Part shown: positions 1 through 28,898 of the stretch, one piece after another
Layout: the number at the start of each line of letters is the position of its first letter
How positions within the stretch are numbered: the stretch's first letter is position 1
DNA from: a virus
DNA: 28,898 nucleotides
IMG/VR virus record: IMGVR_UViG_3300042557_000443
Location: 1 to 28,898 of that record
Direction: 5' to 3' (one strand)
Translations under genes and position numbers: made by a program
Notes under the pieces: generated by a model
Seen by the model: the letters and a program-made list of their open reading frames with translations, nothing else
Database searches by the model: none
What the model was told of the DNA's origin: nothing

Positions 1-260
1 GTAGTAACGTTGGAATCTGCAATCTTTGCGGTAGTAACATTCGCATCAAGAATCGCCGTTGTTGTGACAGCATTTGCACCAATCTCATTGGAGGTGATTC
101 CACCGGAGGATACAAACAACTTACCCCCCACAGTAACCGACAGAGTTGCACCAGTAATGGCGGTAGCCGTCATTGTGCTTTGATCGAGGATGTTGTTCAT
201 CTTCGTGCTAGTGATTACGTCAGTAGCCGTGAAGGTGTAACTTGTATCAATTGCTCCCAT
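1..260 (-). CDS. Phage structural (tail/fibre-like) protein, N-terminal part, cut by window edge
   Basis: The reverse strand opens with ATG at 260 and stays open to base 1, giving 86 codons of the protein's N-terminus. It begins MGAIDTSYTFTATDVITSTK and then runs into Thr/Ala/Val/Gly-rich sequence with repeated turns such as NAVTTTAILDANVTTAKIAD, which is typical of beta-structured phage tail or fibre proteins. The start lies 3 bases after the stop of the 902-aa tail gene, so it is the next gene of the same late unit. The exact role cannot be told because most of the protein lies outside the window. Confidence 0.75.
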   Translation of the reverse strand, partial: MGAIDTSYTFTATDVITSTKMNNILDQSTMTATAITGATLSVTVGGKLFVSSGGITSNEIGANAVTTTAILDANVTTAKIADSNVT

Positions 261-263
261 ACT

Positions 264-2972
264 TTATCTTTGTGAAATGATTTGTCTGTTGGTGACTGAA
301 CCAGCTACCTTTACTGAGTTGACCTTGGGTGATCCTATGGTCCTTGTCAAGATCATTGTTCCGGTGAAGCCCCTGATGCCACCCAACCTACACCGGATGC
401 TTGCTGTTTCAGCCTCGGTAACCGTGGTGGGGGTAAGTAACCCACCAAGAAGAGTGGTCGTTGTGCCTATGGATTGAGCATCATCTGGATCTTCCGCTGC
501 AAACGCAATATCATATTCCGAGTTCTGGCCGGGAAGGGACTGGATGTTGATCTGTGCGTCGGTAAACCGCTTGCGTTCCATTGTTCCGAGGTCGTATCCT
601 CTGGTTGTAAGGGCTGCGTTGATTGCCGGGGACACGATAGCAGCAGAGTTATCCACGTTTAGAGTGTCATTGGAACTTTCAGATGCTTCAATTTGATGCA
701 ATCCACCATTGGAAGTCACCGCATAGATGTTGTTCCTCTCGCTTGCGCTGCCAATTACAAAGTCCTTGATTAAGAATCGAGAGTCTCCAAAGGTGTCTAG
801 TGATTCCCATCCTTTGTTTAGGAAGTTATACACCAAAATAGCGTTATTCCCGTAGGAATCGCCAGCTCCCGGAATGGAATCAAGCGGAACGGCAAGGTAA
901 TACCTATTTTCAAATAAGATCCCCACTGCCTTGTCGGCATAATCAGCGTTGATACGGTCGATATACGGCTGAATGTTCTTGGAAAGCGGTTCTTCAGTGC
1001 CTCGCAGGTTGTAATCGTTAAGGAACTCAATCCCATACACGCCATCGTCAGACAAAAAGAGCATTGCGTTACCGCGCATGACAACAGACTTGCGGGCTAG
1101 GCATCCAATCTCAGATGTAAGTTCCTTGACGGTGACATCCAGAAGGCTTCCCAGCGTCCCCTTAACAAGATGAAGGCTATTCCTGTTCAGGACAACCAAC
1201 CCGTCGTCATAGAAGCCGTGCATTGCTACAACAAAGTCTGCTGTTCCACCACTGACACGGAATTGGTTCTCGATCTGGTCAAACGTAGTAGTGTCTAGAA
1301 TGTCTGATACAGATATTTCATCGGTAATCTTGCGGCTAGTGTATGTCACGTTGTTATACGCGCCAGATTGATCGTAATAGAACGGAACCCACAAGCGGCG
1401 TTGGAAATGAACACCCCACGGTGCACCCGGTTGGTGCATGAATCCACCGCCTACGCTGAATCTGCCACCAAACTCAAAAATATCGGTGCTTGACGTGCTG
1501 TAATCGCCAACTGGAGCATACCATGCAATCGTCGTTGTGGTTGCCGACACAACTTGGTATTCTTTTCCAACCATTTCAGCAAAATCAACAGTTTCCGCTT
1601 GGCGCACAATAATAATGTCGCCTTGTTTGATTGTTACGTTACCAGCAACTGTCGCAGTTACCAATCCGCTTACAATCTCGACATCTTTTGCTTGAATGTT
1701 GAAAGTTTGTGGCTGGGTGTAAGCTCCACCGGGAGATAGCGTAAATCCATCTGTAACCGTAGCAACCGCAACGCCAAATGTAGTGCTTGTCGAAATGCTC
1801 GCAGCCAAGAACGTAAACGTGTCTTGCCCAGTTACTGTGGCAACAGTGTATGTCCCGCTGGGTGGGGTTCCGTTAGTAAGCCCCGCGACAGTAATCGAGG
1901 TTCCCACTACTAGCCCGTGTTCACGCAGATTCACCGTAACAACGGTGTTTGGACTCGCCGTGGCGTTTGAACTTGCGGAAATGACTGGCCTTCCGTTTGG
2001 ATACCACTCCAAGGCTTGTTGTCCTTCACGGAACAGCATCACCTTGTCAAACACCTGAATCATGTCAGTGTCAGCACCAAGGGCTTCTCCAGCAGGATAC
2101 GGGATGTCTGTAATCGCGTAACCATCCAAGTCGATCTTCTTAGCAACAGTATCCAGCGCAATAATCACATACTCTTTGTTGCTGTCGTTTGGATCGCTGA
2201 ACAAGCAGGAAGCTAGGACGTTGGCGGCAGCATCGTCGTTGATCGGAGCTTGTGACAACGTGCCAGCACCTGAAACAGCCGTAGTTGCAGCCGTAACAGG
2301 GAACGTCATGGTTGTTGCTGAAGCGTAAGTCAAAAGCCTAAGTCCATTTGGATCTGTCCCAGTAAAGGTCAATCCAGCAATTAGTCCGTATCCAATAGTG
2401 TCGATGGCAAACCCATGCCCAGCAGTGATTGTGATTGTCACTACGTTGGTGGCGAGTGAGGACGAGGCGATTGCCTTTGAGGTGGACGTAATTACCTCAG
2501 AGATTGGCTCAACGGCAGAAACGGTGTATGTCCCAGACCCACTGGCAAGCGCATAGGTGATCGTAGATGCCGAAGCCGTCGCCGCAGTAAACACCCCATT
2601 AGGATCGCTTCCAGTCGTGTAGCCAATCCCAGCAATGTTTAGCGTTGCCCCCGGAGCTAGTCCGTGAGCAGATCCAGTTGTAAGCGTAACAACGCCAGCG
2701 GTAACTGACGCTGCCGTAATCAAGACGCTTGTTCCAGTCAGCAAGAATGGCAACTGCAAGGGAGAACCTCCCGTAGTCAATGCACCTGTCCTACTCACCA
2801 CGTTCTTCCGTGGCTTCCAATACCCTTCCATGCGCCCATTCAAAGACTCCCTCACCTCACCCTCTTGGAGTTGGTTAAGTTGAAGCCTTTGGTTCACGCG
2901 ATCAAAGAAACGATCAGCATCTTCGCCAATCGCAGCATCCATCGCGCTACCACTCTGGGCAAACTGGGACAT
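264..2972 (-). CDS. Tail nozzle-like protein (T7 gp12 / P22 gp10-type), 902 aa
   Basis: Large structural protein. The N-terminus (about 1-75) has a helical stretch followed by GRMEGYWKPRKNVVSRTGAL, resembling the start of tail-tube B/nozzle proteins. Residues about 520-740 carry the nozzle-like part: WGVHFQRRLWVP, VAMHGFYDDGLVVLNRNSLH, an EIGCLARKS segment and a VYNFLNKGWES segment, as in short-tail hub proteins. Between about 80 and 500 lie three or four diverged beta modules of roughly 70 residues, each with a core like xHGLxxGxxxxxxG (AHGLAPG, GHGFAID, EHGLVVG). Its start ATG overlaps the stop of the upstream small gene by one base (TAATG), implying coupled translation. The family assignment is by pattern recognition of the C-terminal half; a stabilisation/needle-hub role as in P22 gp10 is the alternative. 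Confidence 0.7.
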   Translation of the reverse strand: MSQFAQSGSAMDAAIGEDADRFFDRVNQRLQLNQLQEGEVRESLNGRMEGYWKPRKNVVSRTGALTTGGSPLQLPFLLTGTSVLITAASVTAGVVTLTTGSAHGLAPGATLNIAGIGYTTGSDPNGVFTAATASASTITYALASGSGTYTVSAVEPISEVITSTSKAIASSSLATNVVTITITAGHGFAIDTIGYGLIAGLTFTGTDPNGLRLLTYASATTMTFPVTAATTAVSGAGTLSQAPINDDAAANVLASCLFSDPNDSNKEYVIIALDTVAKKIDLDGYAITDIPYPAGEALGADTDMIQVFDKVMLFREGQQALEWYPNGRPVISASSNATASPNTVVTVNLREHGLVVGTSITVAGLTNGTPPSGTYTVATVTGQDTFTFLAASISTSTTFGVAVATVTDGFTLSPGGAYTQPQTFNIQAKDVEIVSGLVTATVAGNVTIKQGDIIIVRQAETVDFAEMVGKEYQVVSATTTTIAWYAPVGDYSTSSTDIFEFGGRFSVGGGFMHQPGAPWGVHFQRRLWVPFYYDQSGAYNNVTYTSRKITDEISVSDILDTTTFDQIENQFRVSGGTADFVVAMHGFYDDGLVVLNRNSLHLVKGTLGSLLDVTVKELTSEIGCLARKSVVMRGNAMLFLSDDGVYGIEFLNDYNLRGTEEPLSKNIQPYIDRINADYADKAVGILFENRYYLAVPLDSIPGAGDSYGNNAILVYNFLNKGWESLDTFGDSRFLIKDFVIGSASERNNIYAVTSNGGLHQIEASESSNDTLNVDNSAAIVSPAINAALTTRGYDLGTMERKRFTDAQINIQSLPGQNSEYDIAFAAEDPDDAQSIGTTTTLLGGLLTPTTVTEAETASIRCRLGGIRGFTGTMILTRTIGSPKVNSVKVAGSVTNRQIISQR

Positions 2973-3232
2973 TACGCGTAGTAAACAACAACCACACCGG
3001 ATGTGAGAACCACGGAACTGAAGTCACCGCCAATACCCAAGCCCGCAGGAAGGGTAATAGTTTGCAACCTCGATGCACCCGTGATGCTCCCAGACGCACT
3101 AGCCACAGTAGCCAACACAGCGTCATTGACCACCTGAATCCAGCGGATCTTGCCAGTGTAAGTAGTTGCCGCAGTGGAAAGCACAATGCCTCCACCCATT
3201 CCTTGCAGATCGTAAGATACAGGACTTGCCAT
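2972..3232 (-). CDS. Small virion-like protein, 86 aa
   Basis: 86 residues, Gly/Ala/Thr/Val-rich with no membrane segment or charged clusters: SGSITGASRLQTITLPAGLG and a C-terminal SGVVVVYYA. This looks like a small beta-structured virion component. It is the first gene after a likely promoter (3279-3306) and its stop overlaps the ATG of the 902-aa tail gene in a TAATG arrangement, so it probably belongs with tail assembly. I do not recognise a named family. The ATG at 3230-3232 has no Shine-Dalgarno; the leader is AT-rich. Confidence 0.7.
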   Translation of the reverse strand: MASPVSYDLQGMGGGIVLSTAATTYTGKIRWIQVVNDAVLATVASASGSITGASRLQTITLPAGLGIGGDFSSVVLTSGVVVVYYA

Positions 3233-3278
3233 AATTATATTAAAGTATCACCAACGCAACACGCAATGGTTCACGCGC

Positions 3279-3306
3279 AAAGTAGCACATTACGCATTCT
3301 TGTCAA
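3279..3306 (-). promoter_or_regulatory. Possible sigma70-like promoter for tail genes
   Basis: On the minus strand TTGACA (3306-3301), a 16-base spacer and TACTTT (3284-3279). The -35 is perfect and is preceded by GC, giving GCTTGACA, the same octamer seen at the promoters near 4743 and 24762. The -10 is weak (three mismatches to TATAAT). It lies about 45 bases ahead of the ATG at 3232. Confidence 0.45.
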
Positions 3307-3404
3307 GCATATTAAACGCATAGAATCCGAACCACAGGTCAAGCCCTACTCGACATGCAGCCCGCATCCTAAACAAGCCCCCTTTAGCATTTTTGAAAAT
3401 TCAA

Positions 3405-4271
3405 CTAGAAGCTAATCGCCAGATTTGATTCCATAAACTCAAATGGATCTAGGTCACGCTTTCTGGAATTGCATGAAAAGCAAGCAAATACAAAGTTTGA
3501 GACGCAATGAGCACCTCCCTTGGACAGCGGGTCAAAGTGGTCCAAGGTTAGCTTGCACTTTTTGCCGCAATAGTAACAGCAATCTCCAGCACTCTTCCTA
3601 GCTTCTTCAACAACCATTGGAGTAGCTTTAACCTCACAATTGTTGATCCTTGCCCTACGCACATGCTTGTAGTTCCTCTTACCCTGTCTTTCATTCTCCT
3701 TGCGCTGCTCAGCCGTCAACACAACGCGCTTAGGACGTAAAGACTTAGCCAATACTGCCTCTTCTTTCTTCTTGGCCTTTTCAGCTAAACGTTTGATCTT
3801 CTCGACACGTTCAGCCTCGTCATTAATAGCCTTAGCCTCTTTACGCGCCTTGATCTTAGCGTCATTCTTTTTTAGGTAATGTCTGCGTTGATTTTTTTTT
3901 CTCCTTTGAATATACTCATCGTTATCCTTGTTCTTCAAGCGATATTTCCTTTCAATATCCTGCTTCTCTTTGGGATTTTCCCTCCTGCGCCTTTCTTGAT
4001 ACTTTCTATTTTCTTCTCTTCGTTTTTCTTTGTTTACTCGATCTCGCTCATCTTTTGTCTTTGCCCTCTCTGCCTTCTCTTCCGTTACCCTTGCTTTTGT
4101 TTTCTCTCTTTCTGCAACATTCAGGTCCATTATTGCCCTCCTCTCAAACCAGTCAGCGCCCATACTCTCCATGTATTGGTTTATCGTCACCCAATACTCA
4201 CCATTCTTAGACTTTTTGTTATATCTAAGAAAAACCTTCCCGTCATCTCGCGCAACCCCCTTTTTCAACAT
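3405..4271 (-). CDS. HNH homing-type endonuclease, 288 aa, Lys/Arg-rich
   Basis: The C-terminal HNH nuclease (about 232-275) has two CxxC-type pairs (CYYCGKKC and CFSC) framing LTLDHFDPLSKGG and SNFVFAC, the His-Asn-His metal-site pattern of free-standing phage endonucleases. Residues 13-29 hold a small module ending GEYWVT, also present in the HNH protein at 25773-26486. Between them lies a very long highly charged region (about 50-220, rich in K, R and E), probably helical or coiled coil. The gene sits outside the early operon, between tail genes and the control region, and has its own promoter almost touching the ATG. Expected role: DNA cleavage that promotes its own spread; target unknown. 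Confidence 0.85.
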   Translation of the reverse strand: MLKKGVARDDGKVFLRYNKKSKNGEYWVTINQYMESMGADWFERRAIMDLNVAEREKTKARVTEEKAERAKTKDERDRVNKEKRREENRKYQERRRRENPKEKQDIERKYRLKNKDNDEYIQRRKKNQRRHYLKKNDAKIKARKEAKAINDEAERVEKIKRLAEKAKKKEEAVLAKSLRPKRVVLTAEQRKENERQGKRNYKHVRRARINNCEVKATPMVVEEARKSAGDCCYYCGKKCKLTLDHFDPLSKGGAHCVSNFVFACFSCNSRKRDLDPFEFMESNLAISF

Positions 4272-4277
4272 GCCTGT

Positions 4278-4305
4278 ATTTTATCATACCGATAACGCGT
4301 GTCAA
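4278..4305 (-). promoter_or_regulatory. Promoter immediately upstream of the HNH gene
   Basis: Minus strand TTGACA (4305-4300), 16-base spacer, TAAAAT (4283-4278). Only six bases separate the -10 box from the ATG at 4271, so a normal start site 6-8 bases downstream would give a leaderless mRNA for the HNH gene. Confidence 0.6.
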
Positions 4306-4445
4306 CAAAATAATGCAAGGCCCGTTGGAAAATAATTCCTTTGGCGAGTGGACCGTATGGGCATTTCAGCTGACCACCGGATGCGACTCCCCCCGCCCCC
4401 CTACTGCACCCAGCTTGCATTAGCACGTGACTTGCAATTCAATCA

Positions 4446-4541
4446 CCCGTTTGAATGAAACGCCCGTTTGAATCCAATCCTTAGCAACCTAGTAATGTAT
4501 CGCGCCATGTCAAACGCTCGTTTGAATCACCCGTTGGCATG
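4446..4541. repeat. CCCGTTTGAAT direct repeats
   Basis: Copies: CCCGTTTGAAT at 4446-4456 and 4463-4473 (17 bases apart), a one-mismatch copy CTCGTTTGAAT at 4517-4527, and a more diverged CCCGTTGGCAT at 4531-4541. A partial match CCCGTTGGAA occurs at 4321-4330. The size and spacing suit binding sites for a phage regulator or initiator; no protein can be assigned. Confidence 0.6.
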
Positions 4542-4730
4542 ACTATCGCACGTAGCTTGCACCTGCTTATTTGTTGCGCTTGTGCATTGCCGTGCCAAGT
4601 GGCCTGATAGAGAGACGATAGACTGAAATCGCTTTGAATCGTCCGCCCTTGCCATAGTCCCATATTCACGCCCAACGCGCCACAAGGCATCCTCGAAAGA
4701 TTCCAGTTTCCCTTGCCGTTCCGTGTCCAT
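4527..4730 (-). CDS. Doubtful small ORF, 67 aa
   Basis: A 67-codon reading frame inside the control region, on the minus strand. The product is hydrophilic and plausibly helical (KLESFEDALWRVGREYG, then FQSIVSLSGHLARQC), which is more protein-like than the other frames here. Against it: no recognised family, its end lies within the repeat family, and no promoter or ribosome site is evident. It could be a small regulator encoded next to the control region, or chance. Confidence 0.22.
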   Translation of the reverse strand: MDTERQGKLESFEDALWRVGREYGTMARADDSKRFQSIVSLSGHLARQCTSATNKQVQATCDSHANG

Positions 4731-4742
4731 TTCTAACCGAGC

Positions 4743-4772
4743 TTGACACGTTTTCGAATATCTGATTAAAAT
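4743..4772 (+). promoter_or_regulatory. Likely main early promoter
   Basis: Perfect -35 TTGACA (4743-4748), 18-base spacer, -10 TAAAAT (4767-4772, one mismatch). It points into the early operon. Transcription would start near 4779, leaving a leader of almost 600 bases before the first accepted gene at 5374. The -35 context is again GCTTGACA. Confidence 0.65.
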
Positions 4773-4825
4773 CCATCTGGAAGAAAGACTAAGATAAGAT
4801 TCTTTCCCACGTGACTATCATTCGA

Positions 4826-4948
4826 CGAAGCGAAGCGAAGTCGGGACAAGCCTTCCCCATGAGTCACTGTCCTTCGTTGGAGCGGAGCGGAGACGATTAC
4901 AATTACTATCAATGGTACATTACTATCGTACGGCGGAGCGGAGCGGAG
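4826..4948. repeat. Three blocks of 5-base CGRAG repeats
   Basis: CGAAGCGAAGCGAAG at 4826-4840, GGAGCGGAGCGGAG at 4879-4892 and CGGAGCGGAGCGGAG at 4934-4948. Each block is three tandem copies of CGRAG. ATTACTATC occurs at 4902-4910 and 4919-4927, and ACTATC at 4814-4819. The blocks lie just downstream of the early promoter, in the transcribed leader, so they could act as DNA or RNA binding sites. Confidence 0.65.
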
Positions 4949-4963
4949 ACTGGTACGGCACTT

Positions 4964-5011
4964 AGCGTGGGTTTATTGTTATCGTACGTTATGTACGCGC
5001 TTGGGTTTATT
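4964..5011. repeat. GTAC dyad with flanking GGGTTTATT direct repeats
   Basis: A perfect hairpin CGTAC-gttat-GTACG (4983-4997) lies between AGCG (4964-4967) and CGCT (4998-5001), which can extend it. GGGTTTATT follows each outer arm (4969-4977 and 5003-5011), 34 bases apart. The mix of dyad and AT-rich direct repeats resembles origin or operator architecture. Confidence 0.5.
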
Positions 5012-5373
5012 TTGTGGCGGGTGGAATGGATTTCAGGATTGATTTCCCGGAGCCGTTCCCTTGCTTGTCTTGCTTGCTCTTCCCTAGTCCCTGCTAAATC
5101 CCGACAAGCGACTATAAGGGAGCTACGCTGTGCGTCTTGCTATCCTCTTAGAGTCCGAGGCGGCGTCTTTTGTACTAGGTTATTTGCCTGCGTTCCGGTT
5201 GTTTTGCTCTTGGTCCGGCTTTTACTGTGGCCGGAAATCCCTTGTATTTACTAGGTTTTCGGCATGGCCTGAAACTATTTTGAGATTTTGGAAACTATTT
5301 ATCGACAATGGGATTTCCGTGTTGTAGTGTCTTCTCAGTTGCAAGACGCAACCCCACACACACACACAAAACG

Positions 5374-5592
5374 ATGAAAAACACTGACATCAAAACAGCC
5401 GCAATTTACGCTCCCGGCAAGGCAATCTTTGGGACGTGCTTACTTGACCTCACAAGCAAGGCATGGGATCTCGGCATTAATCTTACCGGTGCCGATATCC
5501 GCAAAGCATGGCCAGCCGATACTGGCGGGGTATGGCTTGAAGGTGCTTGTGAGGATAAACACTACACAATTGCCGGAGATATCGCCAACTAA
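5374..5592 (+). CDS. Unknown early protein, 72 aa
   Basis: First accepted gene of the early operon. The product starts MKNTDIKTAAIYAPGKAIFG and contains LTGADIRKAWPADTGGVWLEG; it is soluble and I recognise no family. An in-frame upstream ATG at 5308 would add 22 residues, but I prefer 5374 because it follows a CA-repeat leader ending AAAACG-ATG-AAAA that is nearly identical to the leader of the next gene. A GTTGC/GCAAC hairpin (about 5339-5353) lies just ahead of that leader. No Shine-Dalgarno is present. Confidence 0.65.
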   Translation: MKNTDIKTAAIYAPGKAIFGTCLLDLTSKAWDLGINLTGADIRKAWPADTGGVWLEGACEDKHYTIAGDIAN

Positions 5593-5612
5593 TTTCACAC
5601 ACACACAAAACG

Positions 5613-5894
5613 ATGAAAACAGAAAACAAAACTGTGACGCTTGCTGGAATTGAATTCCTTCCCGCTGAAATCCGCACAGCAATTGACGAGGGCCGGGAAT
5701 GGCTTGCCAAGGGGCGGACGCTCTATTTTGTCAGTCATTCAGAAAACGCGGGATTTTCCGCCCGTCCGGTCTATTGGCAGCGTGGAAACCTGCCGCTTGT
5801 GGCGCGTGGAAGATTCCGACTCATGACGGCTGGGGAAGTAAACTCCATGATTGGCTTTGAGCTTTGCCTTGCAGCGGAAGGGGGGGCAAAGTGA
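5613..5894 (+). CDS. Unknown early protein, 93 aa
   Basis: Starts MKTENKTVTLAGIEFLPAEI, with a helical stretch (TAIDEGREWLAKG) and a strand-rich middle (FSARPVYWQRGN). No family recognised. Its CA-repeat leader is a near copy of the one before the preceding gene. The stop overlaps the GTG start of the next, membrane-protein gene (GTGA), suggesting translational coupling. Confidence 0.7.
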   Translation: MKTENKTVTLAGIEFLPAEIRTAIDEGREWLAKGRTLYFVSHSENAGFSARPVYWQRGNLPLVARGRFRLMTAGEVNSMIGFELCLAAEGGAK

Positions 5895-6037
5895 TTTCTT
5901 CCCTTTTCATCATCGCCGCTGTGGCATTCGTCGCAATGGTCGCAATCTTTGGAATCCGCAAAGCACCGGGAATCGTCATGAGCATTGCCGCAGTTCTTTC
6001 CGCCGCTTGGATTGTCTCTGCAATTCTTACCGCTTGA
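5891..6037 (+). CDS. Small membrane protein, 48 aa, two predicted TM helices
   Basis: Starts at GTG 5891, overlapping the upstream stop as GTGA. The product is almost wholly hydrophobic: about residues 3-20 (SLFIIAAVAFVAMVAIFG) and 28-48 (IVMSIAAVLSAAWIVSAI), joined by a short basic turn IRKAPG. This two-helix hairpin topology is common in small phage inner-membrane proteins. Function unknown; early expression argues against a lysis role and leaves superinfection exclusion or membrane attachment as guesses. Confidence 0.6.
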   Translation: MISSLFIIAAVAFVAMVAIFGIRKAPGIVMSIAAVLSAAWIVSAILTA

Positions 6038-6041
6038 ACCC

Positions 6042-6248
6042 ATGAAAACTTACCCAATAAGATACTGCACTGGGGGATGCTCGAAAGGTCAACATGACGC
6101 GCACGTTTATTCTGTCGATCCAGTAGATGGTAAACTTTTCAGGGATTACCTGTGCCCGGGAAATCAAAGACAAGCCAAGGAATGGCTTAATGAGGACGGA
6201 GAAGGAACTCTTGAGGGATTCATTGATTCTGAAATAGTCCAAAAATAA
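6042..6248 (+). CDS. Unknown early protein, 68 aa
   Basis: I take ATG 6042, four bases after the preceding stop, rather than the further upstream in-frame start that would overlap the membrane-protein gene. It contains Cys residues in CTGGCSKGQHDAHVY and a later LCPGNQRQAKEWL, which might form a small zinc site, but the spacing is not a standard ribbon. No family recognised. Confidence 0.6.
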   Translation: MKTYPIRYCTGGCSKGQHDAHVYSVDPVDGKLFRDYLCPGNQRQAKEWLNEDGEGTLEGFIDSEIVQK

Positions 6249-6250
6249 CC

Positions 6251-6314
6251 TTGCTTCCTGCCGTTTTATCGTCAACCTCTCAACAACACAGGCGCGGCCC
6301 GCGAGGCAGGGCAA
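6251..6314 (+). other. Long bulged stem in intergenic RNA
   Basis: TTGC (6251-6254) and CCTGCC (6257-6262) can pair with GGCAGG (6305-6310) and GCAA (6311-6314), giving a 10-bp stem with one two-base bulge and a 42-base apical region that includes a self-complementary CGCG-GCC-CGCG. It lies in the 96-base gap before the 6345 gene. It has no T-tract on the plus strand, so a simple terminator is unlikely; it may stabilise or process the mRNA. Confidence 0.4.
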
Positions 6315-6344
6315 TTCTCGAATCAAATCAAACAAAATCAAACT

Positions 6345-6701
6345 ATGAAAAAGACACTTAGCACATCAGACATCGCACACGCTCTCAAATCAGACGAATA
6401 CGCAGCTTGGAGTTGGAACGGGGCGCGGGCTCTTGCGGAATACCTCGAACAACTTGAAGAGGACACCGGCGAGGAAATGGAGCTAGACCGTTGCGCCATT
6501 CGCTGCGACTTCTCAGAGCATGAAACGGCTTTAGAGGTTGCCCGCGATCATGGAAATGACTGGACGCCGGAAATGTTCAATGACGATGGGACCGAAAATG
6601 AAGAATTTGAAGAAGAGCTTGAAGAGCATTGCTTGGAATGGCTCCGGGACAGGACGACGGTCATTGAGTTTGACGGCGGTGTGATCGTTTCCTGCTTCTA
6701 A
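6345..6701 (+). CDS. Acidic phage protein, 118 aa
   Basis: Strongly acidic (LEQLEEDTGEEMELDRCAI; ENEEFEEELEEHCLEWL) and ending in TTVIEFDGGVIVSCF. I recall similar acidic proteins with a conserved LRDNTTVIEFDGG-type end as widespread, uncharacterised phage early proteins. The charge suggests, without proving, a DNA-mimic or anti-defence role. It follows an A/C-rich leader (CAAATCAAAC...) without Shine-Dalgarno. Confidence 0.75.
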   Translation: MKKTLSTSDIAHALKSDEYAAWSWNGARALAEYLEQLEEDTGEEMELDRCAIRCDFSEHETALEVARDHGNDWTPEMFNDDGTENEEFEEELEEHCLEWLRDRTTVIEFDGGVIVSCF

Positions 6702-6711
6702 ATCCAACCCC

Positions 6712-6732
6712 GGCGAGGTTCAATCCCTCGCC
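6712..6732 (+). other. 7-bp hairpin with tRNA T-loop-like sequence
   Basis: GGCGAGG (6712-6718), loop TTCAATC, CCTCGCC (6726-6732). The perfect stem and the 7-base loop beginning TTCAA match a tRNA T arm, but no acceptor, D or anticodon arm surrounds it. It lies in the 44-base gap between two genes; the sequence after it is AT-rich without a clean T-run. Confidence 0.5.
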
Positions 6733-6745
6733 AATATTTAAAAAC

Positions 6746-6958
6746 ATGAAAACTACATCATTTAAAGCGATTTATCAAGGAACTGGCGAGGATCATGGGA
6801 AATCCTTCACATGGAAATTCTACCGGGACCCAAAACATGGATGGTCTCTTACAGATTACAATGGTTACGAAAGGACGCTTGAAAAGACATGGACTGACTC
6901 CCTGCCAGTGATCCGCCGCATCCTCTCAAATCACGGCATGACTTGCCCGCTGTCCTAA
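6746..6958 (+). CDS. Unknown early protein, 70 aa
   Basis: Starts MKTTSFKAIYQGTGEDHGKS and contains FTWKFYRDPKHGWSLTDYNG, an aromatic-rich strand-like pattern. No family recognised. Its TAA stop (6956-6958) is directly followed by the hammerhead ribozyme, so its mRNA would acquire a new 3' end about 25 bases past the stop after self-cleavage. Confidence 0.65.
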   Translation: MKTTSFKAIYQGTGEDHGKSFTWKFYRDPKHGWSLTDYNGYERTLEKTWTDSLPVIRRILSNHGMTCPLS

Positions 6959-6959
6959 A

Positions 6960-7011
6960 TTCCGAAACGCCTTTCGGGGCGTCTGGCGGTGAATCCGTCA
7001 CTGATGAGGAA
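6960..7011 (+). ncRNA. Type II (circularly permuted) hammerhead ribozyme
   Basis: All conserved hammerhead core parts are present in the order expected when stem II is the open stem. Stem II 5' strand TTCC (6960-6963); G12-A13-A14-A15.1 = GAAA (6964-6967); stem III ACGCC/GGCGT (6967-6971 with 6978-6982), loop TTTCGG; cleavage triplet GTC with C17 at 6983; stem I TGGCGG/CCGTCA (6984-6989 with 6995-7000, one G-U pair), loop TGAAT; C3-to-A9 = CTGATGA (7001-7007); stem II 3' strand GGAA (7008-7011). Cleavage is predicted between 6983 and 6984, giving a downstream RNA with a 5'-hydroxyl just ahead of the gene at 7030. Confidence 0.85.
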
Positions 7012-7029
7012 AACAAACAAAACGAAAAC

Positions 7030-7224
7030 ATGAAACATTCCGTAGAAATCACAAAAGAAGCAGCTTGGCAACTTATCGGAAACGATGAAAAAACATGGAC
7101 GGATTACCAGCAAAACGAGCTTTCCGAATCGTCGTTTTATCTGTCGCACGGGGTAAGGATCGCTGCAATTCACAATTACCTTTCCAACGTCACGCAATAC
7201 TTTATTCAAGACATAAACGCATGA
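7030..7224 (+). CDS. Unknown early protein, 64 aa
   Basis: Starts MKHSVEITKEAAWQLIGNDE and ends in VRIAAIHNYLSNVTQYFIQDI. It is soluble, with no family recognised. ATG 7030 follows an A-rich leader (AAACAAACAAAACGAAAAC) which begins immediately after the ribozyme, so ribozyme cleavage would leave a defined leader of 46 bases (6984-7029), starting with stem I. An upstream in-frame start would run through the ribozyme and is rejected. Confidence 0.6.
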   Translation: MKHSVEITKEAAWQLIGNDEKTWTDYQQNELSESSFYLSHGVRIAAIHNYLSNVTQYFIQDINA

Positions 7225-7244
7225 ACCATAAACAAAACGAAACA

Positions 7245-7310
7245 ATGACAAATTCCACGTGGAAAAAGACGATTGACTTATCGGGAACAATAAATAAACT
7301 GGCATCATGA
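7245..7310 (+). CDS. Very small ORF (21 aa) coupled to HNH gene
   Basis: ATG 7245 follows the usual early leader style (AACAAAACGAAACA-ATG) and the frame reads MTNSTWKKTIDLSGTINKLA before its TGA overlaps the ATG of the HNH gene as ATGA. It may be a true leader peptide or the truncated start of a gene interrupted by the HNH gene. Too short to assign. Confidence 0.35.
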   Translation: MTNSTWKKTIDLSGTINKLAS

Positions 7311-7807
7311 AAGACACAATCGGAAGAGAGAATCGCAAGCTTGAAGACAAAAAATGCAAGGCCTGCTGCAATGTATTTAGACCGCTCCGCTCAACTTCCC
7401 GGTTTTGTTCCCGTCCTTGCATGTGGAGCAAGAATGAAGGCAGGCCCCAAAAGGCCGAATCGTGGTGGAAAAACTCTAAAGGATACATTGAAGGTAAAAT
7501 CAGGCTTGGAGACGGAACCCAAATCAGAATCAAGCAGCACCGATTTATAGTCGAGGGGATTCTAGGAAGACCCTTGCTAAAATCGGAGGATGTCCACCAT
7601 AAAAACGGAATCAAAAGCGATAACCGGCCAGAAAACCTAGAAGTTATTATGCATGGGGACCACTCCAAGCTTTCAAATTCACAGAGAAAATATAACAGGG
7701 GATACAAGCTAAATCTTACCCCAGAAGCCAGAAAAGCCAGAAGTCTCAGGGCAATTGCGAGTGGGCTTGGACGCCTTGCAAAGGCAATCGGAAAGGGGGA
7801 GGCATGA
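7307..7807 (+). CDS. HNH endonuclease with N-terminal zinc knuckle, 166 aa
   Basis: Residues 17-38 form a Cys4 site (CKAC at 17-20, then C34 and C38). After a linker (WWKNSKGYIEGKI) comes an HNH_3-type nuclease: QHRFIVEGILGRPL, then VHHKNGIKSDNRPENLEVI with H97, H98, N106 and N110 as likely metal/catalytic residues, followed by MHGDHSKL. The C-terminus (PEARKARSLRAIASGLG) is basic and helical, probably DNA-binding. It overlaps both neighbours as ATGA, so it is tightly built into the early operon. Its fold differs from the two other HNH proteins in the window. Confidence 0.88.
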   Translation: MKDTIGRENRKLEDKKCKACCNVFRPLRSTSRFCSRPCMWSKNEGRPQKAESWWKNSKGYIEGKIRLGDGTQIRIKQHRFIVEGILGRPLLKSEDVHHKNGIKSDNRPENLEVIMHGDHSKLSNSQRKYNRGYKLNLTPEARKARSLRAIASGLGRLAKAIGKGEA

Positions 7808-8001
7808 AGGCACGCATCACGTTTCCGACAATAGAGCAAGCGAACGCATTAGCTACGGCGTGGACTCGTTCAACGCTCACGGGACACACTAAGGGACCAG
7901 ACGGCAAGGGCGGATTTTATGTGGATCTTTACAATGTAACGGAAGAGCGCAAGGAGTGGATAAACGAACAGGTTTTAAAACTAAACAATCAAAACAAATG
8001 A
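7804..8001 (+). CDS. Unknown early protein, 65 aa
   Basis: Starts MKARITFPTIEQANALATAW with TGPDGKG-like turn and YNVTEERKEWINEQVLKL. The alternation of a strand, helix, strand and final helix suggests a small alpha/beta fold. No family recognised. ATGA overlaps join it to the HNH gene before it and the zinc-site gene after it. Confidence 0.65.
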   Translation: MKARITFPTIEQANALATAWTRSTLTGHTKGPDGKGGFYVDLYNVTEERKEWINEQVLKLNNQNK

Positions 8002-8378
8002 AATTTGCATGCACGCGATGTAGCAGCCGTAATTGGCCTGACCCTGACAGTTCCTGCCCGCTATGCAATGACGGGAGGGAAGAACCCGGCGAAGCCCTTG
8101 GCGACCCCTTGGAGGCGCGAGAACAGGCCCTTGAGAGGTTCACCCGCGATGGATGCTGGTTTACTTCCGCTCAAAGGTGGTGGGATTTGATCGACAAGCA
8201 AACGGACGAGCAGCAAACGCCGGAAACGATGGCGGAAAGGCTGGCATGGCTTCACACCGAGGCTTGCCGGGAGGCTTGGCAGGACTTGGAGCAATCCCCT
8301 TCGCATTACGCATGGGCGGACGTTTGCGCCCTTGCAGGCTTTGACATGGCGAAACATTACAGAAAACCAAACCAATAG
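7998..8378 (+). CDS. Protein with N-terminal zinc ribbon, 126 aa
   Basis: With the start at ATG 7998 (ATGA overlap with the preceding stop), the protein opens MKFACTRCSSRNWP and continues SSCPLC: two CxxC pairs 14 residues apart, a probable zinc ribbon. The rest is helical and Trp-rich (WFTSAQRWWDLIDKQ, AERLAWLHTEACREAWQDLE). A longer start at 7956 would overlap the previous gene in another frame and is disfavoured. The function is unknown; a nucleic-acid or protein-binding early factor is plausible. Confidence 0.7.
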   Translation: MKFACTRCSSRNWPDPDSSCPLCNDGREEPGEALGDPLEAREQALERFTRDGCWFTSAQRWWDLIDKQTDEQQTPETMAERLAWLHTEACREAWQDLEQSPSHYAWADVCALAGFDMAKHYRKPNQ

Positions 8379-8390
8379 AAAACAAACAAA

Positions 8391-8630
8391 ATGAGAAAGA
8401 ATAAAGGCGAAAGCAGCAACCAATACGGGCAGGGGGACGTGAGTCTTTGCGTTCTACGTGCAAAATGGAAACAAGAAAATGGGGTAAGAAAGAGCATTGA
8501 ACCGACTCTTTTTATTTCAGGGGCTTATGGTGGAATCAGTCGGAAATTTGCCGCTGGAATCATTCGCCAATTCCGTCGAACCGACACGGGAATCAAAAAC
8601 CTCGGAAATCCCAACAATACAGGGAAATGA
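8391..8630 (+). CDS. Unknown early protein, 79 aa
   Basis: Basic protein starting MRKNKGESSNQYGQGDVSLC; it contains SGAYGGISRKFAAGIIRQFRR and ends in NPNNTGK. The leader is GAAAACAAACAAA-ATG. No family recognised. Its stop overlaps the start of the DnaA-domain-IV-like gene (ATGA), so the two are probably made together. Confidence 0.6.
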   Translation: MRKNKGESSNQYGQGDVSLCVLRAKWKQENGVRKSIEPTLFISGAYGGISRKFAAGIIRQFRRTDTGIKNLGNPNNTGK

Positions 8631-8956
8631 TTACCAATTTTGACAGGCTTTTAAGCGAAACCGCCGATGTTTTCGGCGTTTCCCCTGAGGACATCCTAGG
8701 ACCGAAAAGGACAAAATATGCGTCCTTGGCTCGTCACGTTGTCATGGCATGCTGGTCAGATTACCATCCATATCAGGACACGGCGAACCGTTGCAACAGG
8801 ACTTGTCACAGCACGGTGATCTGGGCGCGGCAGAGGATCTTGAACCATGCCGAAATGGACGTTTCATTTGCCAAGATGCTTGCAACTATTTCAAGCCGCT
8901 GCCAATACGGAGCCGAACAGGAACCCGAAAAAAAAGAGAAACAAATTGAAATTTGA
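8627..8956 (+). CDS. DnaA domain IV-like DNA-binding protein, 109 aa
   Basis: The protein matches the C-terminal DNA-binding domain of bacterial DnaA: VFGVSPEDILGPKRTKYASL (about 15-34) resembles the start of domain IV, ARHVVMAC follows, and CNRTCHSTVIWARQRI corresponds to the DnaA-box recognition helix signature (xRxHSTVxxAxxxI). The AAA+ domain of DnaA is absent. Known family behaviour is sequence-specific binding of origin boxes; here it could mark the phage origin or compete with host DnaA. It sits directly ahead of the recombination genes and upstream of a helicase loader at the operon's end. Confidence 0.75.
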   Translation: MITNFDRLLSETADVFGVSPEDILGPKRTKYASLARHVVMACWSDYHPYQDTANRCNRTCHSTVIWARQRILNHAEMDVSFAKMLATISSRCQYGAEQEPEKKEKQIEI

Positions 8957-9027
8957 GCTTGAACCCGGATCGAACCCGGCTAAAACGAACACGCATTCAG
9001 CACCAAACCAAACAAAAACAAATAAAT

Positions 9028-9663
9028 ATGCAACTAGAACACAGCACGCCTGAATTATTCGCCGCCCTTGCAAAAATGCAGGGAGAGGTGGAAAACGCAA
9101 CAAAAGGGAGCGTCAACCCCCACTTTAAGAGCCGATACGCGGACTTAGCTGAGGTTTTGAATACCGTTCGCCCAGTGATGTCGGCAAACGGTCTTAGCGT
9201 TATTCAGTCACCGGCATTCGATGGTGTCCGGGTTGGCGTCACCACTACCATTTGCCACTCAAGCGGAGGATATGTCAGCGGGGAGATTTCATGCGTCCCG
9301 GCCAAACATGACGGGCAGGGGGTTGGAGCCGCCACCACGTATCTTCGACGCTATGCGCTGGCGGCATTCGCTGGAGTAGCTCAGGAAGACGACGACGGGC
9401 AATCAGCTACGACTACGCAGCGGGTCGCTTATCCTAAAATCACGCCGGATGGAGTGGCCTTTATTAAAAGCGAATTAGAAGAACTAGCGATTGACGAGGC
9501 CGCATTTTTAAAACATTACGGCGTGACGACAATTGCTGAAATCACAACAGACAAGGTTGCGCTCATTGATAGGGCTTTTTCAGCCAAGCGGAAACCAAAA
9601 ACAACACCCGAAAGCCTCAACGCTACTTTCGAGGCGATAGCTAAAAACATCAAGACGAACTGA
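9028..9663 (+). CDS. erf: ERF-family single-strand annealing protein, 211 aa
   Basis: Residues about 1-135 match the Erf/Essential recombination function family: LFAALAKMQGEVENATKGSV, NPHFKSRYADLAEVLNTVRP, GLSVIQSP, then a VGAATTYLRRYALAAFAGVA motif and the acidic QEDDDGQ. The C-terminal 75 residues form a separate linker/tail. It anneals complementary single strands during recombination-dependent replication or circularisation. I chose ATG 9028 (leader CAAAAACAAATAAAT); an earlier frame-compatible start at 8953 would add unrelated basic residues. Its partners in this window are the RecE-like exonuclease and SSB. Confidence 0.9.
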   Translation: MQLEHSTPELFAALAKMQGEVENATKGSVNPHFKSRYADLAEVLNTVRPVMSANGLSVIQSPAFDGVRVGVTTTICHSSGGYVSGEISCVPAKHDGQGVGAATTYLRRYALAAFAGVAQEDDDGQSATTTQRVAYPKITPDGVAFIKSELEELAIDEAAFLKHYGVTTIAEITTDKVALIDRAFSAKRKPKTTPESLNATFEAIAKNIKTN

Positions 9664-9666
9664 ATC

Positions 9667-9819
9667 ATGAGAACCTATTACGACCCAGAAGACGACAGTT
9701 TTTGCGACAAAACCGACCGCTACGAGCGGCTGCTGGACCTCGCAGACCACATCCGCGACGAGGCAAAAGACCGAGAGGTCGAGGACGCCGAACCAGAACA
9801 ATTTCGCGGTATCGAGTGA
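9667..9819 (+). CDS. Small acidic protein, 50 aa
   Basis: ATG 9667, three bases after the erf stop. The product is highly charged and acidic: MRTYYDPEDDSFCDKTDRYE, then LADHIRDEAKDREVEDAEPE. Likely helical and soluble. No family recognised. It is translated from the recombination cluster and its end lies next to a structured intergenic stretch. Confidence 0.55.
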   Translation: MRTYYDPEDDSFCDKTDRYERLLDLADHIRDEAKDREVEDAEPEQFRGIE

Positions 9820-9820
9820 T

Positions 9821-9906
9821 GCCGCAAAAATCCTCCCGTGCTCAAGTGAGCGGCGGATTATGACACTTATCTTGTGGGAGTGGGAGTCATAGACGCAGCG
9901 GGAGGA
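9821..9906 (+). ncRNA. Candidate structured RNA (three-way junction)
   Basis: In the 102-base gap before the 9922 gene, several perfect inverted repeats nest: P1 CCTCCCG (9832-9838) with CGGGAGG (9899-9905), extendable by T9831-A9906; P2 GCTC (9840-9843) with GAGC (9848-9851), loop AAGT; P3 TATGAC (9859-9864) with GTCATA (9886-9891), with a small inner stem ACT/AGT (9865-9867 with 9879-9881). GCCGC (9821-9825) can alternatively pair with GCGGC (9850-9854), excluding part of P2. I do not match it to a known riboswitch or ribozyme. Confidence 0.45.
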
Positions 9907-9921
9907 ACCAACTTAAACATT

Positions 9922-10257
9922 ATGAAAAAAAAATCGAAAAGTAACAGCATTTCAGAGGAGGACTATAAGCCTTATTCGCGGTTGTCTGACCTATTGCCAC
10001 CCGCTGAAATCGTGGAAGCCGCCGAAAAGGTGCGCGTCTGGATGGATGTTAACGGACACAAGAACTGGCAGCTTGGGGGAATCTGTGACCGGAGAATTGC
10101 ATCCGACAGGGATGATTGGCGGAATGTAGCCAACGGATCGCTACTAGGAACAATCAAGAAGCTAGACACTGCTCTGGATACCCTCAAAATGATCTCAGTT
10201 TCCGACTGGAAGACTTCTGGCGAACTTCGGAAGATGGCGCGTGATGCATCGCAATGA
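9922..10257 (+). CDS. Unknown early protein, 111 aa
   Basis: Starts at ATG 9922 with a basic tail (MKKKSKSNSISEED), followed by LSDLLPPAEIVEAAEKVRVW and a repetitive charged centre GGICDRRIASDRDDWRNVAN. The C-terminus is helical (LDTALDTLKMI). No family recognised. A purine-rich GGGAGG lies 17 bases upstream but is within the P1 stem of the candidate RNA, so pairing could control access to it. Confidence 0.65.
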   Translation: MKKKSKSNSISEEDYKPYSRLSDLLPPAEIVEAAEKVRVWMDVNGHKNWQLGGICDRRIASDRDDWRNVANGSLLGTIKKLDTALDTLKMISVSDWKTSGELRKMARDASQ

Positions 10258-10300
10258 GTAATTACTACGAAAACAAAACACCTAAACCAAATCAAACAAA

Positions 10301-10459
10301 ATGAGAGTTACACACACACCGTTTAAAACGAAAACCCGCGCAATCGGAAGCGATCTTGAAATGACAATCGCATTGCTTGGCGCATTAAATAACCCGAGAC
10401 AAAGCAAACTCAGTAAACTAGGCAAGATCGCCACAACCCTCACAAAGCTATTCAAATGA
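10301..10459 (+). CDS. Small basic protein, 52 aa
   Basis: ATG 10301 follows the characteristic leader AAATCAAACAAA. The product is basic and probably helical: MRVTHTPFKTKTRAIGSDLE, then ALLGALNNPRQSKLSKLGKI. No family recognised. Its stop overlaps the ATG of the exonuclease gene as ATGA, so it may influence translation of the exonuclease or act with it. Confidence 0.6.
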   Translation: MRVTHTPFKTKTRAIGSDLEMTIALLGALNNPRQSKLSKLGKIATTLTKLFK

Positions 10460-11283
10460 AAATCGAACAAGGACTAGGCAAAACGTATTACGAGCGCACA
10501 GCGACCCCTTCAGACCCCAAAGCGGGGCCTGTGTCAAAGTCTCTGCTGTGGGATTTTAACAAGTCTCCGTTTAAATGGCGGCACAGCAAGCCAAGGGAGG
10601 CATCGAAGGCCATGGATCTGGGGACGCTCATTCATGCCGCAACGCTGGAGCCGGAAACCGTGGAAGACATCATCGCGATTTCTCCCTACGCTGACTTCCG
10701 CACAAAAGAATCCCGCGAGTGGAAAGCGGAACAAACTGAATCTGGCAAAATCATCACGTCACGAGACGAAATCGACAAGGCACTCTCAATCGCAGAGACC
10801 GTCACGGATGACTACCTAGCCAATTTCAACGCCAAATACCAAACCGAGGTTGCTGTTTTCGGCAAGATCGGGGCAACGGAAACTTTCCGTTGCATGGCAA
10901 CGGAAATCAAGGGGCTAATTGACATCGTGCCGGATGGGTTGGACTGCCTAGTTGACCTCAAGACGACCGGGGAGATTGGGAGCCTAGAATCCCTCCAGAG
11001 GACCATCGTGAATCGTGGCTACCATTGGCAAGCCTCGCTTTATCTCGACCTCTGGAATGCCGCAAGTGGCGAGAAACGCACCCGGTTCGTCTTCTGCTTC
11101 GTTGAGGTTGATTCCCCGCACGAAACGGCATGGGTGGAATTATCTGAGAATTTGCTTGAACTCGGTCGAACCGGGTATATGAATGCCGTGGCGAAGTGGC
11201 AAACCTGCGTTGCAACGAACCATTGGCCGAAACAAATCGAAGGAATCGCATTAATCGAAACACCGAAATACATCCAACAATGA
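10456..11283 (+). CDS. RecE/exonuclease VIII-like PD-(D/E)XK nuclease, 275 aa
   Basis: Contains the expected elements of phage RecE-like (DUF3799) 5'-3' exonucleases: an N-terminal helix with SKSLLWDFNKSPFKWRH, the GTLIHAATLEPE motif (about 56-67), a core EIKGLIDIVPDGLDCLVDLK in which the D of GLIDIV and the D-x-K of VDLKTT supply metal and catalytic residues, and the later RGYHWQASLYLDL motif. Such enzymes resect duplex ends so that an annealing protein can load. The gene is coupled by ATGA overlaps to its neighbours on both sides, the downstream one being SSB. The length is normal for compact phage members. Confidence 0.85.
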   Translation: MKIEQGLGKTYYERTATPSDPKAGPVSKSLLWDFNKSPFKWRHSKPREASKAMDLGTLIHAATLEPETVEDIIAISPYADFRTKESREWKAEQTESGKIITSRDEIDKALSIAETVTDDYLANFNAKYQTEVAVFGKIGATETFRCMATEIKGLIDIVPDGLDCLVDLKTTGEIGSLESLQRTIVNRGYHWQASLYLDLWNAASGEKRTRFVFCFVEVDSPHETAWVELSENLLELGRTGYMNAVAKWQTCVATNHWPKQIEGIALIETPKYIQQ

Positions 11284-11600
11284 AACAAACAATTGATATC
11301 AGCCTAGACGTTAGCAAGATCGACAAGACGGCTCTTTACGAGTCTCCGAAGACAGGCAAGAAATACCTGAATATCTCGGTTCTTATCCGGGATGAAAAGG
11401 ACCAATACGGAAACGATGGGTTCATCGTCCAAAAGATCAGCAAGGAACGTAAAGCATCTGGTGAAAAGGGGCCAATTCTCGGAAACGCGAAGATCATGGA
11501 CTGGGATGCTCCAAGGCAAAGTATGCACGGAAGTGAGAAGTCGAACGGGTATGCACCGCAAGCTCAGGACGATGACGATTTGAATTGTATCCCTTTTTAG
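11280..11600 (+). CDS. ssb: Single-stranded DNA-binding protein, 106 aa
   Basis: ATG 11280 overlaps the exonuclease stop (ATGA). An OB-fold-like first part (IDISLDVSKIDKTALYESPK, KYLNISVLIRDEKDQYGNDG) is followed by a flexible tail ending DDDDLNCIPF, which matches the SSB C-terminal interaction tip (acidic run plus IPF). In bacteria that tip recruits repair and replication proteins, so this SSB may bind host or phage partners. It is shorter than host SSBs. Its stop is TAG, showing that TAG is a normal stop codon in this genome. Confidence 0.8.
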   Translation: MKQTIDISLDVSKIDKTALYESPKTGKKYLNISVLIRDEKDQYGNDGFIVQKISKERKASGEKGPILGNAKIMDWDAPRQSMHGSEKSNGYAPQAQDDDDLNCIPF

Positions 11601-11609
11601 ACCACCAAC

Positions 11610-11825
11610 ATGGAAATTGAAATTTTAACGCCAGTTGACGCACACAAAAACGGCTATTTGTCATTAACAACTCCCTACAACCAAGAAAACCCGCAGGATG
11701 TTGAGTGGATGCGAACGGTGATAAACGACCTGAAGGGGTGCAAAATCGTCCTAGTAGAAGTGATCGGTGGCCTTGAGGTAGCGCGTCACAAATCTGAAAT
11801 GATCCTCGCAGGGCAACGTATATGA
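11610..11825 (+). CDS. Unknown early protein, 71 aa
   Basis: Starts MEIEILTPVDAHKNGYLSLT; the C-terminal half contains INDLKGCKIVLVEVIGGLEV. The pattern suggests a small alpha/beta protein. No family recognised. It lies 9 bases after ssb and its stop overlaps the next ATG (ATGA). Confidence 0.6.
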   Translation: MEIEILTPVDAHKNGYLSLTTPYNQENPQDVEWMRTVINDLKGCKIVLVEVIGGLEVARHKSEMILAGQRI

Positions 11826-12028
11826 GCGACCTATTCCCAGAAACAGGAGGCAACTTGTCCCCTCGCCTTAAATGGCAGGACGAGAAGCGAATCAAAACGC
11901 TGCGACGAGCAGACGGGAAGTGGGTAGCCTTCAAATCCGAGACCAGCCACAGCTACACCGATGAGGTTGAGCTAGACGCAGTGATCGGACTCGCAAAGAA
12001 GCTAAAACTTAAACTTTGGAACGAATGA
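11822..12028 (+). CDS. Unknown early protein, 68 aa
   Basis: Starts MSDLFPETGGNLSPRLKWQD; the rest is charged and helical with LRRADGKWVAFKSE and a Lys-rich end. No family recognised. ATGA overlaps at both ends place it firmly in the operon. Confidence 0.6.
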   Translation: MSDLFPETGGNLSPRLKWQDEKRIKTLRRADGKWVAFKSETSHSYTDEVELDAVIGLAKKLKLKLWNE

Positions 12029-12204
12029 ATTCTGAACAACAACAAGACCTAGATGATTTCATCTTCCAACAAATCAAGAACTTGGAGGATTTCGAGAATG
12101 AGTGGAGGCTTTGCAATCGGAAAGACGAGAAAAACTATCCATTGAAAATGCTTGGGGGCGACTGGATTAAACAACTTTTAACCTATGGAAACCATGAACA
12201 CTGA
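12025..12204 (+). CDS. Unknown small acidic protein, 59 aa
   Basis: I use ATG 12025, which overlaps the preceding stop as ATGA, rather than a TTG nine bases upstream. The protein is Gln/Asp/Glu-rich (NSEQQQDLDDFIFQQIKNLE) and ends in GGDWIKQLLTYGNHEH. No family recognised. Its end overlaps the beginning of the coiled-coil gene by 20 bases. Confidence 0.55.
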   Translation: MNSEQQQDLDDFIFQQIKNLEDFENEWRLCNRKDEKNYPLKMLGGDWIKQLLTYGNHEH

Positions 12205-12937
12205 AACACCGAGAACGAATGAAGCCCTTGCCGCCATCCTTGAGAGGGACTGCGAGCTGTCCGAAAAGAATGCGCCCGAGGCACTAGTGAAACTATGCAG
12301 AGCGATGGAATGCAAAGTGGAGGAACTGAACCACCAAATCGCAAGATCGCAAGCAGCCGGAACAATCTGGTATCGCCGGTGTTTAGGCGAGGATGCGGAA
12401 TGGAATCTAGGAGAGTTGACAAAGATGACTGATGAGCGCGATGAACTCCGCGACCTGCTACAAGAAGAACAACGGCTGCACATCCAGACTCTGAATGAGC
12501 GCGACGAGGCGCGGGCTAAATATTCCATGCATCACTCCGAAGCTGAACGGATGACGCGGGAACTGTCGAAGGCAAAAGCAATGCTGCGAATTATGAACAG
12601 ACCGCAAGCAACAATCGAAGCCAACAACGAGTTGGAGCAGTATGAAATGTATTCCGTGGAACCCCTGTGCGCTCACGACGGAGACGGAGCGCGGCAGCAC
12701 ATCGCCACGATATACGACCATGAAGAGGCGCGTGAAATCCTACGACTCTGGAATTCCTTGGAGAACGAAAAGCTGGAACGCGAGCGCGACGAGGCGCGGG
12801 AGTATGCAGACAAATTAGCGGGGGGTCTGCCGGACGGGATGCTTCCGAAAGATGTCGAGGTGCTGCGCGAAGCCAACCTTGGTCTAGCTATGGAGCTCGC
12901 TGAGGCGCGGGAGATGCTTCAACATATGAAGTCATGA
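12185..12937 (+). CDS. Coiled-coil phage protein, 250 aa
   Basis: Most of the chain is predicted helical coiled coil: repeated ERDELRDLL, NERDEARAKY, ERERDEAREYADKL and a final AMELAEAREMLQHM. The start MNTETPRTNEALAAILERDC is typical of a loose group of uncharacterised phage proteins beginning MNTxTPRTxEA. ATG 12194, three codons in, would give the more typical start. An AHDGDGARQHIATIYDHEEA stretch near residue 165 breaks the coil. Function unknown. The stop overlaps the RuvC-like gene (ATGA). Confidence 0.65.
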   Translation: METMNTETPRTNEALAAILERDCELSEKNAPEALVKLCRAMECKVEELNHQIARSQAAGTIWYRRCLGEDAEWNLGELTKMTDERDELRDLLQEEQRLHIQTLNERDEARAKYSMHHSEAERMTRELSKAKAMLRIMNRPQATIEANNELEQYEMYSVEPLCAHDGDGARQHIATIYDHEEAREILRLWNSLENEKLERERDEAREYADKLAGGLPDGMLPKDVEVLREANLGLAMELAEAREMLQHMKS

Positions 12938-13356
12938 GCACTATAATTGGGATAGATCCCGGAACCAATGGAGGAATCGCATGGATCACGGACGGAAAAC
13001 CCTGCGTGGAGAAAATGCCTGACACGTTGCAGGACTTGTGGGAGCTACTCCGTGACATTGCCGTCGAAGGTCAATGCGTGGCGTATCTTGAGCAAGTTCA
13101 TAGCTCGCCGCAGATGGGAGTCGTCTCAAGTTTTACCTTTGGCAACGGATTCGGACATCTTGAAATGGCACTCACTGCCGCAGGAATCCCTTTTGAACGT
13201 GTCAGGCCGCAAGTCTGGCAAAAAGCAATGGGGTGCATGACAAAAGGCGACAAGAACGTGTCGAAACGTAAAGCGCAAGAACTATTCCCGCAAATCAAGG
13301 TCACGCACGCAATTGCCGACGCATTACTAATCGCCTCATACGGGGCAAAACAATAA
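12934..13356 (+). CDS. RuvC-like Holliday junction resolvase, 140 aa
   Basis: An RNase H-fold resolvase: IIGIDPGTNGGIAW supplies the first catalytic Asp (D8), VAYLEQVHSSPQMG the Glu (E53), and HAIADALLIA the final HxxxD pair (H125, D129). The TFGNGFG segment between them is typical of phage RuvC-like enzymes. It would cut branched recombination or replication intermediates before packaging. It is shorter than host RuvC (about 170 residues). It sits downstream of the exonuclease, annealing protein and SSB, completing a recombination set. Confidence 0.88.
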   Translation: MSTIIGIDPGTNGGIAWITDGKPCVEKMPDTLQDLWELLRDIAVEGQCVAYLEQVHSSPQMGVVSSFTFGNGFGHLEMALTAAGIPFERVRPQVWQKAMGCMTKGDKNVSKRKAQELFPQIKVTHAIADALLIASYGAKQ

Positions 13357-13370
13357 ACGAAATAAACGAA

Positions 13371-13640
13371 ATGACAACAATTGACAGAAATCCAGACATT
13401 GATCTCGACAAAGAAGAAATTCCTGCTGGGATGAACCTCGTTGAAGGGAAATGCCTAATGCACACAGCCAGATCGAATAAAATTCCTTTTGGGGTAGCTT
13501 CAGCAAGAAACATTGAATCCAAGAACGCAAGGAGGGACACAATCGGACTGATTATCCGAGACTCCGATCTTGAGCGATTCAAGAAAGCCGTGGAAAAGAA
13601 GATTGAGAAAAGATCATTGAAAAACAAACAATCTCTATGA
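13371..13640 (+). CDS. Unknown early protein, 89 aa
   Basis: Starts MTTIDRNPDIDLDKEEIPAG and contains FGVASARNIESKNARRDTIG. The C-terminal third is strongly basic and helical (ERFKKAVEKKIEKRSLKNKQ), suggesting nucleic-acid contact. No family recognised. Leader ATAAACGAA-ATG; its stop overlaps the next ATG as ATGA. Confidence 0.6.
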   Translation: MTTIDRNPDIDLDKEEIPAGMNLVEGKCLMHTARSNKIPFGVASARNIESKNARRDTIGLIIRDSDLERFKKAVEKKIEKRSLKNKQSL

Positions 13641-13957
13641 ATCCCAATGACCCAAAAGGCGCGGCTGGCGCACTCAAGACGCCACTAGGATTAATCCCTC
13701 CTTGTGCGATGAACCAAACCGCGCTTGTTCATAAATTTGGAGCCTCTAGATATGGCCCATTCAACTGGCGAGATACCGGAGTATGCGCGTCAACTTACGT
13801 CAACGCAATCATGCGTCACTTGAACGCGTGGCGAGACGGGGAGGATCTTGACCCCGAATCAGGAATCTCTCACATAGCGCACATTGCCTGTAGTTGCAAT
13901 ATCCTTATGGACGCGGACTACTGCGGAACTTTGCTGGACGATAGAAACAAAGCATAA
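13637..13957 (+). CDS. dATP/dGTP diphosphohydrolase-like (DUF5664/MazZ-type) protein, 106 aa
   Basis: The sequence follows the family pattern closely: LVHKFGASRYGPFNWR, then STYVNAIMRHLNAWRDGEDL, DPESGISHIAHIAC and the closing DADYCGTLLDDR. These are MazG-like all-alpha nucleotide pyrophosphohydrolase features with acidic metal ligands (E and D of GEDLDPESG, final DD). Members of the same Pfam group include MazZ, the dGTP-hydrolysing enzyme of 2-aminoadenine (Z) phage genomes, but most relatives occur in ordinary phages. No purZ or datZ is in this window, so a general nucleotide-pool role is the safer reading. Confidence 0.75.
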   Translation: MNPNDPKGAAGALKTPLGLIPPCAMNQTALVHKFGASRYGPFNWRDTGVCASTYVNAIMRHLNAWRDGEDLDPESGISHIAHIACSCNILMDADYCGTLLDDRNKA

Positions 13958-13962
13958 AACAA

Positions 13963-14175
13963 ATGAACAAAACAATTGCAAAATTACAGGAACGAATCGA
14001 GGAACTTGTTTCCGAAAACGAAGCGTGGAAGAAAGAGGCGAAACGATGGAGAGACATGTATATCGAATATGACGAAATGCTTGAGAAGGATCTTGAGAAG
14101 GCCAAGACCCGCATTGCAAATGTAACGGCCAAAATCAAGTTGATGGAGAAAGAAATGAACGACGAAAAATACTAA
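13963..14175 (+). CDS. Small coiled-coil protein, 70 aa
   Basis: Almost entirely charged helix with heptad spacing: IAKLQERIEELVSENEAWKK, MLEKDLEKAKTRIANVTAKI. No globular domain. Such short coiled coils are common in phage early operons and may act as oligomerising partners. Function unknown; leader ATAAAACAA-ATG. Confidence 0.65.
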   Translation: MNKTIAKLQERIEELVSENEAWKKEAKRWRDMYIEYDEMLEKDLEKAKTRIANVTAKIKLMEKEMNDEKY

Positions 14176-14178
14176 AAC

Positions 14179-14379
14179 ATGAAGCCAAATTACTATCAAA
14201 TCATCAGGGAATGCGTTGAAACAGGAACCCGTCACGGAGTGTCCCGAGCACATAAGCATACCGATGACCCACCATACGACGTTATTGAGACTTGCGTTCA
14301 GGACGCGATTATGCTTGAAATCACAACTAAATTTAGCTTTGCTCCATGCGAAGACGAAATCAACTACCAAGAACTATGA
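14179..14379 (+). CDS. Unknown early protein, 66 aa
   Basis: Starts MKPNYYQIIRECVETGTRHG and continues with SRAHKHTDDPPYDVIETCVQ and MLEITTKFSF. I recall phage proteins with a similar RGxxRAHKHxDxP core, function unknown. The last bases overlap the following ATG as ATGA. Confidence 0.7.
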   Translation: MKPNYYQIIRECVETGTRHGVSRAHKHTDDPPYDVIETCVQDAIMLEITTKFSFAPCEDEINYQEL

Positions 14380-14579
14380 AAAAAAGCGTAATCGAAAAAT
14401 TGGAATCATGGCTGTGGCGCGGTTATGGAATCACTCAGCTTCAGGCACTTTAGAAGTGGGGCTGTATGCGACTATCCGCTAGGATCAACGAACTGCGGAA
14501 GATCGGAATGCCAATCATCACGCATACCATCAAGCAAAACGGCAAGAGCTTCGCCAAATACACAATTACAAAACTATGA
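14376..14579 (+). pseudogene. Winged-helix (HTH_39-like) protein gene interrupted by in-frame TAG
   Basis: Reading from ATG 14376: MKKSVIEKLESWLWRGYGIT, QLQAL, then TAG at 14451-14453, and on in the same frame with KWGCMRLSARINELRKIGMP, IITHTIKQNGKSFAKY and ITKL, ending at TGA 14577-14579. Joined, the two parts give a 67-residue winged-helix protein of a type very common in phages (pattern ITxLEALxxxGCxRLxARIxxLRxxGxPI). There is no frameshift: only one codon differs. Both borders keep ATGA overlaps, as in an intact gene. Options are a recent nonsense mutation, stop readthrough, restart at the internal ATG 14466, or a sequencing error. Confidence 0.75.
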
Positions 14580-14881
14580 CAAGACAAGAAGTAATTCAAA
14601 AGCAGACTGACGAAATCATGGATGAATTTGATTTCGAGCTAGTCAGGAAGATGTTTGAGGAAAACAAGTGGACCTATCGCGGGAATTTTGAAACCCCTTC
14701 GCTTGGAGAACTAAGGAAGCTAGCAAGACAAGTCATAAGAGGCGCAGCCGATGAGGGATATTGTTTTTCGGGGAGATTCTCCGCAATTTGCACCGAGGAC
14801 TCTGACGAGAAGTGGCTGCGGCTAAACCTCATGTTTACCCCGACAAGCTGGTTCATTGATGAAGGGGAGGTATACGAATGA
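14576..14881 (+). CDS. Unknown phage protein, 101 aa
   Basis: Helical N-terminus (MTRQEVIQKQTDEIMDEFDF, FELVRKMFEENKWTYRG), then GELRKLARQVIRGAADEG and a strand-rich end (FSGRFSAIC; LRLNLMFTPTSWFID). I recall similar phage proteins of unknown role with a core LRxxAxxLLxxA and a C-terminal beta region. ATGA overlaps on both sides. Confidence 0.65.
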   Translation: MTRQEVIQKQTDEIMDEFDFELVRKMFEENKWTYRGNFETPSLGELRKLARQVIRGAADEGYCFSGRFSAICTEDSDEKWLRLNLMFTPTSWFIDEGEVYE

Positions 14882-15054
14882 GCGCAGGAAAGGGGGATTC
14901 CCCGCGCCCGGTGAACGCAAAGACCTACGGTGAAAACTACGACAACATATTCAGAAAGTGGCAAACTACACAAAAGACAACGGATTTAGAATCATCGCAG
15001 GAAGACCAAGACACAAACCATGGGAGCAACGAGTTACCGCCACATTTCGACTGA
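14878..15054 (+). CDS. GKGDxPRPV-type small phage protein, 58 aa
   Basis: ATG 14878 overlaps the preceding stop (ATGA). The start MSAGKGDSPRPVNAKTYGEN followed by YDNIFRKW matches a short, widespread, uncharacterised phage protein. In relatives I remember the protein ends soon after the DxIF segment; here the frame continues another 30 polar residues, across the start of the next gene in a different frame, so the last part may be just read-on coding overlap. Confidence 0.65.
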   Translation: MSAGKGDSPRPVNAKTYGENYDNIFRKWQTTQKTTDLESSQEDQDTNHGSNELPPHFD

Positions 15055-15245
15055 CCTACGAGACTTACCAGCGAATCCAGAGACTTGCCAAGAGGGAAAG
15101 AATTATTCCATCAAAAGCACTGGAATTACTGGTAAGAACCGCTGAATCAGAAAGAATCGAGCCGACGCAAGTAGTGGACTACACCAAGATCCACCACAAG
15201 AGCAGTTATTCCTGTTCAAACATTTTAGACAAGCACTTCAAATGA
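14958..15245 (+). CDS. Ribbon-helix-helix-like DNA-binding protein, 95 aa
   Basis: Best start is GTG 14958, overlapping the previous gene by 97 bases in another frame. RVTATFRLTYETYQRIQRLA followed by ERIIPSKALELLVR looks like a beta-strand, helix, helix of the MetJ/Arc type, with a basic N-terminal arm GRPRHKPWEQ. It could be a regulator of this operon. No gene-specific name is justified. Its stop overlaps the helicase loader start (ATGA). Confidence 0.6.
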   Translation: MANYTKDNGFRIIAGRPRHKPWEQRVTATFRLTYETYQRIQRLAKRERIIPSKALELLVRTAESERIEPTQVVDYTKIHHKSSYSCSNILDKHFK

Positions 15246-15829
15246 AACTGTTAAAAGGATTCCCTAGCCGCTACAAGGATGCCCCTGAGGCCACCGGAGA
15301 CGACTGGTGGACACATTACCGCCTAGCCCTCGCCGCGGTCGATTCTGGGGGCATTGTGGTGATGTATGGGGCGCACGGGACAGGCAAGACGCGAATGGCT
15401 TGGGAAGTTGCCCGAAAATGCACGCCTAAAGACGCAACGGTGAGTATCGCAGGCGTTGGATGGACTACCACCAAGCGTGACAGGCCAGCGATCTACACGA
15501 CTGCCGTTGGGCTATTCCGTGACATTCGGGGGACATACTCGAAAGATGCGGACGCCTCCGAGGCGCAAGTAATCAAAGCGCACACGGATGCCGGGTTGCT
15601 GGTCATTGACGAAATGCAGGAGCGCGGCAAGACTGAGTTTGAGGACAGGGAACTGACATCGATCATTGACGAGAGATACGCTCATGAACGTCCGACGATC
15701 TTGATTACGAACTACACAAGGGAGAAGCTGGCGGCATCACTTTCACCCGCTGTCCTAGACCGGATTCGTGAGAATGGATGCGGACTCAATTTTAACTGGA
15801 CAAGCTTCAGGAAACAGGGCAGTATCTGA
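15242..15829 (+). CDS. DnaC/IstB-like AAA+ ATPase, helicase loader, 195 aa
   Basis: A compact AAA+ ATPase: Walker A GAHGTGKT (43-50), Walker B LLVIDEMQ (119-126, D123/E124), a sensor I-like ILITN (about 152-156) and a C-terminal LDRIRENG arginine-finger-type region. The layout matches DnaC-type loaders, which place the replicative helicase on DNA. No helicase gene is in the window, so it may act on the host DnaB. It is the last gene of the early operon and is followed by a terminator. Confidence 0.82.
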   Translation: MKLLKGFPSRYKDAPEATGDDWWTHYRLALAAVDSGGIVVMYGAHGTGKTRMAWEVARKCTPKDATVSIAGVGWTTTKRDRPAIYTTAVGLFRDIRGTYSKDADASEAQVIKAHTDAGLLVIDEMQERGKTEFEDRELTSIIDERYAHERPTILITNYTREKLAASLSPAVLDRIRENGCGLNFNWTSFRKQGSI

Positions 15830-15887
15830 CTCACGCCCCACAAGCCTCTCAACGATGCTCAAACCATATCGTGAATTAACACGTGAA

Positions 15888-15919
15888 CCCCTAGGACGCT
15901 AGGGGGTAGGGGATTTTTT
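15888..15919 (+). terminator. Rho-independent terminator of the early operon
   Basis: CCCCTAG (15888-15894), loop GACG, CTAGGGG (15899-15905); an alternative pairing uses TAGGGG (15907-15912), which puts the stem one base from the T6 run at 15914-15919. It lies 59 bases after the helicase loader stop. Confidence 0.75.
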
Positions 15920-15970
15920 GTTCGTGAGGCGTCCCGCTTGGCCCGTCGGGATCACCCTTTCACGAGCAAA

Positions 15971-15997
15971 CCGGGACGGATTCCAAATCCAGCCCGG
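15971..15997 (-). terminator. Possible terminator of late minus-strand genes
   Basis: CCGGG-ac-GGATT (15971-15982) can pair with AATCC-ag-CCCGG (15986-15997), giving a 10-bp hairpin with a small internal loop. On the minus strand it is followed only by TTTGC, so it is a weak intrinsic terminator. It faces the early-operon terminator, as expected between convergent units. Confidence 0.4.
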
Positions 15998-16020
15998 AGT
16001 TAACGGGCCTTCACTTTCTG

Positions 16021-16257
16021 TCAAGCCTTGCGGTAAAGCGTGCAACGGTTTCCGTTAACACAGAACGGCCTTTTCAACAAGTCTCCATTGTTAACCATCC
16101 GCTTGAGTTTTGCTTCGGCGGAGGATCTGGATGCCCCGCCGCCTAATTGAAGAAACTCTTCACAGGTGAACTCGTCTTCTTGTCGAGGCGGTTCGACTGA
16201 TTGGGCAATCGCCCATTCTAAGCTACTCAATGCCTTTTCCGTTTTTGTGTTTTTCAT
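16021..16257 (-). CDS. Small winged-helix-like protein, 78 aa
   Basis: I start at ATG 16257, which overlaps the stop of the metallophosphoesterase gene as ATGA; a start at 16281 would add 8 residues. DEFTCEEFLQLGGGASRSSA followed by EAKLKRMVNNGDLLKRPF and a final RCTLYRKA is the helix-turn-helix plus wing arrangement of small phage winged-helix proteins. It may regulate late genes, but its last position in the late unit offers no target. Confidence 0.65.
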   Translation of the reverse strand: MKNTKTEKALSSLEWAIAQSVEPPRQEDEFTCEEFLQLGGGASRSSAEAKLKRMVNNGDLLKRPFCVNGNRCTLYRKA

Positions 16258-16988
16258 AAAATTCCCATTGGTGAGATCCAATCATTGCCCTCCTTGATGA
16301 CGTGCCATGCGTGCCAAGCACCGGTCTTGTCGTTAATCATGCCGTAGATGAATCCTTGTCTCCAGCCCATCTTGGAGGAGTAGCGATCAGCGTAGTGCAT
16401 TTTCTCGATGTCACCGATGCAGCCGGAAGACATGCTCATCCCCCCGTCAGCGTGAGTTGCAACGTAAGTATCAGGCTTGTGAACGTGTCCGTGGATGCAG
16501 CTCCCCCAGTCGGCATGATGGAGCTTGGCGGGGCTCACCATGGATGAACGGAATCCGTGCATGAATTTTGGTCCACCTTCCGGCATTTTCAAATACTTAC
16601 CAACAACGTATGGAATCCACGTAATCTTGCGCTTCTTAAACTCGACTTCGCTTTGCTTGGCTAGTTCGGCACAATGCTCACGGAGGACGCCATTACTGTT
16701 GTCGCGTCCAATTTGCCAGATACGGTCGTCGTGGTTTCCAAGCGTCAGGATATTTGGCTTGTATTCATCCAAGAACTTGATGCCTGCATTGTAGTCCTCG
16801 GAGATTCCTCCTGCTCGATCTTCAGGGCTTGCTCCACCGCGCAACGGCGAGAAGTCCCACAGGTCGCCACCGTGAATGCGGTAATGCGGTTTGAAGTCCT
16901 CAGCGAACTTTAGCAGCTTTTTGCGTGATTCATCGTGAATCAAATCGCCATGAGAGTCGGCACAATAAAGGAAGCGTTTGAATGCCAT
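16254..16988 (-). CDS. Calcineurin-like metallophosphoesterase, 244 aa
   Basis: All dinuclear-metal motifs are in order: CADSHGD (D11, H13), HGGDLWDF (D42), LGNHDDR (N85, H86), H144 and HGHVH (H166-H170). This is a complete calcineurin-like phosphoesterase; phage members act on phosphodiesters or phosphomonoesters, but the substrate cannot be told from sequence. It lies just downstream of the lysis genes, 11 bases after the amidase stop, an unusual position that suggests late expression. Confidence 0.85.
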   Translation of the reverse strand: MAFKRFLYCADSHGDLIHDESRKKLLKFAEDFKPHYRIHGGDLWDFSPLRGGASPEDRAGGISEDYNAGIKFLDEYKPNILTLGNHDDRIWQIGRDNSNGVLREHCAELAKQSEVEFKKRKITWIPYVVGKYLKMPEGGPKFMHGFRSSMVSPAKLHHADWGSCIHGHVHKPDTYVATHADGGMSMSSGCIGDIEKMHYADRYSSKMGWRQGFIYGMINDKTGAWHAWHVIKEGNDWISPMGIL

Positions 16989-16999
16989 GTTTTCTTGAG

Positions 17000-17572
17000 T
17001 TAGTCTAGATAGCCCATGACTCCGTGAGCGATAGCCCTTGCAATGTCAAGTTTTTTACTCGTCATCAATGCCCAGTCTTTCGGGCTACTTCCGAAACCAA
17101 TCTCGCAAATGATCGCTGGACAATGCGTTCCCGAAAGGAATTCTGAGCCGCGATCACCTTGGAAGCGTGGTTTTGCACCTCTGGCTTTTATCTCGCCAAC
17201 TCCCAAACACATTTCGTCGTGGAGGCTTTTCGCCAAGGCCTTCCCGTTGCTGCTGCTGCTCCAATACAGCCACTCATGGCCGTTTGCCTTTGGATCATCA
17301 GAGGAGTTGAAATGCAACTCAATTGCAATAGTCGCGTTGCACTCCTTTAGCCTTTTAGCTAACCACCTTTGCGCGGAGCCGTAACCGGACCCCTCATACT
17401 TGGAGATTTCAACAGTGTCGATTGCCCTTTTGCCAAGCTCATCAACGATCATTTCTCCAAGTTGACGATTGTAGCTCCATTCTGATTCGCCACCTACTGA
17501 TACCGCTCCACCCTCGATTCGCCCGTTGACGCTGCGAGAATGCCCAATGCAAATTGCTACTAGTTGACTCAT
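17000..17572 (-). CDS. Endolysin: N-acetylmuramoyl-L-alanine amidase (Amidase_3-type), 190 aa
   Basis: A single catalytic domain with the zinc and catalytic residues of the Amidase_3 family: H11 in CIGHSR, E31 in SEWSYN, H87 in ELHFNSS, and the catalytic E157 in CEIGFGS. It would cut the amide bond between MurNAc and the stem peptide. No signal peptide or wall-binding domain is visible, so it needs a holin for export. It follows four tiny membrane or lipoprotein genes, one ending two bases upstream, forming a lysis cassette. Confidence 0.88.
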   Translation of the reverse strand: MSQLVAICIGHSRSVNGRIEGGAVSVGGESEWSYNRQLGEMIVDELGKRAIDTVEISKYEGSGYGSAQRWLAKRLKECNATIAIELHFNSSDDPKANGHEWLYWSSSSNGKALAKSLHDEMCLGVGEIKARGAKPRFQGDRGSEFLSGTHCPAIICEIGFGSSPKDWALMTSKKLDIARAIAHGVMGYLD

Positions 17573-17573
17573 A

Positions 17574-17669
17574 TTAATATTTCACAAGAATGTAAGCAAC
17601 CCAAACCAAAGTGAGTGCTACTATGGCAATAATACCTGACCAGAAAGACTGGTCTTGATAAGGGTCCAT
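17574..17669 (-). CDS. Tiny single-TM protein, 31 aa (lysis cassette)
   Basis: ATG at 17669 to TAA at 17574, one base before the amidase ATG. The product has a short polar N-terminus (MDPYQDQSFW) and one hydrophobic helix (SGIIAIVALTLVWVAYILV). It could be a small holin, antiholin or the inner-membrane partner of a spanin pair. Size, topology and position support a real gene; function is inference. Confidence 0.55.
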   Translation of the reverse strand: MDPYQDQSFWSGIIAIVALTLVWVAYILVKY

Positions 17670-17682
17670 ATTGGAATGATGT

Positions 17683-17829
17683 TCACTTAGAAGAATAAGT
17701 CACGTAAGCCTTAGCTGCGTTTTCCATATCAAGCGCAAAGTTTCGAGTGCCATCTGGAGAAACACTCACAGAACAACCTGCGAGTAAAAGAATCGAAGAA
17801 ATGATTGCAAGTATCGCGTTTGGTTTCAT
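17683..17829 (-). CDS. Small lipoprotein, 48 aa; outer-membrane spanin candidate
   Basis: ATG at 17829 to TGA at 17683. The N-terminus is a lipoprotein signal: MKPNAILAIISSILLLAGCS with lipobox LAGC (Cys19), followed by only 29 polar residues (VSPDGTRNFALDMENA). Phage lysis cassettes often carry a small outer-membrane lipoprotein (o-spanin) beside the endolysin; the length here is at the small end. A lipobox implies a host that processes lipoproteins, and the spanin idea implies an outer membrane. Confidence 0.65.
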   Translation of the reverse strand: MKPNAILAIISSILLLAGCSVSVSPDGTRNFALDMENAAKAYVTYSSK

Positions 17830-17842
17830 AGGTTTTTTTAGT

Positions 17843-18019
17843 TCACCGCTTCTTAACAAGCTTCAGCAAAGAAAGCAAGCCAACAATTATTCCGATTGTC
17901 AACGATGTCATTCGCATACCCCATTCAAGCTGCTCTTGGAATGATGTGACGAATCCAATAGCCGGGGCTACCGTTCCAACTACTCCGTGCAAGAAGTCTC
18001 TTCCTTGTTCAGCAGTCAC
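17843..18019 (-). CDS. Holin-like protein, 58 aa
   Basis: GTG start at 18019 overlaps the upstream stop as GTGA; stop TGA at 17843. An amphipathic first half (EQGRDFLHGVVGTVAPAIGF, TSFQEQLEWGMRM) leads to one strong TM helix (SLTIGIIVGLLSLLKL) and the basic end VKKR, fitting a one-TM holin or membrane-anchor topology. It sits among the tiny genes ahead of the amidase. Confidence 0.6.
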   Translation of the reverse strand: MTAEQGRDFLHGVVGTVAPAIGFVTSFQEQLEWGMRMTSLTIGIIVGLLSLLKLVKKR

Positions 18020-18168
18020 TTGTAGTCGCGTGCCTTAATGAGTCCAATCCCTGCTGTTACGGCTGCAAATGCGCCCATCAAATCAGGCGATCCGCCCTTG
18101 AGGACTTGAATGCCAACATTAGACAATGTGGCGACGATAGTAAGGATTCCTAGTGCTGTAGTTTTCAT
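18016..18168 (-). CDS. Small two-TM membrane protein, holin candidate, 50 aa
   Basis: ATG at 18168 to TGA at 18016, which overlaps the GTG of the next gene. Two hydrophobic segments (ALGILTIVATLSNVGIQVL and LMGAFAAVTAGIGLI) separated by KGGSPD, ending KARDYK. Short proteins of this form (MKTTLxGxLTIxxxL...GLIxAxD) are frequent in phage lysis regions and I regard it as the best holin candidate here. Confidence 0.65.
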   Translation of the reverse strand: MKTTALGILTIVATLSNVGIQVLKGGSPDLMGAFAAVTAGIGLIKARDYK

Positions 18169-18185
18169 AGATTTATTGTTTGAGA

Positions 18186-18521
18186 TTATGCCCACCAGAT
18201 GCTGGGGACGGACTCGTCAACGGGGCGGGGGTCGCCGGACTCGCTTGACCAGTGAATAAACTGCTCGCCGCCTGCCGGGATCGGAATGCCGACGAGATCG
18301 CGGAATAGCACCCAGTATTGCCCGTCACCAATGGAGGGTTGCGGCTCACCGTCGATGTCCGGTTGTAGCAGCAAATGCTCGCCAACAACGCACAGAGCGT
18401 GTTCGTGGGACGCAAGATTAGACTGCACCACGCCGTCATCGTCTGGGGAGGAAAAGCCATTAGCGATGCCGAACTGCTCTGCGATTGCTTTCGATGGGAA
18501 ATTCAGAATATAGTCGGTCAT
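18186..18521 (-). CDS. Unknown protein downstream of fibre gene, 111 aa
   Basis: Follows the S74 fibre gene with a one-base TAATG overlap. Contains VGEHLLLQPDIDGEP and a C-terminal GQYWVLFRDLVGIPIP, then VDESVPSIWWA. Small proteins after fibre genes often assist fibre assembly, but the sequence does not match the classic assembly-chaperone families I know. No membrane segment. Confidence 0.6.
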   Translation of the reverse strand: MTDYILNFPSKAIAEQFGIANGFSSPDDDGVVQSNLASHEHALCVVGEHLLLQPDIDGEPQPSIGDGQYWVLFRDLVGIPIPAGGEQFIHWSSESGDPRPVDESVPSIWWA

Positions 18522-19843
18522 TAGGATGTCGGGTTTTCAAGCTCTGTTACTTTAGCGGAAAGTTGCTGGATTGCTTTGATCATCGGGCCGATCAACTCCT
18601 CGTAACCGATAGATAGCACATCGTCGCCGCCTTTCACTGAGTGGTTTTGGAATCCACCAAAGTCAATTCCGGTTTCGGCAATCAAAGCCTGAACTTCTTG
18701 TGCGATTAGGCCGTGGTGGAATCGTGAACGCTTATGCGTGCCGTCGTGCGTGATGTTCGACAACTTGTTCGCCTCTAGCCATGCATCCTTCTCGATTACA
18801 TAAGCCTCATAGGCTGGAAGGTCTGCGGTGTATTCAGCCAGCCTCGATTCGTATTCATCAAGATTCTGTTCATGCCTGCTCTTCTCAGCATCACTTGCAT
18901 CGGGAGCAGGAGCAACTGGCAATACGGGTTTGATCGGATTGTTGACGGGTGCTGGGGGATCGATGCGATACGACTCACGCATATCCCACTTGTAGTCCAC
19001 TGGCCGCAGGGCGTTTACAAAATCAAGACCCAACACAGTGTCTTGAATATCTGCTTTGTCTCGCACATCAGAACGGTTTTGCACTGTTCCGTATGCGTAT
19101 GTTGTCGTCGCGGAATTACCAAGCTGGACTTGATTCGATGCGGTTACTGCTGAGTTGTGGCCGATACCTGAACAGTTATCGTAACTTACTAGAGCCGATA
19201 AAGCATTCCTACCAAATGCGGAATTTGCTGAGCCTGTTGTGCAGTGGTGTAAAGCACTAACTCCAGAAGCTGAATTGTAACTTCCGGTTGTGTTGTAATA
19301 AAGAGAATTAGCACCAATACTTACATTATTAAGTCCAGTGGTATTTGATCGATTTGATTCAAACCCAGCAGCAGTATTCCCATCCCCTGTGGAATTATAA
19401 TAAAGAGAATTTTTCCCAATACCTACATTATAACTTGCAGTATTTGACCATAAAGCACTATCTCCTACGGCAATATTATAAGCACCAGCAGTATTATTGT
19501 ATAAAGCGGAAGCTCCAAAAGCACAATTTTCACTAGCCAATGATTGATAAAGAGCATCGCGACCACAAGCCGTATTGCCTACTCCTGCAGTATTGAACGA
19601 AAGAGCATATGCTCCTATTGCAGTGTTTGATGTGCCTGTGGTATTAAGAGCAAGCGACCCAAGCCCAATGGCAGTATTGCTGGTAACCCCGCCAGCACCA
19701 TAGGCAACTAGCTTATCTGCGGTTACCGTTCCGGTGAATGTGGGGGATGCAGTTGGTTGCACACCCAATGCAATGCGAGCGGCAGACTTGTCGGATGAAT
19801 CCATGAAGTCTGCGATATCTGTTGAAACGATGATGTTTGCCAT
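18521..19843 (-). CDS. Tail fibre/spike with C-terminal S74 (endosialidase-type) chaperone, 440 aa
   Basis: Three parts. (1) N-terminal about 45 residues (IIVSTDIADFMDSSDKSAAR), probably virion attachment. (2) About ten copies of a 17-residue repeat such as NTAIGAYALSFNTAGVG (about 50-235), an adhesin-like (YadA head/Hep_Hag-like) trimeric beta-roll. (3) From residue 257 an intramolecular chaperone of the Peptidase_S74 family: RSDVRDKADIQDTVLGLDFV, NALRPVDYKWD, RFHHGLIAQEVQALI and a terminal coiled coil. S74 domains trimerise the fibre and cut themselves off at the Ser-Asp near their start. A Pro-rich and charged insert lies inside the S74 domain (about 296-350). Confidence 0.88.
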   Translation of the reverse strand: MANIIVSTDIADFMDSSDKSAARIALGVQPTASPTFTGTVTADKLVAYGAGGVTSNTAIGLGSLALNTTGTSNTAIGAYALSFNTAGVGNTACGRDALYQSLASENCAFGASALYNNTAGAYNIAVGDSALWSNTASYNVGIGKNSLYYNSTGDGNTAAGFESNRSNTTGLNNVSIGANSLYYNTTGSYNSASGVSALHHCTTGSANSAFGRNALSALVSYDNCSGIGHNSAVTASNQVQLGNSATTTYAYGTVQNRSDVRDKADIQDTVLGLDFVNALRPVDYKWDMRESYRIDPPAPVNNPIKPVLPVAPAPDASDAEKSRHEQNLDEYESRLAEYTADLPAYEAYVIEKDAWLEANKLSNITHDGTHKRSRFHHGLIAQEVQALIAETGIDFGGFQNHSVKGGDDVLSIGYEELIGPMIKAIQQLSAKVTELENPTS

Positions 19844-19862
19844 ATGTGGTAATTAGTAAGAG

Positions 19863-21236
19863 TTAACGGTAAGAGTATCGTCCTTGAGAAGATTTGACAT
19901 AAAAGTCGCCGCCACTAGTAGTGTAGTCGTAACTGTCTGTAAGTGTTTGTATTTTTGCGTCAGACAGGCGTTTCTTGTAGTATCTCAGAGATGCAACACA
20001 TCCACACATGGTGTTCCCAACTATTCTTGACCCTACTATCATCGTATTAACTGTTGGTACAGTTCCACTTGTATCAGTTTGAGGAGCAACTCCATTTTGG
20101 GTAATCGCGAAATCATTCAGTTTGTATGCACATGCCAGTTTGAAAGCTGTGTTTGGGCTTATAGGCGGCCCAAAACTCATGTCAACCTGAGAAACGCCGT
20201 CAACTACTTTCAACTCTGCAGCACTTACATTTGTCAAAAGAGTGACTTCTTTGTTGAAACCAGCAAAGCAAGAAACAATGTATCTAATCCCAGAAGCCGG
20301 AGTAAAAGCGTCCACGAGCATTGCTCCCTCGGTCTGGTTATACATCCCAGTGAAGTCAGCCCCACTAATGCTGCACACATCCGCACTGCGAGTTAGTGCG
20401 GTAGACGTCGTCGGGATGTAGCTCGTGGCAAATGAACCGGCCTCAAATTGGGCCATTGCTGCTTTCATCTTGTTGGCAGTGCTTCCAAGATAGGATGGGG
20501 CACGTGTTGTCGTGTTAGTGTTGTTTGTGAATTGAAAGGTAATGGCGTTTCCAAGTCCTGTCGCAATAGCCGTCACGGTCATCGAGCAGCGATACCATCC
20601 GTTCGGGAATTGCTCCATCTTAGGAATCGTCCCAGATGTCACTCCCGTATAATTTCCAATTGCACCTGTGGCTAAATTGAAATTAGCATATTGGGCTGTT
20701 CCAAACTGCAGACCTGTTCCTGAAAGCTGAATCCAATCAACACTACCTGTAGATTTTTTAGCAAAGACAGACAACGTGTATATAACTCCGCTGATAATAG
20801 AAGTAGCTAGAATTGTTGTAGCTCCACCTGAGTTTGCTATACCGTGGACGCCAGTTACTGCGGTTTCAGTTATTTCAAATGCAGCACTTCCATCTGGAGC
20901 TGTATCGGAGGTTGCGATTGATGCATTAGTATTACTCCATGAATTACTTGTCAGCAAGTTTGAGTTGTAACATTGGTTAGCCCTCGACTCCTCAATAAGC
21001 AGACCATTGCAAGCAAGCGTGAGTGGATCGTGGTCAAAGCGGGCTGCATTAATGGCTGCGGATTGGATCAGTCCGTTACTTCCGATGAATGTCCCTGTGC
21101 TTGCACGGGTAAATACCGGGGTCGGACCCTTGCGAGCCGTGAGCGTCTTGTCGGCGGCAAATTGAAGATCGAGTGATAGCCCGTCTGGGTTCAATCCTCC
21201 CGCACCATTAAGCATGTTTCCAAGAGCGTATTTCAT
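19863..21236 (-). CDS. Virion surface/tail protein with lectin-like domains, 457 aa
   Basis: The N-terminal part has the phage motif FTRASTGTFIGSNGLIQSA with NGLLIEESRANQC, then a carbohydrate-binding-like beta domain (about 95-275: YTLSVFAKKSTGSVDWIQL, FPNGWYRCSMTVTA). The C-terminal part (about 285-440) resembles a concanavalin/LamG-type jelly roll ending in VASLRYYKKRLSDAKIQTL. This architecture is common in receptor-binding or head/tail decoration proteins. It lies between the head-tail adaptor and the fibre gene; its start is coupled to the adaptor stop (TAATG). Confidence 0.75.
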   Translation of the reverse strand: MKYALGNMLNGAGGLNPDGLSLDLQFAADKTLTARKGPTPVFTRASTGTFIGSNGLIQSAAINAARFDHDPLTLACNGLLIEESRANQCYNSNLLTSNSWSNTNASIATSDTAPDGSAAFEITETAVTGVHGIANSGGATTILATSIISGVIYTLSVFAKKSTGSVDWIQLSGTGLQFGTAQYANFNLATGAIGNYTGVTSGTIPKMEQFPNGWYRCSMTVTAIATGLGNAITFQFTNNTNTTTRAPSYLGSTANKMKAAMAQFEAGSFATSYIPTTSTALTRSADVCSISGADFTGMYNQTEGAMLVDAFTPASGIRYIVSCFAGFNKEVTLLTNVSAAELKVVDGVSQVDMSFGPPISPNTAFKLACAYKLNDFAITQNGVAPQTDTSGTVPTVNTMIVGSRIVGNTMCGCVASLRYYKKRLSDAKIQTLTDSYDYTTSGGDFYVKSSQGRYSYR

Positions 21237-21850
21237 TAGTAGCGCATTTGCATGTTCGCATTTGTGAAGATGCGGTTGGAAACTAATCCACTTGTATGAT
21301 TCTCGTCAAGTCGAATCATTTCATCTTGAAGAAGCAATTCAGCCTCTTGGTCGGCAATCACGGACTTCTCTTGCTGTCCTTCAGCGCGAAGATAGTCAGC
21401 GTAAGTGCCGTGAGCCATGTATTGATACCACTCGGCGGGAATGGTGGTCGATTCCCCAGATCCATCACCATAGGTGTCGGTAAGTTGCGCCTTGTATGTG
21501 ACATATGCCTCAGAAGGATTCAGGTCTCCGCAGACAAGTGTCGCTCCACTTGCAGTGACCATAATATCATACTCTTGAACTGACGACGCAATGTATGGAG
21601 CTTGCTTGTAAACACGCAAAAACGTGTCGATCGAGGAAAGTCCCGATTCTGAATATGGAATTACAGAGTTTGAAATTACACGTTCCTCTCCAATCTTTAG
21701 GAATCGTGTCCAGTAGTTACTAGCCCGATACGCACGCATAGCACGGCGGTTAATCAAGGCCTTGATCCTAGGAGTTTCAATAGACGCAAACACCACTCCG
21801 CAAAGTGCTTGGATAAGCGCAAACAATTCAGCGTATGTCTTGGTTTGCAT
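21236..21850 (-). CDS. Head-tail adaptor-like protein, 204 aa
   Basis: Helical protein resembling T7 gp11/P22 gp4-type connectors: TYAELFALIQALCG, INRRAMRAYRASNYWTRFL, a central strand section (YDIMVTASGATLVCGD), then IPAEWYQYMAHGTYADYLRA with AELLLQDEMIRL. It would sit between portal and nozzle. Identity rests on pattern and position (after capsid genes, before tail proteins). A GGAAA stretch 8 bases upstream of ATG is one of the few weakly Shine-Dalgarno-like leaders here. Confidence 0.6.
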   Translation of the reverse strand: MQTKTYAELFALIQALCGVVFASIETPRIKALINRRAMRAYRASNYWTRFLKIGEERVISNSVIPYSESGLSSIDTFLRVYKQAPYIASSVQEYDIMVTASGATLVCGDLNPSEAYVTYKAQLTDTYGDGSGESTTIPAEWYQYMAHGTYADYLRAEGQQEKSVIADQEAELLLQDEMIRLDENHTSGLVSNRIFTNANMQMRY

Positions 21851-21851
21851 A

Positions 21852-22130
21852 TTAAATGTTTCCTGCTCTCAGGTGTGACTGGGACTTAAAAAAATCACGG
21901 ACAAATGAACGGTCGTCCCAGCATTCGGAACCGTATTTGTTTGCAATGTTGAGATACTCGTATTGAGGAATTGCCCCGATTGGCTTGCCCAACGTGGAAT
22001 TGGCTTCCCTCATAGCCCTTGCTTCAGCAGCCGCTTCAATCTCGCGCTTGTTCTGGAGTGCTTCTTTGAACTTTCGCCCAGAGCACAACTCTTTCACCAG
22101 AGCGTCGGTAATAGCGTCTTCGCAAATCAT
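21852..22130 (-). CDS. Unknown structural-region protein, 92 aa
   Basis: Helical and charged (ALVKELCSGRKFKEALQNKR; IEAAAEARAMREANSTLG), ending with VRDFFKSQSHLRAGN. It lies between a terminator that follows the capsid genes and the adaptor gene. It may be a head completion or connector component; no family recognised. Confidence 0.65.
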   Translation of the reverse strand: MICEDAITDALVKELCSGRKFKEALQNKREIEAAAEARAMREANSTLGKPIGAIPQYEYLNIANKYGSECWDDRSFVRDFFKSQSHLRAGNI

Positions 22131-22141
22131 TGGAAAGAAAA

Positions 22142-22174
22142 GGGAAGGGGCGACGTTTTAAGCCACCCCTCCCC
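22142..22174 (-). terminator. Terminator after the capsid genes
   Basis: On the minus strand GGGGAGGGG (22174-22166) pairs with CCCCTTCCC (22150-22142), 9 bp with one G-T, around a 15-base loop, followed by TTTTCTTTCC. It would reduce transcription of the adaptor and tail genes relative to capsid genes, as in many phages. Confidence 0.65.
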
Positions 22175-22183
22175 AATTAGGAT

Positions 22184-22606
22184 TTAGGCATTCAATGCAA
22201 TGGAAAACGGATCAAGGATGGTAAGACCAAAAACGATCTCACCAGCGGTGATTCCAGACACGGTTCCGCCAAGAGTCGCAATAATGTTGACTGGCGAAGT
22301 GGTGTTGTTGACATATCCCGGTTCAGTATCGACTAGAGTTCCAGTATTGTAAGCAGTTGCTACAAGGGCATCCAGATCTGTCGAGGCGAGTAGTCCAGCA
22401 GCAGTTCCAGTAACACCAAGCGTTAGCGTGATATCAGCTGCACCAGCAATAGCTGTAAGGACAGTTACTGCTGCATTGGTGACAATGCCACCGCGAGGAA
22501 CCACGCCGATAGTCTTAGCTGAAGTGCCAGCTGCAACAAGGTCAGCAGCACTCATGCGGAAGTAGTGAGTAAACCCACGCGATTCTTGATTAGATAGTTG
22601 AGGCAT
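22184..22606 (-). CDS. Putative capsid decoration/head protein, 140 aa
   Basis: Directly downstream of the major capsid gene and before a terminator. After a polar start (NQESRGFTHYFRMSAADLV) it is a Gly/Thr/Val/Ala-rich beta protein (VVPRGGIVTNAAVTVLTAIA; TGAADITLTLGVTG-like strands) without membrane features. Position, size and composition suit a capsid decoration protein; no named family identified. Confidence 0.6.
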   Translation of the reverse strand: MPQLSNQESRGFTHYFRMSAADLVAAGTSAKTIGVVPRGGIVTNAAVTVLTAIAGAADITLTLGVTGTAAGLLASTDLDALVATAYNTGTLVDTEPGYVNNTTSPVNIIATLGGTVSGITAGEIVFGLTILDPFSIALNA

Positions 22607-22634
22607 ATTTTTATTTCTTTCTTATTTAATTTAA

Positions 22635-23630
22635 TTAGTAAGCAATCTTGCCGTGTGCTTGCGGATGCTTGACACAAAGAGTGCCAGCAACGTCAACGTA
22701 GCCACGCTCGCCACCACCTTGGTTCTCAAGACGAGTTCCGCCCATTGGGATCAGGGTGTTGAAACCAAGATACTTAGGGTTAAGGACGTAACCGACGTTG
22801 GTCGATGCGGTCGGCATACAGCTTGGGTTGCCGTTGACGATCTTCACGATACCGAAGTCGGAATCATAGAGGTTGACCGAAAGCGTGATTGCCTTGCTGG
22901 TCGCGTCTTGATTGACATGATAAACATTGTTCGTGCTGACGGATGGAGCGCGGGTGAAGCCACTGATGATTTGACGAAGCGCAGTATTCGCAACAAGCGT
23001 CAGACTGTTCATCTCGCCATTCTTACTGAAGATCGAACCCAACATGGTGTTGAAGGTCGATTCGGTAACAGTGGTGGCAAGGATCGAACCGGAAGGGGTG
23101 CGATAATCAGCAGGAACAGCATTGGTAGCTTGGGCAGTAGCTTGAATCCACTTGCCAAGGCCACGCATACCGTAAGGAGTGCCAGCACCGTTTTCGACAG
23201 TCATTTCGTTGTCGGAAGCAATGGTAGCCTCAATGTCACGCTTGATTTCACGCATCGACTTTGCCTCAGCTTGAGCGACGTTGGCGGGACCAACGCTGGT
23301 AACAGCTTGTTGCAGATTCGACACGAGGTAATCGCGGCGCATGAGTTGGATGTAGTTACCCAGACGAGCGCGGTCAGCAAACTTGTCGCTGAACGAGGTA
23401 ACGTCGGAACCTTCGGAAATACCAGTCGTAACTGGGGATGCGAGGGAATCAACGGTCCACTCGGTGAACGTCGAAGCTGCCTTGCCTTTGGAGCAAAGCG
23501 ACAGGATTGGGGTTTCTTCTGGAGCAAGGATAGCAAGTTCGTTGCTGAGATCCTCACGGTTGGAGATTGCGGAACCCTTGCCAGTTTTGGCTTGGGGCGC
23601 ATTTGGTTGATAAGTAGCACTAATTGGCAT
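22635..23630 (-). CDS. Major capsid protein, SU10-like (DUF5309-type), 331 aa
   Basis: The N-terminus carries the family pattern NREDLSNELAILAPEETPIL followed by KGKAASTFTEWTVDSL, RLGNYIQLMRRDYLVS and AEAKSMREIKRDIEATIASD: the long spine helix of an HK97 fold. The later part contains GMRGLGKWI, a NTALRQIISGF helix and VYHVNQDATS. It follows the scaffold gene and has no N-terminal delta domain of its own, consistent with a separate scaffold. Length is typical for the family. Confidence 0.85.
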   Translation of the reverse strand: MPISATYQPNAPQAKTGKGSAISNREDLSNELAILAPEETPILSLCSKGKAASTFTEWTVDSLASPVTTGISEGSDVTSFSDKFADRARLGNYIQLMRRDYLVSNLQQAVTSVGPANVAQAEAKSMREIKRDIEATIASDNEMTVENGAGTPYGMRGLGKWIQATAQATNAVPADYRTPSGSILATTVTESTFNTMLGSIFSKNGEMNSLTLVANTALRQIISGFTRAPSVSTNNVYHVNQDATSKAITLSVNLYDSDFGIVKIVNGNPSCMPTASTNVGYVLNPKYLGFNTLIPMGGTRLENQGGGERGYVDVAGTLCVKHPQAHGKIAY

Positions 23631-23649
23631 GATATTTGATATTTAGAAG

Positions 23650-24684
23650 TTATTTGAATTTAGCGATTCTGGCAGCAATCCATTCTTCCGGGCTACCACT
23701 TCTCTCAAAGCGGTTATACGCATCTCCTACTTTCGCCTTTGCGGGGGAAGAAGACTTTGCTGCACCAGCACCGTATGGGGTCGAAGATGGATTTACCTTC
23801 AGCTTATTTCCCATCGCTGGTTGCGTCTTGATCTTCTTGTTTCCGTAAATGGAACGAGCGGCGTGAGCCAAGATATATTCAATTTGGAATCCGATTTCTG
23901 GAACTTGCGCTTTAATGCGGTCGATCAACGGGTCCGACACCAGTGCCTTGTAGCTTTTTCCAATCTCGGACTCTTCGTCTTGGATCTCGGGAACTTCACT
24001 CTTAGCTGCCTCTGAATACTGCTTGGACATCTCCTCATACTGGGCAATCTTAATAAGATGCTGTTGCTGGGCGGGAATGTATTTAGTCAGTGCTTCTCGG
24101 GCATTCCGGTTTGCTTTCCGAATTTGCTTTTTGCTGAACTCTTTGTCGCCAACTACGATGATATCGTCAGGACCATAATCTTCATGTTCCTCTAGGATTT
24201 CATCAGTAGTCTCAAGCGTCCGTTCAAGCTCGTCATACTTTCCTTTGAGTGCTTCAAACGAAGCAACTTCTCGGAAAGGATTCTCGTCTTGAGGGACAAC
24301 CTTGGCTTGCGACTGAGGCTGCGATTGAATCTTTTCCTCAAGGGCTTTTTTCTGCGCCGTCAATTCCCCAATTCGTTGGAGGAGGCGAGACTTACCCTTC
24401 TTGGCTAAAGATTGAATCTGCTCAGTCGTAAGAGACAGCAGGTCAATTTCGGACTCTTCTTCGGCTTCCTCCTCGGATTCCTCTTCGGTTTCTTCTTCCG
24501 ATTCTGGCGACTCCTCGTCTTCTAGACTGGCAGGCTCTTCGTCAGCTTCGGCAGATTCCTCAGACTCTTCTTCGGGTTCTTCCTCTGGAGAGGTTTGGCG
24601 GGCCACACGTTGAGCTACAAGCTCCTCGAATGACAAATTAGACACCGATTCAATAGCTTCGGCGGTAGCTTCTGGATTACTCAT
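23650..24684 (-). CDS. Scaffolding protein, 344 aa
   Basis: Lies between the portal region and the major capsid gene. Residues about 32-80 are an extreme acidic stretch made mostly of E, D and S; then a coiled coil (about 95-120) and a KYDELERTLETTDEILEEHE helix; the C-terminus is basic with VGDAYNRFERSGSPEEWIAA. Low-complexity helical organisation and this position are the hallmarks of head scaffolds, whose C-termini bind capsid subunits. It is the first gene after a possible promoter (24734-24762). Confidence 0.8.
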   Translation of the reverse strand: MSNPEATAEAIESVSNLSFEELVAQRVARQTSPEEEPEEESEESAEADEEPASLEDEESPESEEETEEESEEEAEEESEIDLLSLTTEQIQSLAKKGKSRLLQRIGELTAQKKALEEKIQSQPQSQAKVVPQDENPFREVASFEALKGKYDELERTLETTDEILEEHEDYGPDDIIVVGDKEFSKKQIRKANRNAREALTKYIPAQQQHLIKIAQYEEMSKQYSEAAKSEVPEIQDEESEIGKSYKALVSDPLIDRIKAQVPEIGFQIEYILAHAARSIYGNKKIKTQPAMGNKLKVNPSSTPYGAGAAKSSSPAKAKVGDAYNRFERSGSPEEWIAARIAKFK

Positions 24685-24733
24685 AATGTTTGTTTAGAAC
24701 GCCATTTACGCTCGGCGGTGCGTGTTCGTGAAG

Positions 24734-24762
24734 AATCAAGCATTAAATCATTAGTATGTCAA
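24734..24762 (-). promoter_or_regulatory. Possible promoter for scaffold and capsid genes
   Basis: Minus strand TTGACA (24762-24757), 17-base spacer and a poor -10 TTGATT (24739-24734). The -35 again lies in GCTTGACA. It is placed between a terminator and the scaffold ATG (50 bases downstream), where a new promoter is expected. Confidence 0.4.
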
Positions 24763-24790
24763 GCAGTTTAGTAAGGTATGGAAATTGACA

Positions 24791-24832
24791 CAAAAAAGAG
24801 GCCGCAGGGAAAACGAAAACCCTACGACCTCT
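24791..24832 (-). terminator. Terminator after the portal-proximal gene group
   Basis: Minus strand AGAGGTCGTAGGG (24832-24820) pairs with CCCTGCGGCCTCT (24809-24797) as a 13-bp stem with two G-T pairs, loop TTTTCGTTTT, then TTTTTT. It ends the unit running from the right edge through 24899. The plus strand has no T-run. Confidence 0.85.
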
Positions 24833-24898
24833 AGTATGACACAAACCACAAAACACGCATTAGCGCACGGCAACTAAAACACGAAGTTGAAAACAATG

Positions 24899-25114
24899 TC
24901 AACTATTTTCAGCTTCCAGCAACGACAGCAACTCGTCCAGTGTAGAAACGCTTCCGACGATCTTCATAACTTCATTAGTCTCAACGCATTGGCGGAGGTC
25001 TGCGAAAAACCGCTCACGCTCGTCTCGGATGAATTGCACGATGGCCTTGAACTCATCACGATCAGATAGAGACTCGATTGCTTGCTGGACGGTTGGTTTA
25101 GGTAGTGTGGTCAT
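24899..25114 (-). CDS. Small helical protein, 71 aa
   Basis: MTTLPKPTVQQAIESLSDRD followed by FRDERERF-like charged helix and a C-terminal GSVSTLDELLSLLEAEN. It is highly helical and acidic at the end. I recall similar short phage proteins near head genes, without a function. It is the last gene before the terminator. Confidence 0.65.
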   Translation of the reverse strand: MTTLPKPTVQQAIESLSDRDEFKAIVQFIRDERERFFADLRQCVETNEVMKIVGSVSTLDELLSLLEAENS

Positions 25115-25118
25115 ATTA

Positions 25119-25304
25119 TTACTTGCGCTTCTTGATTCCAGCTTCGGACATTGCGATTGCGACCGCTTGTTTCCGATTTTTCGCCAATGGGGCTTTCTTT
25201 GGTCCTTTGGGATTCACTCCTGCATGAAGAGTTCCAGCCTTATATTCACCCATGACTTTCGCTACCTTAGCCTGTTTAGCGGCTTTTGTTTTTGGCTTTT
25301 TCAT
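25119..25304 (-). CDS. DUF6496-like small basic protein, 61 aa
   Basis: Lys-rich (MKKPKTKAAKQAKVAKVMGE) with the characteristic core KVMGEYKAGTLHAG, then KNRKQAVAIAMSEAGIKKR. This KVMxExKxGxLxSG...NRKQAIAIAxSEA pattern is the DUF6496 family of phage and bacterial small proteins, function unknown; the charge suggests nucleic-acid contact, perhaps with packaged DNA. Start 4 bases after the preceding stop. Confidence 0.75.
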   Translation of the reverse strand: MKKPKTKAAKQAKVAKVMGEYKAGTLHAGVNPKGPKKAPLAKNRKQAVAIAMSEAGIKKRK

Positions 25305-25307
25305 AGA

Positions 25308-25439
25308 CTACTTGCGTTTAGCTTTTTTCTTAGGCATACGGCCCATCTTGATTTCAATCTCAACGTAGCCCTTACCTTTTTTGCCTTTGCCGTATTCTTT
25401 TTCTTCCTTGTGGCCGCAGCCGCTTGTTTTGCTTTTCAT
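25308..25439 (-). CDS. Very small Lys/Gly-rich protein, 43 aa
   Basis: ATG at 25439 to TAG at 25308. The product is MKSKTSGCGHKEEKEYGKGK, then KGKGYVEIEIKMGRMPKKKA and a basic end. It starts 5 bases after the preceding stop and ends 4 bases before the next start, filling the gap exactly, which supports a real gene. No family recognised; one of several basic small proteins between portal and scaffold. Confidence 0.6.
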   Translation of the reverse strand: MKSKTSGCGHKEEKEYGKGKKGKGYVEIEIKMGRMPKKKAKRK

Positions 25440-25443
25440 GGAG

Positions 25444-25671
25444 TTATTTCATTGATTTGCTCCCGCTGCACTTCCATTTGCGGCGGGATAGGTTATTTGG
25501 ACTATTTGCATCAGACTTCCAATCACCCTTGATCTTTGCGGATCGAGCGCAATAGGCATCGCCTTTGGAAGTCCCCGGTGAAATAGTTGCGCCCTTTTGT
25601 CCATACTTCACAGTCTTTTTACGTCCTGTCTCTGGATTAGTGACAACCTTCTTAAATCGCTTTTCGATCAT
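25444..25671 (-). CDS. Small basic phage protein, 75 aa
   Basis: Contains VTNPETGRKKTVKYGQKGAT, the motif PGTSKGDAYCARSAKIKG and SPNNLSRRKWKCSGSKS. I have seen this GDxYCARS...SPNxLSRxKWxC pattern in small phage proteins of unknown function near portal genes. The two Cys residues and high basicity could fit a DNA-associated virion or assembly factor; no function is known. Confidence 0.7.
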   Translation of the reverse strand: MIEKRFKKVVTNPETGRKKTVKYGQKGATISPGTSKGDAYCARSAKIKGDWKSDANSPNNLSRRKWKCSGSKSMK

Positions 25672-25673
25672 TT

Positions 25674-25766
25674 TTAGATTTGTTTGAATGAATCAACAAT
25701 CATTAAGAAACAAGCGATGAAACATGGAACAGCAAGAATTATTTCAATTTCATCAATGCTGATCAT
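25674..25766 (-). CDS. Tiny single-TM peptide, 30 aa
   Basis: ATG at 25766 to TAA at 25674, fitting the gap between the HNH gene and the 75-aa gene. The peptide has an acidic N-terminus (MISIDEIE), one hydrophobic helix (IILAVPCFIACFLMIV) and a short polar end (DSFKQI). A coding frame this clean in a tightly packed region is suggestive, but 30 codons is short enough to be chance. Confidence 0.45.
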   Translation of the reverse strand: MISIDEIEIILAVPCFIACFLMIVDSFKQI

Positions 25767-25772
25767 TATTTT

Positions 25773-25850
25773 TTATTGTTGCATTCCTTGGGTTGTCACG
25801 CCGCCCATTTGAGCGGGATTTGTTCCGATTTTGCCGATCTCAGCGTTCTG
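25773..25850 (-). repeat. Duplicated portal 3' end, copy fused to HNH gene
   Basis: Encodes the last 25 codons and stop of the HNH gene. At 19 of 25 positions the residues equal those encoded by the portal copy (26486-26563); long blocks such as GCCGCCCATTTG and GATCTCAGC are identical in DNA, and both copies end exactly at a TAA stop. Confidence 0.85.
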
Positions 25851-26486
25851 CATCTGTTGCATTTGGTGTGTTCTTATCCAGCTTTCTACCAATACGTCAC
25901 GCTCAATGATTTTTAATGGGTGAGGTATATTCGCTCTTTTGTTCAGGTTGTCAACAGCCCACAATGGCTGCAAGTTTGTGAAATGTGAAAACACAAGCAC
26001 CTCGGCCTCGTTATTTGCAAGGCTTATTGGGAAAAAATGATCGATATGCCACTCCCCTCGATTTGCCCAACTCATCCCTTTGGAGAATTGGTCTTCGATA
26101 AATTTCTTGCAAACCCATGGGTCGGCCCCAAGCATTTTCCTTGAGGAATTTGATCTATTGATTCCTTTTCTCTTCTTTAATGAAGCAAGTCGCATTCTGG
26201 TAAGGAACTTGATAGCATAAACAGGATCTGATTTCATGTTTTGTTTATGTCTATCAACTCGTCTTTTTTTCGCTTCAGGACGACTTTGGCTTTTAAAGCT
26301 TCTTTCTCTTATTTTTTTTGCAAAATCTTCATCCGATGCCATTCTTGCTTTGTTTTTCTCAGATATCGACTTTCTTCTTTTATCGAAAACGTCAGAAGTC
26401 ACCCAATACTCGCCATCTGGATAAGTGCGACCACGTTGCACAAAAACAAGATTAGTAACTGGGTTTATGTCTCCGTATTTGGGCAT
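25773..26486 (-). CDS. HNH endonuclease carrying a copy of the portal C-terminus, 237 aa
   Basis: Its ATG overlaps the portal stop by one base (TAATG). Residues 14-30 hold the small module ending GEYWVT shared with the HNH protein at 3405-4271. A basic helical linker follows (RKSISEKNKARMASDEDFAK), then the nuclease (about 144-190): GEWHIDHFFPISLANNEAEV with SHFTNLQPLWAVDNLNKRA, a classic HNH pattern with H-D-H and N residues. The last 25 residues match the portal's last 25 at 19 positions (NAEIG-x-IGT-x-PAQMGG). That tail is not part of any HNH family and points to insertion at the portal gene's end. Confidence 0.88.
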   Translation of the reverse strand: MPKYGDINPVTNLVFVQRGRTYPDGEYWVTSDVFDKRRKSISEKNKARMASDEDFAKKIRERSFKSQSRPEAKKRRVDRHKQNMKSDPVYAIKFLTRMRLASLKKRKGINRSNSSRKMLGADPWVCKKFIEDQFSKGMSWANRGEWHIDHFFPISLANNEAEVLVFSHFTNLQPLWAVDNLNKRANIPHPLKIIERDVLVESWIRTHQMQQMQNAEIGKIGTNPAQMGGVTTQGMQQ

Positions 26487-26563
26487 TATTGCGCCATGTC
26501 TTGTGTTCTTATGCCGCCCATTTGGGCAGGAGTTGTTCCAATACGACCGATCTCAGCATTCTG
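26486..26563 (-). repeat. Duplicated portal 3' end, copy in the portal gene
   Basis: The matching segment at the true end of the portal gene (QNAEIGRIGTTPAQMGG...). Six amino-acid differences and scattered synonymous changes from the HNH-fused copy show that the duplication is not recent or that the two copies came from different phages. Confidence 0.85.
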
Positions 26564-28552
26564 GGCCTGTTGTAGCTGGAATTGGTAAGCCTCCATGTAT
26601 TTCTGGAGACGACCACCAAAGGCTTCATCAGACTGTGCGCGTTGCATAATGTCGGGTTGCTGGACATACGCTTGAACCATCTGCATTGCAATCTGTGCGC
26701 CGTTTGGTTGCGCCGGAACCTCGATTCCTGCAAAGATCTTAGCGAGGTCGTCAGTGACGTTCTTAGCAACCTTCTGTTGCGCTTCCTCGACTGGTTGCAG
26801 AACGTAGTCCGCAAAGATCGGGTTGATGCTAGACGCGGTAAACTCAAGGAGTTTGTTGATATCGAGAACCCCGTTGCGATCAAGCTGGACAAGCGAAACC
26901 ATGTTTTTGAGTTGGGTCTCAGCAGTCTCTGGATCAGTGGTCAACGAGTCAAAGGAAACCGTGATGCTAAAGTTCTCGTCAGGATTGCCCTTGGTCATTG
27001 TTTGAGGATTCGGATTGCCGGTAACTTGGAAGAACACTTCGTCCGGTCCCATGCGCTGATACAGCTTCCATGCCATGTTAAGCACGTCGCGGACATGATC
27101 GAGGAACTTGCCAACGTAGAATTGTTGACGGGCAACCGTAAGCGGGTTTGTAAGATCCAATCCGACAGCACGGTCTGCCTGCGCTCGCATAGATACCTCG
27201 GACTCAATGGAACCTTGGTCCATCTGAGGAACTGGTCCCCACGCGATCTCGCCAAGGCGGCGGTAAGGAACGCGACGGCCCGGACCCCAATCGGAAGGAG
27301 GACGGCCAGCAGGGTGCATCAGCGGTGGCAAGGTTGCCAACGACGCACGGTCAATCCGGCTGTCACGCTCAGTTTTGATTTGCATCTGCGGACCACGGAG
27401 AATATCCGAGAATGTTTGCACTTCATACATCCGCTTCTGGTCATTGGCTAGTCGAGTCACAACAAACGGGTAGTCATCGTATCCATTGAGAAGTTCATGC
27501 TTTGCGTAGCCGTCCGTAGTTGGGTGGAAGACGGTGCAGTAGATACCTTCGCTGCCGTCCTCTTCGTCAATCAATCGCTGGTAGCCGTAAACCACCATCA
27601 CCAAGTCGTTGTCATCTGTGATTGGCAAGCGCGTCTGAGTCTTCACCTTCTCGCCGTCGAGATACATGGAATCTTTCCCACGAAGATTGGAAATGGCGTT
27701 ATCAACCCATTTGCGGTCCCAACCCTCGTTCGTTACCTTTTTCTCAAGTTCTTGGGCCGTCAAGAACGTGCGCCAGAAGACGTAAGGAGCGCGTTGTGGG
27801 TCTGATACATAGGGCGGAAACAGCACCTCTCCATCCGGGGCACAGGAATAGACAACTGGGCAATCAACGGTTTGACGTGGAATCGGGATTTCAGAAGCCC
27901 CCGTCTTTCGCAGTTCCCTGATTGCTTTCTTTGTCCGCTTGTTTGACAAGTCTGGAAACGCTTGCTGGATCAACTCGATCAGCATCTCGTCATCGTTTCC
28001 ATCAATAATAAGGTTCGCTAGATCGGTGGATTGTTGGGCAATTTGGTCGATGGTGACTTGTTGCAAATATGTTCTTTTTTCTCGTTTCCATCCAACATAG
28101 GAGACCATAATCCCCTTCTCTAGCAAATAGTTCGCACCCAACTCCATTTGGTTCTTAAAGTCAGGAATGTAGGTCGAGCGCATCCACTTAAGGAACGACG
28201 ACACAACAGAAGCTCGCGGCATTGAAGCCATGGACGTCGGGAACGCCTTAATGTGGCTACGCTGAAGAGCTTGGTCAAACAAGGACACATACATGTCAAT
28301 CCGCTCTCCAACAACGTTGACCTCCTGATCGGAAGCACCTTGCCACGGAAACGCGTTGGCCCCGTTCTTACGAAGATCGTCAGACTTGCCGTCCCAGATG
28401 TTGCGGCGGTCATTATAAGACCTCAGGCAAGACTCAAAATAGTATTCAAGATCAATGAGGCAGGTATCATACGCATCAATAAGCGCGTTGACGTCCGGTT
28501 CTTTGTCGGCGTAAATAAGAGACTCGTCCTCTAGTTCGTGTGATTCAATCAT
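26486..28552 (-). CDS. Portal protein, 688 aa
   Basis: Podovirus-type portal: N-terminal helical region (DTCLIDLEYYFESCLRSYND), a wing/clip region with ANAFPWQGASDQEVNVVGER and IDMYVSLFDQALQRSH, a stretch LPPLMHPAGRPPSDWGPGRR, then stem/crown helices including MRAQADRAVGLDLTNPLTVA and RQQFYVGKFLDHVRDVLNMA. The Gln-rich C-terminus (MQMVQAYVQQPDIMQRAQSD) is the crown/barrel-like end. It forms the dodecameric DNA gate at the capsid vertex. The start overlaps the upstream stop as ATGA; the stop overlaps the HNH gene start. Confidence 0.85.
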   Translation of the reverse strand: MIESHELEDESLIYADKEPDVNALIDAYDTCLIDLEYYFESCLRSYNDRRNIWDGKSDDLRKNGANAFPWQGASDQEVNVVGERIDMYVSLFDQALQRSHIKAFPTSMASMPRASVVSSFLKWMRSTYIPDFKNQMELGANYLLEKGIMVSYVGWKREKRTYLQQVTIDQIAQQSTDLANLIIDGNDDEMLIELIQQAFPDLSNKRTKKAIRELRKTGASEIPIPRQTVDCPVVYSCAPDGEVLFPPYVSDPQRAPYVFWRTFLTAQELEKKVTNEGWDRKWVDNAISNLRGKDSMYLDGEKVKTQTRLPITDDNDLVMVVYGYQRLIDEEDGSEGIYCTVFHPTTDGYAKHELLNGYDDYPFVVTRLANDQKRMYEVQTFSDILRGPQMQIKTERDSRIDRASLATLPPLMHPAGRPPSDWGPGRRVPYRRLGEIAWGPVPQMDQGSIESEVSMRAQADRAVGLDLTNPLTVARQQFYVGKFLDHVRDVLNMAWKLYQRMGPDEVFFQVTGNPNPQTMTKGNPDENFSITVSFDSLTTDPETAETQLKNMVSLVQLDRNGVLDINKLLEFTASSINPIFADYVLQPVEEAQQKVAKNVTDDLAKIFAGIEVPAQPNGAQIAMQMVQAYVQQPDIMQRAQSDEAFGGRLQKYMEAYQFQLQQAQNAEIGRIGTTPAQMGGIRTQDMAQ

Positions 28553-28839
28553 AATGCGTATTCGTAATAGTCTTCGGGGTCAGCTGATACTAGGCACACT
28601 TTAATGCGTTTGCCAACAAGTTTATTTGATAAGCGTGCCGGACATTTCACCGGAACGGCTAATCCATCCATACGCACAATGACCCAGCTTGGGTTGTTGC
28701 AAACACGCATAACAATGAAATCCTCATCAATTTGTTGATTAATAAGGCTGTCAAGGCTGCATGAAGACTCATCAATGGTGATGGTCTTCTTAGCAGGACG
28801 ACCACGTTTGGCTGCTTTCTTAGGTGTCGGTGGATTCAT
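28549..28839 (-). CDS. Unknown protein upstream of portal, 96 aa
   Basis: N-terminus is basic and Pro/Lys-rich with an AT-hook-like core (PKKAAKRGRPAKKTI, GRP flanked by basic residues), followed by an acidic stretch and then a compact strand-rich part (FIVMRVCNNPSWVIVRMDGL, KVCLVSADPEDYYEY). It may bind DNA through the GRP motif. It overlaps the portal start (ATGA) and the end of an upstream gene by 20 bases. No family recognised. Confidence 0.65.
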   Translation of the reverse strand: MNPPTPKKAAKRGRPAKKTITIDESSCSLDSLINQQIDEDFIVMRVCNNPSWVIVRMDGLAVPVKCPARLSNKLVGKRIKVCLVSADPEDYYEYAL

Positions 28840-28898
28840 TTGGAAGTGTTTTCTGAAAGTCTTTAATGACTGATTGTAAAATATTTAGTTCTTGGGTG
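28820..28898 (-). CDS. C-terminal end of an upstream gene, cut by window edge
   Basis: An open frame enters from the right edge and ends at TAA (28822-28820): TQELNILQSVIKDFQKTLPN, then ESTDT. It overlaps the following gene's start by 20 bases, as seen elsewhere in this unit. Only 25 residues are visible; by position it could be the terminase or a small protein, which cannot be decided here. Confidence 0.45.
   Translation of the reverse strand, partial: TQELNILQSVIKDFQKTLPNESTDT

Follow-up and report, generated by a model that had tools for sequence, protein, structure and literature searches.

A conserved non-coding leader with covarying hairpins in a putative early-operon control region of freshwater tailed phages

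What occupies a long gene-free stretch between a strong promoter and the first gene of a phage operon? The question is raised by IMGVR_UViG_3300042557_000443, a 28,898-base virus fragment analysed here at its full length (the window), in which a first-pass annotation had described a strong sigma70-like promoter followed by about 595 bases with no gene. The promoter, P1, was confirmed (Table 1), and the next plausible start codon after it is the ATG at 5374, about 595 bases past the expected transcription start. The picture of one long leader reaching up to the first gene is not supported as it was drawn: there is indeed no gene before 5374, but that gene is directly preceded by a second promoter-like sequence, P2, so the mRNA need not contain the 595-base leader.

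Table 1. Features of the conserved non-coding region (window coordinates)
Feature	Position	Strand	Remarks
Left half, between P1 and the leftward genes	4272-4742		AAACGNNCGTTT dyads and C-run
Promoter P1, TTGACA-18-TAAAAT	4743-4772	+	agrees with the consensus at 11 of 12 positions
Predicted non-coding leader of the P1 transcript	4779-5373	+	start inferred from P1; conserved in 34 distinct leaders
Hairpin unit 1	4821-4845	+	stem CGAC/GTCG, loop GAAGCGAAGCGAA at 4827-4839
Hairpin unit 2	4873-4897	+	stem CGTT/GACG, loop GGAGCGGAGCGGA at 4879-4891
Hairpin unit 3	4929-4953	+	imperfect stem, loop GGAGCGGAGCGGA at 4935-4947
Core element CGCG...GGAATGGATTT	4996-5033	+	from alignment; common to leaders with and without hairpin units
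Conserved non-coding stretch with CTTGCTTGCTCTTCC element	5060-5290	+	mosaic around 5110-5180, with two alleles
AT-rich direct repeat GAAACTATTT	5271-5280, 5291-5300	+	immediately before P2
Promoter-like P2, TCGACA-17-TAGTGT	5302-5330	+	just before the first gene
Hairpin GTTGC-AAGAC-GCAAC	5338-5352	+	close to the predicted start of the P2 mRNA

On the plus strand of the window, the genes between 5374 and 15829 encode, among others, HNH, Erf, exonuclease and DnaC-like proteins; the minus strand encodes, among others, portal-like, major head, tail and endolysin proteins. Of the named phages C75C1 comes closest, its major head protein being 57.5% identical; its record gives no host, and two scans of genome contigs for a host returned no relative. 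Among three long relatives, two measure about 40 kb and have ends that overlap by 55 and 127 bases; the window is thus incomplete. Relatives were gathered by means of an 86-aa protein encoded at 2972-3232 (the best 80 of 118 viral loci encoding a relative), the promoter pattern (26 stretches) and a 118-aa protein (64 loci). The 86-aa protein is 80-100% identical in those best 80 of 118 loci. Matches to P1 and P2 on one strand occurred in 82 of 172 loci, and removal of copies and contained sequences left 34 distinct leaders including that of the window, with a median pairwise identity of 62%; the leader counts below use n = 33, L047 being left out (99% identical to L046).

The leader is conserved in many freshwater phage contigs. 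The P1 pattern TTGACN-N17/18-TANN(A/G)T was present in 32 of 33 distinct leaders against 0.2% of shuffled ends, and the sole miss, L042, carries a similar sequence; the P2 pattern T(T/C)G(A/T/C)(C/T)A-N15-18-TANNNT was present in 31 of 33 against 3.3%. Where both promoters were scored (30 leaders), their -10 boxes lie 377-594 bases apart, and the order of promoters, CGRAG blocks and inner core is constant across relatives. With 34 distinct leaders, the window's included, keeping their elements in constant order, the leader is clearly not a product of chance.

A protein-coding frame conserved across the leader would speak against a regulatory stretch, and a tblastn search found none. The 147-aa open reading frame at 4811-5254 is interrupted by stops in 16 of 19 matches and the 65-aa frame at 5130-5327 in 31 of 64 (loci of one contig being counted repeatedly in both tallies), and neither was retained as a gene. 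These comparisons support the view of the leader as a conserved non-coding, presumably regulatory, region. The first gene (gene 1, 5374-5592) has relatives in only five contigs; among the 33 leaders it follows only those of the window, L002 and L003, although some contigs end soon after the leader. Since it follows 3 of 33 leaders only, the leader is not tied to this gene: the first gene varies while the leader persists. Control of the operon by a short leader peptide starting from the conserved ATGGATTT could explain why AATGGNTT of the core element is kept in 28 of 33 leaders, but the predicted peptides range from 5 to 64 residues and identical conserved DNA is read in different frames, and we regard this explanation as highly improbable.

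The most distinctive part of the leader is its repeats. Three CGRAG blocks had been noticed at the outset, and GRAGCGRAGCGRAG indeed occurs exactly three times, at 4827-4840, 4879-4892 and 4935-4948, with no further exact copy; allowing up to two mismatches gives five sites against a shuffle mean of 1.2, a number reached by 2 of 100 shuffles. The ATTACTATC repeats (4902-4910 and 4919-4927) and the GTAC dyads (4915-4918 and 4928-4931) of the same annotation were likewise recovered. The CGRAG blocks are the loops of hairpins with a conserved 13-nt loop, GNAGCGNAGCGNA. Strict units number 40, spread over 20 of the 33 leaders, and longer-loop variants were found in four more (L018, L024, L074 with E 0.41 only, and L075), so that the module is present in 24 of 33 leaders with one to three units each; nine short leaders lack units yet have P1 and P2. 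In the 40 loops all columns are invariant save three N positions, at which A, G, T and C are all seen. Forty occurrences of the loop motif are on the P1-sense strand and one is on the opposite strand.

The stems, by contrast with the loops, vary while their pairing is kept. Among 19 distinct arm pairs of the closing stems, 53 of 57 inner pairs are Watson-Crick, two are G-T and none is A-C, compared with 30.3 ± 3.3 Watson-Crick pairs for permuted arms (at most 42 in 2000 permutations). In 31 distinct units, 86.3% of stem cells pair (63.4% after shuffling), there are 30 two-sided changes against 9.1 in shuffles, and the covariation score is 0.684 against 0.252, a value reached in 0 of 500 shuffles, while slid controls gave at most 0.212. 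Columns 4-22 (GC 20, AU 6, UA 5) and 6-20 (CG 23, UA 5, UG 3) are paired in all 31 units, and at the closing pair C-G, U-G and U-A are all seen. The hairpins are thus real by stem covariation, and together with its loop the hairpin looks like a genuine, apparently undescribed control element. It may be read as a stem, a GNA/GNA internal loop, two GC pairs and a GNA triloop; tallying the inner GC/GC pairing in contigs fetched by the GC pattern is circular, and the only independent hints are AC/GT in L190 and GC/GT in L105.

With RNA as well as DNA parameters, folding programs reproduced this arrangement in unit 1 but not in units 2 and 3. The units of the window are no more stable than shuffles as RNA (z -0.47, -0.50 and +0.85) and have no excess stability as DNA (z 0.76, 0.61 and 0.12); the mean pairing probability over 40 units is 0.35. 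Unit 1 is matched by the covariance model at E 1.8e-07, being itself among the sequences used to build the model. One global RNA fold of the leader is unsupported in either form considered (form A, alifold -75.8 versus -75.4 shuffled; form B, -28.4 versus -23.0 ± 3.6), and in our reading of the list the strongest column pairs of a G-test mostly track allele blocks, not helices.

The reading that we tentatively favour, and consider quite possible, is that this region controls the early, rightward operon of a freshwater tailed phage and that the P1 transcript carries an array of hairpins acting in cis on transcription, in the manner of put or nut sites. The operon would be driven by the tandem sigma70-type promoters P1 and P2. 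Transcription from P2 would yield a plain mRNA whose 5' end bears a short hairpin and whose start region is CA-rich, while P1 would yield a longer transcript with the optional module of one to three hairpins in its first 200 bases. The hairpins would act as RNA on their own polymerase, or on a polymerase-bound factor, so that transcription from P1 continues through the operon. At the level of sequence, the conservation, the non-coding character, both promoter patterns, the covarying stems, the strand preference and the modular gain and loss are established; from these we infer the use of P1, the action of the hairpins as RNA and the cis effect on elongation.

Whether the hairpins act as RNA or as DNA has to be weighed with care. 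In PMC4686876 the rule for DNA mini-hairpins asks for a GNA loop and at least two G-C pairs, with a Tm of 78 C, and PMC4496689 describes the N4 early promoters as a GC-rich heptamer between inverted repeats, the stem bases being variable and the loop containing a sheared G:A; from the positions stated there we deduce that the heptamer is 5'-GCGRAGC-3' on the template strand. The plus strand of the leader might likewise extrude GCGNAGC mini-hairpins, to be recognised by a polymerase, a primase or a replication protein. The loop core, GC-GNA-GC with a free N, agrees with the rule as given in PMC4686876, and as GCGNAGC it matches the N4 heptamer as positioned in PMC4496689; the units also have flanking inverted repeats around that core. 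With the N4 promoters they share the GCGNAGC-type core, the variable stem bases and the position at an early operon, but they differ in the tandem GNA of a 13-nt loop, the sigma70-type promoters and the opposite strand sense for early genes (PMC4496689); with the d(GCGNAGC) mini-hairpins of PMC4686876 they share GC-GNA-GC and the free N, but here the core belongs to a natural phage genome and is enclosed by an outer stem that covaries.

Several observations argue against DNA as the acting form. No phage-encoded virion RNA polymerase was recognised among the largest proteins tested (PHROGs, Pfam and PDB sequence), the window being a fragment and the search in relatives G001-G003 covering their largest proteins only. 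Moreover, it is leftward rather than early transcription that would use the plus strand as template, the units are always downstream of a sigma70-type promoter where one was recognised, and DNA folding is without excess stability. In G001, a 1532-aa protein (L176 14059-18657) weakly matches YkuD (L,D-transpeptidase) towards its end. Action as DNA is a serious rival that we nevertheless consider unlikely; if true, the N4-type hairpin principle would extend to phages without an N4-type polymerase. RNA is ranked first as the candidate acting form on account of the position behind the promoter, the strand preference, the C-G/U-G/U-A steps and the occurrence of G-T without A-C at inner pairs.

If the hairpins act as RNA, they may do so in cis or in trans. 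Between P1 and P2, terminator-like sites were found for 8 of 33 leaders and for 11% of shuffles and are not a general feature; because no conserved terminator separates the two promoters, P1 transcripts should enter the operon, and for the same reason we favour cis over trans action. A separate small P1 RNA that acts in trans, perhaps as a sponge that sequesters a hairpin-binding protein, would account for the several copies of one loop per leader and for the terminator-like sites of those eight leaders, but the lack of a conserved terminator and the free N of the GNA loops speak against it, and we hold it to be very unlikely. RNA sponges that bind CsrA keep GGA in their loops, whereas here A, G, T or C stands at N and the CsrA-type GGA motif is not kept.

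Among cis-acting systems, put of phage HK022 suppresses termination without a phage protein and folds into two hairpins. The likeness lies in transcript hairpins just downstream of an early promoter and ahead of a long operon, and the units of the leader do lie close downstream of the predicted early promoter; they appear to differ from put in their loop, in forming one to three separate units and in being absent from some relatives. The lambda nut site consists of boxA followed by boxB and requires the phage's N-like protein. In our leader TGCTCTTCC, at about 5070, presumably resembles boxA (judged by eye), and no conserved first gene was found behind the 33 leaders. Antitermination fits the arrangement of the leader, but the reading is weakened by the lack of a visible need, since the early operon has no excess of terminators (of 16 terminator-like sites, 2 on its plus strand; 14.4 expected on both strands).

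The conserved non-coding region also reaches left beyond P1, to about 4300. Here AAACGNNCGTTT dyads, possibly operator or iteron sites, are repeated at 4438-4542, with other sequence in their place in some relatives, and 36 of the 37 relatives inspected share with the window a plus-strand C-run (a G-run on the minus), which lies at 4389-4401 in the window; C75C1 has a similar C-run in its divergent region (L173, about 23090-23110). Within 4480-4690 about 200 non-coding bases are highly conserved, with few indels and without a common open frame, and the minus-strand frames 4527-4730 (stops in 66 of 80 matches) and 4481-4690 (stops in 58 of 93) were taken as non-coding. An inverted copy of the core to the left of P1 (CTATGGCAAGGG) was dropped, 95 of 2000 shuffles being as good. 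Because the dyads and C-run adjoin P1, the region could be a replication origin, as had been proposed from the start, in which the RNA from P1 would prime or activate replication and whose parts would be the hairpins, the dyads, the C-run and the AT-rich repeats. The GC-skew analysis leaves this proposal with mixed fortunes: in all three long relatives the all-base cumulative skew bottoms out no more than about 1.1 kb from the leader and peaks about half a genome away, but the minima of third-codon-position skew lie at 11.0, 2.4 and 15.1 kb, away from the leader, and the all-base minimum coincides with the divergence of transcription, itself a sufficient cause. An origin here is quite unlikely in our estimation.

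The remaining elements of the leader lie towards P2. At 5110-5180 the two mosaic alleles comprise 8 and 25 of 33 distinct sequences, a sign of recombination. The hairpin at the expected start of the P2 mRNA folds as RNA at -5.4 kcal/mol (3 of 200 shuffles are as good), and by eye its stem letters differ in some relatives. An identical 24-base CA-rich start region, CACACACACACAAAACGATGAAAA, precedes genes 1 and 2 (5357-5380 and 5596-5619), with no Shine-Dalgarno sequence seen at either.

In 77 sources (731 kb) the covariance model gave 23 matches with E < 0.01, all in or beside leaders; over all loci fetched (some contigs twice) 97 of 103 matches to the loop motif were inside leaders, and five of the remaining six were cut or diverged leaders. 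Two stem-specific patterns retrieved 11 and 20 stretches from the viral collection, 4 and 11 of them from the phage family of the window and 7 and 9 from outside it, L194 and L200 being identical in sequence. The outside contigs yielded eight distinct hairpins with 6-9 stem pairs, of which the patterns fix four; L194 has at least four loops in series, and in L190 two types of unit occur. A simple ORF call places 5 of the 16 outside loci between genes and 11 within an ORF on either strand, and because of the latter some of these hairpins are probably due to chance. In the unrelated contig L197 (7861-7892) the hairpin loop sits in a perfect 9-bp stem running into a T-run, which is terminator-like. 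The hairpin stretches had no match in plasmids and phages, the core pattern no exact match in viral contigs, and Rfam, GOLLD and ROOL included, gave nothing at the gathering threshold (best sub-threshold match E 3.7). GOLLD and ROOL are long non-coding RNAs of phages or lake metagenomes; our leader differs from them in having neither an Rfam match nor a global fold. A literature search found no published description of such a phage leader. That the GNAGCGNAGCGNA-loop hairpin represents a widespread, undescribed class of phage control element, a self-contained polymerase-modifying module that spreads singly or in arrays between leaders and unrelated phages, seems to us unlikely.

The loop code and the natural stem variants together define an exact, testable element. 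If its predicted cis action on RNA polymerase is true, put and nut would be joined by an independent case of an RNA hairpin controlling an early operon, from uncultured freshwater phages.

Follow-up and report, generated by a model that had tools for sequence, protein, structure and literature searches.

A compact type II hammerhead ribozyme abutting a phage stop codon and its probable use as a cut point between two genes

The DNA analysed here (the window) is the whole of an IMG/VR virus record of 28,898 bases. Its capsid, tail and endolysin genes bear out the phage origin given in the initial annotation, and the record further encodes ERF, exonuclease VIII, a DnaA-C domain and HNH proteins. 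The term "early operon" used for the locus is plausible, given the ERF, exonuclease VIII and DnaA-C genes, and is kept here as a presumption. By capsid, the closest named relative is Phage C75C1 (57.5%), in which neither an Rfam match nor a hammerhead was detected by structural scan. When genome contigs were searched by pattern for relatives of the major head protein, none came up, and the clade's hammerhead was likewise not found in genome contigs. Three small genes on the plus strand define the locus. The first is a 118-aa gene (6345-6701); 10 nt beyond its stop codon lies a hairpin resembling a tRNA T-arm (6712-6732), and relatives of this gene are followed either by such a hairpin or by a hammerhead. 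Its product shares about 40-44% identity with hypothetical proteins of the Microcystis cyanophages Ma-LMM01 and Mic1. Next come a 70-aa gene (6746-6958) and a 64-aa gene (7030-7224), both without a Pfam match. The stop codon of the 70-aa gene ends one base before a hammerhead motif at 6960-7011, which places the motif between two cistrons, as originally described. The leaders at 7012-7029 and 6733-6745 are A-rich and lack a Shine-Dalgarno-like motif at normal spacing; the host may initiate from them without Shine-Dalgarno pairing.

The motif reads on the plus strand as a type II hammerhead of compact form. Stem II, the open end, pairs TTCC (6960-6963) with GGAA (7008-7011) over 4 bp. It is followed by the core segment GAAA (6964-6967; G12, A13, A14 and A15.1), which is invariant among the aligned relatives. 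The stem III hairpin (6968-6981) pairs CGCC (6968-6971) with GGCG (6978-6981) around the loop TTTCGG; its 4 bp are extended by the A15.1-U16.1 pair (6967 with 6982), giving the 5 bp counted in the initial annotation. U16.1 and C17 (TC, 6982-6983) precede the stem I hairpin (6984-7000), in which TGGCGG (6984-6989) and CCGTCA (6995-7000) form 6 bp, one of them G-U, closed by the 5-nt loop TGAAT. The core segment CTGATGA (7001-7007; C3 to A9) comes next; at its position 7, relatives have either T or C. Reading the sequence in this way accounts for every hammerhead core base (C3 U4 G5 A6 N7 G8 A9, G12 A13 A14 A15.1 and U16.1 H17). Stems I and III are loop-closed, stem II is open and no mispairs adjoin the core. 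Hammerhead numbering puts the predicted self-cleavage between 6983 and 6984, leaving a 46-nt leader (6984-7029) for the 64-aa gene, in agreement with the site and leader proposed before.

The Rfam check suggested in the initial annotation gave a match to the full Hammerhead_II model (RF02276) with an E value of 1.4e-5 in a search of 161 bases against all Rfam families and of 6.4e-7 over the whole record. The score of 33.5 bits falls short of Rfam's curated 37 bits, which serve as a threshold for curation and are no defining trait; a default Rfam scan is therefore silent on this element. Our strict structural scan, which yields one chance match per 60 shuffled windows, found no hammerhead but this one in the 28.9-kb record. 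The window copy has no Watson-Crick pairing of loop I with the tail beyond stem II, a pseudoknot usual but not universal in type II hammerheads. ViennaRNA predicted a competing hairpin, CCGAAA-CGCC-TTTCGG (6962-6967 with 6972-6977), which masks some of the hammerhead core and whose full 6 bp depend on the stem III loop TTTCGG. In the sequence contexts tried, the competing hairpin is favoured over the active fold, by only a small margin in those of 56 nt and 75 nt; the active fold takes up 0.007-23% of the predicted ensemble before tertiary and Mg2+ effects. In this model the competing hairpin may slow folding of the ribozyme. Two other readings of the segment were rejected. An ORF (6943-7224) crosses the hammerhead; relatives differ by 2-nt indels within the motif, which is thus non-coding. 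An intrinsic terminator was also considered, as a GC-rich hairpin plus T run on the gene strand, and no terminator-like site was present on the plus strand near 6960-7030.

Relatives of the locus were gathered through the upstream protein, the downstream protein and a DNA pattern, and 12 distinct motifs were aligned. All 15 pairs form in 12 of the 12 sequences, so that each of the 180 pair cells holds a standard pair. Stems I and III, for which the initial annotation had looked to related phages for covariation, carry double-sided, compensatory changes at four pairs, three in stem III and one in stem I. The covariation score of these 12 relatives was 0.210, compared with 0.091 in shuffles, and was reached by none of 500 shuffles. 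Position 7 is the only variable core position among them, and its T/C alternation is tolerated in hammerheads. Stem II is invariant across the 12, partly because the DNA search pattern fixed it. The sequence changes thus argue that the hammerhead is under selection as an RNA. With the core, the three stems, the Rfam model match and the covariation in agreement, the type II assignment and the coordinates 6960-7011 are confirmed from sequence as a real and complete hammerhead, one that judged by its sequence is almost certainly catalytically active.

A generic pattern extended the survey to other phages. It matched at least 120 contigs, and at least 113 viral contigs contained a motif that passed the stem test; metagenome contigs that are related do not count as independent samples. 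Stems I and III were kept in 132 of 145 pattern matches gathered without a pairing requirement, as against 0.5 after spacer shuffling, among the matches listed. Two forms were apparent among the 161 distinct motifs analysed from the matches listed. Pairing of loop I with the tail beyond stem II occurs in 44 of 69 long forms (13.6 expected by random pairing) and in 7 of 92 compact forms (6.0 expected), again among the matches listed. That over half of the sampled phage copies, like that of the window, are compact and lack the loop I-tail pseudoknot usual for type II is a new observation. Loop I of the compact form opens with U and an A directly precedes stem II in 81 of 86 copies among the matches listed, and two copies swap these to A and U; this gives a thin hint of a tertiary pair between the two bases in the compact form. 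Of 17 loci selected for compact hammerheads, only 5 had a match over the Rfam cut-off. One viral contig (L031) contains nine type II hammerheads in series over about 4 kb.

The position of the motif is nearly fixed. Each of the 22 close relatives leaves 0-1 nt between a stop codon and the motif; their upstream genes belong to three families and their downstream genes to at least four. Among the matches listed, 135 of 161 hammerheads lie within -6 to +12 nt of the upstream stop codon, with a mode at -1 nt and a median of 55 nt from the cleavage site to the next start; random positions fall in the same interval in 6.4% of cases (213/3320). This stop-abutting placement of phage hammerheads is new here. 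A ribosome terminating at the adjoining stop codon would cover the motif's first bases. Ribosomes completing the upstream gene could accordingly cover stem II and GAAA and delay cleavage, so that the ribozyme would gauge upstream translation. Such a regulatory device would suit both the 0-1 nt spacing in the close relatives and the many distant motifs, among the matches listed, in which the stop overlaps or abuts stem II. We nevertheless consider it unlikely, as the compact layout of phage genomes could by itself, without translation coupling, bring an element of 50 nt up against the stop codon and leave room only for the next start region.

The T-arm-like hairpin upstream (GGCGAGG-TTCAATC-CCTCGCC, 6712-6732, plus strand) belongs to a recurrent class. 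In 349 kb of loci of the window's relatives, with overlapping loci counted repeatedly, we found 44 such hairpins, none of them within a tRNA call, and none appeared in shuffles. They consist of a 6-7-bp covarying stem and a TTCNANY loop situated 6-12 nt past phage gene stops; the covariation score of the stems was 0.733 compared with 0.203, and 0 of 500 shuffles reached it. Two stem families, GGCGAGG and AAGCGGG, were distinguished. Besides the window, the carriers are L002, L004-L011, L013-L015, L028, L139, L141 and L147. Scanning and inspection revealed no RNase P-like acceptor pairing beside the window-type hairpins. Searches of open-licence PMC papers brought up none describing a T-arm-like, intergenic phage element linked to RNase P, which is weak evidence of novelty.

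These hairpins and the hammerhead replace one another at one junction. In L006, L007 and L014 a T-arm hairpin lies between relatives of the 118-aa and 64-aa genes, and in L139 and L147 a hammerhead lies between those same two genes, both flanking genes being homologous across the two sets. This exchange at a homologous junction is newly observed here. Stem III of the hammerhead stands 8-9 nt and the T-arm hairpin 10 nt from the stop codon, and both would leave a GC-rich hairpin just past a terminating ribosome. The occurrence of the T-arm at the homologous junction suggests that what this junction requires is an RNA end that is defined or protected, by whatever means it arises, and not the ribozyme itself. 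We also considered the hammerhead as a seam for recombination, carried as the conserved 3' terminus of gene cassettes open to exchange, with a role at the DNA level and cleavage incidental. One element following unrelated genes and preceding other unrelated genes, and the cassette-like unit of a gene with its 3' element, are in keeping with such a seam. We hold it to be distinctly improbable: pairing is kept despite sequence change and the core is fixed except at position 7, neither of which a DNA seam needs, and the swap for an unrelated T-arm hairpin breaks the sequence identity.

Taken together, the self-cleaving type II hammerhead probably serves to cut a phage transcript of several genes at the border of two of them, and an mRNA-processing role is the best reading that we infer for the window copy. 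It draws on the sequence, the fold, the covariation, the fixed post-stop position and the use after several unrelated genes, as well as on the junction swap. Established chemistry gives hammerhead cleavage products a 2',3'-cyclic phosphate and a 5'-OH. The RNA, once transcribed and clear of the terminating ribosome, would cut itself at 6983/6984 co-transcriptionally. The upstream mRNA would then end in the stem III hairpin with its 2',3'-cyclic phosphate, which is expected to slow 3' exonucleases. The downstream mRNA would start with a 5'-OH inside the stem I hairpin, for which slower 5'-end-dependent decay is expected, and the two cistrons would thereby get separate lifetimes. In further support, hammerheads around ardA in an Agrobacterium tumefaciens prophage self-cleave in E. 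coli as well as in vitro (Perreault et al., 2011; PMC3088659). Several points weigh against this reading: the missing Watson-Crick pseudoknot between loop I and the tail is the usual fast-folding contact of type II, the competing hairpin is predicted, the stop-abutting site may reflect compact genomes, and nothing is known to cleave the T-arm hairpin.

The chemistry of the ends could also mean that they serve for ligating or circularising RNA and not simply for separating mRNAs, and hammerheads do occur serially in other phages (nine in L031, five within 2.4 kb in Streptomyces phage R4). For the window we judge this very improbable, since a single hammerhead in 28.9 kb frees no segment between two, and spliced or circular products were sought and none found by Perreault et al. 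(PMC3088659). Chance resemblance or a dead relic would fit the score under the Rfam curated cut-off but is hardly credible, being already contradicted by the E value of 6.4e-7, the covariation in relatives and the retention of stems I and III in the listed pattern matches.

A further element accompanies some of the hammerheads. The hammerhead-bearing contigs L088 and L123 also carry GGGTG-RCTGGCAGNC-[T-stem]-TTCRAGN'-CACCC between phage genes, that is, an acceptor stem and a T-arm with a D-loop-like linker and no other arms. The pattern GGTGNCTGGCAGNC..GGTTCRA..CACC, located in L088, L123 and L159-L236, occurs in at least 120 phage contigs. Linker base N and loop base N' are Watson-Crick partners, of all four kinds, in 86 of 88 cases, and about 70 of 92 elements lie 7-11 nt past a stop codon, both among the matches listed. 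No Rfam match was obtained at E 0.5 for the six loci searched. A hammerhead was also present in 13 of 87 of these loci among the matches listed, on the same strand in 13 of 13, and 2 of those 13 loci had originally been found through their hammerheads. This mini-tRNA-like element is separate from the hammerhead, unannotated and widespread in phage contigs. The hammerhead-bearing contigs L018, L033, L061 and L133 contain more tRNA-like stretches seemingly without a D-arm, with acceptor and T-arm 26-32 nt apart; some of these may be ordinary tRNAs or chance.

As a tentative extension, multi-gene phage transcripts could possibly be punctuated by interchangeable post-stop RNA elements, in which hammerheads would stand beside tRNA-arm and mini-tRNA mimics; these mimics would enlist the host's tRNA-processing or tRNA-binding enzymes for making or protecting the RNA end. 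The natural hammerhead/T-arm swap at one junction offers a direct handle on the role of prokaryotic hammerheads. If the two elements perform one and the same function for a gene pair, a comparison of mRNA ends and stability would reveal it. The unannotated mini-tRNA-like family merits a study of its own.

Type II hammerheads are common in bacteria and flank prophage genes, and long phage transcripts have been proposed to be processed by them into shorter mRNAs (Perreault et al., 2011; PMC3088659). The phage intergenic placement as an mRNA-processing device, which the initial annotation had singled out as its point of interest, is therefore not new. The role of prokaryotic hammerheads was still called an open question in a 2017 review (PMC6155905), and a 2023 paper on permuted hammerheads pointed to an unexplained enrichment of bacterial hammerhead and twister ribozymes in the vicinity of similar genes, strongest for genes of Mu-like phages (PMC10085705). 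The window copy has in common with RF02276 and the published type II ribozymes the permuted order, the core, the phage intergenic site and the proposed role; it differs in its compact stem I (6 bp with a 5-nt loop U-N-A-N-G/U), in lacking the typical Watson-Crick pseudoknot and in scoring 33.5 bits against the cut-off of 37. With the A. tumefaciens ardA prophage it shares hammerheads at the gene borders of a phage region; there, multiple ribozymes flank known genes and cleavage has been seen, whereas here one ribozyme, known from sequence, lies between two genes of unknown function. Among cultured Streptomyces phages, R4 (NC_019414, L277) has five type II hammerheads in 2.4 kb and Spernnie (MT701594, L278) three in 1.6 kb, all over the Rfam cut-off; neither record lists a ribozyme feature. 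These phages carry several hammerheads per operon whereas the window record carries one, and all have in common intergenic type II hammerheads placed directly past stop codons in operons of small genes.
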